A DNA stretch of 64,000 bases. Origin: Chitinispirillum alkaliphilum (lineage in GTDB: Bacteria > Fibrobacterota > Chitinivibrionia > Chitinivibrionales > Chitinispirillaceae). This document shows positions 1 through 64,000 of the stretch, in pieces. Where the stretch lies: NCBI GenBank assembly GCA_001045525.1, contig LDWW01000008.1:1-64000 (forward strand), written 5' to 3'. The notes beneath the pieces are model-generated. The model saw nothing but the letters and a program-made list of their open reading frames with translations. It had not been told where the DNA came from and did no database searches. How positions within the stretch are numbered: position 1 is the first letter of the stretch; the number at the start of each line of letters is the position of its first letter. The translations under genes and the position numbers were made by a program.

Positions 1-188
1 CCCCGGCAGCCGCCCAAATCTTTCTTAATCGCTTTCTCAATATCTTTTACTTTAAATTATACTTTCAAGAACACTTCGACTATCCCGATTCGGAAGTCGG
101 CTCAGTACTAGCGGAAAAGAAAAAACGAAAGACCATCTGTGTTATTCAAAAATTCTACCTGGCTTCTTCAAAAAATTCAAACGGATAA
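1..188 (+). CDS. Possible 3' end of a gene entering from the left edge
   Basis: One plus-strand frame is open from the window edge (first full codon at position 3) to a TAA at 186-188, about 61 codons. The tail is aromatic and lysine-rich and I do not recognise it. It would overlap the last 34 bases of the convergent TPR/TonB-C-like gene. That overlap, and the lack of any recognisable motif, make a chance open frame quite possible. No terminator-like hairpin is seen in this stretch. Confidence 0.25.
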   Translation, partial: PAAAQIFLNRFLNIFYFKLYFQEHFDYPDSEVGSVLAEKKKRKTICVIQKFYLASSKNSNG

Positions 189-1741
189 TTGACAACCAGC
201 TCCCCTAAACTATCAGGAACAGCCCTGAATCGCCAATCAGAAACACGATTGGCTATTTCCTGCTCAAACTGCCGGTCTCCGATATTTGACTGAATAGTGC
301 GGACATTTGCGACCCTTCCATCTGGCTGGATAGTCAACTCTACTACCATTCGTCCCGATATCTTTTCACCCGACCTTAAATGACGGTTGTATATGAATCT
401 CAGTTCGGGGGAGTGTTCATTTATGACCTGCTTAATAAAGCTTGGCCTGCGATAAGGATTTGCTGCAAGCTCCCTTCGTCTCTGAAGCTCCTGGATTTCA
501 GCCTCACCCATACTGGCGGCATGTTCCATAATTTCCCTTTGCTGACGGGCTTCTCTGGCGGACTCCTGCTCAGCTGCTCTCTCTCCTGTTAAATCAATTG
601 TGCCAATTTTGTTTATCATATCCATAAGAGAATCACTGCTTCCTGTAACCAGATTCTTTCGATCTTCAGAGTCAAGTTGTGCGCGAATGCTGCTGGGAGC
701 AATCATGGAAGAGTATCTCTGAATATTATCCATAAATACCTGATCCTGATATGCCTCAAGCTGCCTGCGGGCTTCTTCAGCGACGGTCTGACGCTGTTCA
801 TAAAACTCCCCAAGCATAAGCAGGCGCCGGTTAGCTTTTATTGACCACCTGTTTCCCGGATCATCCTGGATAACGCGCCTGTATTCTATCATAGCCTCTT
901 CGGTCTCACCAAGTTCTTCATGAGAACGAGCTTTGTAATACCTTGCTTCTACAGCAGCCCTCCCCGATGGTCTCTGGCCCAGAAAAATTGACAGCTGTCT
1001 GATTGCACTCCTGAAATCCATCAAGCGGTAAAACTCTCTTGCTTTCTCTAAACCAGTGAGGTTGCGGTTTTCAATTTTCCTCCTATGCTCTTCCATTTCC
1101 TTGATAAATGCAAGTAGACGCCAGGATATTATCCCACTCTCTGTTCCGGGAAAATCACTGATCACACTCTCATAAAGATTCTTTGCACTCTCGTAGTTAT
1201 TCAACATCGAGTGACAAAACGCTTTATGAACCATAATTGATGCTCTGATTTCCGGAGCAAGTGGATTTTCCAGTACCTCCCGATAGATTTTTATTGCCTC
1301 ATTGTACTGTCTGTTTCTTTCCCAAAAATAACCTATCTCGATAATGTTAAAAATCTCATCATCGGCCTGGTAATTCACTATTTCCTTGCCCAGGACTAAG
1401 CGGATAAAGTTCACAGTTAATCTGACCGGAGTCCTGTACAGTTCATGCCTCACCGAAACAGGCTCCTCTCTGAACCTTTCTGCAGATGTAAGCGCCTGAA
1501 TTCTGGCTTCAAGCTCCAGAGCATCCACATCATCATCCCCCTTCTCCATTCGCCTCCGAATAAGCTCATAGCGGGCCACAATTCCAAACGCATTGGAAAC
1601 ATCCTGTCTGGCGGCGATTGAACCCAATAAATACTGCACCTCCTCTAATCTTATGTCAATCAATGCAGCATTGAACACCAGAGTAAAACCCAACAGAAAC
1701 AATACAGAGAGGATCTTTAGTGCAGTTTTCATAGCTATCAC
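155..1741 (-). CDS. TPR protein with TonB/AgmX-type C-terminal domain
   Basis: This is a 528-residue envelope protein. Residues about 5-27 form an uncleaved-looking signal anchor. Residues about 130-310 contain degenerate tetratricopeptide repeats (pattern of paired helices with G-x-Y-x-x-A and F-P-x motifs). The last ~85 residues (about 443-528) resemble the AgmX/PglI or TonB C-terminal fold, with the typical core 'ISGRMVVELTIQPDGRV' and a terminal W-R-F. Such domains usually couple inner-membrane energy or sorting machines to outer-membrane partners. The proline-rich spanner of classical TonB is absent. The start is GTG at 1741, overlapping the stop of the upstream GGDEF gene as GTGA, so the two are probably co-translated. 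An ATG three codons further in (1732) is the alternative. The partner is unknown. Confidence 0.8.
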   Translation of the reverse strand: MIAMKTALKILSVLFLLGFTLVFNAALIDIRLEEVQYLLGSIAARQDVSNAFGIVARYELIRRRMEKGDDDVDALELEARIQALTSAERFREEPVSVRHELYRTPVRLTVNFIRLVLGKEIVNYQADDEIFNIIEIGYFWERNRQYNEAIKIYREVLENPLAPEIRASIMVHKAFCHSMLNNYESAKNLYESVISDFPGTESGIISWRLLAFIKEMEEHRRKIENRNLTGLEKAREFYRLMDFRSAIRQLSIFLGQRPSGRAAVEARYYKARSHEELGETEEAMIEYRRVIQDDPGNRWSIKANRRLLMLGEFYEQRQTVAEEARRQLEAYQDQVFMDNIQRYSSMIAPSSIRAQLDSEDRKNLVTGSSDSLMDMINKIGTIDLTGERAAEQESAREARQQREIMEHAASMGEAEIQELQRRRELAANPYRRPSFIKQVINEHSPELRFIYNRHLRSGEKISGRMVVELTIQPDGRVANVRTIQSNIGDRQFEQEIANRVSDWRFRAVPDSLGELVVNYPFEFFEEAR

Positions 1742-3114
1742 TCAGACGTTGAGGATGGGAGGGATTTTTTCCTGATAATCTGAGTTGGACTGGTTGGCCC
1801 AGTTCTGCGATCGATGGCATAACATGAACCATCCATGCTCTTGACATATTTTTTAACTTCCGCTGCAACCTGAATCATCTCAGCGTGTCTGCGGAAAGGT
1901 CTGGTCTTGTTGGTAACAACTGCCACACTGATACTCATGAGAGGAAACTTCTGGCGTTCACCCAATCTGTTCACTGATTCGATACACCCGTTTCGCGCAT
2001 CTGTGCTGTTGTAAAACTGGTATATTCCCCGGTCAAAAGTGGTTATAAAAGCTTTGGCTATTGTCTCCCAGTACTCAAATGGGCACACAATGACAAAATC
2101 ATCCCCCCCCTCATGACCGACAAACACATTCTTAAGATCTTTACGCTTGGCAACCGTAAGCATACAATCCCTGGTATAGAGAATAGCCTCATCCCCCTTG
2201 GTGAAGCCGTATTTATCATTATATGCTTTAAAGTTGTCAAGGTCGCAGTAGAGCACACAAATTTTTTTACCTGATAACAAACACTCATCAATGTAGTTTG
2301 CAATAGTAATATTTCCGGGTAAACCGGTAAGGGGGTTGGATCCTTTTGCCTCATCGCGCATTCTTGCCAGCGACACACTCATCTCATTGAAGGAGGAAGC
2401 CAGCTGCCCGAACTCATCACTGCCTGTTATGGGTACCCTTATCTCCAGATCCCCTTTAGCAATAAGCTTTGTGGCTTCATTGATCTTACGAAGTGGCAGA
2501 AGAATCATCTTTGTGAAAAGAAAAGCAAACCCGATGTGAAGTACCGTAACAAGTATACCAACCAAAAGGCACTGACGGTATAGATACCCCATCTGCTTTG
2601 CAATGTCTTTCATTTCAAGTTCGATTCCGGCCACACCGATCATTTCTGATTCGTAGACAAAGGGAATGTAGAGCTGAATCAGACGTTTTTCCCGGTCAAC
2701 AGAATGGTAGAAAAGCTTGTCTTCAAAACCCTGCCTTGTGATGGCCATGTTGATCATCCGGAGCTCTTCGAGCTCTGCCATTTCCCGCTGTGTCAAAACA
2801 TTGTCATCAACCTCAACGTATATCTTGCCCGCTTCGCTGAACAGGGTTAGTTTGTTGATGTCAAGCATACCCGATTCTTTGAGGATGTTGTTGATATTTG
2901 TACTGCTCAGAGCTCCCCTGTCACCGAGAATATTGTCTATGCGGTACTTTAAACTGGATGCTGTGTGTTGACTGCTAAGGATGGCGTTCTCAGCTATGAG
3001 ATCAAGCTGATTTTCAAATACCATTAAAATAAATATCGATACATTCAATACTGTAAGAAAGATGTAGATTACTGTAGCTCTGAAAAATACAGACCGGGTT
3101 TTCAAACCTGCCAT
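1738..3114 (-). CDS. Membrane-anchored HAMP-GGDEF protein (putative diguanylate cyclase)
   Basis: Residues about 12-32 and 182-202 are membrane helices flanking a periplasmic sensor region of about 150 residues. A HAMP linker (about 203-255) follows, then a GGDEF domain from about 258. The signature reads GGDDF (336-340), a conservative variant of GG(D/E)EF. The expected inhibitory RxxD site five residues upstream is missing. The domain opens with N-P-L-T-G-L-P-G-N, a form typical of a divergent GGDEF subgroup. If active it would make cyclic di-GMP from GTP at the inner membrane; a degenerate, GTP- or c-di-GMP-binding role is also possible. A good ribosome site (GAGGAAAA) precedes the ATG at 3114. 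It lies 55 bases after the NtrC-type regulator and overlaps the next gene by four bases. Confidence 0.88.
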   Translation of the reverse strand: MAGLKTRSVFFRATVIYIFLTVLNVSIFILMVFENQLDLIAENAILSSQHTASSLKYRIDNILGDRGALSSTNINNILKESGMLDINKLTLFSEAGKIYVEVDDNVLTQREMAELEELRMINMAITRQGFEDKLFYHSVDREKRLIQLYIPFVYESEMIGVAGIELEMKDIAKQMGYLYRQCLLVGILVTVLHIGFAFLFTKMILLPLRKINEATKLIAKGDLEIRVPITGSDEFGQLASSFNEMSVSLARMRDEAKGSNPLTGLPGNITIANYIDECLLSGKKICVLYCDLDNFKAYNDKYGFTKGDEAILYTRDCMLTVAKRKDLKNVFVGHEGGDDFVIVCPFEYWETIAKAFITTFDRGIYQFYNSTDARNGCIESVNRLGERQKFPLMSISVAVVTNKTRPFRRHAEMIQVAAEVKKYVKSMDGSCYAIDRRTGPTSPTQIIRKKSLPSSTSE

Positions 3115-3169
3115 TTCGTTTTCCTCTGTTGTAATCCTGTCAGAATTATTAAAGAAAATCTTTTCACAT

Positions 3170-4546
3170 TCACTGATATTGCTCCTGAGGCTCCTTAACC
3201 TTTACACAATCCTGGGAATACTCGTTAAGCTTGTTGCGTAAAGTCCTTATCGAAATACCAAGCATCTCTGAGGCCCGGGTACGGTTCTGCTGACACTCCT
3301 CGAGAGTCTTATAGATAAGCATCTTTTCTGCCTCTGCAATGGTGATCCCAGCAGCTATACCATTTTGAGATTTGGTGCAAAATGATTCTGTTGGTACTTT
3401 AAATGATTGGGGGTTTATTGCACCTGTGCGGGTGAGAACAACAGCCCTTTCAACAGCGTTTTCAAGCTCCCTTATGTTACCGGGCCAATTATATGAAACA
3501 AGAGCTTCTATACACCCATTTTCAAGGCCCTCTACACTGAACCCGTTTTCATCATTGTATTTGTCGATAAAATGCCTGACAAGCTGTTCGATGTCGTCTT
3601 TGCGCTCTCTGAGGGGAGGAATATGAATGTGAAATACATTGAGCCGGTAAAACAGATCTTCCCTGAAAGTACCCTCATTTACCATCTCCTGTAAATTCCG
3701 GTTTGTGGTTGCGACGATTCGCACATCCACCTCCACGGTGTTGTCTCCCCCGACTTTCTGGATTTCCCGCTCCTGAAGTACACGCAGAAGTTTTGCCTGA
3801 GCAGTCATGGGCATCTCCCCGATCTCATCAAGAAGAAGTGTTCCCCCGGAGGCGGTTTCAAACTTTCCTGCTTTGCGGGTAATAGCGCCGGTGAAAGCGC
3901 CTTTCTCATGTCCGAAAAGCTCTGATTCGATAAGGCCTTCAGGAAGTGCCGCACAATTGATTTTAACGAAAGGTCCATGACTCCGGGGGCTTTGATAATG
4001 GATTGATCGCGCTACAAGCTCTTTTCCCGTTCCGGATTCACCCGTGATAAGAACCGTGGATCGGCTTTCGGCTATTGCTTTAACAGTCTGACGCATTGTC
4101 TCTATGCAGTTTGTCGACCCCAAGTATTGCCATTTACTTCTAAGCGCATTTTTCAACTGCACATTTTCCTTCTGCAGAGAGCGGTATTCAAGTGATCTCT
4201 GTACTGTCAGCTCAAGCTCTCTTATGAGATTGTCTGATTTCTGGAGAAAATCATAAGCACCCTTTTTCATCGCATCAACAGCTGTATCTATAGCACCGTA
4301 TGCAGTGATGATAAGAAATGGTACATCTTTGTCAATCTGACGAACCCGTTCCAGCAGTTCAATTCCGCTCATTCCCGGCATTTTCATATCGGATATGACA
4401 AGATCAAACTTTCCGTTTTCAAAAACATTCAACGCTCCGGGACCGTTTACAGCAGCAGTAATGTCATACCCCTGACGACGAAGAGTCTCGACTATAGATT
4501 CCCTGAACAACTCGTTATCATCGACTACCAATATCTTTTTTTCCAT
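3170..4546 (-). CDS. NtrC-family sigma54-dependent response regulator
   Basis: The 458-residue protein has the three canonical parts. The receiver (1-120) has acidic pair D9-D10, phospho-acceptor D53 and K103. The AAA+ sigma54 activator domain (about 143-375) has Walker A GESGTGKE at 169-176, the sigma54-contacting GAFTGA loop at 216-221 and Walker B LLLDE ending at 241. The C-terminal Fis-type helix-turn-helix (about 405-445) includes R-T-R-A-S-E-M-L-G. The cognate kinase ends 21 bases upstream, so the pair is clearly a two-component system. By architecture it is closest to FlrC/FleR, PilR, ZraR or NtrC types. The FlgN-like and FapA neighbours favour a motility or surface-structure role, which is inference. 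All residues needed for phosphorylation, ATP hydrolysis and sigma54 contact are present. Confidence 0.93.
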
Positions 4547-4567
4547 TAATACTTTATCCCTGAATTT

Positions 4568-5830
4568 TCACTCTTTTAAAAAAGGTATAAACACCTTTAC
4601 AACCGTACCATTGTCAACTGTGGTTTTCAAATCTATATGACCGGAGTGTGACTCAATGATCTTTTTCACTATAGCCAGACCTAGTCCGGTTCCATTCTCC
4701 TTTGTTGTAAAAAAAGGATCGAAAATTTTACGGGCAATATCCTTCTCCATACCGATACCCGTATCGGTAATCGAAAAACCCACATACCCAGCATTATTTC
4801 TCTTTCCCCTTTGGAGTGCAACTTTCAGTGTACCTCCATTTTCCATTGCCTGAACAGCATTGAGGCAGAGGTTCATAATTGCCTGACTCATTTTTTCCGG
4901 ATCAGCAAGAACAAACAGTTTCTCCTCTCTGTGGAGATCCTTGACTACTTCAATATTTGCACCCAGTCTCTCGATCTCGATCTCTGTAAAGTCAACAATT
5001 TCCTCCAGCAGAGTACCCAGATCAAGTTTGCAAAATTCAGTTGTTACAGGACGGGTATACACAAGAAGGTTTGATACGATTTTGTTTAGTTTTGATAAAC
5101 CGTCAGTAATCTTGCCTAACGTTCTTATTCTGGGATCTCCGGGTTCAAGATCCCTTTCAAGAAGCCCGGCCCAAACTCCCATTGCTCCAAGTGGGTTGCG
5201 AATTTCGTGAGCAACTGTAGCAGACATCTCTCCAAGAGCAGCCATGGTTCTTGATTGCTGCATCTCCTTTTCCATTGCCTTGATTCTTGATATATCACTG
5301 AATATCTCCACCGCCCCAAGCTTGTTACCTTTTCGGTCTTTCAATATGGCGGTCTGATAAGACACCGGTACAGGATGCCCGTCTTTATGCCAAAAAACGC
5401 GTTCGTCCCGTATTTGCCCTTTTTCTGTCTCAAGAGTGTTGAGCAAGGCTGTTTCAGCCTGATCCGATGCAATGAATACGTCCCTGTAATCCCTGAATAA
5501 TACCTCCTCAGGATCATAACCGGTGATCTGTGATGCTGCACGGTTGAACTGTGTAATGGCCCCGGAGACATCTATTCCGATTACGCCGTTGTCCATACTT
5601 TCAAGTATACTGCTCAGGTAGGTCTGTATCTCCTCCTGCTTTGCAAGACTTCCGGCAAGCTCATTGTTTTTGTTTTCCAGTTCGATATTGACTTTTTTGA
5701 AATCCTGCTGCATTGCAGAATATGCAAGACTGAGTTTTTCCGCCCGCACCTGAAATTCTGTAAATGCCTTGTGAAGATTCTCATACACTTCAACAGAAAG
5801 AGCTTCTTCATTTGCCGGAACCGACTTCAT
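4568..5830 (-). CDS. PAS-domain sensor histidine kinase (NtrB/FlrB type)
   Basis: This 420-residue kinase has no membrane segment and is therefore cytoplasmic. An N-terminal coiled coil (about 10-70) leads into one PAS domain (about 67-185). The HisKA helix carries phospho-acceptor H208 in the motif A-H-E-I-R-N-P-L. The ATPase domain has an N box (N-L-C-L-N-A-V-Q-A), a G1 box D-T-G-I-G-M and a G2 box G-T-G-L-G-L. It should phosphorylate the NtrC-type regulator encoded directly downstream. The ATG at 5830 shares one base with the stop codon of the preceding FlgN-like gene (TAATG), which suggests translational coupling. A soluble PAS-HK paired with a sigma54 activator beside FlgN resembles flagellar FlrB/FlrC regulation, but the signal is not readable from sequence. 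Confidence 0.92.
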   Translation of the reverse strand: MKSVPANEEALSVEVYENLHKAFTEFQVRAEKLSLAYSAMQQDFKKVNIELENKNNELAGSLAKQEEIQTYLSSILESMDNGVIGIDVSGAITQFNRAASQITGYDPEEVLFRDYRDVFIASDQAETALLNTLETEKGQIRDERVFWHKDGHPVPVSYQTAILKDRKGNKLGAVEIFSDISRIKAMEKEMQQSRTMAALGEMSATVAHEIRNPLGAMGVWAGLLERDLEPGDPRIRTLGKITDGLSKLNKIVSNLLVYTRPVTTEFCKLDLGTLLEEIVDFTEIEIERLGANIEVVKDLHREEKLFVLADPEKMSQAIMNLCLNAVQAMENGGTLKVALQRGKRNNAGYVGFSITDTGIGMEKDIARKIFDPFFTTKENGTGLGLAIVKKIIESHSGHIDLKTTVDNGTVVKVFIPFLKE

Positions 5831-6213
5831 TAACCATCTCCGTTATTTTTTTTGTAAAGTTTTTCCAGGTAACCCTTAAGCTTGTCCTCTCCATCGAGAA
5901 ACTCCTTTATCACCCTTTCCATTTCCCCAAGCAGCTCTTCCAGCTGATCCGCTTCACTGCTGCCGGAGTAGAGCTCTTTTCTGCTCTGCCATAAATCTAT
6001 CTCCCTGGCTACGGAAGAGCGCTCCTTTTGGATCTCCTCCAGAAGCCTGGTTTTAGCCTCAAGACCACCAACAAGACCCGACACATCTCCTCTGGAGAGT
6101 ACAAGACGACTCATCAACCCCCTGACATTATCACGCAGCTCACTGTAAAGGGACAACTGCCGGGTAAAGGATTCGATAAGCTTTTTCAATGTTAATTTAT
6201 CACTGTTTTCCAT
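5830..6213 (-). CDS. FlgN-like coiled-coil protein
   Basis: The protein is a small helical, charged 127-residue polypeptide. The segment around residues 5-80 has the repeated leucine/glutamate pattern of the FlgN family, the export chaperones of flagellar hook-associated proteins, including a G-D-V-S-G-L-x-x-G-L-E-A-K centre where FlgN proteins have G-D-x-x-x-L. The open frame extends to 6294, but that start would overlap the upstream TPR gene by 49 bases, so I use the ATG at 6213, 32 bases after its stop. It is followed at one-base overlap by the kinase gene. The family assignment rests on pattern only; a generic coiled-coil protein is the alternative. Confidence 0.6.
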   Translation of the reverse strand: MENSDKLTLKKLIESFTRQLSLYSELRDNVRGLMSRLVLSRGDVSGLVGGLEAKTRLLEEIQKERSSVAREIDLWQSRKELYSGSSEADQLEELLGEMERVIKEFLDGEDKLKGYLEKLYKKNNGDG

Positions 6214-6245
6214 ATATCTAATTCTATGATGAGCGACTACTATAG

Positions 6246-8159
6246 TCAATTCCTTTTTGCTCTCTCCAAAACTGCTCTGTGTTCGTATTCCCAAACCGTA
6301 TCCTCAAGTTTCCACTGAGCCTGACGAGCCCAGTAATCATCCGGAAAACGCTCGATAACATCTCTGTATTTGGCAATTGCTTCTTCAAACCTTCGCTGGT
6401 TCTTCAAAACATTTCCTATCTGAAACACCCCCCACGCAGTCTCATGAAAAGAAGGATACTTTCTGGTAACTCTCTGGTAAAGCGCCAGTGCCTGCTCAAA
6501 GTTACCTTCCCTGAAATGTAAATCTGCCATTTTGTAATATGAATCGGGTACTCTCAGATAAACATCATTGCTCTCGCCGGTCTGAATCGCGGCGTTGTAG
6601 GAGTTGATGGCACGGCTGAAATTGCCCAGAGTGCTGTATACTTCACCCAGCTTAAAATTAACCGCGACTATATCAGAGGGCTTTGAACTGAGTGAAATTG
6701 AGCGGGTATATGCATCAACAGCTCTCCTTTTATCCACCATATGAACATAGGCATCACCAAGCCTCTCATAGGCCATGGGCGTCCAGTCATGTGTGCGGTA
6801 TTTTTGAATAAACTGCCGCCATAAACGCTCTGCGGTTTCATAATCACTGCGCTCCTGAATCGACATAGTCTTTAAGAACAGACTCTTTGGCGCAAATTGG
6901 TGATTGGGAAAACGTTCCAGAAACTGTTCAAACTGATTTTTGGAGTCGTTAAACAGCCGAAGTTTGTAATAGCAGACTCCGATATTATAAATACAATTTG
7001 CCGCGATTGTACCAGTAGGGTTCTCCAGAAGGATTCTTCTGAATTCGGTTACTGCACCATCAAAATCACCAGCCTTAAAAAGCCTGATTCCTCCAAGCAG
7101 CTTCTGCCCGACATCTGTCAATGTGTCTACGGTCATCATGGAGAGAAGTGAATCTATTCTGATCTCTATAGGGGTATAGCGCTGAGAATCAACAACTTCA
7201 ATATTCTGCGCAACATCTGCCGGTACATGCGCTTTGAGCCTTTCCAGAAGTTCCCTTGCCCTTTCTTTCATCTCCTGATCTTCTGATCTGGTAATAAAAG
7301 TATTAAGATGCCTGATTGCATCAGAATAATTTTCCTTTTCACCGAAAATCTCTCCAAGGTGATAATGTGCCCTGTATCCCTTCTCCCGATAGGCGACGGA
7401 TCTCTGGAAATTTATTCTGGCCATACGGTTCTGACCATTATGTCTGCGTATCAGACCTGCATAATAGTAAGCTCCGGGATGTCCGGGATTGATTTTTAAA
7501 AGTGCACGGATCTCCTCTATTGCCTTTTCAAACTCCTCATCATTGTAGAGGTTTTTAACCCTCTCAAACATCTCTGCGACCCTGGGGTCCTCTTCTTCCT
7601 GCTTTTTTTCAATCACAACTTCAGTTTCTTCTGTCTCTTGAGATTCATCCTCCCGGGCTACTTCAGGAGCCTCTTCAGCAACGGCCGGTTGCGTCTCCTC
7701 CCGCCTTTGCCTGACTCCACCACCGCTCATCTGACCGATAAGATTATCTATAGCACCCTGAATGCTGTCCCGCTGTGCGGGATCTGCAGATTGCAAATAC
7801 TGCTGCAACTCCATAACAGCTCTCTGATACTGTCCGTCAGATTCGTAGGCGGCAGCAAGCATACCGTGAGCTCTTCCCCAGCCGGGATTGTATTTCAATG
7901 CCTCCCTGAGGTAGTAAACAACCAGTCTGGGGTTTTCACGTTTCTGATATATTTCTGCAAGATGCATATAGGCATTATGGTTATCCGGATAAGCAGCGAG
8001 AACCTTCCGAAATTCATCTATTGCAAAATCAAGTTTGTTTTCGTTCTTGTATTTTACACCCAGCCTGTAATGTATGTAATCCACAGAACCTGCACAGAGA
8101 TCAAATACACCGAGCAAAACAAACAGTAAAACAAACTTTGACCTTATCTGCCTTCTCAT
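6246..8159 (-). CDS. Exported multi-TPR protein
   Basis: The frame opens at 8213, but the ATG at 8159 is preceded by a strong ribosome site (GGAGGAAGGA) and begins a signal peptide (basic M-R-R-Q-I-R-S-K then a hydrophobic stretch to about residue 23, cleavage near C-A-G-S). The mature protein is almost entirely tetratricopeptide repeats, roughly 12, in two blocks. They are separated near residues 150-185 by a glutamate-rich, low-complexity linker. It probably acts as a periplasmic or outer-membrane-associated scaffold; no catalytic motif is visible. It lies between fapA and the FlgN-like gene. Fibrobacterota and related phyla carry many such TPR proteins in motility, gliding and secretion clusters; its partner here is unknown. 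Confidence 0.85.
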   Translation of the reverse strand: MRRQIRSKFVLLFVLLGVFDLCAGSVDYIHYRLGVKYKNENKLDFAIDEFRKVLAAYPDNHNAYMHLAEIYQKRENPRLVVYYLREALKYNPGWGRAHGMLAAAYESDGQYQRAVMELQQYLQSADPAQRDSIQGAIDNLIGQMSGGGVRQRREETQPAVAEEAPEVAREDESQETEETEVVIEKKQEEEDPRVAEMFERVKNLYNDEEFEKAIEEIRALLKINPGHPGAYYYAGLIRRHNGQNRMARINFQRSVAYREKGYRAHYHLGEIFGEKENYSDAIRHLNTFITRSEDQEMKERARELLERLKAHVPADVAQNIEVVDSQRYTPIEIRIDSLLSMMTVDTLTDVGQKLLGGIRLFKAGDFDGAVTEFRRILLENPTGTIAANCIYNIGVCYYKLRLFNDSKNQFEQFLERFPNHQFAPKSLFLKTMSIQERSDYETAERLWRQFIQKYRTHDWTPMAYERLGDAYVHMVDKRRAVDAYTRSISLSSKPSDIVAVNFKLGEVYSTLGNFSRAINSYNAAIQTGESNDVYLRVPDSYYKMADLHFREGNFEQALALYQRVTRKYPSFHETAWGVFQIGNVLKNQRRFEEAIAKYRDVIERFPDDYWARQAQWKLEDTVWEYEHRAVLERAKRN

Positions 8160-8293
8160 ATATGTCCTTCCTCCGCTCCCCGTGAAATTGCTTCTCTGCA
8201 GGTTTTCCCCCAAAGATAGTACTTAAAATTACTGTAAGCTAAAGCAGATCACAAATTTCACACATCTTTGACAATAAAATCGTGAGTAAAACC

Positions 8294-9634
8294 TTACTCT
8301 CCCAGCTGAAAAATGATATTTCTGCAAATATCCTTTATTTCCCGCTCTTTACAACCCATTCTGATTAACACCCTGGGATAAACCTTCGACGCTCTGATCA
8401 TCGGATTCTTACTCTTTAAGATCAACTCCTCCAGCGCCATGCTCCTTTTTCCCAATATCCTGGCCTTTTTATCCCCTTGAGTTACTTCATATTTCAACAT
8501 CTCATATCTTGTTTTATGCTCTTCTTCTGCCAAAATACCCAATTCGTTCATAAAATCACGAACAAATCCGTACAACTCAGTTTTCTTTGCCGATAAACCA
8601 TTCAGAACTTCGGTTAGTTCCTTCCTTGTGTTTTCAAGCTCCTTTGTCCATTTTATCTTGTTTTCTATATCCAGGACCGTTCTTGTCTCAGCACTGCTGC
8701 CAATAGTCTTTGCATCAATGCCGGAAGCCGCCTGAACATTGCCGCCCACTACCGTTGTGGCCCTGACCATCCCAAGTGCAGAAATGGAAGAGTGAAGTAT
8801 ATGCTCCAGCACTGTACAATCACCCCCTACCCTCACGGTGAAACCTGACAAATACCTCACCTTCAAATCACCCTTGCACTCAAGAACCCCCGATCCCGCC
8901 CCCGCGGCTCCACCCTTGATTTCAATCGATCCGCCACATTTTATTTCACCACCTTCAACTTCTCCTTCAACCAAAACCGAGCCGCTTGTCTCTATCTTAA
9001 AACCCGCTTTGAGTGTACCATTGACCCTCAGATCACCGGTTATTGCAATGTTGCCGGTTTTGTAATCGATATCTCCGTTTATCTCTTTTTGTCTTTTTAC
9101 CTCAATTACACCATGTTCGATCGACAGATACCCATCGGCAGATGAAAGCAGGAGATTGGAGTCATTTTCACTCTTAACCGTACCAGCCCCATATTTCAGA
9201 GCCACATCTTTTACCGGGGCTGCGGGTATGGTTTTTCCAAAGACTGTGAGTCCATCGGTTCCGGGCACCGGAGGCACCCTTTTGGCAAGGGGGGCACCTT
9301 TTTTGACATTTATAATCAGGCGCAGGCTCTTGAGATCAACTTTCCCGCTCTCAAGCTCCTGGGGTCTGCCAACAGCTGAGAAATCAACCAGAAACTCGAT
9401 TCGAGCCGGTTTGCCAGCCCTGGGTGGATCCCCTTTGGCAATTTCAACATACCTGTCATAAATACACCCCGTGAGTATATTTTTAATGATTTTTTCATCT
9501 ACCCCGTGCACAACTCCTCTGTTATTGAGAAATTGAACCACTTCTGAAGATTTTATCCCTTTCATTTTCCGGGGTATAAGTATCTGAGCACTCATGCCAT
9601 CCCGGCTATGCTGTAGTGATATGTCGTTAACCAA
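8294..9634 (-). CDS. fapA: FapA family protein (DUF342, flagellar assembly protein A)
   Basis: The 446-residue protein matches the FapA/DUF342 pattern. An N-terminal domain of about 100 residues is followed by a long glycine-rich right-handed beta-helix (about 110-320) with repeated I-x-G-D-L/V-x-V-x-G motifs such as I-T-G-D-L-R-V-N-G. A C-terminal coiled coil (about 320-440) completes it. FapA proteins affect polar flagellum placement or assembly in Vibrio and are widespread in flagellated and spore-forming bacteria. The open frame starts at a TTG (9634) with AGGAGAA six bases before it, so I keep this start; an ATG 13 codons downstream (9595) is the alternative. It is the first gene of the minus-strand cluster running to position 155. 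Confidence 0.88.
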   Translation of the reverse strand: MVNDISLQHSRDGMSAQILIPRKMKGIKSSEVVQFLNNRGVVHGVDEKIIKNILTGCIYDRYVEIAKGDPPRAGKPARIEFLVDFSAVGRPQELESGKVDLKSLRLIINVKKGAPLAKRVPPVPGTDGLTVFGKTIPAAPVKDVALKYGAGTVKSENDSNLLLSSADGYLSIEHGVIEVKRQKEINGDIDYKTGNIAITGDLRVNGTLKAGFKIETSGSVLVEGEVEGGEIKCGGSIEIKGGAAGAGSGVLECKGDLKVRYLSGFTVRVGGDCTVLEHILHSSISALGMVRATTVVGGNVQAASGIDAKTIGSSAETRTVLDIENKIKWTKELENTRKELTEVLNGLSAKKTELYGFVRDFMNELGILAEEEHKTRYEMLKYEVTQGDKKARILGKRSMALEELILKSKNPMIRASKVYPRVLIRMGCKEREIKDICRNIIFQLGE

Positions 9635-9774
9635 AACAGGTTCTCCTGCATTTTACAAAAAAATTACATTCTTCAGCTGGGATTTGTAAAAAATAAAACC
9701 ATTACTCTCCTTTTGATAACATTATACGATACCAACCGGGATTATTACAGCCCTAAATCCCAAATAGTCGCATC

Positions 9775-9864
9775 AAGCTCATGAAATGAGTTTCTCAAGC
9801 CCCAAACACACCGGGTTATCAGCCTGAACCTCAAACCATTTCCCAGGGCATTAAAGCTCATGAA
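9775..9864. repeat. Pair of 11-bp direct repeats in a divergent intergenic region
   Basis: The sequence AAGCTCATGAA occurs at 9775-9785 and again at 9854-9864, 79 bases apart. Both lie in the 292-base gap between fapA (leftward) and the Yip1-like gene (rightward). The first copy continues into a small inverted repeat (CTCAT-GAA-ATGAG). The gap must hold both promoters, so these could be regulator sites, but chance is not excluded. Nothing else recognisable is in this gap. Confidence 0.35.
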
Positions 9865-9926
9865 TTATATTTATTGTCGATATGCGATAAAAAACCGCTC
9901 AACCTTCACTTTGATCGGAAATATTA

Positions 9927-10655
9927 GTGAACTGTTCAAAATGCAAAACACCCCTCACACCATCGGCAAAGTTGTGTTCTGCATGCGGACACATATCCGG
10001 CAGCCTTAAATCTGTACACTACTCAGGAGCTAACCCCTGGGAAGGCGATGAGAATCAGCAACAGCAGCCACTTAAAACCCTGCTTAAATCCATCTTGGGA
10101 ATAATGGTGAAACCAAAAGAATTTTTCTCCGAAATTCGGGAAAAGAAAAATTCGGGTATTTTGCAATCCATTATTTTTGCCCTCTTCTGCACGGGTATCG
10201 CCATAAGTGCAGAATTGCTCTGGACTATCATTATCTCCGGAGAAACAACCGGTTCCATTTCAGACCGATTAACACCATCAAGCCTGATCAATTCTCCTAT
10301 AATGCTTTTTGTCAAACTTTTTTTTGCAACAATTTACATCCACAGTGTAGCATTTGTTTTCCGGTTCAGGAAAAAGCCCCTCTCCTCGACCTTCAAAATT
10401 GTTGCATACTCTCAGGCTGCGTTTCTTTTCAGACTTGTACCACTGGCCGGAAATACAATAGCAATCATCGCCTGGATATACCTTATTGTTCTTGGAATCA
10501 GCATAGTCCATAGCACTTCCAGGGTCAAAACAGGGCTTGCCCTTTTGCTGCCAGCCTTCATATTACCTGTGTTTCTTTTTATATTTCTTTCTTTAGCCCT
10601 TGTAGGGGGATTATTACCCGAACTTCTCTACTATAATTTTTACCACATTCTGTAA
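9927..10655 (+). CDS. Zinc-ribbon Yip1-family membrane protein
   Basis: Residues 3-21 form a short zinc ribbon with two CxxC pairs (C-S-K-C and C-S-A-C). About 45 polar residues follow, then a five-helix membrane domain (about 80-240) of the Yip1 type, with the amphipathic lead-in K-P-K-E-F-F typical of bacterial Yip1 proteins. The role of bacterial Yip1 proteins is not established; they are integral inner-membrane proteins. The start is GTG at 9927 with only a weak purine stretch upstream. It sits alone on the plus strand, 58 bases before fliN, whose own promoter lies between them. Confidence 0.75.
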   Translation: MNCSKCKTPLTPSAKLCSACGHISGSLKSVHYSGANPWEGDENQQQQPLKTLLKSILGIMVKPKEFFSEIREKKNSGILQSIIFALFCTGIAISAELLWTIIISGETTGSISDRLTPSSLINSPIMLFVKLFFATIYIHSVAFVFRFRKKPLSSTFKIVAYSQAAFLFRLVPLAGNTIAIIAWIYLIVLGISIVHSTSRVKTGLALLLPAFILPVFLFIFLSLALVGGLLPELLYYNFYHIL

Positions 10656-10661
10656 ACCAAC

Positions 10662-10690
10662 TTGACTTGTTGATGAAATAAAAGTATCAT
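10662..10690 (+). promoter_or_regulatory. Sigma70-like promoter for fliN
   Basis: A -35 box TTGACT (10662-10667) and a -10 box TATCAT (10685-10690) are separated by 17 bases. The -10 box ends 22 bases before the fliN ATG, which leaves a very short leader containing a GAGG ribosome site. The match is by inspection only. Confidence 0.5.
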
Positions 10691-10712
10691 TTGAGTATTA
10701 AGAGGATTCGTT

Positions 10713-10970
10713 ATGGGACAAATAAAAATGCTTCTCGATGTAAATGTGCCGATGAAAGTGCAACTCGGCAGTACCACCATGAGTATCAGGGAACTGCTAA
10801 ACCTGAAAAAGGGCAGCCTTGTTAAGCTTGACCGCATGGCTGGAGAGGCGATAGATGTATATATCAGCGATAAAATGCTGGCCAAAGGGGAAGTAACGGT
10901 AGTAAATGACAGGCTCTCCGTACGCATAAGCCAGCTCTACGGTGCAAAAGAGAAATTTAAACACCTCTGA
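10713..10970 (+). CDS. fliN: Short FliN/SpoA-domain protein (flagellar motor switch)
   Basis: The 85-residue product is a single SpoA (SPOA/FliN C-terminal) domain: L-D-V-N-V-P-M-K-V-Q-L-G opens it, L-x-L-K-x-G-S-L-V-x-L-D forms the core, and G-E-V-x-V-V-N-D-x-x-x-V-R-I near the end is the classic signature. In the flagellar motor FliN forms the lower C-ring with FliM and binds CheY or export components. The protein is about the length of the conserved FliN core, with no N-terminal extension. No fliM or other flagellar structural gene adjoins it here, so a SpoA-domain protein from another export system is the alternative. It ends 27 bases before the convergent outer-membrane protein gene. Confidence 0.85.
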   Translation: MGQIKMLLDVNVPMKVQLGSTTMSIRELLNLKKGSLVKLDRMAGEAIDVYISDKMLAKGEVTVVNDRLSVRISQLYGAKEKFKHL

Positions 10971-10997
10971 TACGGATTTTATTTTCGGGATTCGGGT

Positions 10998-12062
10998 TTA
11001 AAACTTTACCCCAAAACTCAGCCTGAGTGGTGAGTGATCCAGCTGATCAAAGCGAAAGGCATAATCCAGATGATAATTTCTGTACCTTATACCTGCTCCC
11101 ATTGTAGGCACCTTGTCTGACAATCCAGCCCTGAAACTCACAGTTTCCCAAAACTCCCCTTCAAGCCCGATGTGATAGGTAAGACTATACCCGTTTTGAA
11201 TCGCCCCTGAGATGACCCAGTTTGCACCAGCTATACCGCTCTTATCGGTATAAGTAATCCCATACATCTGAACTCCATGAACCGGTTCACGGTACTCCCG
11301 TTTCCCCGAGCCATCATCAGAATGTGTCCAGGTAATCTGGGACGGCACTATGTTTCTCCATGAAAATCCCAGGGTCAGCTGTCTGGAAACAATCTTTCTC
11401 GCAAAATCATAATCGATACCAAACCTTACCAGCATGCCGATATCAAAGGTTGCATTCATTCCTAAACGCACTTTATCATCCAGGTGCATGGTTTGCCACA
11501 AACCCCTGAAATTTATACCAGCAGCAAAATCTGCACTCCTTGGAAGTCCTGAAGCTGCAGCCCGGGGCATAGAAAGGGGAAACAACCTGCTCAGTGACAG
11601 GACAATCATCTGATGGGTATTGTACAAATAGCCAACGCCACTGCCATCTGGCCGAAGATTTGGGTCATGCAGTCTCTCAAGATATGTACCACTTAAAGTG
11701 TCCCATTTTGTGATCATCCCGCTGTAGTAGGGAATCCAGAGACCCGAAAACCCCATGGAATTCTGAATCGGGGCCGCAAATGCAAAAACCCCATGATGTG
11801 AAAGCCCCCAGAAAAGATTTGCATATTCTGCAGATATCTCAAAATCAGAACTCATGGATGATGCCGCTGGGTTCCAGTGGGATGAAACGGCTCTTCCGGG
11901 AAGAGCCACTCCGGCATCACCCATTGCAGAAATGGCTGCACCTACCGGCAAGTAACTCATCTCCCCGGCATACCTGATCTCATCACTCCATGAGCAAACA
12001 AAAAGCCCATGAGACAAAAGAATCATTACCGAAAAAAACAACAACCTGCGAAAAAAGGTCAA
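10998..12062 (-). CDS. PorV/UPF0164-like outer-membrane beta-barrel protein
   Basis: The protein has the hallmark start of this family: a signal peptide, then G-A-A-I-S-A-M-G-D-A-G-V-A and a W-N-P-A-A motif. A series of amphipathic beta strands follows, ending in the terminal phenylalanine expected of an outer-membrane barrel. The open frame runs to 12149, but that would overlap yjbQ by 86 bases. A TTG at 12062, one base after the yjbQ stop and with GGAG just upstream, gives an excellent signal peptide (F-F-R-R-L-L-F-F-S then hydrophobic), so I start there (354 residues). It is the third gene of the M23-yjbQ-barrel run. Function is unknown; relatives serve as transport channels or type IX-secretion shuttles in Bacteroidota. 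Confidence 0.75.
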   Translation of the reverse strand: MTFFRRLLFFSVMILLSHGLFVCSWSDEIRYAGEMSYLPVGAAISAMGDAGVALPGRAVSSHWNPAASSMSSDFEISAEYANLFWGLSHHGVFAFAAPIQNSMGFSGLWIPYYSGMITKWDTLSGTYLERLHDPNLRPDGSGVGYLYNTHQMIVLSLSRLFPLSMPRAAASGLPRSADFAAGINFRGLWQTMHLDDKVRLGMNATFDIGMLVRFGIDYDFARKIVSRQLTLGFSWRNIVPSQITWTHSDDGSGKREYREPVHGVQMYGITYTDKSGIAGANWVISGAIQNGYSLTYHIGLEGEFWETVSFRAGLSDKVPTMGAGIRYRNYHLDYAFRFDQLDHSPLRLSFGVKF

Positions 12063-12063
12063 A

Positions 12064-12471
12064 TCACTCTCCGATAACGGTAACAGAGCAGCGCCTTGAG
12101 CTTCGGGGCCCATCGAATTCACAAAAATAAACCGATTGCCAGGTTCCAAGAACCAGTAATTTATCAGTTATGGGAATCTGAACACTAAACCCTACCAAAG
12201 AAGCTTTAATGTGACTGTCGCTGTTTCCCTCCGCATGCCTGAACTGCGGATCTCTGTCCACCATTTTATTTAATTTGTAAAAAAAATCCCTTCCAACATC
12301 CGGGTCTGCATTCTCATTAATTGTGAGTCCGGATGTTGTATGAAGGCTGGAGACCATGCAAATACCCCTGCTTATGCCACTTGAGCTGATGACACGCTGC
12401 ACAGAAGAGGTGATATCAATCCACTCTGTGCGGCTTTTGGTTGATAGGGGGATTTCATCGTACACGACCAT
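12064..12471 (-). CDS. yjbQ: YjbQ/UPF0047 family protein
   Basis: The 135-residue protein carries the UPF0047 signature, including S-L-H-T-T-S-G-L-T-I-N-E-N-A-D-P-D-V and the terminal half with G-N-S-D-S-H-I-K-A-S-L-V-G and L-G-T-W-Q-x-V-Y-F-C-E-F-D-G-P-R. Members were linked to secondary thiamine-phosphate synthase activity; their main cellular role is still unclear. It is full length. The ATG at 12471 has GGGAGAA upstream. The next gene, a barrel protein, begins one base after its stop, while the M23 peptidase gene ends 80 bases upstream. Confidence 0.9.
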   Translation of the reverse strand: MVVYDEIPLSTKSRTEWIDITSSVQRVISSSGISRGICMVSSLHTTSGLTINENADPDVGRDFFYKLNKMVDRDPQFRHAEGNSDSHIKASLVGFSVQIPITDKLLVLGTWQSVYFCEFDGPRSSRRCSVTVIGE

Positions 12472-12551
12472 TATTTCTCCCTTCTCTGATATGAATTATA
12501 CCATTAATGTACAAAAAAGAGAATTTTTTTTCGAAGCATTTTCTGAGGAGA

Positions 12552-13484
12552 TCAATCCATTAATACATCTGAGGACAAAATAAACGCAAGTGGATTAACT
12601 GTTCTGCCATTTTTATGTACCTCGTAATGGAGGTGAGGACCAGTACTCATGCCTGTGGTACCGATGTACCCGATCAACTCACCCCTTCTGACTACCTGGC
12701 CTGCAGATACAGTGTATTTATGAAGATGGGCATACAGGGTTCTGTATTCTCCATCATTGTGGTCCAGTATTACAGTCCTGCCAAACTGATGCCTTGAACC
12801 CGCAAAGTGTACTTTACCGTTGGCTGTGGCAAATACCGGGGTCCATGTCTGATTTGCAATATCTATACCCCGATGAAATATTCTTCTTCCTGTAAAAGGA
12901 TGTTGCCTATAACCGTAACCCGAAGTGAGTCGCCCAAAGGCAGGCCAAATAGCAGGGCGCTGAGACCAGCGATAATGCTTCTCACCAACAATCTCACTCA
13001 TCTGTGAAAATGTCGATTCGAGCAATTCCGAACGACGCAGAAGATCTGCCAGCTCATATCTCAGTTCAACTGACCTGTACGCAACATTATCCAGAAGATA
13101 GGATGAGATAAGTTCATCCCGAGAGGGTTTTCCACCGATACCAGCCAATCGGACATCTTTGCTTATATGATCGAGCCCATACTTTATTCTGGCTAAATCT
13201 TCATACTCTGCAATAGTTTCGAGCCTGCCGGCTTCCTGCTTGATCTCCTTCTCCAAAGAGCTGACTTTGTTGAGCAATTTGTTATTTTCAAGCTGTTGTT
13301 CATACACCCCAAGCTTTGCTAAACCAAGCGAAGAGCTGAAATATACCAATCTGCCAAAACCAACCAGCCCTGCAAGGCAGAGAACAACCATCACCAATAC
13401 AAAACTGGATGTAACGGTTACCTGCTTTAACCTTAAGCGTGACTCGGAAGTTGCCAGTAAAATTTTCCAATTTTTATTTTTCAT
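12552..13484 (-). CDS. M23/LytM-family metallopeptidase with membrane anchor
   Basis: A membrane helix (about 28-50) is followed by a periplasmic coiled coil (about 60-165), then an M23 peptidase domain (about 190-300). The zinc ligands are visible: H in F-H-R-G-I-D-I and the H-x-H of G-P-H-L-H-Y-E-V, with a further H in Y-A-H-L-H. The enzyme family cleaves peptide cross-links in peptidoglycan. The coiled-coil/M23 layout resembles MepM or the EnvC/NlpD group, and since the zinc ligands are intact it is likely an active endopeptidase. The ATG at 13484 is preferred over a GTG three codons upstream (13493) because AGGTG lies at suitable distance. It is first in a three-gene minus-strand run. Confidence 0.9.
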   Translation of the reverse strand: MKNKNWKILLATSESRLRLKQVTVTSSFVLVMVVLCLAGLVGFGRLVYFSSSLGLAKLGVYEQQLENNKLLNKVSSLEKEIKQEAGRLETIAEYEDLARIKYGLDHISKDVRLAGIGGKPSRDELISSYLLDNVAYRSVELRYELADLLRRSELLESTFSQMSEIVGEKHYRWSQRPAIWPAFGRLTSGYGYRQHPFTGRRIFHRGIDIANQTWTPVFATANGKVHFAGSRHQFGRTVILDHNDGEYRTLYAHLHKYTVSAGQVVRRGELIGYIGTTGMSTGPHLHYEVHKNGRTVNPLAFILSSDVLMD

Positions 13485-13621
13485 TCCGCGCACCTGAAAT
13501 CATGGTATTCTTTCCCTATCTTATATTCTAACAGTAATACAGGAAATTACCAAGTAGAATTTGACAGAAACTTAAAATATATATTGCAAAGAGCTTAATC
13601 AGCACTTTTTCACCATCGGAG

Positions 13622-14626
13622 TTAACCTGCACCTCCGCTGACCACTTCTCTCTGGCTAAAAACGATCCTGATCAACTCCGTTTTATCAATCACACCGTAC
13701 GCTTCCCCACTTTCCGACACACAAAGGGAATACCTTGGAAAACCAGGCCCGATCACTCTGAAACAATCAAGCAGTGTTGTAGAAGCCTCAAACCTTGGAA
13801 GCGCCCTTGTAATTGAAGCGATAACGGAGTTTTTATCGCCGGATGCAATATCAATAAGTCTTGCATACCCGGCAGCAAAACTGCAATCATCATCGAAAAG
13901 CACCACATCTTCATCGTTTTTTAACACAGGTATAATTTCTGAAATGGGTTGTGAGATCTTTAAGCACCCGTTTCTCTTGTGCCACTCATCAAAACTTATT
14001 GCGATCTCCCTCACTGTACGTTCCTTGAATTCTAAGAGATTATTGATCACTTGGTCCGCACCTCCAACAAGCGTGCCTCTTCTGGCTCCCTCACCTGCTA
14101 TCAGAAGCATCTCCTCCTTCACTTTTATTCTATAGGATTGCCCTTCCACCAAATTAAGCCTCTTGAATAACCCTGCAATATAGGAGAGTAGCATCGAAAA
14201 TGGAAGTAAGAGCATGTACAACACAGAAAGTATCGGGATAGCTTTTAATGTCAAGCGGAAGGAATAGATCCTGAAAAGTGTTTTGGGAAGCATCTCACCA
14301 AACACCACCATCACCGGGGTAAGGATCCACGACTCGGGGGAAGGCAGCCGTGTAAGGTCAATAGGAACGACTCTGTCCAAAGCCAGCACCAAATTAACAA
14401 ACGCGAGCGTGGCTCCGACATTGAATATATTATTTCCTATTAGTATTGTTGTTAAGAATCGGTCTTTGTGATTCATCATATACAAGGCAAGACGAGCCGA
14501 GAGGTTGCCCTGCGCAGCGCTATGAGAAACTTTCAGTGGATTCCAGGACACAAACCCCGTTTCAGATCCGGAAAAAAAGGATGAGCCAACAATACAAACA
14601 ATGAGTATAAAAAACAGTTGTAGCAT
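13622..14626 (-). CDS. CNNM (DUF21) transmembrane protein, CorC/HlyC-like
   Basis: The N-terminal half (about 1-165) is a DUF21/CNNM membrane domain with four helices and the conserved S-G-S-E-T-G-F and N-N-x-x-N-V signatures and a F-G-E-M-L-P-K-T motif. A cytoplasmic part (about 185-325) sits where a CBS pair is expected but is divergent. CNNM proteins are linked to magnesium or cobalt export. The usual CorC_HlyC C-terminal domain is missing, making this shorter (334 residues) than typical 430-residue members. It stands alone between the M23 run and the cell-wall salvage operon. Confidence 0.8.
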   Translation of the reverse strand: MLQLFFILIVCIVGSSFFSGSETGFVSWNPLKVSHSAAQGNLSARLALYMMNHKDRFLTTILIGNNIFNVGATLAFVNLVLALDRVVPIDLTRLPSPESWILTPVMVVFGEMLPKTLFRIYSFRLTLKAIPILSVLYMLLLPFSMLLSYIAGLFKRLNLVEGQSYRIKVKEEMLLIAGEGARRGTLVGGADQVINNLLEFKERTVREIAISFDEWHKRNGCLKISQPISEIIPVLKNDEDVVLFDDDCSFAAGYARLIDIASGDKNSVIASITRALPRFEASTTLLDCFRVIGPGFPRYSLCVSESGEAYGVIDKTELIRIVFSQREVVSGGAG

Positions 14627-14713
14627 GCGTTTCCAAACTTGTTCAGTAGTACTCTTTCGATATATTTGAAAAAAAGAGAGAGAGAAAAACTACGGCTTTG
14701 ACATCAAACAGCA

Positions 14714-15718
14714 TTACATGGACACTTCTCTAAGAGAGTTACTTCTCAAACGACACTCAGAAACCACCATAGACAACTCGCTGCAATCGGGTAAAAAGCC
14801 AAGTACCCACTCCAGTCTTTCCAATGCAACCGGTATAAAGCGTTGGTAATGGGTTTTATTCTTGTGAACAGTGAGATTTCCATACGCTCCAAGAGCCTGC
14901 ATCAGCCGTTGCGCACAACAAATCCAAAAAGCCCTTTGGGTCATGGAGTTTAAAGAGTACCGGTCTTTGTAATATTCAAAAAGTTGCTTACTCACGGATG
15001 TGTCCAGCTCAGAGATATAGGGATCGAACAAAAGTGAAGCAAGATCATACTCCTCGGGACCGAGCCGTGCTCCCTGATAGTCCACAAACCGAATATGGTT
15101 ATTCAAAATGAGAATATTCTCAGATTGAAAATCTCTGTGGATAAGACACTGCTTTAGACTTTTTGCTTCCAGAGCAAGGTTTCTTCTCTGCTGATCCCAT
15201 TTTGGCCCCAAAAGCTGCCCGCAGCCGCAATACTCTCTTACACAGTGATGAGCAAAATAGTCAGTTTCCCAGAGAAAGGTATCGAAATCCATCTCCCTTG
15301 ATTTCACTATTTTCCCCTCAGAGATATCAAGAGAGTTCCATTGGTGAAGAGCATCCAGAACCTGTTTATACATATGTATTATTTTTTCTTTGTTTCCCGC
15401 GTTATCGCTGCAAAACCGCTTAAGCGTCATTGAACCCAAATCTTCTTCAAGAATCAAGCCACAATTCTCATCAGAGTTATATATAGAGGGCAAAAACCTT
15501 GCCCCATCCTTTAACTCTTTACCGATCTCAAGAAATCTGGCCCAATCCTCATCCGCACTGTCCCATACTACCAGAATACAGGATCGGTCATCTTTGGACA
15601 AGCGTACAAAATAACGCTGTGAAGCAGCCTGACCGGCAAGCTCAACGTTCCAGTCTTTGGTATTGAAATTCTCTATTGTGCTTTTAAGAAAATCGATCTG
15701 AACTGGTGTTAATTCCAT
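14714..15718 (-). CDS. amgK: Aminoglycoside-phosphotransferase-fold sugar kinase, AmgK-like
   Basis: The protein has the APH fold with the catalytic loop L-I-H-R-D-F-Q-S-E-N-I-L and the metal-binding F-V-D-Y-Q-G-A-R-L-G-P-x-x-Y-D-L-A-S, the exact arrangement seen in AmgK anomeric MurNAc/GlcNAc kinases. AmgK makes MurNAc-1-phosphate for MurU. Its partner MurU-like gene lies just upstream (27-base gap), and NamZ before that, which strengthens the assignment. The open frame begins at TTG 15739; the ATG at 15718 matches the family's start better (334 residues). A related kinase acting on another sugar is the main alternative. Confidence 0.78.
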   Translation of the reverse strand: MELTPVQIDFLKSTIENFNTKDWNVELAGQAASQRYFVRLSKDDRSCILVVWDSADEDWARFLEIGKELKDGARFLPSIYNSDENCGLILEEDLGSMTLKRFCSDNAGNKEKIIHMYKQVLDALHQWNSLDISEGKIVKSREMDFDTFLWETDYFAHHCVREYCGCGQLLGPKWDQQRRNLALEAKSLKQCLIHRDFQSENILILNNHIRFVDYQGARLGPEEYDLASLLFDPYISELDTSVSKQLFEYYKDRYSLNSMTQRAFWICCAQRLMQALGAYGNLTVHKNKTHYQRFIPVALERLEWVLGFLPDCSELSMVVSECRLRSNSLREVSM

Positions 15719-15745
15719 ACAAAAACCCGCTATCTTCAAAAAAAC

Positions 15746-16675
15746 TTAAAATTCAACATTACCCCAGGGTGTCACAATAGTACGACTGACCCTCCCCTTC
15801 ACTTCTCCCCCGGGCCAAATCACACACCTCTCAACGGATGCATCATCTGAGAATTTACCCTGCTCCACCCAGCTGTATGGACCAATATTCTCCAGAATCT
15901 CTGAGCCGATATCTCTGTTACAACAAATTTTTTTCTCAAAATCGCAATCCATCCCAGAAGGTATATCAAGAGAAACAAGCCTGTCCATGTAATCGAAATG
16001 CAACTGCGCATAGGCTTTCGGTGTGCCTATATCGATCCAGTAATCGGTATCCGGAAACTCCACTCCAACACCTAACCCAAGCTCCAGAGCTTTTTTCCAT
16101 ACAGGAAGAATCGAAAAGTCCTCAGCACTAACCAGCTCAAGAAACTCTTTTCGGTAAAAGGCACATCCGGTAAAATCACCCCGTGACACCCCCTTCGGGT
16201 AGATTTTCTCCGGTGAAACCACATCAATATATGATAAGGTCTCGGTGTCATAGAGAATAGTGCCTCTATTCTTTGAGGGGACGGTGACAAGTGAACAGAT
16301 ATTGGAGGATTGCCTGAACCGCTCACCCATTTCACGAATATTGAAATTATTCACCATGTCCACGTTCATTATGAAAAATGTATCATCCCCGGCCAAGAAT
16401 TCCCTGGCAAAGTCAAATGCACCACCGGTACCCCTTATAGAATCAGCTTCATGGAAAATTCTGAACGGGATATGAGAATTTGAAGCCACACTTTCGATCT
16501 GCTGGTGAAAATAGTGCGTATTTACCGCTAAATCACAAAAACCCTGTTGCCTTAGAAATCTTAAATTTCTCATCAATAACGGTTCTCCGCAAACCGGGAC
16601 CAGTGCTTTGGGGACATGATCGGTAATGGGTTTTAATCTGGTACCAAACCCCGCACATAAAATAAAACCTCTCAT
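15746..16675 (-). CDS. murU: NDP-sugar nucleotidyltransferase, MurU-like
   Basis: The first residues carry the nucleotidyltransferase signature L-C-A-G-F-G-T-R-L-K-P-I-T followed by P-K-A-L-V-P-V. The metal-binding motif M-N-V-D-M lies near residue 105, and a D-Y-W-I-D-I-G-T-P motif near 220. At 309 residues it is somewhat longer than MurU (about 220-230), with an added C-terminal part that looks like a short left-handed beta-helix. In the salvage route it would convert MurNAc-1-phosphate and UTP to UDP-MurNAc. Its ATG overlaps the NamZ stop as TGATG. The general family also includes mannose- and glucose-1-phosphate enzymes, so the substrate call depends on the operon. Confidence 0.78.
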   Translation of the reverse strand: MRGFILCAGFGTRLKPITDHVPKALVPVCGEPLLMRNLRFLRQQGFCDLAVNTHYFHQQIESVASNSHIPFRIFHEADSIRGTGGAFDFAREFLAGDDTFFIMNVDMVNNFNIREMGERFRQSSNICSLVTVPSKNRGTILYDTETLSYIDVVSPEKIYPKGVSRGDFTGCAFYRKEFLELVSAEDFSILPVWKKALELGLGVGVEFPDTDYWIDIGTPKAYAQLHFDYMDRLVSLDIPSGMDCDFEKKICCNRDIGSEILENIGPYSWVEQGKFSDDASVERCVIWPGGEVKGRVSRTIVTPWGNVEF

Positions 16676-17853
16676 CAGGGCTGCTCCCGGTAATGAGCCA
16701 CTGTTCCAATTAGTTCTTCAAAGGGGCCATATTCTGAGAGCCACTGAGCCCTCAGCTCTGCAGCGGAAACGCCCTGCATCAAAGCTTCCCTCACATTACT
16801 GTTTCCAATCAGTATATCAAAGGGTAGTTTTTCATACTCATATTCGTAGGGAGGCTGTTTCCACTCAAACTCTTCAGGATACTCCCGTATCAGAGCCCCA
16901 ATTATTGCAACACTCACCTCTACGGAATTGAAACGGTGGGGGTCGGTTACATGTATCTGAAAACCCCTGCAATATTTTCCGCTCCACTTTTGAAACGAGG
17001 GTATAAAATCATGTTCCCTCAAAATACACCCCTTTATCTGATTACCCTGCAGATGACGTCTGAGTTGATCATGACGGATAAAGGGAGCCCCGAACAGTTC
17101 AAATGGACGTGTTGTCCCACGCCCTTCGGAGATATTTGTCGCCTCCAGCAGAACCTGACCCGGGTAAACAATTGCGGTATCAACGGTGGGCATATTTGGT
17201 GACGGCAAAACCCAGGGCAGTCCGGTCTGTGACCATAGCGAGTTTCTCCACCACCCCTCCATCCACCTGATATTCAAATCGACTTCCTGATAATAGAGTT
17301 TTTGTAAAATTAAAGCCATCTCACCCATGGTGAGGCGATGACACAGAGGTATAGGAGCCCCGCCTACAAATGAATAAAATTCTTCACTCATTACAGGTCC
17401 GTCTGCACTTAAAGCTCCAATTGGATTTGGACGATCCAGTACCCAAAGAGGGATCCCCTGATCAGCGCAGGCTTCCATACACCACTTCAGTGTCCAGATA
17501 TAGGTATAGGGTCTTGCTCCCACATCCTGCACATCGAAAATGAGTGCATCCAAACCGTTTAGCATCTCTTTTGTAGGTTTTCGCACTTTTCCGTATAGGC
17601 TATATACAGGTATCTTCAGTTTGGGGTGAACAGCACCTTCCCACTCAATCATATTATCCTGGGTCTGACCATATAAGCCGTGCTGAGGCCCAAAAATTGC
17701 TGCAAGTATACATTTATTACTCTGGGAGAGGAAATCTACAATATGAACATAATCACTTGTTACCGAAGCAGCATGGCACACAACTCCGACCCGTTTTTCC
17801 TCCAGCGCAGCAGGAAAATCACTGATAAGAGTATCTAGGGCAAACTTGGTCAT
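16675..17853 (-). CDS. namZ: NamZ-family exo-beta-N-acetylmuramidase (DUF1343, GH171)
   Basis: The 392-residue protein matches DUF1343/NamZ throughout: F-G-P-Q-H-G-L-Y-G near residue 75, a F-D-V-Q-D-V-G-A-R-P-Y-T-Y motif near 125, L-D-R-P-N-P-I-G near 163, and a conserved G-R-G-T-T-R-P-F-E-L-F-G near 255. NamZ releases single MurNAc residues from the non-reducing ends of peptidoglycan glycans. Known Bacteroidota and Bacillus members are usually exported, but here no signal peptide is seen (the N-terminus is M-T-K-F-A-L-D-T). The enzyme may thus act in the cytoplasm on imported fragments. It leads the operon with murU and amgK; AAGGAA precedes the ATG at 17853. Confidence 0.88.
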   Translation of the reverse strand: MTKFALDTLISDFPAALEEKRVGVVCHAASVTSDYVHIVDFLSQSNKCILAAIFGPQHGLYGQTQDNMIEWEGAVHPKLKIPVYSLYGKVRKPTKEMLNGLDALIFDVQDVGARPYTYIWTLKWCMEACADQGIPLWVLDRPNPIGALSADGPVMSEEFYSFVGGAPIPLCHRLTMGEMALILQKLYYQEVDLNIRWMEGWWRNSLWSQTGLPWVLPSPNMPTVDTAIVYPGQVLLEATNISEGRGTTRPFELFGAPFIRHDQLRRHLQGNQIKGCILREHDFIPSFQKWSGKYCRGFQIHVTDPHRFNSVEVSVAIIGALIREYPEEFEWKQPPYEYEYEKLPFDILIGNSNVREALMQGVSAAELRAQWLSEYGPFEELIGTVAHYREQP

Positions 17854-18008
17854 ACAAGGTTCCTTTCTTAAATTGATTCTGCTTACTAAGAGGAAAATAC
17901 TATTGCTGCTGAGATTAGGAAAGAGCCAGTATAGGTTTCTTTATCCAGGTTTTTTCTCAAGATACAAGGCTCTCTCTCTCATAACAGAACAGTTTTACAC
18001 AACCAGAC

Positions 18009-18038
18009 TTGATTTCTCATTTACACATAGTTTATTTT
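18009..18038 (+). promoter_or_regulatory. Candidate sigma70-like promoter for rpsU
   Basis: TTGATT (18009-18014) and TATTTT (18033-18038) are spaced by 18 bases, with the -10 box ending 47 bases before the rpsU ATG. The layout repeats that seen before rplM, rpmB and rpmE in this window, which supports it. Confidence 0.4.
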
Positions 18039-18085
18039 TCTATATCTGTTAAAAACTTTAAAAATTGGAAAGAAGGTGAATTTGC

Positions 18086-18295
18086 ATGAATGGTATCGTT
18101 GTAAGGGAAGATGAAGCATTTGAAAAAGCACTCCGTCGTTTCAGTAAAACATGCGAAAGGGCTGGTATTCTTTCAGATGTCAAAAAATATCGCCATTACG
18201 AAAAACCCAGCGAAGAGAAAAAAAGACGCCTTAACTCTTCAAAGCGCAAACGACTCCGCGATGAAAAAAGAATGTCCTGGCGAAATGAGCGCTAA
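18086..18295 (+). CDS. rpsU: 30S ribosomal protein bS21
   Basis: The 69-residue basic protein has the S21 signature V-R-E-D-E-A-F-E-K-A-L-R-R-F with the lysine/arginine-rich tail. S21 joins the 30S platform near the anti-Shine-Dalgarno region and helps initiation. The ATG has AAGGTGA upstream. It is a monocistronic gene, bounded by its own candidate promoter and a strong terminator. Confidence 0.95.
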   Translation: MNGIVVREDEAFEKALRRFSKTCERAGILSDVKKYRHYEKPSEEKKRRLNSSKRKRLRDEKRMSWRNER

Positions 18296-18320
18296 ACTCG
18301 TTTCGAGATAAAAAATAACA

Positions 18321-18361
18321 AGCCGCTGTTTTCTCATAAACGATTCAGCGGCTTTTTTTTT
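18321..18361 (+). terminator. rpsU: Intrinsic terminator of rpsU
   Basis: An 8-bp GC-rich stem (AGCCGCTG with CAGCGGCT) and a 17-base loop are followed by nine T residues. It sits 26 bases after the rpsU stop and reaches the stop codon of the convergent TrmH-family gene, so it may work in both directions. Confidence 0.9.
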
Positions 18362-18941
18362 ATGCCACCTGAAACTGTCTGATTGCCTGAAATCCAATCA
18401 CCGCGCAGGATGCTGCCACGTTGATTGAATTCTTAAATCCGTACAATGGGATTTCAACCAGACCATCACAGATCTCCAGAACGTCTTCGCTCACGCCAAG
18501 CGCTTCGTTTCCAAACACAATCCCCAGGGGCGAGGGATACTCAACCCTGTCGTATGGTTTTGATTGTGACGTCGTCTCCGCTGCCCAAACCTCAACACCC
18601 CGGGCCTGAAGATGCTCCACGGCCTGAACAGCATTTTCAAATTGTCTCCATTCAACATACTCGATGGTACCCAGTGAAGTTTTTTGGAGTTTGATGTTGG
18701 GAGGGGCTGCGGTATATCCACAGAGGTAAAGTCCCGAAACCCTCATTGCATCACAGAGCCTGAAAATTGATCCTACATTGAATGCGCTTCTCAAATTGTC
18801 AAGTATAATGTAAAGCGGCTGCTTGGGAAGCAACCGGTATTGATCAAGCGGAATATGCGAATCAAAACTTCTCACATGAAGACATGTCTCTGTGTCACCG
18901 ATTTTCTGGCGTGACATTGGTCTTTTCACTTTCTCTTTCAT
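18360..18941 (-). CDS. TrmH/SpoU-family RNA 2'-O-methyltransferase
   Basis: The 193-residue SPOUT-fold protein shows all three motifs: L-D-N-L-R-S-A-F-N-V-G-S-I-F-R (motif 1), F-G-N-E-A-L-G-V-S (motif 2) and L-Y-G-F-K-N-S-I-N-V-A-A-S-C-A-V (motif 3, SAM-binding knot). Members methylate ribose 2'-OH groups in tRNA or rRNA. The short form without an N-terminal RNA-binding extension resembles TrmL/TrmH-like proteins; the target nucleotide cannot be told. It converges on rpsU and is 34 bases after the start of the MscS gene's tail. Confidence 0.9.
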   Translation of the reverse strand: MKEKVKRPMSRQKIGDTETCLHVRSFDSHIPLDQYRLLPKQPLYIILDNLRSAFNVGSIFRLCDAMRVSGLYLCGYTAAPPNIKLQKTSLGTIEYVEWRQFENAVQAVEHLQARGVEVWAAETTSQSKPYDRVEYPSPLGIVFGNEALGVSEDVLEICDGLVEIPLYGFKNSINVAASCAVIGFQAIRQFQVA

Positions 18942-18975
18942 TTTGTTTTTTCCTGGTCAGTTCAAATCCCGAGCT

Positions 18976-19926
18976 TTACTTATTTCCTTCAAGCCTTATA
19001 TCAAGCTGCTCATTTATCAAAGATTTAACTTTTTCTGTAGTTAGTGACATCGCATTCTCTTTATTTTCCTGGTCTGTTGATCCGAAATATAAAGTCCTGT
19101 GCGGGAAAGGAATCTCTATCCCTTCCTCATCAAATCTCTTTTTTATCCTTCTGTTTAATTCACGACCAACCATCCATTGTTTGATTGGAAGAGTTTTTAT
19201 TCTGGCTTTGATCATTACTGCAGAATCTTCAAATTTATCAACACCCAGTACATTCATAGGCTCAAGAATAAGATCTTTGTACTCAGGATCGCTCATCATC
19301 TCATCCCCAAGCTCCTGAAGGATACGGCACACCTGATCGGTATCTTCCTTGTACGCTACACCTATATCAAAAACATAATAAGAGAATTCATATGTCATAT
19401 TTGACAAGGTATTTATTGAACCGTTATGAAACACATGCAAAACACCATCGGCGCTTCTAAGCACAGTTGTACGAAGATTTACCTGCTCTACCAATCCTCC
19501 AGTACCGTTCAATATAGCCACATCCCCTACACGGATATGGTTTTCAATAATTATAAACAAACCCGAAATTACATCTTTAACCAAATTCTGAGCACCAAAC
19601 CCAACAGCTATACCTACGATTCCAAGACCGGCAAGAAGCGCCTTGATATCTATGCCAAATTCATCAAGAATCATAAGGGATGCAATGGTGAAAACAGTTA
19701 CAAAAGATACTTTTCTGAGCAGTTTGCCCAGTGTATCGACCCTCTTTTCAAGCTCTGCAGGGATGGAGCGTTGTGATGAAAACAATCTTGAAATTACACT
19801 CTTTTGGTATTTACCTATTATGAGCATGACACTTCTGAATATCACAAATGATACAATGATGATGATTGCGACTCTCAACACCAGGCTGATAAAAGGATAC
19901 CATTGGGGAAATTGTGTCTCTAACAT
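18976..19926 (-). CDS. MscS-family mechanosensitive channel
   Basis: Three membrane helices occupy about residues 12-35, 72-90 and 95-125. The pore helix has the glycine-alanine pattern G-L-G-I-V-G-I-A-V-G-F-G-A-Q-N-L-V-K-D, a core MscS signature. The beta domain (V-G-D-V-A-I-L-N-G and V-E-Q-V-N-L-R-T-T) and the mixed C-terminal domain follow to residue 300. The channel releases solutes when membrane tension rises. At 316 residues it is close to E. coli MscS with a short tail. It lies downstream of the pil operon but a terminator hairpin separates them. Confidence 0.93.
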   Translation of the reverse strand: MLETQFPQWYPFISLVLRVAIIIIVSFVIFRSVMLIIGKYQKSVISRLFSSQRSIPAELEKRVDTLGKLLRKVSFVTVFTIASLMILDEFGIDIKALLAGLGIVGIAVGFGAQNLVKDVISGLFIIIENHIRVGDVAILNGTGGLVEQVNLRTTVLRSADGVLHVFHNGSINTLSNMTYEFSYYVFDIGVAYKEDTDQVCRILQELGDEMMSDPEYKDLILEPMNVLGVDKFEDSAVMIKARIKTLPIKQWMVGRELNRRIKKRFDEEGIEIPFPHRTLYFGSTDQENKENAMSLTTEKVKSLINEQLDIRLEGNK

Positions 19927-20020
19927 AGTTTACCTTTAATACCTCTGAAAAAATAACTAAAGCCGGTTAAGAATATGATCAATGCAGACTTTTATTTATA
20001 ACGAACTCCTATACACAAAT

Positions 20021-20053
20021 AAAGACCTTACCCCTGGTGGGGACAAGGTCTTT
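20021..20053 (-). terminator. pilQ: Probable terminator of the pil operon
   Basis: AAAGACCTT (20021-20029) pairs perfectly with AAGGTCTTT (20045-20053), with four more G-C pairs inside (CCCC with GGGG). Read on the minus strand the stem begins 23 bases after the pilQ stop and is followed by a T-rich but interrupted tract. Confidence 0.7.
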
Positions 20054-20076
20054 ATGAAAAGTAAAACCAATGTTTT

Positions 20077-21363
20077 TCAGATATCTGTGGGTATAATCTT
20101 TGGTGTTACAAAGATTATCAGATCCCTATTATCCACATTTTTTATCGATCTTTTAAACAGAGCACCGATCAGTGGGATATTTTTCAGAACAGGTATACCA
20201 GTTTCAACGGTTCTCTGCTCATTTGATGTTAAGCCTGCAATAACAACGGTTTCTCCATTTCTTACAAAAACATTGGTGGCAGCACTCTGTTCGTTGATTA
20301 CAGGTAAGCCGTCGGCAAGAAGATTGTAAGACTCTTTTTTGGGGTTAAGAGAAAGCATTATCATATCGTCCCCTGATACATGAGGGGTGACCACCAATTC
20401 CGTACCAGCATTAACCATTTGTATGACAGTGTTTCCTGCTTCATCCCTCATTCTCACAGGGATCTGCTGTCCCATAAACACTCGTGCCTGCTTATTATCA
20501 AGTGTAGTGATTTGTGGCTGAGCAACTACTTCAGCATCATTATCTTCATAAAGATACTCAAGAGCAACCCTCAAGCGGTCTGGAGTCAGAATACCATAAG
20601 TAACCCGGTTAATAGCCTGATCAGCAATCACATTATCAGCACTGAGATGTTCGGCTGTGACGTTATAGCTGGGTTCTGTAACTCCCCAGTGAATACCCAT
20701 TTTCTGAACCATACCTGTAGTTACTTCAATGATTTTACATGTGATTGACACCTGTGGTGACTGAACATCAAGATCAGAAACCACCTGTCTGACTTGCCTG
20801 ATATTTTCTTCCGTGTCAAAGATTATGATTGCATTGGAATGATCAGAGACGGTTGCTTTTCCTCTGCTTGAGAGTAAAGAATTAACAACTTCGTACATGT
20901 TTGAAGCGGTAGTAAATCTGAGTCTGATGATTTCCCGTACCAGAGGACTTGCAATCTCAGAAGCTTCCATCGCGGCGGCACTGCCTACTTTTCTGCGCTG
21001 GAATTCTTCCTGAGTTATAATGTAGATGTAATTGTTTTCTACTATGGGGGTCAGATTGTGCACCCTGCATACAATGGCGAGAATTTCTCTCCAGGTTTTC
21101 CTCGTTACAGACATCGATACACTTCCCGTGACCTCATTACCAACAACGATATCCATTCCGGAATGATCACTGAGCTGACGAAAAACAGAACGGATTTCTG
21201 CCTTATGGACCTCAAACAGATCTATAACGGGATCAACACTCTGATTAGCCGTATAAGCGGCATTATCAGCTGTGTACACTTCATCAGTCCTGTTCCAGGA
21301 ATACACGGAATTTACACCCAACAACACAGTAAATAGAAACATAGATAAACGCACTTTAATCAT
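20077..21363 (-). CDS. pilQ: Type IV pilus secretin PilQ (short form)
   Basis: The mature protein carries an N0/STN-like domain (about 45-120), an N1 domain (about 145-215) and the secretin core (about 240-425). Core signatures are V-V-A-Q-P-Q-I-T-T-L-D-N-K-Q-A, V-P-V-R and the terminal G-I-P-V-L-K-N-I-P-L-I-G-A-L-F-K with D-L-I-I-F-V-T-P-K-I. A signal peptide fills residues 1-23. PilQ forms the outer-membrane channel for the pilus fibre. It lacks the N-terminal AMIN domains usual in proteobacterial PilQ; the AMIN domain is on the neighbouring PilP instead. The ATG at 21363 with AGGGAAAGAG upstream is preferred to a GTG at 21378. Confidence 0.93.
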   Translation of the reverse strand: MIKVRLSMFLFTVLLGVNSVYSWNRTDEVYTADNAAYTANQSVDPVIDLFEVHKAEIRSVFRQLSDHSGMDIVVGNEVTGSVSMSVTRKTWREILAIVCRVHNLTPIVENNYIYIITQEEFQRRKVGSAAAMEASEIASPLVREIIRLRFTTASNMYEVVNSLLSSRGKATVSDHSNAIIIFDTEENIRQVRQVVSDLDVQSPQVSITCKIIEVTTGMVQKMGIHWGVTEPSYNVTAEHLSADNVIADQAINRVTYGILTPDRLRVALEYLYEDNDAEVVAQPQITTLDNKQARVFMGQQIPVRMRDEAGNTVIQMVNAGTELVVTPHVSGDDMIMLSLNPKKESYNLLADGLPVINEQSAATNVFVRNGETVVIAGLTSNEQRTVETGIPVLKNIPLIGALFKRSIKNVDNRDLIIFVTPKIIPTDI

Positions 21364-21390
21364 CTCTCTTTCCCTCACTTTTGCACCAGG

Positions 21391-22365
21391 TTAATTGGTG
21401 AGGTTTAACGTATAGGTACGTGAAACATCATACTCTCTTATTAAAAACACCACTTTATCTCTGTGAATCCGAAGAATTTTTCCATTCTCCAGAGGATCAT
21501 CTTCCCTCATTGCATATGCCCTGTTGTAATCTCTGATATTTTCCAGAAGTGCAATTCGTTCATAATCATCCTCCAATATTCCAACCAGTTTCAGATTCTG
21601 AACTCGTGGTAAATCGGTAACAGATGTAGTGTCAAACACAATCGGAATAAAAGGATCTCTGCCATGAACATTGTACCGTACCACAGCTTCCACGGCCCTC
21701 TCTTCCTTAACTTCAGGTAGTTGCTCTGTTAGTGATGGCGGAGCAATTTCAAACTCAACGGAAGTGTCTTCACTCAGCCCCCCGGGCAAAGCATCCTCTC
21801 TGGCATTTTGCTCCTGAGGCTTTGTCTCTGAGGCGACTTCTTTTTTCTCTGAGGCGACCTCTGTTTCCTCTGGAGCGGCACCTGTTTTTCCAAGCCTGAT
21901 TTTTTCAGAAGCTTCCCAGTGAATACCGGCATTACTGTCTTCTGTGAGCAGAACAAGTAATCTGTTATCTATACCCCTCATACTGGCAGGCCCTTTGATA
22001 TTTGAGCCGAAGTTCAGCTCCACCTTTACCCCCTGCCTGTCTTCACGCAGTAGGAGTTTTGAAACCGGACCTTTTTCAAAATGGCTAAACTCAGAATGTT
22101 CCAGCCCATTCTTAACTCCATCGAGTTTGATGGTAAGTGAGGAGTACTCATTTTGAGGATTGACCACCTCTCCTCTGATTGGTGCATCTGCCTGCACCAC
22201 CAACATCAACCCTCTGCTTTCGCCTACAATCGTTACATCTTTAATCCTGGGAGTTTGAGCTATCAAACTGCTGAACGCACATGCTGCAAGCAATGCTGTA
22301 ATGCGCCCTACTCTCCCAAATGCACGACAGTTATTTTGTTTTGCTTGTAAAATTTTCATTTTCAT
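21391..22365 (-). CDS. pilP: PilP-like pilus assembly protein with AMIN domain
   Basis: A signal peptide or anchor (residues about 18-36, ending S-S-L-I-A-Q) is followed by an AMIN-like domain (about 40-150; R-I-K-D-V-T-I-V near its start, regular beta pattern). A Glu/Lys-rich linker (about 160-230) leads to a PilP-like domain (about 235-324) recognisable by G-R-D-P-F-I-P, L-K-L-V-G-I-L, R-A-Y-A-M-R-E-D-D-P-L-E-N-G and the final V-x-F-L-I-R-E-Y. PilP links the inner-membrane PilMNO complex to the secretin. An AMIN domain on PilP rather than on PilQ is unusual compared with Pseudomonas or Myxococcus. Starts one base after pilO. Confidence 0.8.
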   Translation of the reverse strand: MKMKILQAKQNNCRAFGRVGRITALLAACAFSSLIAQTPRIKDVTIVGESRGLMLVVQADAPIRGEVVNPQNEYSSLTIKLDGVKNGLEHSEFSHFEKGPVSKLLLREDRQGVKVELNFGSNIKGPASMRGIDNRLLVLLTEDSNAGIHWEASEKIRLGKTGAAPEETEVASEKKEVASETKPQEQNAREDALPGGLSEDTSVEFEIAPPSLTEQLPEVKEERAVEAVVRYNVHGRDPFIPIVFDTTSVTDLPRVQNLKLVGILEDDYERIALLENIRDYNRAYAMREDDPLENGKILRIHRDKVVFLIREYDVSRTYTLNLTN

Positions 22366-22366
22366 T

Positions 22367-22963
22367 TTAACGTTTCGATGAAAAGGTTGTCATTTCAAAT
22401 GTTGCTACAATAGAATTTGCAAATGCCCCATGCTGATTTTCATTTGCGGCAGCTTCACGGTAACCGGGATTGGCAGAAATAATTACAGAACTGAGATTTA
22501 TAATCAGCGGAAAGTTCGCTAAATAGGCATAAAAATCACCTAAGCTATGGTACATGCCGGAAACTGCCACATTATATCTGTTTTCCACATAGTATTCCCT
22601 CTGAATTTCTGGCAGGGGATTAAATTTCGTAGTAACGATATTGCTGGCTTTTGAAACAGAAGCAAGATCCTTTATCAAGCGCGGCACATGCTTATGATCG
22701 GGAAAAATGGAGCGAAGCGAATCGAGTCTCTGTTCAGCTATTATTTTTTCTCGCCTCAGGACATCCAGCTGTGGTCTGAGCGCAATGATAGTGCGCAGCT
22801 CCGCTTCCTTTTGCTCTTTAACCCTTCTTTGACTCTGAAGCTGCATTTGTGCATCATTATAGTACTGAACATACCATAAAAACCCCATTACAAGGGCTAC
22901 AACCAGAGCAATCAAAGGATTTCTTACTTTGGGGTTACTGAAGTTAAGCTTTGATTTATTCAT
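22367..22963 (-). CDS. pilO: Type IV pilus inner-membrane protein PilO
   Basis: This bitopic protein has a short cytoplasmic tail, one membrane helix (about 15-32), a coiled coil (about 38-85) and a periplasmic ferredoxin-like domain (about 90-198), including V-A-V-S-G-M-Y-H-S-L-G-D-F-Y-A-Y-L-A as the PilO core. It pairs with PilN to align the pilus machine. Its place between pilN and pilP fits the pilMNOPQ order. The gene starts 23 bases after pilN. Confidence 0.92.
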   Translation of the reverse strand: MNKSKLNFSNPKVRNPLIALVVALVMGFLWYVQYYNDAQMQLQSQRRVKEQKEAELRTIIALRPQLDVLRREKIIAEQRLDSLRSIFPDHKHVPRLIKDLASVSKASNIVTTKFNPLPEIQREYYVENRYNVAVSGMYHSLGDFYAYLANFPLIINLSSVIISANPGYREAAANENQHGAFANSIVATFEMTTFSSKR

Positions 22964-22986
22964 CTATGTGCGACCTCTGCATTTTC

Positions 22987-23565
22987 TTAAGGTGAAGTTG
23001 TCAACATCGCATCTGCATTGATATGACATGCAAAAGCGAAACGATACTCTCTTGTTCTGGGATTAATCTGCTCAATATCGGAAAGTTCCACTGCTGATAT
23101 GTAATCTTCTTCCTTAAGGCGTGACATATAATCAGCCACTTCAGGAAAGACAAATGTTCTGCCCTCAACTCTGAGCCTTGAACCTGGTTCTTCCCGAATA
23201 GACAAAAGAAAAGTGTTACCAGGGAGACGCTGAGAGAAAATTTCCATGAGGCGAACCCATTTTTCCCTGTTTACATTTATGCGTTCAAGTGCCACTATCT
23301 TCTCATCAATCTCCCTTTTGTCACGTCTGAGACTGTTTATTTCATTTTGAATATGCTGATTCTGTCTTATCGAGTTGTTTATCTGCTGTATATCAGCTTC
23401 CAACTGACTTAATTCGTTATTGACCATCATACTGTATACTGCCCCGGCAACAGCCAGAACAATTAAAGCCAATACAGGATAAACCACATCCCTTGTAAGA
23501 CGCATTTTCCGCGTATGTACACGGTATTCTGCCGGCAGCAGATTAATCTCTATACGTTCAATCAT
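22987..23565 (-). CDS. pilN: Type IV pilus inner-membrane protein PilN
   Basis: The N-terminus carries the conserved I-N-L-L-P-A-E-Y motif that inserts into the PilM cleft. A membrane helix (about 28-48), a coiled coil (about 50-100) and a ferredoxin-like periplasmic domain follow, ending at 192 residues. The ATG at 23565 overlaps the pilM stop as TGATG, so PilM and PilN are probably made in equal amounts. Confidence 0.93.
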   Translation of the reverse strand: MIERIEINLLPAEYRVHTRKMRLTRDVVYPVLALIVLAVAGAVYSMMVNNELSQLEADIQQINNSIRQNQHIQNEINSLRRDKREIDEKIVALERINVNREKWVRLMEIFSQRLPGNTFLLSIREEPGSRLRVEGRTFVFPEVADYMSRLKEEDYISAVELSDIEQINPRTREYRFAFACHINADAMLTTSP

Positions 23566-24632
23566 CAGTTATCCACCTTCCTTAAAGCCAACCCGAAAGC
23601 AACAGTCAAAAGAGCTGAAATACTTTGAGTATCAACACTACCGAAAAGATCGGGATTGTATTCAACAAAAGCAAGTGGGTTGGAGACCTGAACTTTTGTT
23701 TGGTGCCTGTTTTCAAGAAATGATGTCAGGCTCGGGATATAAGCCCCGCCACCGGAGAGGATAATTTTGTCTATACTATCACTCTTTTCTGAACTTTTGT
23801 AATACGAAAACGCCAGATCAATTCCTGATGAAAGCTCCTCAGCCGCAAAATCGACACTTTGTTTAAGTACATTCATATCGATACTTGTGGTTGTCTTTCC
23901 CTTTATGGCCAGCAGTGCCTCTTCACTACTCAGCCCAAGGTTTCTCTGGAGAGTGCGGTTAAAGCATTCCCCGGCAGTTGAAATATCACGTGTGGAATGA
24001 TAGATTCCATCTTTGATAAAGGTGACATTTGTAAGATCATGACCAATATTGAGCAGTGCAACTGTACCGGTATCAGGCAACCCGGCGCACTCCATTGAAT
24101 AACAGTTGGTGATTGCAAAAGCATCCACATCAACAATTACAGGCTTAAGCCCTGCATCATAAAGAAGATCGATATAGTTCTGCATCAGATCATTTTTGGC
24201 AGCAACAAGCAACACCTCTATCTCATTTGATTCCGGAAACCTGCGCAGGATCTTATAGTCGAGAGTAATATCATCCACATCGAAAGGGCTTCTCTGTGCA
24301 GCTTCAAAAAGAATCAGCTCCTCTGCGTCTTCATCCGGACTCACCTTGAAAAGAATCTTATCAGATATGATCCCATGCCCTGACATGGAAATAACAACAT
24401 CCACAATCGAAGGATCACATTGATTCACAAGCGTTGTAATAGCCTCAATGAGCACATCACGCTTTTTTATCTCACTTCCCTCGATAGTACCCGTAGGGAG
24501 TTCTTTGATACCTGTGGCGTCCAGAACATAGCCATCCTTAGTGGTAGTAAGCTTCACTAACTTGAGTGAGCGATTACCGATATCCAGACCCACCGAAGAA
24601 TTTTGACCCTGTAGTTTTCCTAAAAAATTCAT
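23565..24632 (-). CDS. pilM: Type IV pilus actin-like ATPase PilM
   Basis: The protein is an actin-fold cytoplasmic protein of 355 residues: phosphate-1 loop S-S-V-G-L-D-I-G-N-R-S-L-K, phosphate-2 region A-L-L-N-I-G-H-D-L-T-N-V and adenosine motif I-I-L-S-G-G-G-A-Y-I-P. PilM binds the PilN tail and organises the inner-membrane platform. It is the first named gene in the pil run; a small bitopic protein gene precedes it by 68 bases. Confidence 0.95.
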   Translation of the reverse strand: MNFLGKLQGQNSSVGLDIGNRSLKLVKLTTTKDGYVLDATGIKELPTGTIEGSEIKKRDVLIEAITTLVNQCDPSIVDVVISMSGHGIISDKILFKVSPDEDAEELILFEAAQRSPFDVDDITLDYKILRRFPESNEIEVLLVAAKNDLMQNYIDLLYDAGLKPVIVDVDAFAITNCYSMECAGLPDTGTVALLNIGHDLTNVTFIKDGIYHSTRDISTAGECFNRTLQRNLGLSSEEALLAIKGKTTTSIDMNVLKQSVDFAAEELSSGIDLAFSYYKSSEKSDSIDKIILSGGGAYIPSLTSFLENRHQTKVQVSNPLAFVEYNPDLFGSVDTQSISALLTVAFGLALRKVDN

Positions 24633-24700
24633 GTATGTACTCTGATGTAAAATTTAAGTGTATCAGTTTATTACTTATAGATAATCGAAAATGTCTGTCA

Positions 24701-25156
24701 TTAATTTGTATATGGCCTTAAAAGAGTATCACCTTCATCGGTCACCACTTCAAAGACCCGTTCCAAAACAGTTTGAACCGACCCCATTCCACCGGTAGAC
24801 TTTATCACCAGCAACTGCGCATCATCTGTTTCTTTTCTAACCACACTGACTTCATACCACTCCTGCTCATTTTCGTCATTGTAGGTTTTCTCAATTCCTT
24901 CATCCCACGAAACAGATATCCCAAGTTCCTGAAGAGCTCTGCCCAGACCAACCTCGCTCATCCTGACAGCTCTTCTATGATTTTCCTGCTGCCTCCTTGA
25001 GAGAGTATTCAGGCCTACATATATCAGGGCACCTACTGCCAGGAGCGTAAAAAACGCAAAACAAACCCGGATGCAGATACCGCCACAACTACCCAAAACA
25101 TTTGTAAAACGATTTTCGATTTCGGAAACTTTCTGTTTTTTGCGACTGTGTATCAT
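24701..25156 (-). CDS. Small bitopic protein upstream of pilM (PilX-like?)
   Basis: The 151-residue protein has a basic N-terminus, one membrane helix (about 28-50) and an extracytoplasmic domain. After the helix comes S-R-R-Q-Q-E-N-H-R-R-A then S-E-V-G-L-G-R-A-L-Q-E-L, a layout like PilX/GspK-type proteins, whose post-helix segment reads 'E-x-G-L-x-x-A-L'. No prepilin cleavage motif is seen at the N-terminus. Its position directly before pilM suggests a pilus-related role, but I do not recognise it firmly. Confidence 0.6.
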   Translation of the reverse strand: MIHSRKKQKVSEIENRFTNVLGSCGGICIRVCFAFFTLLAVGALIYVGLNTLSRRQQENHRRAVRMSEVGLGRALQELGISVSWDEGIEKTYNDENEQEWYEVSVVRKETDDAQLLVIKSTGGMGSVQTVLERVFEVVTDEGDTLLRPYTN

Positions 25157-25273
25157 TTAATTTTCCCTGTAACAGCAGTTTATATTTACAGTTATTATGA
25201 TATTCGAGAAAAAGAAATTCAATACCAATTTACTATTTTTTTCAAAAAACCTGTACTTTTTTTGAAATTACCA

Positions 25274-26482
25274 CTACCTCATCTGATTAATTTGTCTCTG
25301 CTTTTCGAAAGCATAGTGGATAATCCTCTCCCGGTACTTTGATTCAATTGCCACAAACTGACCATGGTGTCTGTACTGGACAGATGTTTTCCCCTCTACG
25401 AGAGAGACTCTCAGGATCTTCAGTGTTATTCCGCTTAGTACACCGTCCGGAAATGGAATCGTTACCAAAACCATATCCCCGGGGGTGAATGATTTTTCAT
25501 ATAAAAAGCTAAGTCCGCCTCCGCTGATATCGACGGTTTTGCCATTGAGAACTTTGTTTCTCAGAGGCTTAAACTCCTGATTCATTGTTTTGATCAACCG
25601 GAATTTAAGGGACATGCTGGCTTCAACCCGAATGTGTTGTCTTAACTGATTGCGCTTGAGCTTAAGAGTGTGCATTAGCTCAATTGTTCCTGATTCCAGC
25701 TTCTTCACTTTAACATTTACCCCATATGCACCATCATTATACCGGGTAAATACGATATTAACCTGAGTTCCTGGCAGCAGATTCACAACCTCCTCTTTCT
25801 CAGCGTTATACTGCAGCACAAAAGAAAGCTCCCTGTTCTTCACCACTGTTGCGTTCTGGATCAATACAGATTTGTTATCAGCGCTAACGATAGAGACCTT
25901 CTGCCCAATACTCAGGTTTCTGGTGGAAACCATCGGATGTTCATAGGCGAGGAAATTGTAACCCATTTTTTTTCTTAAATTGCCAAGAACCTGTTCCTCA
26001 TGCTCCACACTCTCAGAGGAGGGAGAGACGGAGAGGAAGTTCTGTACATAAGCATCAAGACACCGTTCGTAAAGACTAATTGACTGAAAAATTATCTGGG
26101 GATCTTTGATGTTCTCATATAGCAGCAGGGTTCGCAAACGCTGCTGTTCCAGCCGTGTAAGGTCGGCGTTATGGATGAGTTGTTCAAAAAGATAGGCAGA
26201 TGCTTCACGGGCGCTTTTCTCTAGTTTCACTCTGGTTCTGACATAGACAAAGGAAAGAAAACCTATTCCTGAAGCCATCACCAGAAATATGGTAATAATC
26301 ACCCCCGGCTCAGCTTTTCTCCACCCTATCTGGCTGATGAAATCCTGTGAAAAGGCCGAAGAAAACAACACCACCAACGCCAAGGCACTAAAAACAAAAC
26401 CCCTGAACTTTTCTGTTTCCTCTTTTGGACAGACCTTATCTGAGCGGGTATATACCTGTAACCACTTTCTTACCATTTTCAT
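25274..26482 (-). CDS. Membrane PilZ-domain protein (c-di-GMP effector, YcgR-like)
   Basis: Two hydrophobic helices (about 28-46 and 60-80) anchor the protein. A helical region (about 85-165), a beta domain resembling the YcgR N-domain (about 190-270) and a PilZ domain (about 275-395) follow. The c-di-GMP-binding motifs are present: R-x-x-x-R as R-Q-H-I-R and D-x-S-x-x-G as D-I-S-G-G-G. It likely transmits c-di-GMP level to pilus or flagellar output. It is a single gene between the pil run and the divergent HDOD operon. Confidence 0.88.
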   Translation of the reverse strand: MKMVRKWLQVYTRSDKVCPKEETEKFRGFVFSALALVVLFSSAFSQDFISQIGWRKAEPGVIITIFLVMASGIGFLSFVYVRTRVKLEKSAREASAYLFEQLIHNADLTRLEQQRLRTLLLYENIKDPQIIFQSISLYERCLDAYVQNFLSVSPSSESVEHEEQVLGNLRKKMGYNFLAYEHPMVSTRNLSIGQKVSIVSADNKSVLIQNATVVKNRELSFVLQYNAEKEEVVNLLPGTQVNIVFTRYNDGAYGVNVKVKKLESGTIELMHTLKLKRNQLRQHIRVEASMSLKFRLIKTMNQEFKPLRNKVLNGKTVDISGGGLSFLYEKSFTPGDMVLVTIPFPDGVLSGITLKILRVSLVEGKTSVQYRHHGQFVAIESKYRERIIHYAFEKQRQINQMR

Positions 26483-26535
26483 TCTCCGTAATATAATCAG
26501 TATATACCCTTAGAAACGAATTTTCCAATTTTTTT

Positions 26536-26563
26536 TTGAAACCGATAATCTTTCTAATATATT
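26536..26563 (+). promoter_or_regulatory. Candidate promoter for the HDOD operon
   Basis: TTGAAA (26536-26541) and TATATT (26558-26563) are separated by 16 bases in the divergent gap. The -10 box ends 88 bases before the first start codon. The region is very A/T rich, so a chance match is possible. Confidence 0.35.
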
Positions 26564-26651
26564 TGTAATTAATAATATATATGCACTGGTTTTAAGCAGT
26601 CAACTAACAGTTACCTTTAAATCCCGTACATTTTAAAAGCTGAAACTGAAG

Positions 26652-26978
26652 ATGAAAAAAATCCCTACAGAAAACATCCAGCCAGGTCAGGTACTTGCAA
26701 GGGAGGTCTGCGGACCATCGGGAAATATTCTTCTGGGCAAAGGTCTTGAATTGACCCCAGCCATTGGAAGACGGTTAAAAAACTGGGAAATACATTTTGT
26801 ATTTGTTGAAGGAGAGCAGGAAAGCATGGAAGACGCCTCTCCAGAAGGGATATCTCCTGAAATCCTTAAATCTGAACTAATGCACAAATTCAGCGATGTA
26901 ATAAACAACCCTATTATGAAAAAAATCTTTGCAGCCGCATACCAGCACCGGATAAACAGGAATAGCAAATGGGAGTAA
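26652..26978 (+). CDS. Small protein with HD-GYP-associated N-terminal-like domain
   Basis: The 108-residue product begins I-P-T-E-N-I-Q-P-G-Q-V-L-A-R-E-V and continues with G-N-I-L-L-G-K-G and R-L-K-N-W-E-I-H-F-V-F-V. This is the pattern of the short beta domain that often precedes HD-GYP phosphodiesterase domains ('L-x-x-G-x-x-L-A-x-D-V ... L-L-x-x-G'). Here it is a separate gene overlapping the HDOD gene by ten bases, so the two probably act together. No enzyme motif is visible. Confidence 0.7.
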   Translation: MKKIPTENIQPGQVLAREVCGPSGNILLGKGLELTPAIGRRLKNWEIHFVFVEGEQESMEDASPEGISPEILKSELMHKFSDVINNPIMKKIFAAAYQHRINRNSKWE

Positions 26979-27838
26979 AAAACAACGACAGTATCTTATC
27001 CAAGAGACTCGAGGTAATAAACTCAATACCCACGCTTCCTGAGGTTGTCGAGCGCCTGACAGTTCTGCTACAAAACCCGAAAACTTCAGCAGAAGAGGTT
27101 GGGCGGGCGATAACAGCGGATCAGGCTTTGTCTTCAAAAGTGCTTAAGCTTGTCAACTCGGCCTTCTATGGGTTCCCCGGCCGCATCGGCTCAATAAACC
27201 ATGCTGTTGTCATTCTTGGTTTTGCTACAGTTAAGAACATCGTTCTGACCGCATCTATTCTTCAATGTTTTAAAATACCGGAAAAAAAAGAGGGGGGCTT
27301 CAGCCCTGAGCAGTTCTGGCTTCACTCAATATCCTGCGGTGCTGCAGCCAAATGCATCGCACGTCACATCGGGTTCAGTAACAGCGAAGAGTGTTTCACT
27401 GCCGGACTAATACATGATATTGGAAAAATCATTCTCCATCAATACCTGCCGGAAAACTTTCAGCAGATTATTGACTTAGTAAACCAAACAGATAAACTGT
27501 TTTATGATTGCGAACGAGAACTGTTTGATTTTACTCATCAGGATATAGGGGGTGAATTGGCAGACAGATGGAAACTGCCATCTCACCTAAGAGACGCCAT
27601 AGCCCTTCATCACAACCCTTTTATTGACCAGCAAAATTTCAGTGTCACGGCAGTGGTGCATTGTGCAGACATTTTTGTGAGGGCACTCAATTACGGAAGC
27701 GGTGCGGATAGGAAGATTCCACCGATGAACGAAAGTGTATGGCGCAATCTTGGCCTGGAGAACACTTCCCTTACGTCTCTTTTTGACAGTATAGGCAAAG
27801 AGATCAGAAAGGCGAGTGTTTTTGTTCAGGCTGTATGA
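26969..27838 (+). CDS. HDOD-domain signalling protein
   Basis: Residues about 12-210 form an HDOD domain: opening S-I-P-T-L-P-E-V-V, central A-D-Q-A-L-S-S-K-V-L-K-L-V-N-S-A-F-Y-G and A-G-L-I-H-D-I-G-K. HDOD proteins are HD-related; many are catalytically inactive and regulate chemotaxis, type IV pili or c-di-GMP pathways. In this copy an H-D pair is kept in the H-D-I-G-K motif. It forms a two-gene operon divergent from the PilZ gene, fitting a c-di-GMP-linked surface signalling group. Confidence 0.9.
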   Translation: MGVKNNDSILSKRLEVINSIPTLPEVVERLTVLLQNPKTSAEEVGRAITADQALSSKVLKLVNSAFYGFPGRIGSINHAVVILGFATVKNIVLTASILQCFKIPEKKEGGFSPEQFWLHSISCGAAAKCIARHIGFSNSEECFTAGLIHDIGKIILHQYLPENFQQIIDLVNQTDKLFYDCERELFDFTHQDIGGELADRWKLPSHLRDAIALHHNPFIDQQNFSVTAVVHCADIFVRALNYGSGADRKIPPMNESVWRNLGLENTSLTSLFDSIGKEIRKASVFVQAV

Positions 27839-28056
27839 TCACCCCCCTCTTCCGTAGATTCTTCATCCACATTTTCAAGCTCAAAATCCTGAGCCTTTAT
27901 TCTGCTGTCCAGGATTTTAACCCGAAGCGCTCTTCGCATCTGTTCCCGCTGGCGGAAATTTTGCGGCATTTTAAAGCATGACAGGAAAACAAAAAGAGAT
28001 AAAATCAGGAATGCTACGGTAATAAGTACGAAAAAATTTACTTCTGTGAAAATCAT
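27826..28056 (-). CDS. Small single-pass membrane protein
   Basis: The 76-residue product has one hydrophobic helix (about 8-28) then a basic stretch and an acidic tail. GGGGAGA precedes the ATG at suitable distance, and its end overlaps the convergent HDOD gene by 13 bases. I do not recognise a family. It could be a real small gene or a chance frame; the ribosome site favours the former. Confidence 0.5.
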   Translation of the reverse strand: MIFTEVNFFVLITVAFLILSLFVFLSCFKMPQNFRQREQMRRALRVKILDSRIKAQDFELENVDEESTEEGGDHTA

Positions 28057-28196
28057 GGTTAGAGTCTCCCCGGTTTCAATAAATCGTATTCATAATTATA
28101 TAGTGTTTGGCAGTACCTTTGCAAGAAATCATTTGCCCGGATTTTGATTTGATTTATCAAAAAATATCTTTTTTACAGCTGAAGAGTATATTTTGT

Positions 28197-28225
28197 TTGA
28201 CTATTCACCCCATATTTTATATATT
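28197..28225 (+). promoter_or_regulatory. rplM: Sigma70-like promoter for rplM-rpsI
   Basis: TTGACT (28197-28202) and TATATT (28220-28225) are spaced by exactly 17 bases, close to consensus. The -10 box ends 45 bases before the rplM ATG. Confidence 0.6.
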
Positions 28226-28270
28226 CCATAAACTTATCTCATAGTAAATAGTCATAATGAGGAATTACAC

Positions 28271-28699
28271 ATGAAAACCGTTGTTGTTGACACCAGATCT
28301 ATAAGCCGTGAATGGTATGTTATCAATGCCGCTGACCAGACATTGGGAAGATTGGCATCAGAGGCAGCCCGTGTCCTTATGGGCAAAAACAAAGTTGCTT
28401 ATTCACCAAATCAGGACCATGGTGATAACCTTATTATTATCAATGCTGATAAGGTGAAGCTGACAGGAAAAAAAGCTGACACAAAAGAGTATTTCCGTCA
28501 CTCCAGATATCCCGGTGGTGGAAAAACAAGATCGTTTAAGGAACAGATCGCACAGGATTCAACCAAAGTGATCACACATGCTGTACGCGGCATGTTGTCA
28601 AAAAACGTTCTTGGCAGATCAATAATGAGAAAACTACATGTATATTCTGGAACAACCCATCCCCACGCTGCACAGCAGCCCAAAGAGCTAAAGTTTTAA
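28271..28699 (+). CDS. rplM: 50S ribosomal protein uL13
   Basis: The 142-residue protein carries the L13 signature: R-x-W-Y-V-I-N-A-A-D-Q-T-L-G-R-L-A-S near the start, G-D-N-L-I-I-I-N-A-D-K-V near 55, and the R-G-M-L-S-K-N-V-L-G-R motif near 110. It is an early-assembling 50S protein. Full length. It is followed 32 bases later by rpsI, the usual rplM-rpsI operon. Confidence 0.96.
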   Translation: MKTVVVDTRSISREWYVINAADQTLGRLASEAARVLMGKNKVAYSPNQDHGDNLIIINADKVKLTGKKADTKEYFRHSRYPGGGKTRSFKEQIAQDSTKVITHAVRGMLSKNVLGRSIMRKLHVYSGTTHPHAAQQPKELKF

Positions 28700-28731
28700 C
28701 TGCTCTGGGATAAATAAAGAGGAGCTGTATT

Positions 28732-29121
28732 TTGGAAAACAGATTTTCTGCTACAGGAAGGCGCAAAAATGCGATAGCATCTGTAATTCTTAAACCTGGT
28801 AAAGGTGAAAGAATTGTAAATGGGAAACCGATAATCGATTATCTGAAAAGTGATGTTCTGGTAATGGACGTAGAGCAGCCCCTTGCAGTTCTCCAGGCTT
28901 CAGAGAATTTTGACGTAGTAGCCAGAGTAAGAGGTGGCGGACTACGGGGTCAATCAGGTGCGATCAGACTTGGCATTTCACGTGCATTAGCACACATTAA
29001 TGAAGACAATCAGAAACTGATGCGTAAAAACGGCTTTCTCACACGCGACTCTCGCGTTGTTGAGAGAAAAAAGTATGGACAGGCCGGTGCCCGCAAAAGA
29101 TTCCAGTTCTCAAAGCGTTAA
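28732..29121 (+). CDS. rpsI: 30S ribosomal protein uS9
   Basis: The 129-residue protein shows A-T-G-R-R-K-N-A-I-A-S-V, R-V-R-G-G-G-L-R-G-Q-S-G-A-I-R-L-G-I-S-R-A and the invariant C-terminal F-S-K-R tail that reaches P-site tRNA. The start is a TTG at 28732 with GAGGAG upstream; this is the first in-frame initiation codon giving the expected length. Confidence 0.96.
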   Translation: MENRFSATGRRKNAIASVILKPGKGERIVNGKPIIDYLKSDVLVMDVEQPLAVLQASENFDVVARVRGGGLRGQSGAIRLGISRALAHINEDNQKLMRKNGFLTRDSRVVERKKYGQAGARKRFQFSKR

Positions 29122-29155
29122 TTACCAATTACTATTTCATAACACACACGGGTTA

Positions 29156-29203
29156 GCAAAAGATGGGTGTCATCCATTTCAAAAATGGATGATATTCTTT
29201 TGC
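29156..29203 (+). promoter_or_regulatory. rpsB: Long hairpin in the rpsB leader (possible S2 autoregulatory element)
   Basis: The outer arms GCAAAAGA (29156-29163) and TCTTTTGC (29196-29203) pair perfectly. An internal loop separates them from a perfect 10-bp inner stem (TCATCCATTT at 29170-29179 with AAATGGATGA at 29183-29192) closed by three bases. No T tract follows, so it is not an intrinsic terminator of rpsI. It lies 51 bases before the rpsB ATG, where ribosomal-protein leaders often bind S2. Role inferred. Confidence 0.5.
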
Positions 29204-29253
29204 AGTGATGTCCGTGGTGGTTCAAACCCAATCCCTCACAAGGAGTAATAAGC

Positions 29254-30102
29254 ATGTCATCACTTACCTTACAGAAACTTCTGGATGCAGGTACTCACTT
29301 CGGACACCAGACAAAGCGCTGGAATCCAAAAATGAAAAGATTTATTCTTTGCCCTAAAAACGGCATTTACATAATAGATCTTGGAAAGACACTCTCCTCT
29401 TTGGATAAATTTATCGAAAAGGTAAAAAGCGAAGTTCGCAGAGGTGGAAGTGTTCTTTTTGTCGGAACCAAAAAACAGCTTAAAGACTGTATACGGGAAG
29501 AAGCTGAGCGCTGCAATATGCCTTACGTTACCGAAAGATGGCTTGGAGGAATGCTTACCAATTTCCAGACCATTCGTCAGAGTATCGCCAAGCTCGATAA
29601 GATCGAAAATATGGAGCAGGACGGCACTATGGAGGCATTGCCAAAGAAAGAGAGAATGCAGCTCTACAAAAAGAAAGAAAAACTCATCTCTATTCTTAGC
29701 GGTATCCGTAATGTTCGCAGCCTCCCTTCTGTAATATTTGTTGTAGATACAATAAAAGAACATATCGCCATAGCCGAAGCAAGACGTCTTCAGATTCCAA
29801 TTGGAGCAATTGTTGATACCAATTGTGATCCGGATGCTGTAGATTTTCCGATCCCAGGAAATGACGATGCTATCAAATCTGTTCAGCTCATTATTCAGGC
29901 TATCAGCAACGCAATCATTGAAGAGAGCGCAAATGCCGTGTCTGTTAAAGATATGGAAAAAGCAGCTGAGAAAGCAAAGGGACAGGAAGAAGTAGCAGCA
30001 GTTAAGGCTGAGACAGCGCCGGTGGAAGAAGAAGAGAAAAAAGATTCCAAATCCAAAAGTAAGCGCGTCGCACACAAAAAAATCAGCAAAACTGAAGAAT
30101 AA
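29254..30102 (+). CDS. rpsB: 30S ribosomal protein uS2
   Basis: The first 225 residues are typical S2: L-L-D-A-G-T-H-F-G-H-Q-T-K-R-W-N-P-K-M at the start, E-R-W-L-G-G-M-L-T-N-F near 95, and I-P-I-G-A-I-V-D-T-N-C-D-P near 190. The last ~55 residues are a charged Lys/Glu/Ala-rich extension beyond the usual 225-260 length. AAGGAG precedes the ATG. S2 is essential for translation initiation on the 30S subunit. It leads the rpsB-tsf-pyrH-frr run. Confidence 0.96.
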   Translation: MSSLTLQKLLDAGTHFGHQTKRWNPKMKRFILCPKNGIYIIDLGKTLSSLDKFIEKVKSEVRRGGSVLFVGTKKQLKDCIREEAERCNMPYVTERWLGGMLTNFQTIRQSIAKLDKIENMEQDGTMEALPKKERMQLYKKKEKLISILSGIRNVRSLPSVIFVVDTIKEHIAIAEARRLQIPIGAIVDTNCDPDAVDFPIPGNDDAIKSVQLIIQAISNAIIEESANAVSVKDMEKAAEKAKGQEEVAAVKAETAPVEEEEKKDSKSKSKRVAHKKISKTEE

Positions 30103-30205
30103 TTTCTACGACCTGCATAGCCTTACTTAAAGTTCCTTGGTTCAGTTGTGATTCAGTTTTGTCACAGTAAAGAACATTACAAATTTGAATAAAAGGAGTA
30201 TATAT

Positions 30206-31087
30206 ATGGAAATCACTGCTGCAAAAGTGAAAGAGTTGAGAGACAAAACCGGTTTGGGTATGATGACTTGCAAGCAATCTCTCATAGATGCCGGTGGGGA
30301 TATGGAACTGGCAATCGAGAACCTTCGCAAACAGGGCCAGGCTACAGCCGCAAAACGCGCTGGTAAAGCAGCCAAAGAGGGGAAAATCTCTATCGTTTCC
30401 GATGATTCTGCCTCAATCATGTATGAAGTTAATTCAGAAACAGACTTTGTGGCTCGCAATGATGATTTTCTTAACTTTATCGACGTGCTCGGTAAACTCT
30501 TTATTGCCCAAAAACCTTCAGATCACAAGGATGCACTTCAGTTAACAGCTCCTGAAATTGGTGATCTCACTGTAGAAGCAAGAGTTACAGAGCTGATTGG
30601 AAAAATCGGTGAAAACATCTCTTTTAGAAGATACTGCAAGATCGATGCGGCATCTGCGAATGAGAAGATTTTCTCCTACATCCACGGAAATGGGAAAATC
30701 GGTGTGCTGGTAAAACTCACAGCTGACAAAGAAGGTGTTCTCTCAAACGATGCCGCTGCGGCATTGGGGAAAGATCTGGCTATGCAGGTGGCTGCAGCTA
30801 ACCCTATTGCTGTTGACCGTGACAGCATCTCTTCTGATGTAATTGCAAAAGAGAAGGAAATTTACTTCACACAGGCTCAGAGTTCCGGCAAGCCGGAAAA
30901 AATCTGGGACAAAATTGTTGAAGGTAAACTCAATAAGTTTTTCCAGGAAATGACCCTTATGGAGCAGGGTTTTATCAAAACACCTGATATCAGCGTAAAA
31001 ACACGGGTTGCGGAAACAGAAAAAGTGCTTGATTGCAAAATCAAACCGGTCTGTTTCTCTCGCTTTGAACTCGGTTCCGAGGAATAA
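30206..31087 (+). CDS. tsf: Elongation factor Ts
   Basis: EF-Ts recharges EF-Tu with GTP. The N-terminal UBA-like domain reads V-K-E-L-R-D-K-T-G-L-G-M-M-T-C-K, followed by the core motif S-E-T-D-F-V-A-R-N-D-x-F. The open frame starts at a TTG (30185), but the ATG at 30206 follows AAGGAG directly and gives the standard N-terminus, so 293 residues. Confidence 0.96.
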   Translation: MEITAAKVKELRDKTGLGMMTCKQSLIDAGGDMELAIENLRKQGQATAAKRAGKAAKEGKISIVSDDSASIMYEVNSETDFVARNDDFLNFIDVLGKLFIAQKPSDHKDALQLTAPEIGDLTVEARVTELIGKIGENISFRRYCKIDAASANEKIFSYIHGNGKIGVLVKLTADKEGVLSNDAAAALGKDLAMQVAAANPIAVDRDSISSDVIAKEKEIYFTQAQSSGKPEKIWDKIVEGKLNKFFQEMTLMEQGFIKTPDISVKTRVAETEKVLDCKIKPVCFSRFELGSEE

Positions 31088-31093
31088 AGTTAA

Positions 31094-31807
31094 GTGAAAC
31101 CCGCATATAACCGAATACTGTTGAAAATTTCCGGCGAGGCTCTCGCCGGAAACAATGGCTTTGGGATTGATACTTCAACCGCAATGCAAGTCGCTTCCGA
31201 AATTGCCCAGGTGCACAAATCAGGAGTAGATATAGCGATTGTAATTGGCGGCGGAAATTTTTTGAGAGGTGCCACCACTGAAGGGGTTTCCCGAATTGCC
31301 GGGGACACCATGGGTATGCTTGCCACAGTTATAAATTGTATAGCATTTGCTCAGCATCTTGAGAGTTTTGATGTTGAGGCGAAAGTCCTCTCTGCAGTGA
31401 AAATCGATAAAGCGTGCGAATTTTACACTCCGCAGCTGGCAAACGATTATCTCAGCAAAGGCAAAATACTGCTTCTTGCAGCTGGAACCGGTAACCCCTT
31501 TTTCACCACAGACACAGCTGCGGCTTTGCGCTGTGCGGAAATCGGAGCCGATGTACTTTTCAAGGCAACCAAAGTTGATGGTATTTACGACAGAGATCCG
31601 GTGAAAGACCCTGATGCCATACGGTTCGACCAAATAACTCATGCCGAAGCACTCTCAAGAAACCTTAAAGTTATGGATGCCACCTCTTTTTCTTTCTGTA
31701 TGGAACAGAAAATTCCAATTATTATCTTCAAATTACTTGAAAAAGGAAATTTGAGCAGATGTATCAAGGGTGAAACTATCGGCTCAATCATAAAAACAGG
31801 AGGATAG
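31094..31807 (+). CDS. pyrH: UMP kinase
   Basis: The protein phosphorylates UMP to UDP in pyrimidine synthesis. It carries the amino-acid-kinase signatures L-L-K-I-S-G-E-A-L, V-I-G-G-G-N-F-L-R-G and G-N-P-F-F-T-T-D-T-A-A. Length 237 is normal. The GTG start at 31094 lies six bases after the tsf stop, with GAGGAAT overlapping the tsf end. Confidence 0.95.
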   Translation: MKPAYNRILLKISGEALAGNNGFGIDTSTAMQVASEIAQVHKSGVDIAIVIGGGNFLRGATTEGVSRIAGDTMGMLATVINCIAFAQHLESFDVEAKVLSAVKIDKACEFYTPQLANDYLSKGKILLLAAGTGNPFFTTDTAAALRCAEIGADVLFKATKVDGIYDRDPVKDPDAIRFDQITHAEALSRNLKVMDATSFSFCMEQKIPIIIFKLLEKGNLSRCIKGETIGSIIKTGG

Positions 31808-31808
31808 T

Positions 31809-32372
31809 GTGGAAGATATCGATTCAATTTCAAATGAAACAACCCAGAGAATGCAGAAAACTCTTGAAAGTCTTAAAAAAGAGTTTTCGCGTGTAAGAAC
31901 AGGCCGTGCCACACCGGCTTTGCTTGAAGGGGTAACAGTAGATTATTATGGATCACCTGCCCCTATCAGTCAGGTTGCAAATATCTCTATCCCTGAGGCG
32001 AGGATGATTTTCATTCAACCCTGGGAAAAAAACATGCTCCAGGCTATCGAGAAAGCGATAATGAGTTCCGATTTGGGCCTCAATCCCCAAAATGATGGTA
32101 ATATGGTGCGTCTGCCTATACCTCCGCTTTCTGAGGATCGTCGCAAGGATCTCTACAAAAACTGCAAAAAAATAGCAGAAGACAATAAAGTCGCCATCCG
32201 TAACATCAGAAGAGATTCTAACGAGAAACTAAAAAAGGCAGAAAAAGATAAACAGATTACCCAGGATGATGTGAAAAAAGGAATGGACGATATTCAGAAA
32301 CTTACTGATAAGTTCATCAAACAGGTTGATGATGTTCTCGCTCTGAAAGAAAATGAGATAATGGAAGTCTGA
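31809..32372 (+). CDS. frr: Ribosome recycling factor
   Basis: This all-helical/beta protein of 187 residues splits post-termination ribosomes with EF-G. Signatures: S-L-K-K-E-F-S-R-V-R-T-G-R-A-T-P-A-L-L near residue 25 and V-R-L-P-I-P-P-L-S-E-D-R-R-K-D-L near 115. GTG start at 31809, one base after the pyrH stop, with AGGAGG overlapping the end of pyrH. It ends the first half of the run; a terminator follows. Confidence 0.96.
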   Translation: MEDIDSISNETTQRMQKTLESLKKEFSRVRTGRATPALLEGVTVDYYGSPAPISQVANISIPEARMIFIQPWEKNMLQAIEKAIMSSDLGLNPQNDGNMVRLPIPPLSEDRRKDLYKNCKKIAEDNKVAIRNIRRDSNEKLKKAEKDKQITQDDVKKGMDDIQKLTDKFIKQVDDVLALKENEIMEV

Positions 32373-32390
32373 TACCTAAAAGAAGCTGTC

Positions 32391-32428
32391 AAAAAAGGCA
32401 TGTTCTCAAATGAGAGCATGCCTTTTTT
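32391..32428 (+). terminator. frr: Strong intrinsic terminator after frr
   Basis: A stem of about 17 bp (AAAAAAGGCATG... with ...CATGCCTTTTTT, one G-T pair) has a four-base loop and ends in a T-rich tract. It lies 18 bases after the frr stop, so uppS downstream must have its own promoter or rely on readthrough. Confidence 0.93.
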
Positions 32429-32519
32429 ATTTTCAATCTCATAATGTTTGGGAAGCAACAAAAAGCAATACAACTTTAATTTACTATGACATTAATTTAT
32501 ATTTTCAAACTTGGACCAC

Positions 32520-32533
32520 AAGGTTACAACCTT
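32520..32533. promoter_or_regulatory. Perfect palindrome upstream of uppS
   Basis: AAGGTT-AC-AACCTT is a 14-base inverted repeat 54 bases before the uppS start, in the 32429-32586 gap that should hold the uppS promoter. It could be an operator, but no factor is known. No convincing -35/-10 pair was found near it. Confidence 0.3.
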
Positions 32534-32586
32534 AAGTAATCCCAGGAAAAACTCATCTACTCCTTAACCAGAAAGCATTCACTTTG

Positions 32587-33291
32587 ATGATTATACCCCG
32601 CCATATTGGAATTATTATGGATGGTAATGGGCGATGGGCCCGGAAACGGGGTTTGCCACGCACTGCAGGCCACAGGGCTGGAACTGATGCGACCAGAAAT
32701 ATCGTGGAATCATGTGGCGAACTTGGTGTGTCCTATCTGACCATTTACGTCTTTTCATTTGAGAACTGGGGCAGACCCTCTCTTGAGGTTTCGATGCTCA
32801 TGGACCTTTTGGTAGAAATGACCCGCAGAGAACTTAAAAACCTAAATGCCAACAATGTTCGTCTCCACACCATCGGGGATATCAGCAAATTACCACGGAA
32901 AACCAGAACAGAGCTTCAGAACGGAATTGAAAACACCAAAAACAACACCGGACTCAATCTTATTCTAGCGATAAGTTACGGTGGTCGCAGAGAAATAGTA
33001 AATGCAGCTCAGGATTTTGCCCGCAGGGCAATAGAGAATCCCAAACTAATTGACGAGCTGGATGAGGGAAAGTTTTGTGATTACCTCTACACAAAACACA
33101 TCCCCGATCCCGATCTTATCATCCGCACAGGTGGTGATTGCAGAATAAGCAATTTTTTATTGTGGCAATCTGCCTATTCCGAGTTTTATATCACTGATAC
33201 CTTATGGCCCGATTTCGATAAAAAGAGTCTTGAAACAGCAATTGAGGATTATAACAAGCGCGACCGCAGATTTGGAAAGGTAAAGGAATGA
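32587..33291 (+). CDS. uppS: Undecaprenyl diphosphate synthase
   Basis: The cis-prenyltransferase builds undecaprenyl diphosphate, the lipid carrier for cell-wall synthesis. Signatures: H-I-G-I-I-M-D-G-N-G-R-W-A (catalytic Asp), F-S-F-E-N-W-x-R-P and the C-terminal D-P-D-L-I-I-R-T-G-G-D. TTG (32584) immediately precedes the ATG used here. Its end overlaps cdsA by four bases. Confidence 0.95.
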   Translation: MIIPRHIGIIMDGNGRWARKRGLPRTAGHRAGTDATRNIVESCGELGVSYLTIYVFSFENWGRPSLEVSMLMDLLVEMTRRELKNLNANNVRLHTIGDISKLPRKTRTELQNGIENTKNNTGLNLILAISYGGRREIVNAAQDFARRAIENPKLIDELDEGKFCDYLYTKHIPDPDLIIRTGGDCRISNFLLWQSAYSEFYITDTLWPDFDKKSLETAIEDYNKRDRRFGKVKE

Positions 33292-34184
33292 TAAACTGGA
33301 CCAATTTAAAGAAACGTCTGCTTTTTGTAGCATGGGCAGTACCACTGGGATGGTGGTTCATAAATTCCGACTTTTCTATTCTTCCCAGAGATGTTGCAGT
33401 TCTTTATCCCGGTCAGGTTTTGGCCATTGCACTTGTGATGCTTGCGGTTTATGAATATACAAAGATGCTTAGCCTTGTCTACCCGGTTAATGCCTTTTGG
33501 ATAAGTTATCTGTGGATAGGGCTGCAGATCGTGCTTTTCTTAAGCAGAGAACCCTCTCCACCGGGAGTACTCTCGATTTATATTCTTCTTGTGTTTGTTG
33601 CGATCGAAGCATTTTTCTGGGGAAAACGTGATAAAAGCAGAAGATGGGTTAGGGCAAGTCTTCTCTTCAGTGGCACTGTTTTTCTGAATATCGCTTCAAT
33701 ATCGCTTGTTAGCCTCTATCACTCCCCTTTTCAGAATCTCTTTATCACTCCCAGTCCCACAATAATTTCTCAGCTAAGCATAGTTGTTGTGCTTGCATCT
33801 GTTTTTCTGTGTGACACAGGAGCCTATTTCGCGGGAAATCTCTGGGGTAAACATCATTTTTCCAGTATCAGCCCAAATAAAACGATAGAGGGTAGTGTTG
33901 CAGGTCTGATCTCTTCGGTTATTATCGTCACCATTGGGTGGATTTTTCTCAGAAATCCCCAACTACCACTGATTCTTGGCCCGATCCTGGGGATACTGAT
34001 CGGAGTATCGGCTCAGATCGGAGATCTTCTGGTCTCTCTGATGAAACGTTTTTTTAAGGTTAAAGATGCCTCAACCATTATACCCGGGCATGGTGGCATT
34101 CTCGATCGCTTTGATAGTGTATTTTTCACAGCACCGGTTGTATATCTCTTTTCATGGGTTGTAACCAGAATATTTAGTATATGA
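33288..34184 (+). CDS. cdsA: Phosphatidate cytidylyltransferase
   Basis: The 298-residue multi-pass membrane enzyme makes CDP-diacylglycerol from phosphatidate and CTP. The signature S-P-N-K-T-I-E-G-S near 205 and the C-terminal D-A-S-T-I-I-P-G-H-G-G-I-L-D-R-F-D-S are intact. It overlaps uppS and dxr by four bases each. Confidence 0.95.
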   Translation: MINWTNLKKRLLFVAWAVPLGWWFINSDFSILPRDVAVLYPGQVLAIALVMLAVYEYTKMLSLVYPVNAFWISYLWIGLQIVLFLSREPSPPGVLSIYILLVFVAIEAFFWGKRDKSRRWVRASLLFSGTVFLNIASISLVSLYHSPFQNLFITPSPTIISQLSIVVVLASVFLCDTGAYFAGNLWGKHHFSSISPNKTIEGSVAGLISSVIIVTIGWIFLRNPQLPLILGPILGILIGVSAQIGDLLVSLMKRFFKVKDASTIIPGHGGILDRFDSVFFTAPVVYLFSWVVTRIFSI

Positions 34185-35344
34185 TTATGGATAAGAAAAA
34201 GATTTTAATTTTAGGTTCCACCGGTTCTATTGGTAAAAGCAGCTGTAATTGCATGAGGAGATTTAAAGAGAACTTCTCTGTTACAGGGCTTGCTGCCGGT
34301 AACAACCTTAAGCTCCTCTCATCACAAATCGAGGAATTCTCCCCCCGAGGGTGTTACATATCAGATCCTCAGAAATCTCTGCAGCTTAGAAGCAAGTTTA
34401 ATAAAAGTGTTAAAGTCTACGATTCCCTTGAAGAGCTTGTAGAGGAGAGCGATTATGATATCCTTATAAATGCTCTGGTCGGGGCTGCCGGGTTCAGATC
34501 CACAATAAAGGCGCTGAAAAAGGGGAAAAAAGTTGCACTGGCCAACAAAGAGAGCCTTGTAATTGGCGGTGATCTAATAAAGAAAATTCTCAATGAAGGC
34601 AGTGGTACACTGTTGCCGGTGGATAGTGAGCACAGCGCAATTCTCCAATGTCTCAATGGTGAAAACAACAGGGAAATTGAAGCAATAACACTTACCGCCT
34701 CTGGTGGTCCATTTCGCAATTTGCCCAGTGAGGCCTTCAGCACTATCACCAGGGAGGATGCACTTAATCATCCAACCTGGAAGATGGGAAACAAAATCAC
34801 AATCGACTCTTCCACACTCATGAACAAGGGTTTTGAAGTAATCGAGGCACACTATCTTTTCTCTCTGCCCTACTCAAAGCTAAAGGTGTGTATTCACCCC
34901 CAATCGATTATCCACTCTATGGTTGAATTTCACGACGGAGCCGTAATTGCGCAGCTTGGCCTTCCTGATATGGAGCTGCCCATACAATACGCTCTCACAT
35001 TCCCCCAACGTTTTCCGATCGGGGGAAAAAGACTCAACCTGGCCCAAATCGGCCAGCTCGATTTTTTCGAACCTGACACCGACAAATTCCCCTGTCTGAA
35101 ACTCTGTATTGAAGCCGGAGAGGCTGGAGGGACAGCGCTGGCGGTGTTAAATGCTGCAAATGAGGTAGCTGTAGAGCTTTTTCTAAGAGAGGAGATAGTT
35201 TTTACCGAGATACCCAAAATAGTGGCATGGGCTTTGCGTAATCACACAGTTGTAGCCGCAAGCTCAATCGAGATAATAGAAGAGGCTGACAAAGAAACTC
35301 GTCAACGTATTATAAACGAATTTAGAAAAGGGCGTAAACTGTGA
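34181..35344 (+). CDS. dxr: 1-deoxy-D-xylulose 5-phosphate reductoisomerase
   Basis: The enzyme commits DXP to the MEP isoprenoid pathway. The NADPH-binding N-terminus reads I-L-G-S-T-G-S-I-G, and catalytic motifs include A-N-K-E-S-L-V, L-P-V-D-S-E-H-S-A and D-S-S-T-L-M-N-K-G. Length 387 is typical. ATG at 34181 overlaps cdsA (ATGA); a second ATG two codons in is possible. Its stop overlaps rseP. Confidence 0.95.
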   Translation: MIMDKKKILILGSTGSIGKSSCNCMRRFKENFSVTGLAAGNNLKLLSSQIEEFSPRGCYISDPQKSLQLRSKFNKSVKVYDSLEELVEESDYDILINALVGAAGFRSTIKALKKGKKVALANKESLVIGGDLIKKILNEGSGTLLPVDSEHSAILQCLNGENNREIEAITLTASGGPFRNLPSEAFSTITREDALNHPTWKMGNKITIDSSTLMNKGFEVIEAHYLFSLPYSKLKVCIHPQSIIHSMVEFHDGAVIAQLGLPDMELPIQYALTFPQRFPIGGKRLNLAQIGQLDFFEPDTDKFPCLKLCIEAGEAGGTALAVLNAANEVAVELFLREEIVFTEIPKIVAWALRNHTVVAASSIEIIEEADKETRQRIINEFRKGRKL

Positions 35345-36675
35345 CATTAGTGTTTTCTCTGATACTAGGATTGTTAGTACTTGGCATTCTGGTTTTGGTG
35401 CATGAATTAGGACATTTTCTTGCAGCCAAGGCGTGTAAAATTAAAGTACTCACCTTCTCTATTGGGTTTGGCAGAGCGTTAATCAAGAAAAAGTACGGCG
35501 ATACCGAATACCGCCTCAGCTCAATTCCTTTTGGTGGATATGTCCGTATGGCAGGCGACAACCCCGAAGAGCAGCGCAGTGGTTCACCAGATGAATTTAA
35601 CTCAAAACCAGTATGGCAGCGTGCGGTTGTAGCTCTGGCAGGCCCTGTGGCTAACCTTGTATTTGCGGTTTTGCTTTTATGGTTCATCTTTATATACGGT
35701 GTAGCACGTCCCGTATACATGGATAATCTCAACATTGGCGGAGTGATTGAAAACTCATCCGCTCAGGAAGCTGGATTTCTCCCCGGAGACAGTATCCTTG
35801 CCATAAACAACCAAACTGTAGAATCATGGGATGATATAGAAAATCATTTCACAAGACAGCAGAAACAGTATGAATTTACCATACTCAGAAACAACACCAC
35901 ATATGACAAAACACTAAATATTGAATACAGCGAAAGCGGTTTGCCCCAACAGCCCGTTGGCGGTCTCTTACCACCTGTACCTGCGGTAATAGGAGGTATA
36001 AATCCCGATTCACCAGCAGAACAGGCTCAACTCGAAAAACAGGATTCAGTTATTGCCATCAATGGTGAGAACGTATACTCTTTTTACCACCTTTCAACCC
36101 TGATTAACAACCATAACCGTGAAGAACTCCCGCTCACCTTTACCGTTAAACGTGGGGATACAGTATTAAACAAAGAAATCACTCCTGAGTTTAACAGTGA
36201 AAAAGAAACCTACATCATCGGCATCACGGTTGCAAGTCCCGAAACAGAGCTGGTACGGTTTTCTCCTTTAGCGGCTATCCCCATGAGTATGGAAAAAACC
36301 TGGGAATACACTACAATGATCTTCCAGGTCATTGGGCAGCTAATCTCGCGCGAGGTCTCCACAAACCAATTAGCGGGTCCACTGGGAATAATTCCAGCTT
36401 CAGGACTCATGGCAATGCAGGGTCTCTCCCCTATTCTCAATTTTATGGCTTTAATAGGAATAAATCTGGCAGTATTGAATCTCTTACCACTGGTTATCAC
36501 TGATGGTGGAATGCTTTTCTTTCTTGGTTTGGAAGCGATCCGCAAAAAACCGCTTTCTCCAAAAACCCAGGCAAATATAAACAAAGTAGCAATAATTTTC
36601 TTTTTGGCACTGTTCCTCTTTGTAAGCATAAATGACGTAAAACGATTGCCGGAAATTTTACGCATTTTCAATTAA
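35341..36675 (+). CDS. rseP: RseP-type site-2 intramembrane zinc protease
   Basis: The protease cleaves membrane-bound anti-sigma factors. The first helix carries H21-E22-L-G-H25; the C-terminal membrane part carries the variant L-P-L-V-I-T-D-G-G of the N-x-P-x-x-x-L-D-G motif. Two PDZ domains (about 115-185 and 210-285) lie between. GTG at 35341 overlaps the dxr stop (GTGA). A terminator follows, so it ends the uppS-cdsA-dxr-rseP run. Confidence 0.93.
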   Translation: MTLVFSLILGLLVLGILVLVHELGHFLAAKACKIKVLTFSIGFGRALIKKKYGDTEYRLSSIPFGGYVRMAGDNPEEQRSGSPDEFNSKPVWQRAVVALAGPVANLVFAVLLLWFIFIYGVARPVYMDNLNIGGVIENSSAQEAGFLPGDSILAINNQTVESWDDIENHFTRQQKQYEFTILRNNTTYDKTLNIEYSESGLPQQPVGGLLPPVPAVIGGINPDSPAEQAQLEKQDSVIAINGENVYSFYHLSTLINNHNREELPLTFTVKRGDTVLNKEITPEFNSEKETYIIGITVASPETELVRFSPLAAIPMSMEKTWEYTTMIFQVIGQLISREVSTNQLAGPLGIIPASGLMAMQGLSPILNFMALIGINLAVLNLLPLVITDGGMLFFLGLEAIRKKPLSPKTQANINKVAIIFFLALFLFVSINDVKRLPEILRIFN

Positions 36676-36676
36676 G

Positions 36677-36712
36677 AATAAGGGGCTGTTTGATTACAGC
36701 CCCTTATTTATT
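36677..36712 (+). terminator. rseP: Intrinsic terminator after rseP
   Basis: AATAAGGGGCTGT (36677-36689) pairs with ACAGCCCCTTATT (36696-36708), giving a 13-bp stem with a six-base loop, followed by an A/T tract. It begins one base after the rseP stop codon. Confidence 0.9.
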
Positions 36713-36836
36713 TATATTCAAATTTGCTCTTTCTTCAAACAAATGTTTTGTTTTCGACATCTTTAATTATAGAATATAAAGAGTCTGTATAAATCAAAAC
36801 ATTTTGATCTCTCTTAAATGCCATAAGGAGGAATTT

Positions 36837-37226
36837 GTGAAACCTTTTCTGCTTTTGATGATTTCTTTACTTTTTACCGGCTGTATTTTGGATAACCAAA
36901 ATGAACTAAAAATTAAAAACTATGCAGAAGCAAATGTCATTTTTATATTCAGAGCAAAAGAACATATCGTTGCTCCAGGAAGAACAATAACCTTATCGGA
37001 TGTACCCAACGGGTCATATCCCTATAGTATAATCTATGAGCTGCCCAGTGGTGCCACTACTGCAAGCTTCAGTGGAGATGTTACAGGGACTGCTGCATTC
37101 TCCTACAGTAATACAAAATGCCTGATTGTTTATGCATCAAACACAGAAAATAACATCTACAATCTCAGCGCGACCAAAACAACAACCCACTCTACTGGAA
37201 ACACATCACTGATCTCTCCCAGATAA
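36837..37226 (+). CDS. Small lipoprotein of unknown function
   Basis: GTG at 36837 is preceded by AAGGAGG and begins a lipoprotein signal (V-K-P-F-L-L-L-M-I-S-L-L-F-T-G-C). The rest is about 110 polar, beta-predicted residues with no family I recognise; the tail is Thr/Ser/Asn rich. The open frame's earlier ATG (36804) would spoil the signal peptide, so I reject it. It is monocistronic between two terminators. Confidence 0.72.
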   Translation: MKPFLLLMISLLFTGCILDNQNELKIKNYAEANVIFIFRAKEHIVAPGRTITLSDVPNGSYPYSIIYELPSGATTASFSGDVTGTAAFSYSNTKCLIVYASNTENNIYNLSATKTTTHSTGNTSLISPR

Positions 37227-37247
37227 GAGATATTGGATACGATATAA

Positions 37248-37282
37248 AAAAGGGGTTCTGTAATCCAGAGCCCCTTTTATTG
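37248..37282 (+). terminator. Intrinsic terminator between the lipoprotein gene and trxB
   Basis: AAAAGGGGTTCTG (37248-37260) pairs with CAGAGCCCCTTTT (37266-37278) with one G-T pair and a five-base loop. A short T/A tract follows. The A run on its left side could let it serve the convergent trxB too. Confidence 0.88.
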
Positions 37283-37311
37283 TAGCGTTTTTTTCTTTTT
37301 TAGAAACCAGT

Positions 37312-38256
37312 TTACATACCAGCTCTTTCCTGAAGCCAGTGTTCAACCTCAATGGCAGCCATACAGCCAGTTCCGGCTGCTGTGACAGCTTGTCTGAAAA
37401 CATAGTCCTGAACATCACCTGAAGCGAAAACTCCCTCTACGGAGGTTGCAGTTGAGCCTGGGGTTGTTTTTATATACCCCTGTTCATCAAGCTCAAGCTG
37501 GCCGTTGAGAAAATCGGTATTTGGTTTATGACCGATAGCCTCAAATGCACCAGCAACCTGCAGTTGTGAAATGTCCCCTGTCACAGTATCCTTAAGCCTG
37601 AGAGCTTCGAGTTGGTTGTCACCAACGAATTCCTCAACAGTTTTGTTCCATACGATCTGTACTTTTGGGTTAGTGAGAATTCTCTTCTGCATGACCTTAC
37701 TTGCTCTCAGTTCATCCCTTCTGTGTACCAGATATACTTTTGATCCGAACTGTGTGAGATGAAGAGCTTCTTCAACAGCAGTATCTCCTCCTCCAATGAC
37801 AGCCAGTTCTTTATTTCTGAAAATCGGTAGTCCCCCATCGCAAGTTGCACATGCCGAAATGCCCCTACCCCAGAGTCTCTGTTCTGATTCCAGGGGTAAT
37901 CTTTTTGCGGTCGCACCTGTTGAAATAATTAAAGCTTCGGCCGTATACGAGTCATCACTCATTGACGTTACACTAAAGGGATAGGTCTTTAGGTTTACCT
38001 CTTTAATATCTTCGGTGATCAGTCTTGTACCATGTTTTTCAGCCTGCTCCCGCATATTGCTCATAAGCTGAGGACCTAAGATGCCCTCAGGAAAACCGGG
38101 GAAATTTTCGATAATATTGGTGATCATAAGCTGGCCGCCCGGAATTCCCCCCGCCTGAAATCCTTCAAACAGCAAAGGTGACATATTTGCTCTCGCCGCA
38201 TAGTTTGCCGCAGTCAATCCAGATGGTCCCGATCCTATGATTATGAGTTTTTCCAC
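37312..38256 (-). CDS. trxB: Thioredoxin reductase
   Basis: The flavoenzyme reduces thioredoxin with NADPH. Signatures: FAD loop I-I-G-S-G-P-S-G-L-T-A-A, redox centre C-A-T-C-D-G, NADPH loop V-I-G-G-G-D-T-A-V-E-E-A and C-terminal G-V-F-A-S-G-D. The frame opens at 38286; the GTG at 38256 fits the GGGGG ribosome site and normal length (about 315), so I start there. Confidence 0.94.
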   Translation of the reverse strand: MEKLIIIGSGPSGLTAANYAARANMSPLLFEGFQAGGIPGGQLMITNIIENFPGFPEGILGPQLMSNMREQAEKHGTRLITEDIKEVNLKTYPFSVTSMSDDSYTAEALIISTGATAKRLPLESEQRLWGRGISACATCDGGLPIFRNKELAVIGGGDTAVEEALHLTQFGSKVYLVHRRDELRASKVMQKRILTNPKVQIVWNKTVEEFVGDNQLEALRLKDTVTGDISQLQVAGAFEAIGHKPNTDFLNGQLELDEQGYIKTTPGSTATSVEGVFASGDVQDYVFRQAVTAAGTGCMAAIEVEHWLQERAGM

Positions 38257-38366
38257 CAACACCCCCCGTATTCTTATAATTTGCAAGACAAAATGAGAAG
38301 AGAAAATATAATTAAATACTCAAACACACAAAACTGAAAAGGATAAATCCCTGCTCCCTGCAGGAT

Positions 38367-38999
38367 TCAGTTTTGTGCCGGGGAATCCGCTAATTGGATA
38401 TGTTTTTCCGAAGTCTGCCTGCATGCGATGAAGGCGACAACCAGACGTTCAACAACTGTAACCACAGAGAGCAGAGTAGTCAAAGCCAAAATCCACACCA
38501 TAGCATCAGGTCCAAGCAAAAACCCTAAAGCAATCAGTATAAGCCTTTCCGGCCTTTGAAGTATCCCCCGAGAGCAACTGATTCCAGCCCCTTCGCAGCG
38601 AGCTTTGACATAACTCACCATTACCGATCCGGCCAGTGCAGTAAAGCATAAATATGCACTATAGTTTCCAAAATCCGTACTATTTATGTAGTAAACAAGC
38701 AGTCCCATAAGCAGGGCGATTTCTGTGATTCTGTCACAGCTTGAGTCCAGAATCGCACCAAAGTCGCTTGTTTTGCCACTCTCCCTTGCAAGCAAACCAT
38801 CCAACCCATCCATAAGTGCCCCAAGTATAAGAAAACCCAGAGCCTCTCGCCAACGAGCAGCAATGCTTAATCCTGCTGCGATAATAAATAAAACCACCCC
38901 CATAAACGTAATGATGTTTGGGTGAATCTTTATCTTTATCAATAGTTTTACCAAAGGTCTCAAAATCGAACTATACAGAGGTTTTATCCCTTCTAACAT
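38367..38999 (-). CDS. CDP-alcohol phosphatidyltransferase (PgsA-like)
   Basis: The family motif is complete: D-G-L-D-G-L-L-A-R, then after eight residues G-A-I-L-D-S-S-C-D. Members attach an alcohol (glycerol-3-phosphate, inositol-phosphate or serine) to CDP-diacylglycerol; the substrate cannot be read here, PgsA being the commonest. About six membrane helices. The ATG at 38999 with AAGGGAAA upstream gives 210 residues; the frame opens at 39044. Confidence 0.85.
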   Translation of the reverse strand: MLEGIKPLYSSILRPLVKLLIKIKIHPNIITFMGVVLFIIAAGLSIAARWREALGFLILGALMDGLDGLLARESGKTSDFGAILDSSCDRITEIALLMGLLVYYINSTDFGNYSAYLCFTALAGSVMVSYVKARCEGAGISCSRGILQRPERLILIALGFLLGPDAMVWILALTTLLSVVTVVERLVVAFIACRQTSEKHIQLADSPAQN

Positions 39000-39134
39000 C
39001 CCAGTTTCCCTTATGAATACCCGGCGCCAGCCAGCGTTAAACAAGTATCAAAAAAAGCAACATATCAGGTTAATATAAATTTGGCATTGGATTAATTTAA
39101 ATAATTATATTTGATAGAAGTTTTTTCAGGTTTT

Positions 39135-39163
39135 TTGACAAATAGTTCTGCATATACTATATT
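39135..39163 (+). promoter_or_regulatory. rpmB: Sigma70-like promoter for rpmB
   Basis: Consensus TTGACA (39135-39140) and TATATT (39158-39163) are separated by 17 bases. The -10 box ends 42 bases before the rpmB ATG. This is the closest match to consensus in the window. Confidence 0.7.
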
Positions 39164-39205
39164 TAACGACTATTTCAATCAGAACTAAGTGATTTTGGAG
39201 GATTT

Positions 39206-39388
39206 ATGTCTAAAACATGTGAAGTGTGCGGAAAGCACCCACGTTCGGGAAATACTATCTCCCATGCCCACAACGTAAACAAAAGGATTTTCTACCCTAA
39301 TCTCAGAACCATTAAGCAGGTTATTAATGGTACCAGCAAAAGAGTGAAGGTGTGTATGAAATGCCTTAAGACTATGTCAAAAGTTTAA
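39206..39388 (+). CDS. rpmB: 50S ribosomal protein bL28 (zinc-binding form)
   Basis: The 60-residue protein begins S-K-T-C-E-V-C-G-K and ends K-V-C-M-K-C-L-K; C5, C8, C50 and C53 are the zinc ligands of the C+ form. The central N-x-K-R-x-F-Y-P-N-L-R motif is present. TTGGAGG lies just before the ATG. Confidence 0.95.
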   Translation: MSKTCEVCGKHPRSGNTISHAHNVNKRIFYPNLRTIKQVINGTSKRVKVCMKCLKTMSKV

Positions 39389-39416
39389 GTGTCACCAGCG
39401 GAATAAATTTGTAAGG

Positions 39417-39453
39417 AAAGGGGCTTATCAGAATTAAGCCTCTTTCTTTTTTT
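39417..39453 (+). terminator. rpmB: Intrinsic terminator of rpmB, overlapping the pheA 3' end
   Basis: AAAGGGGCTTA (39417-39427) pairs with TAAGCCTCTTT (39435-39445), one G-T pair, with a seven-base loop and then CTTTTTTT. The right arm lies inside the last codons of the convergent pheA gene, so coding and terminator sequence share these bases. Confidence 0.88.
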
Positions 39454-40309
39454 CGTTTTCTATTCTCCCCCTGTACCTGGGTTCAACAACATCCCCAACC
39501 GGATAGGAACCAAGCAAGCGGTAGAAGGTGGTGATTTCCTGTAGATGGGACACGGCCTTCATTGATACTGAGCTGCGGATATCGCCCTTGAAATCGAGAT
39601 AAAACAAATATTCAAAACCTCTGTTGAGAACAGGGCGGGATTCAATTTTATACAGATCAATTTCTCTCAGTGCAAAAACGCTGAGAGCTTTAAACAAAGC
39701 ACCTGGAATATTTTTTATCGAAAACACAATGGAAGTTTTCATCTGAGCGCTCTCTTTGGTGCCCATTTTTTTTGATAATGCCAAAAACCGGGTTGTGTTT
39801 GCTTTGTTATCTTCGATATTTGATGCGAGCAGATCCATATCGTAATCAATAGCAGCCTGCATGGATGCAACTGCTGCTACATTTTCAAGTTTCTCTTCTC
39901 TGATTTTTTTCACCGCAAGGGCAGTGCTGGGATAAGAGATAAGATCATCTTTACTGAATTTGTTTCTGAGAAACTGCTTACACTGGGCAAAGGCCTGGGG
40001 GTGTGAGTAAACCTGCTTGATACTGTTTATGGTGCACCCTTTGTTTGCCATAAGATGGTGATGTATTCGGAGATAAATTTCACCTGCTATATTCAATCCA
40101 CTCTCGAGAAGAAAATCATAGTTCTGATATATACTGCCGGCAAAGGAATTTTCAATAGGAACAATACCAAATGTATGTTCACCATCTTTTACCGCCTGAA
40201 AAACCTGTTCAAATTCAGAATACGCCACAGTTCTCTGTTCATCACCAAAATACTCTTTTGCTGCAAGTTCACTGAAAGCCCCTCTTTCCCCTGGAAATGC
40301 AATGCTCAT
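39434..40309 (-). CDS. pheA: Prephenate dehydratase with ACT domain
   Basis: The 291-residue enzyme converts prephenate to phenylpyruvate for phenylalanine synthesis. The catalytic domain (1-180) has G-E-R-G-A-F-S-E-L-A, V-P-I-E-N-S-x-A-G-S-I near residue 52, and N-T-T-R-F-L near 170. An ACT regulatory domain (about 188-275) has the phenylalanine-binding E-S-R-P motif. No chorismate mutase domain. The end of the coding region overlaps the rpmB terminator. It overlaps the NlpC/P60 gene by four bases. Confidence 0.94.
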   Translation of the reverse strand: MSIAFPGERGAFSELAAKEYFGDEQRTVAYSEFEQVFQAVKDGEHTFGIVPIENSFAGSIYQNYDFLLESGLNIAGEIYLRIHHHLMANKGCTINSIKQVYSHPQAFAQCKQFLRNKFSKDDLISYPSTALAVKKIREEKLENVAAVASMQAAIDYDMDLLASNIEDNKANTTRFLALSKKMGTKESAQMKTSIVFSIKNIPGALFKALSVFALREIDLYKIESRPVLNRGFEYLFYLDFKGDIRSSVSMKAVSHLQEITTFYRLLGSYPVGDVVEPRYRGRIENEKKKEA

Positions 40310-40806
40310 TGATTCACTCTCCCATAACCTGCAAACCTGTTGCGATAGTATTCTTGACTCAATTCACTATATATGACACCATTTGAGCTACTGGCATGGA
40401 CAAACCTTCCATTTCCCATATATATCCCAACATGGTTTATTCTTCCCGAGTTATCTCCTCTAAAAAAAACGAGATCTCCCACCCTGGCCCTGTAGGCAGG
40501 TATTGAGGTTGTTACCTCCCTCATTTTGCTTGAAGAGTACTGAAACTCCAAGCCAAATGCATCTTTGAATACCGCACTCACAAGCCCTGAGCAATCAATA
40601 CCTCTTCTGGTTTTACCACCATACCTGTAGGGCACTCCCAGATATGATTCTACAATTCTTCTGAATCTTGAAGACTGTGGGGAAACAATTCGGTTTGGGG
40701 AGGATTTCTCACGATTGGGCTGTGATGCTTTACGGGTATAACGCACTGAAGAAGTCATACACCCTGATATACAAAACAGAAGTAGGAAAACACCCAGTAA
40801 TTTCAT
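40306..40806 (-). CDS. NlpC/P60 lipoprotein endopeptidase (Spr/MepS-like)
   Basis: A lipobox (L-F-C-I-S-G-C16) marks an exported lipoprotein. The NlpC/P60 domain (about 45-165) has the catalytic C72 (I-D-C-S-G), H125 (N-H-V-G-I-Y) and H137 (F-V-H-A-S). Such enzymes cleave D-Glu-meso-DAP bonds in peptidoglycan. The gene ends four bases into pheA, which is unrelated in function. Confidence 0.92.
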   Translation of the reverse strand: MKLLGVFLLLFCISGCMTSSVRYTRKASQPNREKSSPNRIVSPQSSRFRRIVESYLGVPYRYGGKTRRGIDCSGLVSAVFKDAFGLEFQYSSSKMREVTTSIPAYRARVGDLVFFRGDNSGRINHVGIYMGNGRFVHASSSNGVIYSELSQEYYRNRFAGYGRVNQ

Positions 40807-40829
40807 ACCTTACCCGAATACAGAAAATT

Positions 40830-42278
40830 TTATCCAGCATTATTTCTGATAATATTTTGTACAGCAAATCCAGCTTTAAGTAAAATACTTTCCTGCCACT
40901 GTGGAGAGATAAACTGCACACCAACAGGTAAGCCTTGAGATGTTTCTCCCCCGGGTATACTGATACCGGGTATGCCTGCCAGGTTAGCCGATACAGTGTA
41001 GATATCGTTTAGATACATCTGTAAGGGGTCGCTGATTTTTTCACCGATCTTAAATGGTGCAGTTGGGGTGACAGGTGAGATTATGAGATCACAATTACTG
41101 AATGCTCTGTTAAAATCCTCAATAATTAAGGTTCTCACTTTTGCGGCTTTAAGATAGTAAGCATCATAATAACCTGAGCTAAGCACGTAAGTTCCAAGCA
41201 TAATGCGCCTTTTAACTTCTGAACCAAACCCCTGTTTTCTGGTTTGGGTGTACATGTCGGTCAGATCATTCTGTTCCTCTGCCCTGAATCCATATTTCAC
41301 ACCATCATACCGGGCAAGGTTTGAAGAAGCTTCTGCAGTACAGATTATGTAGTATGCAGAGATTGCGTATTTGAGATTGGGAAGAGAAACCTTCACCACC
41401 TCAGCCCCGTTATTTTTCAAAGAATCGATTACATGTTCGATTCGATCCCTGACCTCCTGAGAGAGTCCCTCTCCGAAATATTCATCAGGTATACCGATTT
41501 TTAACCCTTTCACATCCCCTGAATACAAATCGGCAGTATTCTGAAAAGGTCTGCCGGCGTAGGTTGAATCCCTTTTGTCATCAGCGGAGATCACAGAGAG
41601 TAGAGTCCCGGCATCCCTCACATCATTTGTTAATGGTCCGATCTGATCAAGAGATGAAGCGAATGCCACCAGTCCATAGCGCGATACTCTTCCGTAGGTT
41701 GGTTTGAGCCCTACCACCCCACAGTGGCTTGCAGGCTGACGTATTGAGCCTCCGGTATCAGACCCAAGAGTGGCTGGTACCAGATCCGCCCCAACAGCCG
41801 CAGCACTCCCACCGCTTGAACCTCCTGGTATACGTTCTGGATCATATGGATTTGCAGTAGTTCCGGCGTGAGAGGTTTCTGTGGTAGACCCCATTGCGAA
41901 TTCATCCATATTGGTCTTACCCACAATAACAGCACCCGCCTGGAGCAAAGCATCAATGACAGCTGCATTGTAAGGGGGGACAAATTTCTCCAGCATACGT
42001 GAAGCACAGGTTGTAGAGATTCCGGATGTACAGATATTGTCTTTGACACCGATTGGAATACCAAGCAGTGGCATTTTTTCCTTTTCTTTTTGGGGCAATT
42101 TGTCAAGCTGCTGAGCTCTGTTCAGGGCCGATTCAGACAAAACTGTAATAAAGGAATTAAGCGCCTTATCATCATTTGCGATTCTTTCGAGAGACTTTTT
42201 GACCACTTCGACACAAGATAGTTCCCCACTTTTAATCTGCTGAACAATATCAGTCACAGGGTAATCGAAAAACGCCAT
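40830..42278 (-). CDS. gatA: Glutamyl-tRNA(Gln)/aspartyl-tRNA(Asn) amidotransferase subunit A
   Basis: The amidase-signature enzyme supplies ammonia for converting mischarged Glu-tRNA(Gln). The Ser-cisSer-Lys triad is in place: K in G-V-K-D-N-I, G-G-S-S-G-G-S and S in G-S-D-T-G-G-S-I-R. Length 482 is normal. gatB and gatC are not in the window, so the complex's other genes are elsewhere. It follows DUF4321 by 39 bases. Confidence 0.95.
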   Translation of the reverse strand: MAFFDYPVTDIVQQIKSGELSCVEVVKKSLERIANDDKALNSFITVLSESALNRAQQLDKLPQKEKEKMPLLGIPIGVKDNICTSGISTTCASRMLEKFVPPYNAAVIDALLQAGAVIVGKTNMDEFAMGSTTETSHAGTTANPYDPERIPGGSSGGSAAAVGADLVPATLGSDTGGSIRQPASHCGVVGLKPTYGRVSRYGLVAFASSLDQIGPLTNDVRDAGTLLSVISADDKRDSTYAGRPFQNTADLYSGDVKGLKIGIPDEYFGEGLSQEVRDRIEHVIDSLKNNGAEVVKVSLPNLKYAISAYYIICTAEASSNLARYDGVKYGFRAEEQNDLTDMYTQTRKQGFGSEVKRRIMLGTYVLSSGYYDAYYLKAAKVRTLIIEDFNRAFSNCDLIISPVTPTAPFKIGEKISDPLQMYLNDIYTVSANLAGIPGISIPGGETSQGLPVGVQFISPQWQESILLKAGFAVQNIIRNNAG

Positions 42279-42317
42279 CTATGCTTCAACCTTTCTGTTT
42301 ACATACTATGAAACTTT

Positions 42318-42611
42318 TTATCTGTACCAACGGAAAAAGTAAAGGCTTGTAATAATGCCCAGTATTGACAATAAAGTAAATCTTATCTGGAACCCGAGTT
42401 GAAAACGAATAGCATTCATGTCCAGAACAACAGGGTTATTGTTTTCAAAATCACCTATACCAAAAGGTATACTGAATGTAAAAAAAGTTTTTACAACATT
42501 GTCTCCCGGTATCATTTCCACCAAAGTATTTAAATACGAGCCGATTAAAATACCAACCAATACAACCAAAACAAGAGTTGCCACTCTTTTTTCCTTTAAC
42601 GGAACTGCCAT
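42318..42611 (-). CDS. DUF4321 small membrane protein
   Basis: The 97-residue protein has two membrane helices (about 10-28 and 78-94) and the pattern of DUF4321: G-I-L-I-G-S-Y-L near the first helix and L-G-F-Q-I-R-F-T-L-L-S-I-L-G near the second. The function of the family is unknown. It lies between htrA and gatA in a compact run. Confidence 0.78.
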   Translation of the reverse strand: MAVPLKEKRVATLVLVVLVGILIGSYLNTLVEMIPGDNVVKTFFTFSIPFGIGDFENNNPVVLDMNAIRFQLGFQIRFTLLSILGIITSLYFFRWYR

Positions 42612-42715
42612 AAACCGGTCCTTTCAACAATGATCACTACAGGTAAGAAACAAACACTATTTCTTACATAATATAATATTTACCTTCAGAAAACAACTCA
42701 GGAGAGAGTTAAAAA

Positions 42716-43927
42716 TCAGTTTGAGAATTCCTGCAGAACAATTTCCTTTTCAATCTCTCTTCCTCCCCTTATGATTACCATGGTAACAGCGTCCCCCACA
42801 AAGTAATCCACAAAGAAGCCATCAATATCCTTATGTGAATGGATTGTTCTGTTACCCATTCTCTTGACTATATCTCCCGGTCTGAGACCAGCCTTTGCCC
42901 CGGGACTTTTTTCCTGTATTGAGACAATCACTACCCCTTCCAGACCATCATGCCCCAGAGCAAGGGCAACCGAACGATTAAGGTCCTGAACAGAAATTCC
43001 AGTCCATACCTGGCGGCGCTGCCCGAAGTCAATAAGTTCCCGGGCAACTTTTCTTGCTCTGTTTATCGGGATGGCAAAGCCCATGCCCACCGACCCTCTG
43101 ACATCACGGCTGCCAGTGTAAATAAAGGCATTAATCCCAATAACTTCTCCGGAAGCGTTCACAAGGGGTCCGCCCGAATTACCAGGATTGATTGCAGCAT
43201 CAGTCTGGATCATATTTTGGTAATAAACACCTTCAGATGGTGCGAAATTTCGGTCAAGAGCACTTATCACCCCAACGGTAACAGTTGGATGAGCATCATT
43301 TATAAAGTTAAGAAACGGATTACCAATCGCGATACTCCATTCGCCGATCAGAGAATGATCGGAATTGCCAAATTTCACAGGTTTGAAATCATTCCCTTCA
43401 ACAGCAATGACAGCCAGGTCAGTTAACTCGTCATGACCGATAACTTCCCCTTCCAGCCTTCTGCCATCGGGGAAATTTACGTACAGTTTTGCAGCGTTCT
43501 GAACGACATGATAACTTGTGAGAATCATACCGTCTTCACTTATAACAACTCCAGAGCCTATACTTTCAACCTGCCGGTATCTGGGCATCGTTTCGTGACC
43601 GAAAAAGAAATTAAAAAACTCTTCACCATGGGTCGGACGTCTGACCCGTCGCATCTGAGTCACAACAATTCCCACCACACTTGGTGCAACCTCATAAGTG
43701 GCCTTCACAATGGCAGTCTGCCTTGAGGCGCTCAGGTTGTCCAGGGCATGAAGGGACTGGTTGACATTTGGGTTGCGGGTAAAAGTGTTTTGCTCCTGAT
43801 AACTATCGGCTTTGAAGAACCATGAAGTGTAAATACGTCTGATTACCTCTCCGCCAGAAAAAAATCCAATTGTCATTCCCACGATCAGAAACAACAAATA
43901 GATCTCAACTTTTCCTCTGTTTCTCAT
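42716..43927 (-). CDS. HtrA/DegS-like periplasmic serine protease
   Basis: A membrane anchor (about 8-24) is followed by an S1C trypsin domain with triad H140 (S-Y-H-V-V), D170 (L-T-D-L-A-V) and S251 (G-N-S-G-G-P), then one PDZ domain (about 300-395). The single PDZ and anchor make it DegS-like. Such proteases sense misfolded outer-membrane proteins and start sigmaE-type cascades; an RseP homologue is encoded at 35341-36675, a natural downstream partner. The ATG overlaps the truA stop by four bases. Confidence 0.92.
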   Translation of the reverse strand: MRNRGKVEIYLLFLIVGMTIGFFSGGEVIRRIYTSWFFKADSYQEQNTFTRNPNVNQSLHALDNLSASRQTAIVKATYEVAPSVVGIVVTQMRRVRRPTHGEEFFNFFFGHETMPRYRQVESIGSGVVISEDGMILTSYHVVQNAAKLYVNFPDGRRLEGEVIGHDELTDLAVIAVEGNDFKPVKFGNSDHSLIGEWSIAIGNPFLNFINDAHPTVTVGVISALDRNFAPSEGVYYQNMIQTDAAINPGNSGGPLVNASGEVIGINAFIYTGSRDVRGSVGMGFAIPINRARKVARELIDFGQRRQVWTGISVQDLNRSVALALGHDGLEGVVIVSIQEKSPGAKAGLRPGDIVKRMGNRTIHSHKDIDGFFVDYFVGDAVTMVIIRGGREIEKEIVLQEFSN

Positions 43928-44664
43928 CTCAGATCCTCTGAATTATAAGCAACCCATTCGAGAAAAAGGCCACAAGCAGGGGCAGTCTGCCCGACAAGTG
44001 ATCTTTCTTTCAAACGAATAACATTGTCGATAGTTTCTTTTATCTGACCTCTCCCGATGTCGATCAGTGTTCCTACCAATGATCTAACCATCTTATATAT
44101 AAAGCGATCAGCCTTAATTGTAAGTTTCCAAAGCTCACCATCTTTGTCAAGGTTTGCGCTGATTATATTGCAAACAGTATTGTCCGTAGAGCTCCCGGAG
44201 GCGCAAAATGCAGCAAAATCGTGAGATCCGTGAAGAAAGGATAGATTGAAAATAACTTTCTCCCACACGACAGGATAATACACAAACCATGAGTGGTTGC
44301 GGTACAACGGACTTTTCCGCTGGGTAATACAGTAGGTGTATTCTCGTTCTTTTGCAGAAAAGCGGGCATGGAAATCACCCTTAACCTCTCTTAGGCTGTA
44401 AACAGCGATATCCTTAGGCAATAATCCATTTACAGATGCTTCCCATTTAAACAGATCGGCCCCTTCGGGCAAGTCAATATGAGCACCCTGACCTCTTGCA
44501 TGCACCCCGGCATCAGTACGCCCCGCACCGGTCACACTACATGGTAGCCTTGCCACAACGGAGAATGCATTTTCAAGTTGCTGCTGTATGCTTGGGGAGT
44601 TTTTTTGTATCTGCCACCCTCCATACTTCGAACCATCATATTCGACCCTGAAAAAACACCTCAT
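43924..44664 (-). CDS. truA: tRNA pseudouridine synthase A
   Basis: The 246-residue enzyme modifies U38-U40 in tRNA anticodon stems. The catalytic motif is G-A-G-R-T-D-A-G-V-H-A, with the start F-F-R-V-E-Y-D-G-S-K-Y-G-G-W-Q. The ATG at 44664 overlaps the holA stop as TGATG (a TTG directly before it is ignored). Confidence 0.95.
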   Translation of the reverse strand: MRCFFRVEYDGSKYGGWQIQKNSPSIQQQLENAFSVVARLPCSVTGAGRTDAGVHARGQGAHIDLPEGADLFKWEASVNGLLPKDIAVYSLREVKGDFHARFSAKEREYTYCITQRKSPLYRNHSWFVYYPVVWEKVIFNLSFLHGSHDFAAFCASGSSTDNTVCNIISANLDKDGELWKLTIKADRFIYKMVRSLVGTLIDIGRGQIKETIDNVIRLKERSLVGQTAPACGLFLEWVAYNSEDLR

Positions 44665-45785
44665 CAAAGAGCCCCTTCAATTTCACAGACTTCAGCCCTG
44701 ACGATTTTGCAGCAGAACATCTGTACGTCGTTTTGAGTTGGTGTTATACGCCCGCTTTTGACCCCTGTATCAAATTCGTAAAGCAGGCGGATTATATTTC
44801 TGAGTTGTTTGTCGGAGTAATTCCTTGCCTGGGAAACGATTCCAGACTTAATTATCACTGGGTAAACTTTCTTTTTATCCTTTTCGGTAAGCAACCCCGC
44901 AGCCTGCCCGATTCTTAGAGCAGCGTCGTTGCTTGCAGAGTAATCTTTTGAATAAAAAGCCTTTATCACACCCGGGTTTGTCTTTGAAAACCTTCGGATG
45001 CGATAGAGAGCCCAGAAGTGTTTGAATAAAGCAGACACCATGAGAGGTGCTGCAAATTTATAAGAAAAGAGAGAATCAACTATATCCAGTGCTCTGGGCA
45101 GGTTTTTCTCACCCAAAGCGGAGGTGAGCTCATAGACAGTCATTGCCCTGTTTGCTCCCGATATCAGATCTATACATTTTTTATTTACCGGTTCACCCGG
45201 AGGCAGATGAATATCTATTTTTTGAAGCTCAGAGTAAAGAGCCTCAAGGTCATATCCAACCAGATCAACCAGATATTCCGCATCGGATTGTGATATTGAT
45301 CTTGAAAACAATTGACCAATATTACTCACAAGCCACTCTGCTATTTTGTAATCAGGTGGTCTGAGAAACTTTTTTATTTCGAATCGGGGATCGGAGGAAC
45401 GCTTTTTAAGCCCGAGTTTTTTTGGAAAACCCTTATCCCCCGGGCTATCCTTGGTTTTCTTATTATCTTTTTCCTCCCCCTCGATGATCAGGTATACGTC
45501 CAGATCATAATCCAGGTAAGAGTTGATCTCCTCTAGCTCCTTTTCTGAAAGAGATTGTATATGAGTTAACAAAAACACTCTTGTCTCTTCAAACATTGAA
45601 GGAGTTATCATTTTCTGCAAAAAATAAGAAAGGGTTTCTTCGGTGGGATCGTAATTTACAAGCAGATACTCCCCGTGAGTTTTCTTTATTTCAGAGATAA
45701 ACTTCTGACGGTAGTTGAGTTTACTGAGTGAATCATTTCCACTGAGTATAAGTACTCCTGATCCTGTTTTTTCTATTCCGTTCAT
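44664..45785 (-). CDS. holA: DNA polymerase III delta subunit
   Basis: HolA is the clamp-loader subunit that opens the beta clamp. The 373-residue protein has the degenerate AAA+ layout, with V-L-I-L-S-G-N-D at the P-loop position, the R-V-F-L-L-T-H sheet strand and a C-terminal helical collar ending near Q-L-R-N-I-I-R-L-L-Y-E-F-D. Identification rests on this pattern and length. ATGA overlap with waaA. Confidence 0.88.
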   Translation of the reverse strand: MNGIEKTGSGVLILSGNDSLSKLNYRQKFISEIKKTHGEYLLVNYDPTEETLSYFLQKMITPSMFEETRVFLLTHIQSLSEKELEEINSYLDYDLDVYLIIEGEEKDNKKTKDSPGDKGFPKKLGLKKRSSDPRFEIKKFLRPPDYKIAEWLVSNIGQLFSRSISQSDAEYLVDLVGYDLEALYSELQKIDIHLPPGEPVNKKCIDLISGANRAMTVYELTSALGEKNLPRALDIVDSLFSYKFAAPLMVSALFKHFWALYRIRRFSKTNPGVIKAFYSKDYSASNDAALRIGQAAGLLTEKDKKKVYPVIIKSGIVSQARNYSDKQLRNIIRLLYEFDTGVKSGRITPTQNDVQMFCCKIVRAEVCEIEGAL

Positions 45786-47056
45786 GGGATAAGTGGCTCC
45801 AATATAGCCTGAGTTTTGTTGACAGTTTCAGCAAAAAGCACCTGAGCTCTTATAAAGCGGGCTGCATCTGTGCGCATAACCCTGTTTATCATTGTGGCGA
45901 GTTCATGAGCGGTTTGGGCTTTGAATCCAACACCGGAACTGATAAGCCTCTCGAAGCTCTCCCGTTTATCGTAATAGTTTGGACCAAAAAAAACAGGTAT
46001 TCCAAATCTTGCAGCATCCCAGACATCATGCCCCCCCACATCTACAAGGGTACCTCCGACAAACCCCACATCTGCTACACTATAGAGATCCTGCAGAGCA
46101 CTTTTCGTTTCGATAAGACAGGTTGTCCAGGTTTGGGAAGTTTTTGACTCTTTAAGATGTACCACATCATCTCCCCCCAGCTCTGCTATAAGTTGCCCTG
46201 CGGTCTCAGGATGCCTGGGGACGACAATCAATTTGAACTGTAATCCCAAAGCTCTAAGCTCCTCTGTGCACTGGCGAAGTATAACACCCTCTCCGGGATA
46301 AATTGATCCGGCAGTCAGAAGAAGAACACTCTCTTCAACACTGAGTTTCTTGCGTAAACTGCTCCATGTCCTGCGCTCTGGTCTTTTGACATTGACAAAA
46401 CTGTTAAGATTCCCTACCACATGGATATGGTTGGCAGCTACGCCCATGAAGGAGTAGCGTGAAGCATAGATTTTATCCTGTACCAGTACGATATCCATTT
46501 TCTCAAACAAAGGTTTAAATACAAACTTCAGGGCAGCAAATCTTTTATATGTTTTCTCTTCGAGCCGCCCGTTTACTATTCCCACCGGCACATTTTGCTT
46601 GCTGGCAGCCAGAAGCATTGATGGCCACAATTCAGTTTCGATAAGCCATATACGCTGGACGTTGAAGTTATTTATCACTTTTCTCATGTACGGGACAGTA
46701 TCGTAGGGCAAATACCCCACAGCACAGATACTGGCTCTTAGGTTATTTTCCAAAAACTCTACACCCGCCTTTGAGGCAGCGGTTACAAGGTATAAATCGG
46801 CAGGGTGATGAGAGGAGATAAAGTCCACAAATTTACAAAGTGTTTCAGCTTCGCTCAACGAAGCAGCATGCAGCCACACAACAGCCCGGGCATTGTGGTC
46901 CTTGAGCTTTCGTGGCAGATTCTGCCGTTCGCGATATCCCCATACAGCATTCTTTTCTTTGAAAAAGATTGCCAAAACAGGCACAGCGATTTTGAGAAGT
47001 GCCATGAAAACGAAACTGTACAATGTTATAAAAATAGTTGTAATATGCTTATTCAT
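45782..47056 (-). CDS. waaA: 3-deoxy-D-manno-octulosonic acid transferase
   Basis: This GT30 enzyme adds Kdo to lipid A precursors at the inner membrane. One N-terminal membrane helix (about 10-30) precedes two Rossmann-like domains; signatures W-L-H-A-A-S-L-S-E-A and W-L-I-E-T-E-L-W-P-S near 135, and V-G-G-T-L-V-D-V-G-G-H-D near 330. The frame opens at 47071 (TTG) but the ATG at 47056, five bases after the upstream stop, is more likely (424 residues). With lpxK it shows LPS synthesis. Confidence 0.94.
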   Translation of the reverse strand: MNKHITTIFITLYSFVFMALLKIAVPVLAIFFKEKNAVWGYRERQNLPRKLKDHNARAVVWLHAASLSEAETLCKFVDFISSHHPADLYLVTAASKAGVEFLENNLRASICAVGYLPYDTVPYMRKVINNFNVQRIWLIETELWPSMLLAASKQNVPVGIVNGRLEEKTYKRFAALKFVFKPLFEKMDIVLVQDKIYASRYSFMGVAANHIHVVGNLNSFVNVKRPERRTWSSLRKKLSVEESVLLLTAGSIYPGEGVILRQCTEELRALGLQFKLIVVPRHPETAGQLIAELGGDDVVHLKESKTSQTWTTCLIETKSALQDLYSVADVGFVGGTLVDVGGHDVWDAARFGIPVFFGPNYYDKRESFERLISSGVGFKAQTAHELATMINRVMRTDAARFIRAQVLFAETVNKTQAILEPLIP

Positions 47057-47061
47057 GAAGT

Positions 47062-48522
47062 TTAGCTGCAAACTGTAACCTGATTTTTCCCTTTACGTTT
47101 TGAACTGTACATTGCCGCATCAGCCTTAGCTATGAGCTCATCTTTTGTTATCGGTTCACTTCCACGATACACAGCCAAGCCAAAGCTTGCAGTATAAGTA
47201 AAACTCACGGAAGCACTGGTGAAAGGTCGCTCTGAAATTATCCGGCAGATCCTTTCAACCAAAACTTCTCCCCCTTTTTCATCTCCATCCGGCAAAACCA
47301 GACAAAACTCCTCTCCCCCGTAGCGTGCCACCACATCAGCAGTGCGAACATTTGAGACAAGTCGTCGGGTAAGATCTTTTATCACAGCATCCCCTATCTG
47401 ATGGCCGTAAGTATCATTTATCATCTTAAAATTATCGATATCAAGAAATACAAGTGAGAAGTCGCTTTTTCTGCGATTTGCACGGGCGATCTCCCGGTCG
47501 AGAGTTTCATGAAAGAAACGATGATTTCCGATACCTGTAAGGCTGTCTGTTTTGGCCTGAAACCGGGTCAGGATATCAACATAGCCATGTTCAACCACAG
47601 GTGCAACCAAAGATGTAAAAACATGCATAAATTGATTGCAATCCGCAGTGTCATCATTATTTTCGTACCTGTATACCGCGATCGATCCGATAGTTTTGCC
47701 TGCCAGAACCATGGGGACAGAAACACACCTGAGTTTTTTATCTATCGAGGCATTGTGCTCACTTTGCCTGCCCTTGAAAACAAAAACAGGTATATCATCA
47801 CAAACAAACTCCTGCTTGTCCAGATAGGGAAACACCTCATTCCAGAACTGCAGCAGCTTTGTTTTAATCTTCTCATCCTCCAGTTCGCCATTTTGTGGTG
47901 AAACGTAGATTTCCCTGAACCCTTTTAGGTTTACACCCACAGTACAGAAAACCGCATCCGTTCTTTGGTTGGCCTCTTCAAGAACCACTTTCATAACTTC
48001 TGAAATTTCAAGGGACAGCATTAGCTTGCGGCTGAAGTAATAAAGGGCAGTGATGTCGTAGATATGTTTTTTGACACCCGGTTCCAGGAAATCGGACTGT
48101 TGCATAAGCTTAAGGCTCTTGAGATGAAAAAGTCTGGATGCAATAGCTTTTTCAACCTGAAAAACGAAATCAGAAACAGCAAATGGTTTTGTAAGATAAG
48201 ATACAGCCCCCATATTCAGGGCTTTTGTTGCGGTATCAAGCGAAGCATATCCGGTAATCACAATCACCTCAACAAATTCATCTTTGCTTTTGGCATATGG
48301 CAGAATCTCTGTGCCGGATATATCGGGGAGTTTAAGATCAGTAACAACAAGATCAAACTCGAACTGGTCTATCAGGGAGAAAGCCTCCCTGCCATTATTG
48401 CACACTTTCACCTTGTAATTTGGCTTCAGAGCGGTTTTCAGGACTTCGCAAATCACCTTTTCATCATCGACTATTAAGATGCTGCAATCAGTGGGGCGTT
48501 TAACTAAGGATTGTGTGCTCAT
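47062..48522 (-). CDS. REC-GAF-like-GGDEF response regulator (diguanylate cyclase)
   Basis: The receiver (about 13-130) has the acidic pair D19-D20, phospho-acceptor D62 and the K-P after beta-5. A GAF-like sensor region (about 165-310) follows. The GGDEF domain (about 325-486) has active site G-G-E-E-F at 402-406 and a feedback-inhibition RxxD (R-T-A-D) at 393-396, five residues upstream, so it looks fully active and product-inhibited. It makes c-di-GMP. No partner kinase is adjacent. It heads the waaA-holA-truA-htrA run, five bases before waaA, so it may be co-expressed with envelope genes. Confidence 0.93.
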   Translation of the reverse strand: MSTQSLVKRPTDCSILIVDDEKVICEVLKTALKPNYKVKVCNNGREAFSLIDQFEFDLVVTDLKLPDISGTEILPYAKSKDEFVEVIVITGYASLDTATKALNMGAVSYLTKPFAVSDFVFQVEKAIASRLFHLKSLKLMQQSDFLEPGVKKHIYDITALYYFSRKLMLSLEISEVMKVVLEEANQRTDAVFCTVGVNLKGFREIYVSPQNGELEDEKIKTKLLQFWNEVFPYLDKQEFVCDDIPVFVFKGRQSEHNASIDKKLRCVSVPMVLAGKTIGSIAVYRYENNDDTADCNQFMHVFTSLVAPVVEHGYVDILTRFQAKTDSLTGIGNHRFFHETLDREIARANRRKSDFSLVFLDIDNFKMINDTYGHQIGDAVIKDLTRRLVSNVRTADVVARYGGEEFCLVLPDGDEKGGEVLVERICRIISERPFTSASVSFTYTASFGLAVYRGSEPITKDELIAKADAAMYSSKRKGKNQVTVCS

Positions 48523-48580
48523 AGATTACCGGATAAGGTTTCTGGATGAACCAGAAGAATGTAATTAAGGAAACACAATT

Positions 48581-48608
48581 AAAATACTATATTTATATGC
48601 TCTGACAA
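48581..48608 (-). promoter_or_regulatory. Candidate promoter for the REC-GGDEF/waaA run
   Basis: On the minus strand TTGTCA (48603-48608) and TATTTT (48581-48586) are 16 bases apart, with the -10 box 58 bases before the start codon. The match is moderate. Confidence 0.4.
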
Positions 48609-48657
48609 AAGTTCATTGTAATATAAATCCCAGAGAAACAGAAAATCAGGGGAAATT

Positions 48658-48783
48658 ATGTCGTTAACAGTCACTAAAGAATATGAGTTCCGATACAAAG
48701 GGCAAAGTCCTGCATTGGTTTTGCTATGTAATGACTTACATCAGAAATTACCGGCAGCAAAGTTTGACTTCGGATTAGGGTAA
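48658..48783 (+). CDS. Possible 41-residue small protein
   Basis: An ATG at 48658 preceded by AGGGGAAATT opens a 41-codon frame ending TAA at 48783. The product starts M-S-L-T-V-T-K-E-Y-E-F and is mixed in character with no signal peptide. It fills the centre of the 342-base gap between the REC-GGDEF gene and the next lipoprotein gene. I do not recognise it; it may be a small gene, a leader peptide or chance. Confidence 0.4.
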   Translation: MSLTVTKEYEFRYKGQSPALVLLCNDLHQKLPAAKFDFGLG

Positions 48784-48809
48784 ACCTATTTTTTCACCAA
48801 TAACTGATC

Positions 48810-48838
48810 GGTACGCCCTCGCTGTACCTTAATTTTTT
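48810..48838 (+). terminator. Weak terminator-like hairpin
   Basis: GGTAC (48810-48814) and GTACC (48824-48828) form a five-bp stem with a nine-base loop, followed by TTAATTTTTT. It lies 26 bases after the possible small ORF and 26 bases before the lipoprotein start, and could end a short transcript or attenuate the downstream operon. Confidence 0.45.
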
Positions 48839-48864
48839 CCTCATCAATATTCGGCAGGTGAATA

Positions 48865-50073
48865 ATGGCCCCAAGACTTAGGTATCATCTTACATTTTTT
48901 ACCACATTTTTAGCAGTTCTCATGCTCTCCTGCACACAGGAGGATAGTTTAACCGGTGCAGGCAGCGAAATAATCAACATCCATGACCCGGAGCTTAATG
49001 ATCCTGATGGGAATTTTCGCAGCCTCAACTCCCGCAATTTCATTAAAGGCGGGTTCAGCCTTCCTTTGGAGTCTGACAGCACTTTCGGTCACCATTTCGG
49101 TAAACGAGAAATAATGGTGGGTTCGATTGGAAATCAGAACATGTTGGGATATGCGGGTTTTTACATACCTTTCAGAGATACCACCAAAAAATATAAGTTC
49201 AACAATGATGATCAGCTGTTGAGTGCATATCTGCACATCAACGCAGATACTTCTCATGAAAACGAATCATCACAAACAGTACAAGTTTACATCTCCTCAC
49301 CCAAATCCCCCAATGAACTTGTCAGGTTTAACCCCGAAGATCCTCTTTTGGGAACAGCTACAATTGCCGCAGAGTCAAAAGACTCAATACGTCTTCCGGA
49401 TGATTTAGCCAGTGCAATGTATGATATCGTGACCTTCAACCGTTCAGGTGTTGACAGCACGGATTTACCCGCGCAACAGTTCGCCTTCACTTTTCCCGAC
49501 AGCAGCGAATCTCTAAATTACATCTTAGCCCCCTACATCACCTTCAATATTTTGGCCAAGGATACAATACAGCACACTCTCAGAAGTATCTCAGAGTACA
49601 CGGTTTACGAAAAGGACGGAGACTCACTCTCTCAGCAGCCAGTTTCATCTGTAAGTTCAAGAAGGATTGCAGTGCTGGAGCTGGACTTAAACCAGATATA
49701 CGATAGTGTATATAACACTTCCGGCACCGATTTCGAAGGCATACTGAGCGGCAGATTTGAATTTGAGGGGAAACCATCAACAGAGCTTATGCGTAAAGAC
49801 GACAATGTCAGTTTCAGATACATACTGATGGATACTCTTATCACCAATCAAAACACTCTTAACAATCTCTTTTCAAATATTACTACCCCTGTTGTCATAA
49901 AGGATAAAAATTTTACTATTTCAATAAGAGCTGCACTGCAGAACATCATACGTTCGGGCAGACCAGATTCAGCATACCTATACATTCAGACAGTTGGAAG
50001 CAAAAATCATCTTGGACAGATAGAATGGTCCACACCATATAATTTCCAGGCAGTTTTAACAACCATCAGATAA
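48865..50073 (+). CDS. Lipoprotein of unknown function
   Basis: The N-terminus (basic, hydrophobic, V-L-M-L-S-C) is a lipoprotein signal with Cys near 23. The remaining ~380 residues are beta-rich and polar (S/T/D/N) with no family I can name; the general look is like Bacteroidota surface lipoproteins such as DUF4270. It is probably outer-membrane anchored. It is followed at 11 bases by a barrel protein, so a two-component envelope complex is plausible. Start ATG at 48865 has AGGTG upstream. Confidence 0.75.
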   Translation: MAPRLRYHLTFFTTFLAVLMLSCTQEDSLTGAGSEIINIHDPELNDPDGNFRSLNSRNFIKGGFSLPLESDSTFGHHFGKREIMVGSIGNQNMLGYAGFYIPFRDTTKKYKFNNDDQLLSAYLHINADTSHENESSQTVQVYISSPKSPNELVRFNPEDPLLGTATIAAESKDSIRLPDDLASAMYDIVTFNRSGVDSTDLPAQQFAFTFPDSSESLNYILAPYITFNILAKDTIQHTLRSISEYTVYEKDGDSLSQQPVSSVSSRRIAVLELDLNQIYDSVYNTSGTDFEGILSGRFEFEGKPSTELMRKDDNVSFRYILMDTLITNQNTLNNLFSNITTPVVIKDKNFTISIRAALQNIIRSGRPDSAYLYIQTVGSKNHLGQIEWSTPYNFQAVLTTIR

Positions 50074-50084
50074 GAGTGGGAAAC

Positions 50085-51293
50085 ATGGCAAAAAAAATAA
50101 TTGTATACCTTTTTATTGTAGCGATATCTGTACAGGCCCGTTCCTATTTAGGACTCAACTACCCGCTTGGCTTGCCTATGGAAGGAACACCGGGGATGTC
50201 AAGATCTATGGGTAACACCGGAACCGGCATCAGAGACATATCCCTTGGTTTGGCTCTTAACCCTGCCAATATGGCTATGCCTAACCAATCAAGCTTTTCA
50301 ACGCTCTATTCTTTGGAAATGAACACTTTCAACGGCAACAGTAAAGAACGTGTACAAAGCTCCCACCCCTCTTTTATCTCCTTTATCATGCCCCTTGGGC
50401 AGCTTGGTAATGTTGGTGTTTCGGTTGACAAAAGAACCGACGGAGAAAGCAGCCACAGAAGTGTAGGATTCTTTGAGGGTACAGAGGATACAATCTACAC
50501 CGGGATAGTCAGAAGCGGTGGTCTTACTGCCTGGCAAGGTGGCTGGGGATATCAGTTCCAAAATGATCTGAGTATTGGTGTAACCTACGAACGTTTTTTC
50601 TACAACATGAAAACCGATCGGATTCATGGTTTTGCAGATGGTGATGATAATGTGGGCAGAATCATCAATAGAAATCAGATTTCGTTTCCTGCAAACGGAA
50701 TACGGGGGGGTATACTCTACCCAATCAACAAACTGAGTATTGGTGTCTCCGGGGAGTATATCTTCCCTTCTGAAGGCACTATAGACAGTGAACTGATTTT
50801 GTATGATGGTACAACCAAAAGTGAGAGGGATATTTCGGTGCATCTGCCTCCCTCTGCATCAGTTGGTCTCTCCTACAGGTTCAATCGCCACTGGCTCGCA
50901 GCGGCTGATGTTGGTGTAACACTGTGGGATCGGTACATATCAGATATCGACAACACAGATGATCTGCGCAGGGCATACTCCTTCTCAGCAGGGGCCAATT
51001 ACACACCTGTGCGGGGGCAGATAACCCAAAACTACTGGGAGAGAATACAGTACAGGGCTGGGCTAAATTATTCTCAGATGCCTCTTGAGGGAGCGTCTTC
51101 AAGATCTCTGAGCATGGGGTTAGGCTTGCCTGTCCAGGAAAGCTCGGGGATTCTTGACGTTGTATTTGAAATGGGCAGACGTACAGACGATCACGATGAG
51201 AGGCTTAAAGACTACTCAGAGTCATTTTACAGGATTCATCTTGGTATAAATGGCAGCAGAAAATGGTTTGAACAAAGACGATATACGTACTGA
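50085..51293 (+). CDS. PorV-like outer-membrane barrel protein
   Basis: The protein starts with a signal peptide (A-K-K-I-I-V-Y-L-F-I-V-A-I-S-V-Q-A) then the family's G-M-S-R-S-M-G-N-T-G-T-G and L-N-P-A-N-M-A motifs, followed by amphipathic strands. Similar in style to the gene at 10998-12062 and to 54586-55716. It probably forms a beta-barrel partner of the preceding lipoprotein. ATG at 50085 is preferred to GTG at 50076 (GTGGGAAAC serves as ribosome site). Confidence 0.75.
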   Translation: MAKKIIVYLFIVAISVQARSYLGLNYPLGLPMEGTPGMSRSMGNTGTGIRDISLGLALNPANMAMPNQSSFSTLYSLEMNTFNGNSKERVQSSHPSFISFIMPLGQLGNVGVSVDKRTDGESSHRSVGFFEGTEDTIYTGIVRSGGLTAWQGGWGYQFQNDLSIGVTYERFFYNMKTDRIHGFADGDDNVGRIINRNQISFPANGIRGGILYPINKLSIGVSGEYIFPSEGTIDSELILYDGTTKSERDISVHLPPSASVGLSYRFNRHWLAAADVGVTLWDRYISDIDNTDDLRRAYSFSAGANYTPVRGQITQNYWERIQYRAGLNYSQMPLEGASSRSLSMGLGLPVQESSGILDVVFEMGRRTDDHDERLKDYSESFYRIHLGINGSRKWFEQRRYTY

Positions 51294-51311
51294 CCGGGAT
51301 TATAGGATTTT

Positions 51312-51340
51312 CCGGCAAGCTCAATTTATGGGCCTGCCGG
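51312..51340 (+). other. GC-rich hairpin after the lipoprotein-barrel pair
   Basis: CCGGCA (51312-51317) pairs with TGCCGG (51335-51340) around a 17-base loop that can add a few more pairs. There is no T tract, so it may stabilise the mRNA end or be a weak, factor-assisted terminator. Confidence 0.5.
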
Positions 51341-51390
51341 TCTTGGTCATGTATGATTCACAATTCTATTCCGGACAGTCTTGATATAAC

Positions 51391-51448
51391 ATATATTCCA
51401 TATGCATTAATTGAAGCGACCCTCACTTAATGCCTCTCTGGAATATAT
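51391..51448 (+). promoter_or_regulatory. Two-segment perfect inverted repeat in the DUF4912-GH57 leader
   Basis: ATATATTCCA (51391-51400) is the exact complement of TGGAATATAT (51439-51448), and inside it GCATTAA (51404-51410) pairs with TTAATGC (51427-51433). The two stems (10 and 7 bp) are split by a small internal loop and closed by a 16-base loop. It ends 14 bases before the ATG at 51463, which lacks a clear ribosome site. It may be an RNA switch or a double operator. Confidence 0.55.
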
Positions 51449-51462
51449 AAGACAAGACAGAT

Positions 51463-52137
51463 ATGCACCGCAGAAAAAAAACAGAAAAAATTCTCAGACG
51501 CCTGATACGCAAAAAAGTTGCCCATAGAAACAGTAGCGTTCACACAACCGGCACTCTGTCTTCTTCTGCATACCCGGAAACTCCATCAGGAGTGCAGATT
51601 GACACCAATATTCCTGAATATTACAACGACACATATATCCGGGCAATCCCAAGAGATCCGGAACATGTTTTTGTGTACTGGGAAATAGGTACAGAAACAA
51701 AGAAACTGACTCAGAAATATATGGGTGAAGAGGTAACCAGGGCAAAAGAAACGCTTCGCCTGACTCAGATAAACAGTCTGGATGACATACCGAAGAAAAA
51801 AGTTGTCACAGAAACCAAGATAGAGCGTAAACCTGACAACCGAGTTATCGAAGTACCAAAACCGGGAAAAACATATCAGGTGCAGTTTGGTTTAAAATCA
51901 GCACAAGGGAACTTTTTACCAATCACCAATTCTAAACCATTGCCACTTCCCAGCCGCACTGTATCTGAGCCCCGTCCGGACAGAAAAGAGAAAGTCGACA
52001 CTGAAGCTGTCACGAGACTCTCTTTGGAGGGTATGCCACCAGAAATGGGACTCTCAGAGCAGATAAGTGGACTTAACCTCCCATCCAGCGATAGCCAAAC
52101 AGAAAAATTCAGCGGAAAAACTGAAAGCGGAAAATGA
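51463..52137 (+). CDS. DUF4912-domain protein
   Basis: Residues about 47-160 match DUF4912: Y-I-R-A-I-P-R-D-P-E-H-V-F-V-Y-W-E-I, followed by V-x-F-G-L-K-x-x-x-G-x-F-L-P-I-x-x-S. The N-terminus is very basic and the C-terminal 60 residues are Ser/Pro/Glu-rich and disordered-looking. DUF4912 genes often accompany GH57 branching enzymes in many phyla, as here, and may bind glycan or regulate. Overlaps the GH57 gene by four bases. Confidence 0.82.
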   Translation: MHRRKKTEKILRRLIRKKVAHRNSSVHTTGTLSSSAYPETPSGVQIDTNIPEYYNDTYIRAIPRDPEHVFVYWEIGTETKKLTQKYMGEEVTRAKETLRLTQINSLDDIPKKKVVTETKIERKPDNRVIEVPKPGKTYQVQFGLKSAQGNFLPITNSKPLPLPSRTVSEPRPDRKEKVDTEAVTRLSLEGMPPEMGLSEQISGLNLPSSDSQTEKFSGKTESGK

Positions 52138-53753
52138 GCAAAGAGAAAGAAATTACCTGCGCAACAAAGCCCAATGGGTATTTATGTCTGGTACTTCATG
52201 CTCATCTGCCTTATGTCCGCCATCCTGAAAAAGACTACATAATGGAGGAGAACTGGTTTTATGAAGCGCTAACAGAAACCTATATTCCCCTTCTGCTCAT
52301 GTTCAGAAATCTCCGTGATGACAATGTTCCGTTTAAACTTACAATGTCTCTGACACCTCCCCTTTGCGCAATGATAAATGATGAGCTGTTGCAGGAAAGA
52401 TACAGCAGACATCTAAGGAAACTTATATCACTGGCGAAAAAGGAGATCATACGAACCAGGGACGACCCTCAATTAAATCAGATAGCTGAGTTTTATCTCG
52501 ACAAATTCAATCTTACCTACCATCTTTATGAGAATAGATTCGGGAGAAACTTGCTAAAGGAGTTCAGAGAAGCGCAGGAGCTTGGTTTCCTGGAAACTAT
52601 CACTTGTGCAGCAACTCACGGCTATCTGCCCAATATGCAGTTTAACGTAAATGCAGTACGGGCACAGATAAGGTTAGGAGTTGAGTCACACACTCAAAAT
52701 CTGGGCACAGCTCCCAAAGGGATCTGGTTGCCGGAGTGTGGTTACTACCCGGGTCTGGAGGAGATCCTTCACCAAGAGGGTTTGGGCTTTTTCTTTATGG
52801 AGACCCATGGTTTACTTCTTGGTAAACCGCGTCCGAGTTATGGGGTTTTTGCTCCGGTATACTGTAAAGATGCCCCAGTTGCGGCTTTTGGAAGGGATGT
52901 GGAATCCTCCCGTTCAGTTTGGAGTGCGGATCAGGGATACCCCGGGCACCCGTCATACAGGGATTTTTATAAGGATATCGGGTATACCCTTGAAATGGAC
53001 TATATTGCGCCATATATCGATCCTGCCGGTATCAGAATTCAAACAGGAATAAAGTACCACAGGGTAACAGACCGGCAAAGCGAGGAAAAGGAGCCATATA
53101 ACCGCCTGGAGGCACTGCGTACAGCTTCAGAGCACGCGGGAAATTTTATGCACAACAGAGAGCAGCAGATTCTACACCTTAATGAGGTTATGGACCGACC
53201 TCCCATAATCTCCTCACTCTATGATGCGGAGCTTTTCGGTCACTGGTGGTATGAGGGTCCGGAATGGCTCAATTACCTTTTCCGCAAAAGCTGTTTTGAG
53301 CAAAACACCTATCAACTCATAACCCCATCTGAATATCTGAGTCTCTATCCGGAAAACGACACAATAGAGCCATCCTTCTCAAGCTGGGGTGAAGGTGGTT
53401 ACTCTTATGTATGGCTCAACGAAACCAACAGCTGGATATACCGCCATATTCACCGTATGGAGAACAGAATGGTCGAGAGTGCGAGAAAGTTTGCAGGTGC
53501 CAGTGGTATGGAACGACGCATACTGAACCAAATGGCACGGGAACTGCTTCTTTCTCAGAGTAGTGACTGGGCGTTTATCATGAAAACAGGGACCATGGTA
53601 GAGTATGCCATTCGCAGAACAAAGGAGCACATTTCAAATTTTCTCAAACTATACGATCTTCTGAACAAAGAAAGTAGAGACGTGGCGTTTTTGTCCCTTG
53701 TGGAATCAAGGAACAATATTTTTCCCGATATAGACTTTACAATTTACTGCTGA
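52134..53753 (+). CDS. GH57-family (DUF1957-type) 1,4-alpha-glucan branching enzyme
   Basis: The first residues show L-V-L-H-A-H-L-P-Y-V-R-H-P. The catalytic nucleophile is E201 in W-L-P-E-C-G-Y and the acid/base is D364 in S-L-Y-D-A-E-L-F-G-H-W-W-Y-E-G, both intact. A DUF1957-type helical C-terminal part ends at residue 539. The enzyme introduces alpha-1,6 branches into glycogen-like glucans in the cytoplasm. Coupled at ATGA to the DUF4912 gene. Confidence 0.93.
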   Translation: MSKEKEITCATKPNGYLCLVLHAHLPYVRHPEKDYIMEENWFYEALTETYIPLLLMFRNLRDDNVPFKLTMSLTPPLCAMINDELLQERYSRHLRKLISLAKKEIIRTRDDPQLNQIAEFYLDKFNLTYHLYENRFGRNLLKEFREAQELGFLETITCAATHGYLPNMQFNVNAVRAQIRLGVESHTQNLGTAPKGIWLPECGYYPGLEEILHQEGLGFFFMETHGLLLGKPRPSYGVFAPVYCKDAPVAAFGRDVESSRSVWSADQGYPGHPSYRDFYKDIGYTLEMDYIAPYIDPAGIRIQTGIKYHRVTDRQSEEKEPYNRLEALRTASEHAGNFMHNREQQILHLNEVMDRPPIISSLYDAELFGHWWYEGPEWLNYLFRKSCFEQNTYQLITPSEYLSLYPENDTIEPSFSSWGEGGYSYVWLNETNSWIYRHIHRMENRMVESARKFAGASGMERRILNQMARELLLSQSSDWAFIMKTGTMVEYAIRRTKEHISNFLKLYDLLNKESRDVAFLSLVESRNNIFPDIDFTIYC

Positions 53754-53792
53754 CCAAACAAACTTTATCGCATAACAGTAGCCAAGGAGGTC

Positions 53793-54569
53793 ATGGTGAA
53801 ACGGTTATTTTGCGTTTGTCTTCTCGGTATTTTCTCCCAAATACCACTCTCAGCAGAACCTCAGTTCCTTAACATATACGGTAACCTCGGCTACGGGTTC
53901 GGCATGGGCGGGTACTACATAGGCTCAAGCGACACCTACCATGGTAACAACGACCCCATCGAAACAAAAGACCATTTTCTCAATCTTGGTCATGGATTTA
54001 AAATGGAGGTGGGAAGCGGCATAATGATACTCCCGTTCCTCGAAACAAGAATCTCTTTTGACCTCACATTAGGGGCTCCTTCTCCGGAAATCCGCTCGCG
54101 GAGAACAAACGAAATAGTTGAGGATACGGTTATCGACTACAGCTATTCATCAAGGGGGTTACGGGTTATCTTTGCACCCTATTTTGAACTCATAGACAAT
54201 GTGGAGATGTATCTTGGAGTAGGCATGGTATTCAATTCTGTTCGTTCAAAGCAGGAAATAACCATAACCATAAGTGAACCGGAAATACTTCGAACCGCAG
54301 AAATTGTTCAGGAAATTCCACTTGCAATCGGGTTTACTGGGGTTGCAGGTATAGAGTTTCCTATTGCAGAATCTATCTCGTTTATGGGAGAGATCAGATT
54401 CGAACAAATGAACCACAAACTCCAACGAGAACAGGTGGAGTCCCTTTTCAACTTCCCTGATATCAGAACCATTTCATATGAGCAGGATGACACAGAAAGG
54501 AATCCCCCCCCAAATATCCCGGGGTCAAACTGGGGGATAAGATTAGGATTAAAGCTTTGGCTCTTGTGA
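53793..54569 (+). CDS. Outer-membrane beta-barrel protein (unknown)
   Basis: A signal peptide (V-K-R-L-F-C-V-C-L-L-G-I-F-S-Q-I-P-L-S-A) precedes a glycine/aromatic-rich, strand-forming protein of 258 residues ending L-K-L-W-L-L. No family is recognised beyond OMP-type small barrels. AAGGAGG lies only two bases before the ATG; a GTG one codon later (53796) has better spacing and may be the true start. It converges on the next gene with 16 bases between stops. Confidence 0.6.
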   Translation: MVKRLFCVCLLGIFSQIPLSAEPQFLNIYGNLGYGFGMGGYYIGSSDTYHGNNDPIETKDHFLNLGHGFKMEVGSGIMILPFLETRISFDLTLGAPSPEIRSRRTNEIVEDTVIDYSYSSRGLRVIFAPYFELIDNVEMYLGVGMVFNSVRSKQEITITISEPEILRTAEIVQEIPLAIGFTGVAGIEFPIAESISFMGEIRFEQMNHKLQREQVESLFNFPDIRTISYEQDDTERNPPPNIPGSNWGIRLGLKLWLL

Positions 54570-54585
54570 TACACCAGCCAAAAAC

Positions 54586-55716
54586 TCAAAACTCAAAGCT
54601 GGCTGTGACTCCCCATTCATCCTGACCCATGTAGAAGTCGAAATACATTGGGTCAATATACAGCCCGGCTCCTCCAAAAAAGAGGTTATCCATTTTCAAC
54701 GATGATGTCAATTCTGAAATCTTTTCTGGTGCTCTTGCAAATCCAAATCGTACAAAATAGTTGGAAAACAACCGACCTTGCAGTCCGCCACGAAAGATAT
54801 ACACAATATCAGTGTTCCTGTCAAAAAGACCCAGAATCTCCACATCAAAAGGAACCGTAACCTCAACACCCTGCATCAGATTAAGCTTGTATGCAACGCC
54901 GGTGACCAAAGTACGTTGCCTGGATTCGATCCAACCTCTGCTTTTTTTATCCTCCTGAACACTCTCACCGGTAATATCAACAGACATTGAATCGTTCACC
55001 ATACCGGTATCTGAAAATTCCAGATAAGATGCATCGGTGCGTTTCCACTCATAACCAAGCAGATTTCTGAATACAAGTGAAAAGTCGAGATTAGGTGTAA
55101 CATTGGATTGGAAAAAGCCCAGATCCATTGTCAGTCGCCTAAGGTGATTTTCACTTTCCAGAATAAATCTGCCATCGTTATCGATGAAATTATTCGTTTC
55201 ACTCAACTGGTTGCCTGAAGTGTTATGTGGAGGCGTAAACATCTCCTCATTCCAGCTCATACGCTGATATTTAAAGTTCAATCCATATTCAACCGGCCCT
55301 TGTGCATCGACCTGTTCAGAAAGCCGTCCTGACAAGTTTGTGGTAAATTCATAAATCTGACCGGCTTCACCTCTGTTCATCCTGTAAAACAAGCCAATTG
55401 CACCCTCATTCGTTGCGAATCCCATACCCAGGGGAAGCTGAATTTTCTCATAAAGAGAATCCTGATCATACCCCAGTGCAATGACTCCCCTCTCACTTAA
55501 GTGACTTCTGTAGCTATAAACCAATGCGGGGTTAATCAGTCCCTGCATCACTCCCCTGGGCATAGCGGTTCCGGCTCCACCCAGAGACCGCGAGATCAGA
55601 CTACTCGATGTGAGCTGAGAAGTCAGAACTCTGTCTGTTTCCTCTGCAATAACAGAAAAAGTAAAAAGGGTGCAGAAACAAACCACTATGATGGCTATAG
55701 AAATTTTTATTTTCAT
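54586..55716 (-). CDS. PorV-like outer-membrane barrel protein
   Basis: Signal peptide (K-I-K-I-S-I-A-I-I-V-V-C-F-C-T-L-F-T-F-S-V-I-A) then S-R-S-L-G-G-A-G-T-A-M-P-R-G and L-I-N-P-A-L-V, the same motif order as the other two PorV-like genes in the window. Ends in F-E-F, a terminal aromatic residue typical of barrels. Ribosome site GGAGAT precedes the ATG. Confidence 0.75.
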   Translation of the reverse strand: MKIKISIAIIVVCFCTLFTFSVIAEETDRVLTSQLTSSSLISRSLGGAGTAMPRGVMQGLINPALVYSYRSHLSERGVIALGYDQDSLYEKIQLPLGMGFATNEGAIGLFYRMNRGEAGQIYEFTTNLSGRLSEQVDAQGPVEYGLNFKYQRMSWNEEMFTPPHNTSGNQLSETNNFIDNDGRFILESENHLRRLTMDLGFFQSNVTPNLDFSLVFRNLLGYEWKRTDASYLEFSDTGMVNDSMSVDITGESVQEDKKSRGWIESRQRTLVTGVAYKLNLMQGVEVTVPFDVEILGLFDRNTDIVYIFRGGLQGRLFSNYFVRFGFARAPEKISELTSSLKMDNLFFGGAGLYIDPMYFDFYMGQDEWGVTASFEF

Positions 55717-55940
55717 TTTAATCTCCGTCTATTTTCACGTTGGGAGCAAGCATTACTACAGGCAGACACAAAAAATTACCGTTAGCACTGCAGATAATTT
55801 ATTTAAATATAGATCATGCTTGGAAGATTAAAGAAATACAGCCACAAAGAATGATACTGCCTGGAAAAAAAACTACAGAAATGCCAGATCACGGTAAACC
55901 ATTCAAATTCATAGAGTTTTGATTTTAAATATTCTCATTC

Positions 55941-58037
55941 TCACCAGATTCGGGTACCCAGCTCAAGAGAGAAAAAGCGTCCGGGTGTAAGAGTTCCGGG
56001 AGACTCCTCAATTTCAGCATCGAAGAGGTTTTGTGCGCTCAAAACCGCCCAATACGTGTTTTCAAAGTCCAATCTCAGAGTAAGATCTGTACGTATATAG
56101 GGATCAAGCTCCTGAAACCTGGAGTTTTCTAAATCCATAAATCCCCGCTTACCGACAAACACCTTTGCCAATGTTCCCTGAAATGTATACCTGCCAAAAT
56201 CCGATTTCAACTGAGCTCTAACAGCTCCGTTATGATCGGGTATGTAGTCTAAAGCGGTTAATTCATCCCTATTTTTTGTGTTCTGGTGATTGTAGTTTGC
56301 ATTGAGCCTTATCCAGTGGGCGGGTTCCCAGTCGATCTCCAGCTCAGCGCCACGGGAAACCGCTCGATTTACATTCCTGTGCGTGACCCCTACAACATCA
56401 TCTATGAACAGCCGCTGAGTGATCAGGTCTTTCATACTGTTGTAATAGATATCGCAAACAAATCTGAAACTCTCAGTGGGTCTGAACTCAATACCTCCGT
56501 CAACTGACCTTATACGCTCAGGCTCAAGGTTTGGGTTTGACCTGAGTAAAATGATATTATTCAGCTGCATATCGGGCATAAACAACTCACTCGTTGCAGG
56601 TGCCCTGAAAGCAGTTCCGGCAGAAGTCCTTAAAATCAGCTTATCGTGTGCCCGCCAGGCAAATCCAAACTTTGGAGAAATTGAGCCGGATGAAACAGAG
56701 TTAAAATCAGATCTGATCCCGGAGGTCAGCTCAACTCTCCAGGGTAATCTAAACTCATTCTGAAGATAAATCCCCCCGGCAGAGATAAACTCATCCACCC
56801 CGTAAGATCCACTTATGGTATCCTTAGTTCTGGAATCGAGTGTGGCTCCGAAACTGATATTATTGAACAGGTAATCAAAACCCGCTGTCCAGGTTCCTGC
56901 CAGGGAAGATCTGTAAATGTAGTTTCCCTCAATTTGCCAGTCACCGGATCTGGAGTTCCAGAATGTTGGACGGTGTGAGGCTGCATATGGAGTTTCACCA
57001 TAAAATGTACCATCAACCACTCTGAAAAATCCTCCCAGCCCGATTTCGGACTGTTCTCCAAGCATAACTCTTAGCTGAGGTCCCAGCAGAAACATCTGCC
57101 CCTTTGTAGTCACTTCATAACCCGGTATACCGCGTGTAAGACCAAATCCAAGCTCACTTGCAAAGAACCGCGCATGAACGGTAAGATCAACATCCTCATT
57201 TATAAAAAATCCCCCCCTGGACATTAAGCGCACATCGCGGTATTCATGATTGTCCCCTTCCTTATAGAAAGTGTTCTCACCGCTTCTCACAAAAGCGCTG
57301 TCTCTCATCAGGTAATTTCCAATACTCCTTACTCCTCCAGAGAGCAACAGATTGAATCTTTCCCTCTGGGCTCCAAATAAAAAGCTATTGTTATAATAGG
57401 CCTTTTTGAAGCTTGAATTCAGAAATTCACTTCCCCTGTAACCATTTGTTCTGTTATAAAGGGCGGTGAATGGCAGGCTGGTTTCGGTACGAGCTTCCAG
57501 TTCAACGGCAGATTTGGGATTTCTGGTTATTACATTTATGACACCGCCAAAAGCATTTGCTCCATAGAGTGAAGAGTATGGTCCTCTCACTATTTCTATT
57601 CTTTCCACAGCCTCCAGCGGAATCACATTAAGAATAAGAAAAGGGGTCCCCGCAGCATTAGTAGGAATACCGTCAACCAAAACGAGAACCCGTGTAGCAG
57701 CAAGTGCCCCCGGAATCCCCCGCATCATAATATCCGAGGGGATCCCCTCCCCCATTCCGACATTTCTTCGGACCTGTACCCCAGAGCTTCCGGAGAGAAG
57801 GTCATCTATATTGTGTGCGGTGGAAGAAGCGATCTCTTCTCTGGAAATGACACTTACACTCACCGGTAATTCTGAGACTTTACGCTCATTCCTTGTAGCT
57901 GTAACCACAATTTCCTCAAGCTTCACGATATCGGTGCTGTCACTTGGGTCTGCACTATTTCCCTGCACAAGAGCGCTGAAAAGAAGGATGAACGATATAA
58001 AAGTACCTCTCAGGGATCCAAAATATATTTTACTCAT
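55941..58037 (-). CDS. TonB-dependent outer-membrane receptor
   Basis: After a signal peptide comes the TonB box region (E-E-I-V-V-T-A-T-R) and a plug domain (about 50-165) with R-G-P-Y-S-S-L-Y-G-A-N-A-F-G-G-V-I-N-V-I. A 22-strand barrel fills the rest and the last residue is W. The receptor imports a scarce nutrient (metal chelate, vitamin or sugar) using TonB energy. Ligand unknown; BtuB/CirA style. The window's only TonB-like C-terminus is the distant 155-1741 gene. No riboswitch was seen upstream. Confidence 0.93.
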   Translation of the reverse strand: MSKIYFGSLRGTFISFILLFSALVQGNSADPSDSTDIVKLEEIVVTATRNERKVSELPVSVSVISREEIASSTAHNIDDLLSGSSGVQVRRNVGMGEGIPSDIMMRGIPGALAATRVLVLVDGIPTNAAGTPFLILNVIPLEAVERIEIVRGPYSSLYGANAFGGVINVITRNPKSAVELEARTETSLPFTALYNRTNGYRGSEFLNSSFKKAYYNNSFLFGAQRERFNLLLSGGVRSIGNYLMRDSAFVRSGENTFYKEGDNHEYRDVRLMSRGGFFINEDVDLTVHARFFASELGFGLTRGIPGYEVTTKGQMFLLGPQLRVMLGEQSEIGLGGFFRVVDGTFYGETPYAASHRPTFWNSRSGDWQIEGNYIYRSSLAGTWTAGFDYLFNNISFGATLDSRTKDTISGSYGVDEFISAGGIYLQNEFRLPWRVELTSGIRSDFNSVSSGSISPKFGFAWRAHDKLILRTSAGTAFRAPATSELFMPDMQLNNIILLRSNPNLEPERIRSVDGGIEFRPTESFRFVCDIYYNSMKDLITQRLFIDDVVGVTHRNVNRAVSRGAELEIDWEPAHWIRLNANYNHQNTKNRDELTALDYIPDHNGAVRAQLKSDFGRYTFQGTLAKVFVGKRGFMDLENSRFQELDPYIRTDLTLRLDFENTYWAVLSAQNLFDAEIEESPGTLTPGRFFSLELGTRIW

Positions 58038-58123
58038 GTATCAAATATCCTTGGTATAGATTCGTAATATTATAGAATTTAAAATACTCTTATAAAAGGG
58101 TGTCAGTTAAAGAAAATTTTTTC

Positions 58124-58152
58124 TTGATTTGATATTGTATAAATGGTATTTT
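58124..58152 (+). promoter_or_regulatory. rpmE: Sigma70-like promoter for rpmE
   Basis: TTGATT (58124-58129) and TATTTT (58147-58152) are 17 bases apart, with the -10 box ending 42 bases before the rpmE ATG, the same spacing as for rpmB and rplM. Confidence 0.5.
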
Positions 58153-58194
58153 TGCTTTTCTATATTAATATCATTGAAATTATTGGAGAAACAC

Positions 58195-58407
58195 ATGCGA
58201 GAAAAGATTCACCCAAAATATGAAGAAGCTACCTTCACCTGTTCATGCGGGAATATAATCAAAACCCGTGCGACTACCAAAAGCACCCATATTGAAATCT
58301 GCAATGCGTGCCATCCGTTCTACACAGGAAAGCAGAAACTCATTGACAGCGCCGGAAGAGTGGAACGTTTCCGTAAACGTTATGAGAAAGCCAAAAAAGA
58401 ATCTTAG
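58195..58407 (+). CDS. rpmE: 50S ribosomal protein bL31 (zinc-binding form)
   Basis: ATG at 58195 with TTGGAGA upstream gives a 70-residue protein: [12 protein letters not shown] (C16, C18), then [10 protein letters not shown] (C36, C39) and R-V-E-R-F-R-K-R-Y. The four cysteines mark the zinc-bound C+ form. The frame extends upstream to 58129, but the ribosome site decides the start. Confidence 0.95.
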
Positions 58408-58428
58408 CATTCTGAAAGAATAAAGATA

Positions 58429-58463
58429 CGGCGAAGAAGGAGAAATCCTTTTTCGCCTTTTTA
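58429..58463 (+). terminator. rpmE: Intrinsic terminator of rpmE
   Basis: CGGCGAAGAAGGA (58429-58441) pairs with TCCTTTTTCGCC (58446-58457) with one G-T pair, a GAAA loop and a T tract. It lies 21 bases after the rpmE stop, so prfA needs its own promoter or readthrough. Confidence 0.88.
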
Positions 58464-58532
58464 TTTGATAACCTGCCTCTTGTATTACAGCTTCATGCAT
58501 TTAAAATATCCACAGGTCCTGAAAGCTTATTT

Positions 58533-59606
58533 ATGATTTACAAAAAAGTAGAAGAAGTTTTGAAGAAACACAGTGAACTTGAAAGCCTTCTTGCCTCTCC
58601 TGAAGTAACAGGAGACCCTTCAAAGATGGAAAAAGTGGGCCGAGAGTACAATGCCATAACACGTAATCTTCCGGTTTTCAAACATTACCTCAAGCTTATT
58701 CATGATATCGACTCCACGGACAAGCTGCTGGAAAGCGAAAGTGATCCTGAGATGATAGAACTGGCCCAGGAGGAGTTGTCAGGTTACAAAAAAGAGCTTC
58801 CGGAACTTGAGCAAAAGGTTAAATACCTTCTCGTCCCACGGGACCCCAAGGATGTGAAAAACGCGGTTATGGAGATCAGAGCAGGAACAGGTGGTACTGA
58901 AGCTGGGATATTTGCAGCCGATCTTTACAGGCTTTACACCCATTATATTGAGAAAAAGGGGTGGAAAATCGAAATCCTCAGCTCCAGTTTCGGAGATCTT
59001 GGTGCAGTAAAAGAGGTCATATTCATGGTTAAAGGGGATAACGCCTATGGTACACTGAAATATGAATCCGGGGTTCATCGTGTTCAGCGTGTACCACAAA
59101 CAGAAACACAGGGACGCCTTCACACCTCAGCTGCATCAGTTGCGGTTTTTCCCGAAGCGGATGAATTTGAGATTGATATCAATCCCGAAGAACTGCGCAT
59201 AGACCTTTTCTGTTCGAGCGGACCCGGCGGACAATCTGTCAACACAACCTACTCAGCGGTGCGAATCGTACACATACCAACCGGTGTTACAGTTTCTTGT
59301 CAGGATGAAAAATCACAGCACAAGAATAAGGCGAAGGCAATGAAGGTGCTCCAGACCCGTCTTTACGAAAAACAGCTTGCAGAGATTGAAGCAAAAGAAT
59401 CTGCAGAGCGTAAAAGTATGGTAAGCAGCGGTGACAGAAGTGCTAAAATCCGCACCTACAATTTTCCTCAAAACCGCATAACCGATCACCGAATTAACCT
59501 CACGCTCTACAGTCTTGACTCTGCAATGAACGGCGATATCGATGAACTGGTGGAGTCACTATCTCTGGCAGAACTCAATGAACAGATAAAAAAGACCGGA
59601 ATGTAA
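58533..59606 (+). CDS. prfA: Peptide chain release factor 1
   Basis: RF1 reads UAA/UAG and releases the nascent chain. The 357-residue protein has R-V-P-Q-T-E-T-Q-G-R-L-H-T-S-A-A-S-V and the catalytic G-G-Q in S-S-G-P-G-G-Q-S-V-N. No programmed frameshift, unlike RF2. The GGQ glutamine is the substrate of PrmC, encoded 23 bases downstream. Confidence 0.95.
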   Translation: MIYKKVEEVLKKHSELESLLASPEVTGDPSKMEKVGREYNAITRNLPVFKHYLKLIHDIDSTDKLLESESDPEMIELAQEELSGYKKELPELEQKVKYLLVPRDPKDVKNAVMEIRAGTGGTEAGIFAADLYRLYTHYIEKKGWKIEILSSSFGDLGAVKEVIFMVKGDNAYGTLKYESGVHRVQRVPQTETQGRLHTSAASVAVFPEADEFEIDINPEELRIDLFCSSGPGGQSVNTTYSAVRIVHIPTGVTVSCQDEKSQHKNKAKAMKVLQTRLYEKQLAEIEAKESAERKSMVSSGDRSAKIRTYNFPQNRITDHRINLTLYSLDSAMNGDIDELVESLSLAELNEQIKKTGM

Positions 59607-59629
59607 TATGCCAAAGGAGATTTGGATCA

Positions 59630-60463
59630 ATGAACAGGGGTAGAGCCCTGAGGCTAATGGAAACCCGTCTGCGCCCTCTTCTTGGTGAATTCAGCCAAAG
59701 TGAAGCAGAAATAGCTCTTATGACTCTGCTAAACATTTCCAGAACGGAGCTACTGCTCTCACTTGACAAAGATTTAGACAGCGAATTACAGAATCAGATT
59801 GAGACTATCATAAATCGCAGACTACAGCACGAACCACTTCAGTATATTCTCGGCAAGGCATATTTCTACGACCGAGAGTTTATTGTTACTCCTGATGTAC
59901 TCATACCACGCCCCGACACAGAAGTAATAATAGAGAAGATATTGTCAGATCAGAAATGTAAAAAGTGCTGTTTTGCCGACCTTGGCACAGGCTCAGGAAT
60001 TATCGCTGCGACATTGAAAAACCAAAAACCACAGTGGCGTGCGTTTGCAGTAGATATTTCTCCCCGGGCACTGAAAGTTGCCAGACAAAACACAGCTTCC
60101 AAAGTAAACCTGCTCTGCGCTGATATGGTGAGTTCTTTTAAAAGAATGGATTTTTTTGATTTCATCATCAGCAACCCCCCCTACATTTCTGCCGGAGAGA
60201 TAAAAACTCTGGATAAAAGTGTTGTCGAGTTTGAACCCTACGGTGCGCTTTACGGAGGTGAAGACGGTCTGCATTTTTACAGACTCCTGGCATCAGAAGC
60301 ACCTTACTACCTTGTACAAGGAGGATATTTATATCTGGAGATCGGGTACAATCAGGGTCAGGCAGTTACAGAGATTTTAAGCGATGAAGGGTGGGATGAG
60401 ATTATATTAACAAAAGACCTTCAGGGCCATCCAAGAGTTATCAGCGCAAAACACGGAAAATAA
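59630..60463 (+). CDS. prmC: Release-factor glutamine N5-methyltransferase
   Basis: PrmC methylates the GGQ glutamine of release factors using SAM. The 277-residue protein has an N-terminal helical domain, SAM motif D-L-G-T-G-S-G-I-I-A and catalytic N-P-P-Y at I-S-N-P-P-Y-I-S. Ribosome site AAGGAG before ATG. It forms the classic prfA-prmC pair. Confidence 0.94.
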   Translation: MNRGRALRLMETRLRPLLGEFSQSEAEIALMTLLNISRTELLLSLDKDLDSELQNQIETIINRRLQHEPLQYILGKAYFYDREFIVTPDVLIPRPDTEVIIEKILSDQKCKKCCFADLGTGSGIIAATLKNQKPQWRAFAVDISPRALKVARQNTASKVNLLCADMVSSFKRMDFFDFIISNPPYISAGEIKTLDKSVVEFEPYGALYGGEDGLHFYRLLASEAPYYLVQGGYLYLEIGYNQGQAVTEILSDEGWDEIILTKDLQGHPRVISAKHGK

Positions 60464-60477
60464 AACTGGACATATGC

Positions 60478-61530
60478 ATGGAAAACAACTCCCCCCTGCC
60501 CTCTTGGCTCAACAAAACGCTTCTTCCACAATGCGCATCCCTGATTTTTCGATTAATTACACTGACCCGTAATAAACTATACGACCACATCCCGACCTAT
60601 TCTGAAAAAATTGACCATCCAGTCATAAGTATCGGTGGTATCAGAGCCGGAGGTACAGGGAAAACCCCAGCTGCACTGCTTACCGGAAATATCCTCAGCT
60701 CACAAGGACACAACATCGCCTTTCTTTCAAGAGGGTATGGCAGGAAAAACACAGACCAGATAAAGATAGTTCACCCAACAGAGCACGCTACCTGGGATAC
60801 CATTGGTGATGAACCGGCGCTGCTTCATCAAAATCTTCCTCAGTCCTGGCTTGGTATTGGGGCAAAGCGGTTGAGAGTTGCAGATGAGCTGATCAGGGTT
60901 GTGCCCGAAGATACACTTTTTATCCTCGATGATGGATTTCAGCACAGAAAAATACGCCGCGACATAGAAATTGTGTGTGTACATCCACACCTTTTTTCTG
61001 ATCACATGCTTCCCTGGGGTTTCTTAAGAGAGCCCCTAAGGTCACTTAAAAGGGCTGATCTTATACTGCTTATCGGCTCATCAGATGATAGAAACGATCT
61101 CCACACCGCAGCAGAAAAAATTCAACAGAAGTTTAAGGGCCTACAGATATCCATTTTGACCCAAAAACCGGTTTTTTGGGTCAATGGCCAAACCGGTGAG
61201 AAAAGAGAAACTCTTCCCCTGAGCAACCCCTCACTCGTTTGTGCAATTGCCCGGCCACACCGCTTTATAAATACAGTCAGATCCCTGGGCATAGAGCTGT
61301 CAGATGTTTTATGCTTCAAAGATCATTATGTTTTCCAATTGCATGATTTGACGAAAAAGCAGAAATTATATTCAACAGGAATAGTAACCACGGAGAAAGA
61401 CTACATACGCCTTAGTGCTATGAATCTTTCCGAGCTTCCGCAGATGTGGTATTTAAAGATGAATTTGGAATTTTTAAACAAAAATTCTGAGGACGCTTTT
61501 TTTTCCGCCATAAAAAAAATAAAACTGTAA
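60478..61530 (+). CDS. lpxK: Tetraacyldisaccharide 4'-kinase
   Basis: LpxK phosphorylates the 4' position to make lipid IVA at the inner membrane. The 350-residue protein has a P-loop G-G-T-G-K-T-P near 60, a D-D-G-F-Q-H-R-K motif near 155 and C-terminal T-E-K-D-Y-I-R. The N-terminus is moderately hydrophobic, as expected. It follows prmC after 14 bases. Confidence 0.93.
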   Translation: MENNSPLPSWLNKTLLPQCASLIFRLITLTRNKLYDHIPTYSEKIDHPVISIGGIRAGGTGKTPAALLTGNILSSQGHNIAFLSRGYGRKNTDQIKIVHPTEHATWDTIGDEPALLHQNLPQSWLGIGAKRLRVADELIRVVPEDTLFILDDGFQHRKIRRDIEIVCVHPHLFSDHMLPWGFLREPLRSLKRADLILLIGSSDDRNDLHTAAEKIQQKFKGLQISILTQKPVFWVNGQTGEKRETLPLSNPSLVCAIARPHRFINTVRSLGIELSDVLCFKDHYVFQLHDLTKKQKLYSTGIVTTEKDYIRLSAMNLSELPQMWYLKMNLEFLNKNSEDAFFSAIKKIKL

Positions 61531-61581
61531 TTTATATAGTAAGACAAAAAATCTCTGAAGTCATCCAAGGAGGACACCTTA

Positions 61582-61974
61582 ATGAAATCTGCTTATCTGC
61601 TTAGTGTGACAGCTATTTTTCTTACCATAATGGTTTCAGCTGTATCAGGTGATTTACCAGAACCGGAAAACCAAAAATTTGTTGAAATAACGACTCATTT
61701 CCCCAGCGTTTATAGAAATCTTAAGCCCCATTCAGAAGTAATCACCCAGCCCAAAAGGGGAGATCGTCTGGAGCTTGTTTCCGAAGGTAAGAGATGGTAC
61801 AGAGTACGGGTTGGAGATGAAACAGGATTTCTTGAAACAAGGGCAGGTATTATTATCTCGGAAGACAGCACCTCAAAATCCGGACTGTTTCTTATTCTGG
61901 GCCTGTTAATTATCGGAGGATTAGCTGGAGGAGGAGTTTTCTATTTCAGAAAACAAGAATCTACAGCTCCTTAG
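61582..61974 (+). CDS. SH3-domain bitopic membrane protein
   Basis: Signal-like helix (1-23), an SH3-like domain (about 32-93; K-R-G-D-R-L-E-L-V-S-E-G-K-R-W-Y-R-V and G-F-L-E-T-R-A-G) and a membrane helix (about 100-122). Bacterial SH3 domains bind peptidoglycan or peptides outside the cytoplasm. No other domain. AAGGAGGAC precedes the ATG. The next gene has the same SH3-TM front with cytoplasmic domains added, so they look like related partners. Confidence 0.78.
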   Translation: MKSAYLLSVTAIFLTIMVSAVSGDLPEPENQKFVEITTHFPSVYRNLKPHSEVITQPKRGDRLELVSEGKRWYRVRVGDETGFLETRAGIIISEDSTSKSGLFLILGLLIIGGLAGGGVFYFRKQESTAP

Positions 61975-61987
61975 GTACTGCATATTT

Positions 61988-63136
61988 ATGAAACTGTACT
62001 CAATGAAATTTCTTTTTCTCATTGGTCTGTTTTTTTCTTCTGCAATTTGTGATGAAGCAGAAGAGAGAAGATATGTCCAGATCAAATCCTCCTCCGCGAA
62101 TATCCTGGAATATCTTGGCCCAAGGGCACCTGTTTTGGGGATTGCAAGAAAAGGAAGTTCTTACCCACTGATATCAGAGGGGCAAAGATGGTGCAAAATA
62201 GAGTACCGCGGATCAAAGGGTTGGGTAGAGAAACAAAATGTCGATATAGTTTCTACCCCATCTTCATATCTGGCCAAGGATGCCAAAGGGGTATTATTTT
62301 TTATTATCGGTGCAGGAGCAGCTATTCTGCTTGGTGTATTGATTATGGCTGTACGCCGCAAACTCGCCGGTAAGAAAAGATCTGTCTATGTTCAGAAAAG
62401 CGCTCTGGTCATTGCAAAAGAGAGCAAATCAATAAAGTACATCCTCACCGATGAGACAGTTTCTTTAGATAAATGCTTCAAAGAAATAGGTTTTACAGTT
62501 TTAAACGCACCGAATCTCAAGACAGCAGAAAAAAGTATCAGCCATGCGATACCGGATCTGGTACTTGTTGACTGGCAATTCAGCCCGACCATTCAGCATG
62601 ATATTGAGCGTCTCTTTTCTCAGCGCCCATCAACCAGCAATGTCTATTTTCTTTTTTATAATGTCCCTGACAGCTTATTGCCCTCAGCTTCAAGTAAAAT
62701 GCTTTTAAATGCAGATTTTCTGGGCATTACGTTTTCCGATCGCGAGATATTCAAATCCGTCACACCGCTTATAATCACCTCTGAGAGGACAAAAAAAATC
62801 CGTAAAAGTGTTGAAACCTCCGCACTTGAAGGGGCAATTGAAAGCGGTAGCCTTCTTGAGGTTTTTCAATTTATTGAAGTGGGCAGAAAGAGTGGATGTC
62901 TGCTAATCGATACCACATCCCCCTATGGCTTGTTTTATTTCCGGGATGGTAGTATAATTTATGCATCAACAAAGGATAAACAGGGCAAACAAGCAGTGTT
63001 TTCAGTCCTGAATTTAAACTGCGGAACTTTCCGTTTCATACTGAATAAACGGCCTAAAGCAGCAAATACCGCAATTTCCACACTTCAGGTACTGATGGAG
63101 TGGACAAAGGAATTTGATGAAGCTAATGGGAATTGA
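61988..63136 (+). CDS. SH3-TM-pseudo-receiver-DUF4388 protein
   Basis: Signal helix (about 5-21), SH3-like domain (about 28-88; S-E-G-Q-R-W-C-K-I), membrane helix (about 101-122), then a cytoplasmic receiver-like domain (about 138-265) and DUF4388 (about 278-370; A-L-E-G-A-I-E-S-G-S-L-L-E-V-F-Q-F near its start). The receiver-like domain keeps D195 (L-V-L-V-D-W) at the phospho-acceptor position but lacks the acidic pair after strand 1 and the K after strand 5, so it is probably not phosphorylated normally. DUF4388 occurs in gliding and polysaccharide regulators. Overlaps ruvX by 20 bases. Confidence 0.82.
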   Translation: MKLYSMKFLFLIGLFFSSAICDEAEERRYVQIKSSSANILEYLGPRAPVLGIARKGSSYPLISEGQRWCKIEYRGSKGWVEKQNVDIVSTPSSYLAKDAKGVLFFIIGAGAAILLGVLIMAVRRKLAGKKRSVYVQKSALVIAKESKSIKYILTDETVSLDKCFKEIGFTVLNAPNLKTAEKSISHAIPDLVLVDWQFSPTIQHDIERLFSQRPSTSNVYFLFYNVPDSLLPSASSKMLLNADFLGITFSDREIFKSVTPLIITSERTKKIRKSVETSALEGAIESGSLLEVFQFIEVGRKSGCLLIDTTSPYGLFYFRDGSIIYASTKDKQGKQAVFSVLNLNCGTFRFILNKRPKAANTAISTLQVLMEWTKEFDEANGN

Positions 63137-63524
63137 TTACGGGCGCCGGCGCGTAGGTTTGGCGATCACGGCTGAGGATGGAACCTGCATCAGAAGTTTA
63201 GGGATAATTGACAGAAAAAAAGTTTCCGATCCCGTTTCTGAACTGCTTAGAATAATTACTGCAGAACAGCCTGAACTGCTTGTATTTGGTCTGCCCCTTG
63301 ATGTTGAAGACAGAGAGACTTTGATGAGCGCAGAAGTTAGAAAATTTGCACAAAAAGTCAAAGAAAAAGCAGATATCCCGATTCATTTCACAGATGAAAG
63401 TTTCTCCTCTCACAGAGCTGCACAGCTCCTCTCCTATCGCAAAAAGAAGGACCGGAGTAACAAAGCTTTGGTTGATCAGATTGCAGCCTGCCTGATACTG
63501 GAGAGGTATCGGGAGGAACAGTAG
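63117..63524 (+). CDS. ruvX: Holliday-junction resolvase-like RuvX/YqgF
   Basis: RNase-H-fold nuclease for 16S rRNA processing or DNA repair. Signatures: G-I-D-Y-G-R-R-R-V-G at the N-terminus, V-F-G-L-P-L and D-E-S-F-S-S near 90, and D-Q-I-A-A-C-L-I-L near the end. ATG at 63117 with AAAGGAA upstream is preferred over TTG 63114; a third ATG at 63126 is possible. 135 residues. Confidence 0.9.
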   Translation: MKLMGIDYGRRRVGLAITAEDGTCIRSLGIIDRKKVSDPVSELLRIITAEQPELLVFGLPLDVEDRETLMSAEVRKFAQKVKEKADIPIHFTDESFSSHRAAQLLSYRKKKDRSNKALVDQIAACLILERYREEQ

Positions 63525-63526
63525 TA

Positions 63527-64000
63527 ATGAGATCAATTAAAAAATTTTTTCCCATCATTGCAGCTTCTTTTCTTTGCCTGAAGGCTGTGTGCCCCACTTT
63601 TGAGCCCCCACCACCAGACACGCTGCCTGCCCCGGCTTTCACACATACTAATCCACCTGTAAGTGAGCTGAAATTAAGGCATGGCTACGGAGAAGCCGCC
63701 CATCTTCAATGGATGCCTCCCCAAAGCGACTCTTTGTCTGTGAGCAGGTACACCTTACAGAGAAAAACCACTGAAGATTCGCTCTATAGCATTCTTGCCC
63801 ATTCAATCCCGGGACATATTACCGAATATTATGATGACCTCACAATGTTCAATTTCCCGTTCACCGGTTATGATTCCCTGTTCTATCGTATTATTGCTTT
63901 CGATTCACTCGGACGGAGCAGTGACACTTCCGAGGTTTCCATTCTAATACTGAGCCCGCAACCCAACCTCATTTCCTACATCCATGATACCGGGGTGTTT
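63527..64000 (+). CDS. Secreted protein with fibronectin-III-like domain (5' end)
   Basis: The gene begins two bases after the ruvX stop and runs off the right edge. A signal peptide (R-S-I-K-K-F-F-P-I-I-A-A-S-F-L-C-L-K-A) is followed by a proline-rich spacer and an Fn3-like fold (L-Q-W-M-P-P, Y-T-L-Q-R-K, F-Y-R-I-I-A-F-D-S-L-G-R-S-S). The visible 158 codons are in one frame. Likely surface or secreted; length and C-terminus unknown. Confidence 0.72.
   Translation, partial: MRSIKKFFPIIAASFLCLKAVCPTFEPPPPDTLPAPAFTHTNPPVSELKLRHGYGEAAHLQWMPPQSDSLSVSRYTLQRKTTEDSLYSILAHSIPGHITEYYDDLTMFNFPFTGYDSLFYRIIAFDSLGRSSDTSEVSILILSPQPNLISYIHDTGVF

Follow-up and report, generated by a model that had tools for sequence, protein, structure and literature searches.

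The spacer upstream of the DUF4912 gene in the 64,000-nt stretch of DNA analysed here (the window) contains a stem-loop whose fold is not due to chance, and which looks, as judged from sequence, like a real, private hairpin of ordinary kind in one soda-lake bacterium and not like a known or conserved control element. We give about even chances to its being a species-specific RNA stem-loop of the DUF4912-GH57 transcript, located either in a 5' leader of that transcript's own or, as an intercistronic hairpin, behind the gene of an outer-membrane protein. Its core, recovered on the forward strand both by inverted-repeat search and by fold prediction, consists of two nested repeats: the outer arms ATATATTCCA (51391-51400) and TGGAATATAT (51439-51448) are complementary at 10 of 10 positions and the inner arms GCATTAA (51404-51410) and TTAATGC (51427-51433) at 7 of 7, enclosing a loop of 16 nt (51411-51426) in which fold prediction adds three pairs, and 14 nt (51449-51462) separate the hairpin from the ATG at 51463. 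An earlier, sequence-only reading of this DNA, which had reported perfect nested complements of 10 and 7 bp around a 16-base loop ending 14 bases before the start codon, proved exact to the base. A third, outer stem of 6 bp, predicted between GTCTTG (51378-51383, forward strand) and CAAGAC (51453-51458, forward strand), was absent from that description; its right strand occupies positions -10 to -5 relative to the start codon, and the whole predicted stem-loop (51378-51458, forward strand, 81 nt, -22.3 kcal/mol) ends 4 nt before the ATG. Since both main stems are perfect, with all 17 of 17 pairs of the Watson-Crick type, they do not distinguish a function in RNA from one in DNA.

The start region of the operon is placed beside a stable stem, as the same reading had stated: the 100 nt from 51371 to 51470 fold at -23.8 kcal/mol as compared to a shuffle mean of -12.4 (z -4.18), none of 200 shuffles was as low in energy, and separate shuffle sets yielded z values of -4.42 and -4.91. 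Ranking by z was performed among 349 start-proximal stretches, with ORFs of at least 90 aa called mechanically on contig C8 (139,933 nt) and on contig C1 up to position 320,000, together 459,933 nt or about a tenth of the source genome (160 contigs, 4,434,773 bases). The hairpin region came third of the 349 and second of the 185 whose spacer measures 92 nt or more; the two stronger stretches are hairpins of 22 and 13 bp, more GC-rich, which look like terminators of the respective upstream genes. A perfect 10-bp inverted repeat spanning at most 70 nt with a nested 7-bp repeat was detected at two places in C8 and at three in the C1 part, as compared to one in total in ten first-order Markov sequences of C8 size; C8 is generally rich in inverted repeats, with 51 outer repeats versus 4-13 in the Markov sequences. 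On reading, two of the other four nested repeats look terminator-like, and the remaining two belong to a single repeat family.

The hairpin precedes a pair of forward-strand genes identified by ORF and Pfam analysis, namely those for a DUF4912 protein of 224 aa (51463-52137; DUF4912 E 1.6e-19) and a GH57 1,4-alpha-glucan branching enzyme of 539 aa with a BE_C domain (52134-53753); given that the two genes overlap by 4 nt, both would probably be affected together. Upstream, likewise on the forward strand, lies an ORF for an outer-membrane beta-barrel-like protein (50076-51293), whose Pfam match is below the cut-off. It is directly followed by an inverted repeat, CCGGCAAGCTCA / TGGGCCTGCCGG (51312-51340, forward strand, from the inverted-repeat search), which forms a terminator-like stem without a clear T run and is not called by the terminator scan. 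The scan of 51200-51600 found no intrinsic terminator, and the AT-rich stem of the hairpin is followed by AAGACAAGACAG and not by a T run, so the hairpin does not qualify as a canonical terminator for the gene before it. Within 20 nt upstream of the DUF4912 ATG none of AGGA, GGAG or GAGG occurs, in agreement with the earlier description of a start codon lacking a clear ribosome site; such a 4-mer was found for 160 of the 349 ORFs, a count that is likely too low as starts were taken mechanically as the first ATG, GTG or TTG, and its absence here is not unusual. The spacer also contains three very short ATG-started frames (51349-51384, 51402-51410 and 51430-51450, with 11, 2 and 6 codons before the stop), for which no ribosome site was seen by eye; the last of them begins in the inner stem and stops 12 nt before the DUF4912 start.

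Comparison with Rfam gave no match at the gathering threshold in the whole window, which places the hairpin in no Rfam family of riboswitch, leader or thermometer; the four permissive matches in 51250-51600 were all to miRNA or snoRNA models with E of at least 4.2. A second copy was not found in the own genome, where only matches of 14-29 nt (E of at least 0.58) occurred beyond the locus, and the several genome copies that characterize an interspersed palindromic repeat of the REP or MITE type were thus not seen. A covariance model, built on one sequence and therefore liable to miss a strongly diverged homologue, was run with stricter filters on the own genome and 40 relatives, and its sole match was the hairpin itself, hit on both strands as a palindrome should be. 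When 38 sources were searched directly, the model returned the hairpin (both strands) and one match elsewhere in the window (15291-15333, E 4.2), which is single-copy in the genome and was taken as chance.

DUF4912 was sought in 60 genomes, the own genome included, and found in 33; 30 loci were fetched, and the first comparison of starts, with start codons chosen by hand, covered 22 of them, 21 from the family of the window (own included) and one from its order. The eight loci left out of it all lie outside the family: L011 is truncated at a contig end, and L010, L012, L013, L017, L032, L034 and L036 had starts far before the match and were folded later. A protein search of the genome contigs with the DUF4912 query returned no relative; the GH57 query matched (best 80 of 586). 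The gap between the outer-membrane-protein gene and DUF4912 is 12-70 nt in 16 of the 22 loci, as compared to 169 nt in the window, which suggests that this spacer may have lengthened recently; the other five gaps are 572 nt (congener), 211 nt (G006), 164 nt (L018, or 44 nt if the TTG at 1279 is its start), 472 nt (L027) and 374 nt (L033). None of the 28 other DUF4912 start regions folded, the congener's included, has a comparable hairpin: the best z was -2.67 (L023) among the 21 other starts of the first comparison, with 0.37 for the congener and 0.87 for G006, and -2.07 (L032) among the seven starts first left out. Conservation within the genus was judged from one comparison, with a single congener whose GH57 protein is 75% identical, and there the spacers barely align save for the last nucleotides before the ATG, where AAGACAGAT is common to both. 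The sole match of the DNA search at the congener's locus covers 51454-51488, and the start box AAGACAGATATG (51454-51465, forward strand) is letter-for-letter the same at the congener's DUF4912 start. Short DNA matches in other genomes led to 20 fetched loci, three of which were read besides the congener's start region: nothing alike was seen by eye in L047 and L048, and L040 appears to be the beginning of a coding sequence. Across the window, the congener and G006, 23, 12 and 11 of the 23 pairs are standard. The paired percentage of these three rows, 66.7, was reached by 102 of 500 shuffles and their covariation score by 95 of 500, and slid structures were worse (32-52%), as expected when the structure stems from one row. 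The conservation and covariation in relatives by which the sequence-only reading had proposed to check its element were not found as far as the comparison reached: the other DUF4912 starts examined lack the hairpin, the covariance model finds none elsewhere in the genomes searched, and the pair counts do not exceed those of shuffles. In the relatives examined, no structure is kept with compensatory changes that would identify a conserved cis-regulatory RNA of DUF4912-GH57 operons.

The genes around the hairpin are arranged alike in these loci. The order outer-membrane-protein-like, DUF4912, GH57 (50076-53753 in the window) is kept in 22 of 22, an upstream frame with a like C-terminus preceding DUF4912 in each of them, and GH57 follows in 28 of all 30, none having been seen in L010 and L012. 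This arrangement hints at a link between the beta-barrel protein and the branching enzyme. No discussion of such a link was found in those parts of the literature that the DUF4912 search reached, in which the domain is mentioned in cotton callus work and not in the listed papers on GH57 branching-enzyme operons.

A palindrome seen in only one of 41 genomes may also be neutral; it would then have no function and would have arisen in a rapidly changing spacer, either as a by-product of local duplication and inversion or as what remains of a small palindromic insertion. We regard this as a tentative explanation, somewhat less probable than the RNA stem-loop. It would agree with the poor alignment to the congener's spacer outside the last nucleotides before the ATG and with the abundance in the genome of palindromic repeats that belong to another family. 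On either side of 51379-51456 stands the 4-nt direct repeat ACAG, which a small insertion could have left behind; among the 45 edge pairs tried, two had a 4-nt match where about 0.2 were expected by chance, which is only mildly unlikely. On the other hand, no second genome copy supports mobility, and the 17 of 17 perfect pairs mean that the palindrome is either young or maintained.

Two further repeats were observed in the course of these searches. A palindromic interspersed repeat of the same genome is present on contig C8 at 108060-108180 (L173:4060-4180, outside the window) and at no fewer than 39 further places; of 44 candidates 40 were scored, giving at least 40 matches, and in 25 of these the alignment extends over 114 or more of the 121 nt with 94-100% identity. 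The likeness reaches the ends of 240 nt in most of the nine copies read with flanks, and on contig C21 (30754-35302) five copies follow one another in the same direction at intervals of about 1.06-1.12 kb. The family may represent a non-autonomous mobile element or a cassette-like array. The congener's spacer from the outer-membrane-protein gene to DUF4912 (L091, about 2040-2143) likewise contains a repeat, with at least 12 congener matches including its own (12 of 71 candidates scored), four partial matches in the genome of the window and one in G016 (E up to 0.001), and no overlapping Rfam match at E up to 1.

Concerning transcription, a sigma-70 promoter scan of 51200-51600 yielded no promoter that reached the threshold, and a 5' leader is thus not established. 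The hexamer TATAAC (51385-51390) matches a promoter element at five of six positions, without a good -35, and the -35/-10 statistics gathered over 185 spacers had too little strength to locate a promoter. A promoter drawn from TATAACRTATATTC, which is common to the window and G006, was rejected, with 51 genome places at up to two mismatches versus 126 for its backwards control. Two nested inverted repeats at a position where TATAAC could mark a promoter might also serve as a paired DNA operator at which a transcription factor would control the operon, an explanation we consider improbable: the scan gave no promoter of the sigma-70 type, none of the relatives examined has kept the site, and its arms are separated by 38 and 16 nt, as opposed to closely spaced half-sites. 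A distance of 38 nt between arms is an odd geometry for an operator. Moreover, ATTCCA followed by TGGAAT within 60 nt occurs at seven places in the 459,933 nt, and the longer pair ATATTCCA/TGGAATAT was found within 60 nt only here in this tenth or so of the genome. The suggestion, made from the letters of the sequence, that a regulator of glycogen metabolism has its double operator here finds no support in this non-recurrence and spacing, and Pfam showed no DNA-binding regulator, which could be encoded elsewhere, among the 12 neighbourhood proteins scanned.

The same early suggestion had named a translation-control element as the other option, and of this a part stands. The predicted unpaired probability of positions -10 to -5 is 0.01-0.03 for transcript starts at 51341-51378 and 0.81-0.85 for starts at 51385-51404, and with a start from 51397 onwards little of the 10-bp stem is left in the fold prediction; control is thus physically possible in that the fold masks -10 to -5 if the transcript starts at or before 51378. 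The other part is not supported, as the element is not conserved in the relatives examined and its deletion in silico leaves the ATG paired to nearly the same degree, an argument against strong gating: the ATG is unpaired at 0.45 with the hairpin deleted versus 0.48 with it kept (start 51372) and at 0.01 versus 0.02 (start 51341), and -10 to -5 opens to about 0.6 only. That the hairpin might be a genus-level translation gate, the basal stem masking the conserved AAGACAGATATG start box, appears more doubtful still than the operator, and we hold it just as doubtful that TCTTA in the congener versus TCTTG in the window would be one compensating change in a hairpin otherwise different. In both predicted folds the start box pairs with an upstream TCTTR, in these two forms. 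When the -10 to -6 box was left unchanged and the sequence before it shuffled, pairing of the window's box as strong as that observed arose in only 3 of 300 shuffles; for the congener 96 of 300 were as good or better, and its pairing is therefore not evidence. Least probable of all, in our estimate, is an alternative-pairing switch in which the right-arm segment 51434-51445 would pair with 51367-51378 in place of the 10-bp stem. The two segments of 12 nt are 83% complementary, but the alternative fold costs 5.7 kcal/mol (-18.5 vs -24.2), no terminator or SD element was seen that could be controlled, and there is no conservation.

Returning to the species-specific RNA stem-loop, we propose that the hairpin would be transcribed into the mRNA entering the DUF4912-GH57 pair, would form in the cell and would act in cis, either by protecting the mRNA or by setting the openness of the start region. 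A transcript starting at or before 51378 would have its outer stem mask -10 to -5, and one starting at 51385 or 51391 would leave the box open, with the hairpin free-standing before the start. We commit ourselves to a modest effect of such a cis-acting stem-loop, with a neutral palindrome close behind as the alternative reading. Should the hairpin have a function, a glycogen-branching operon of the little-studied class Chitinispirillia would possess a leader structure acting in cis, within a spacer that seems to have expanded between the gene pair and the neighbouring outer-membrane-protein gene. For the present, the main lesson of the case is that conserved regulation need not follow from a perfect nested inverted repeat found in a single genome.

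The classic example of a 5'-UTR stem-loop with stabilising function is that of ompA of E. coli, a type in which the stem stands at the transcript 5' end or close to it and prolongs mRNA half-life. Stem-loops stabilising single mRNAs are also documented for recA of Acinetobacter and vacA of Helicobacter (PMC7509114). The hairpin described here differs from them in that no SD sequence lies between stem and start and in being known from the predicted fold alone, whereas it shares with them a stable stem-loop upstream of the start codon, and by this analogy a cis effect on mRNA half-life is plausible. Hairpins within operons give operon parts different stability. In the puf operon of Rhodobacter capsulatus, hairpins in the operon mRNA are described as preventing cleavage (PMC7509114). 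Although here co-transcription with the upstream gene is only putative and most relatives have a shorter spacer, the arrangement is alike: a hairpin between two genes of the same direction which in relatives stand close together.
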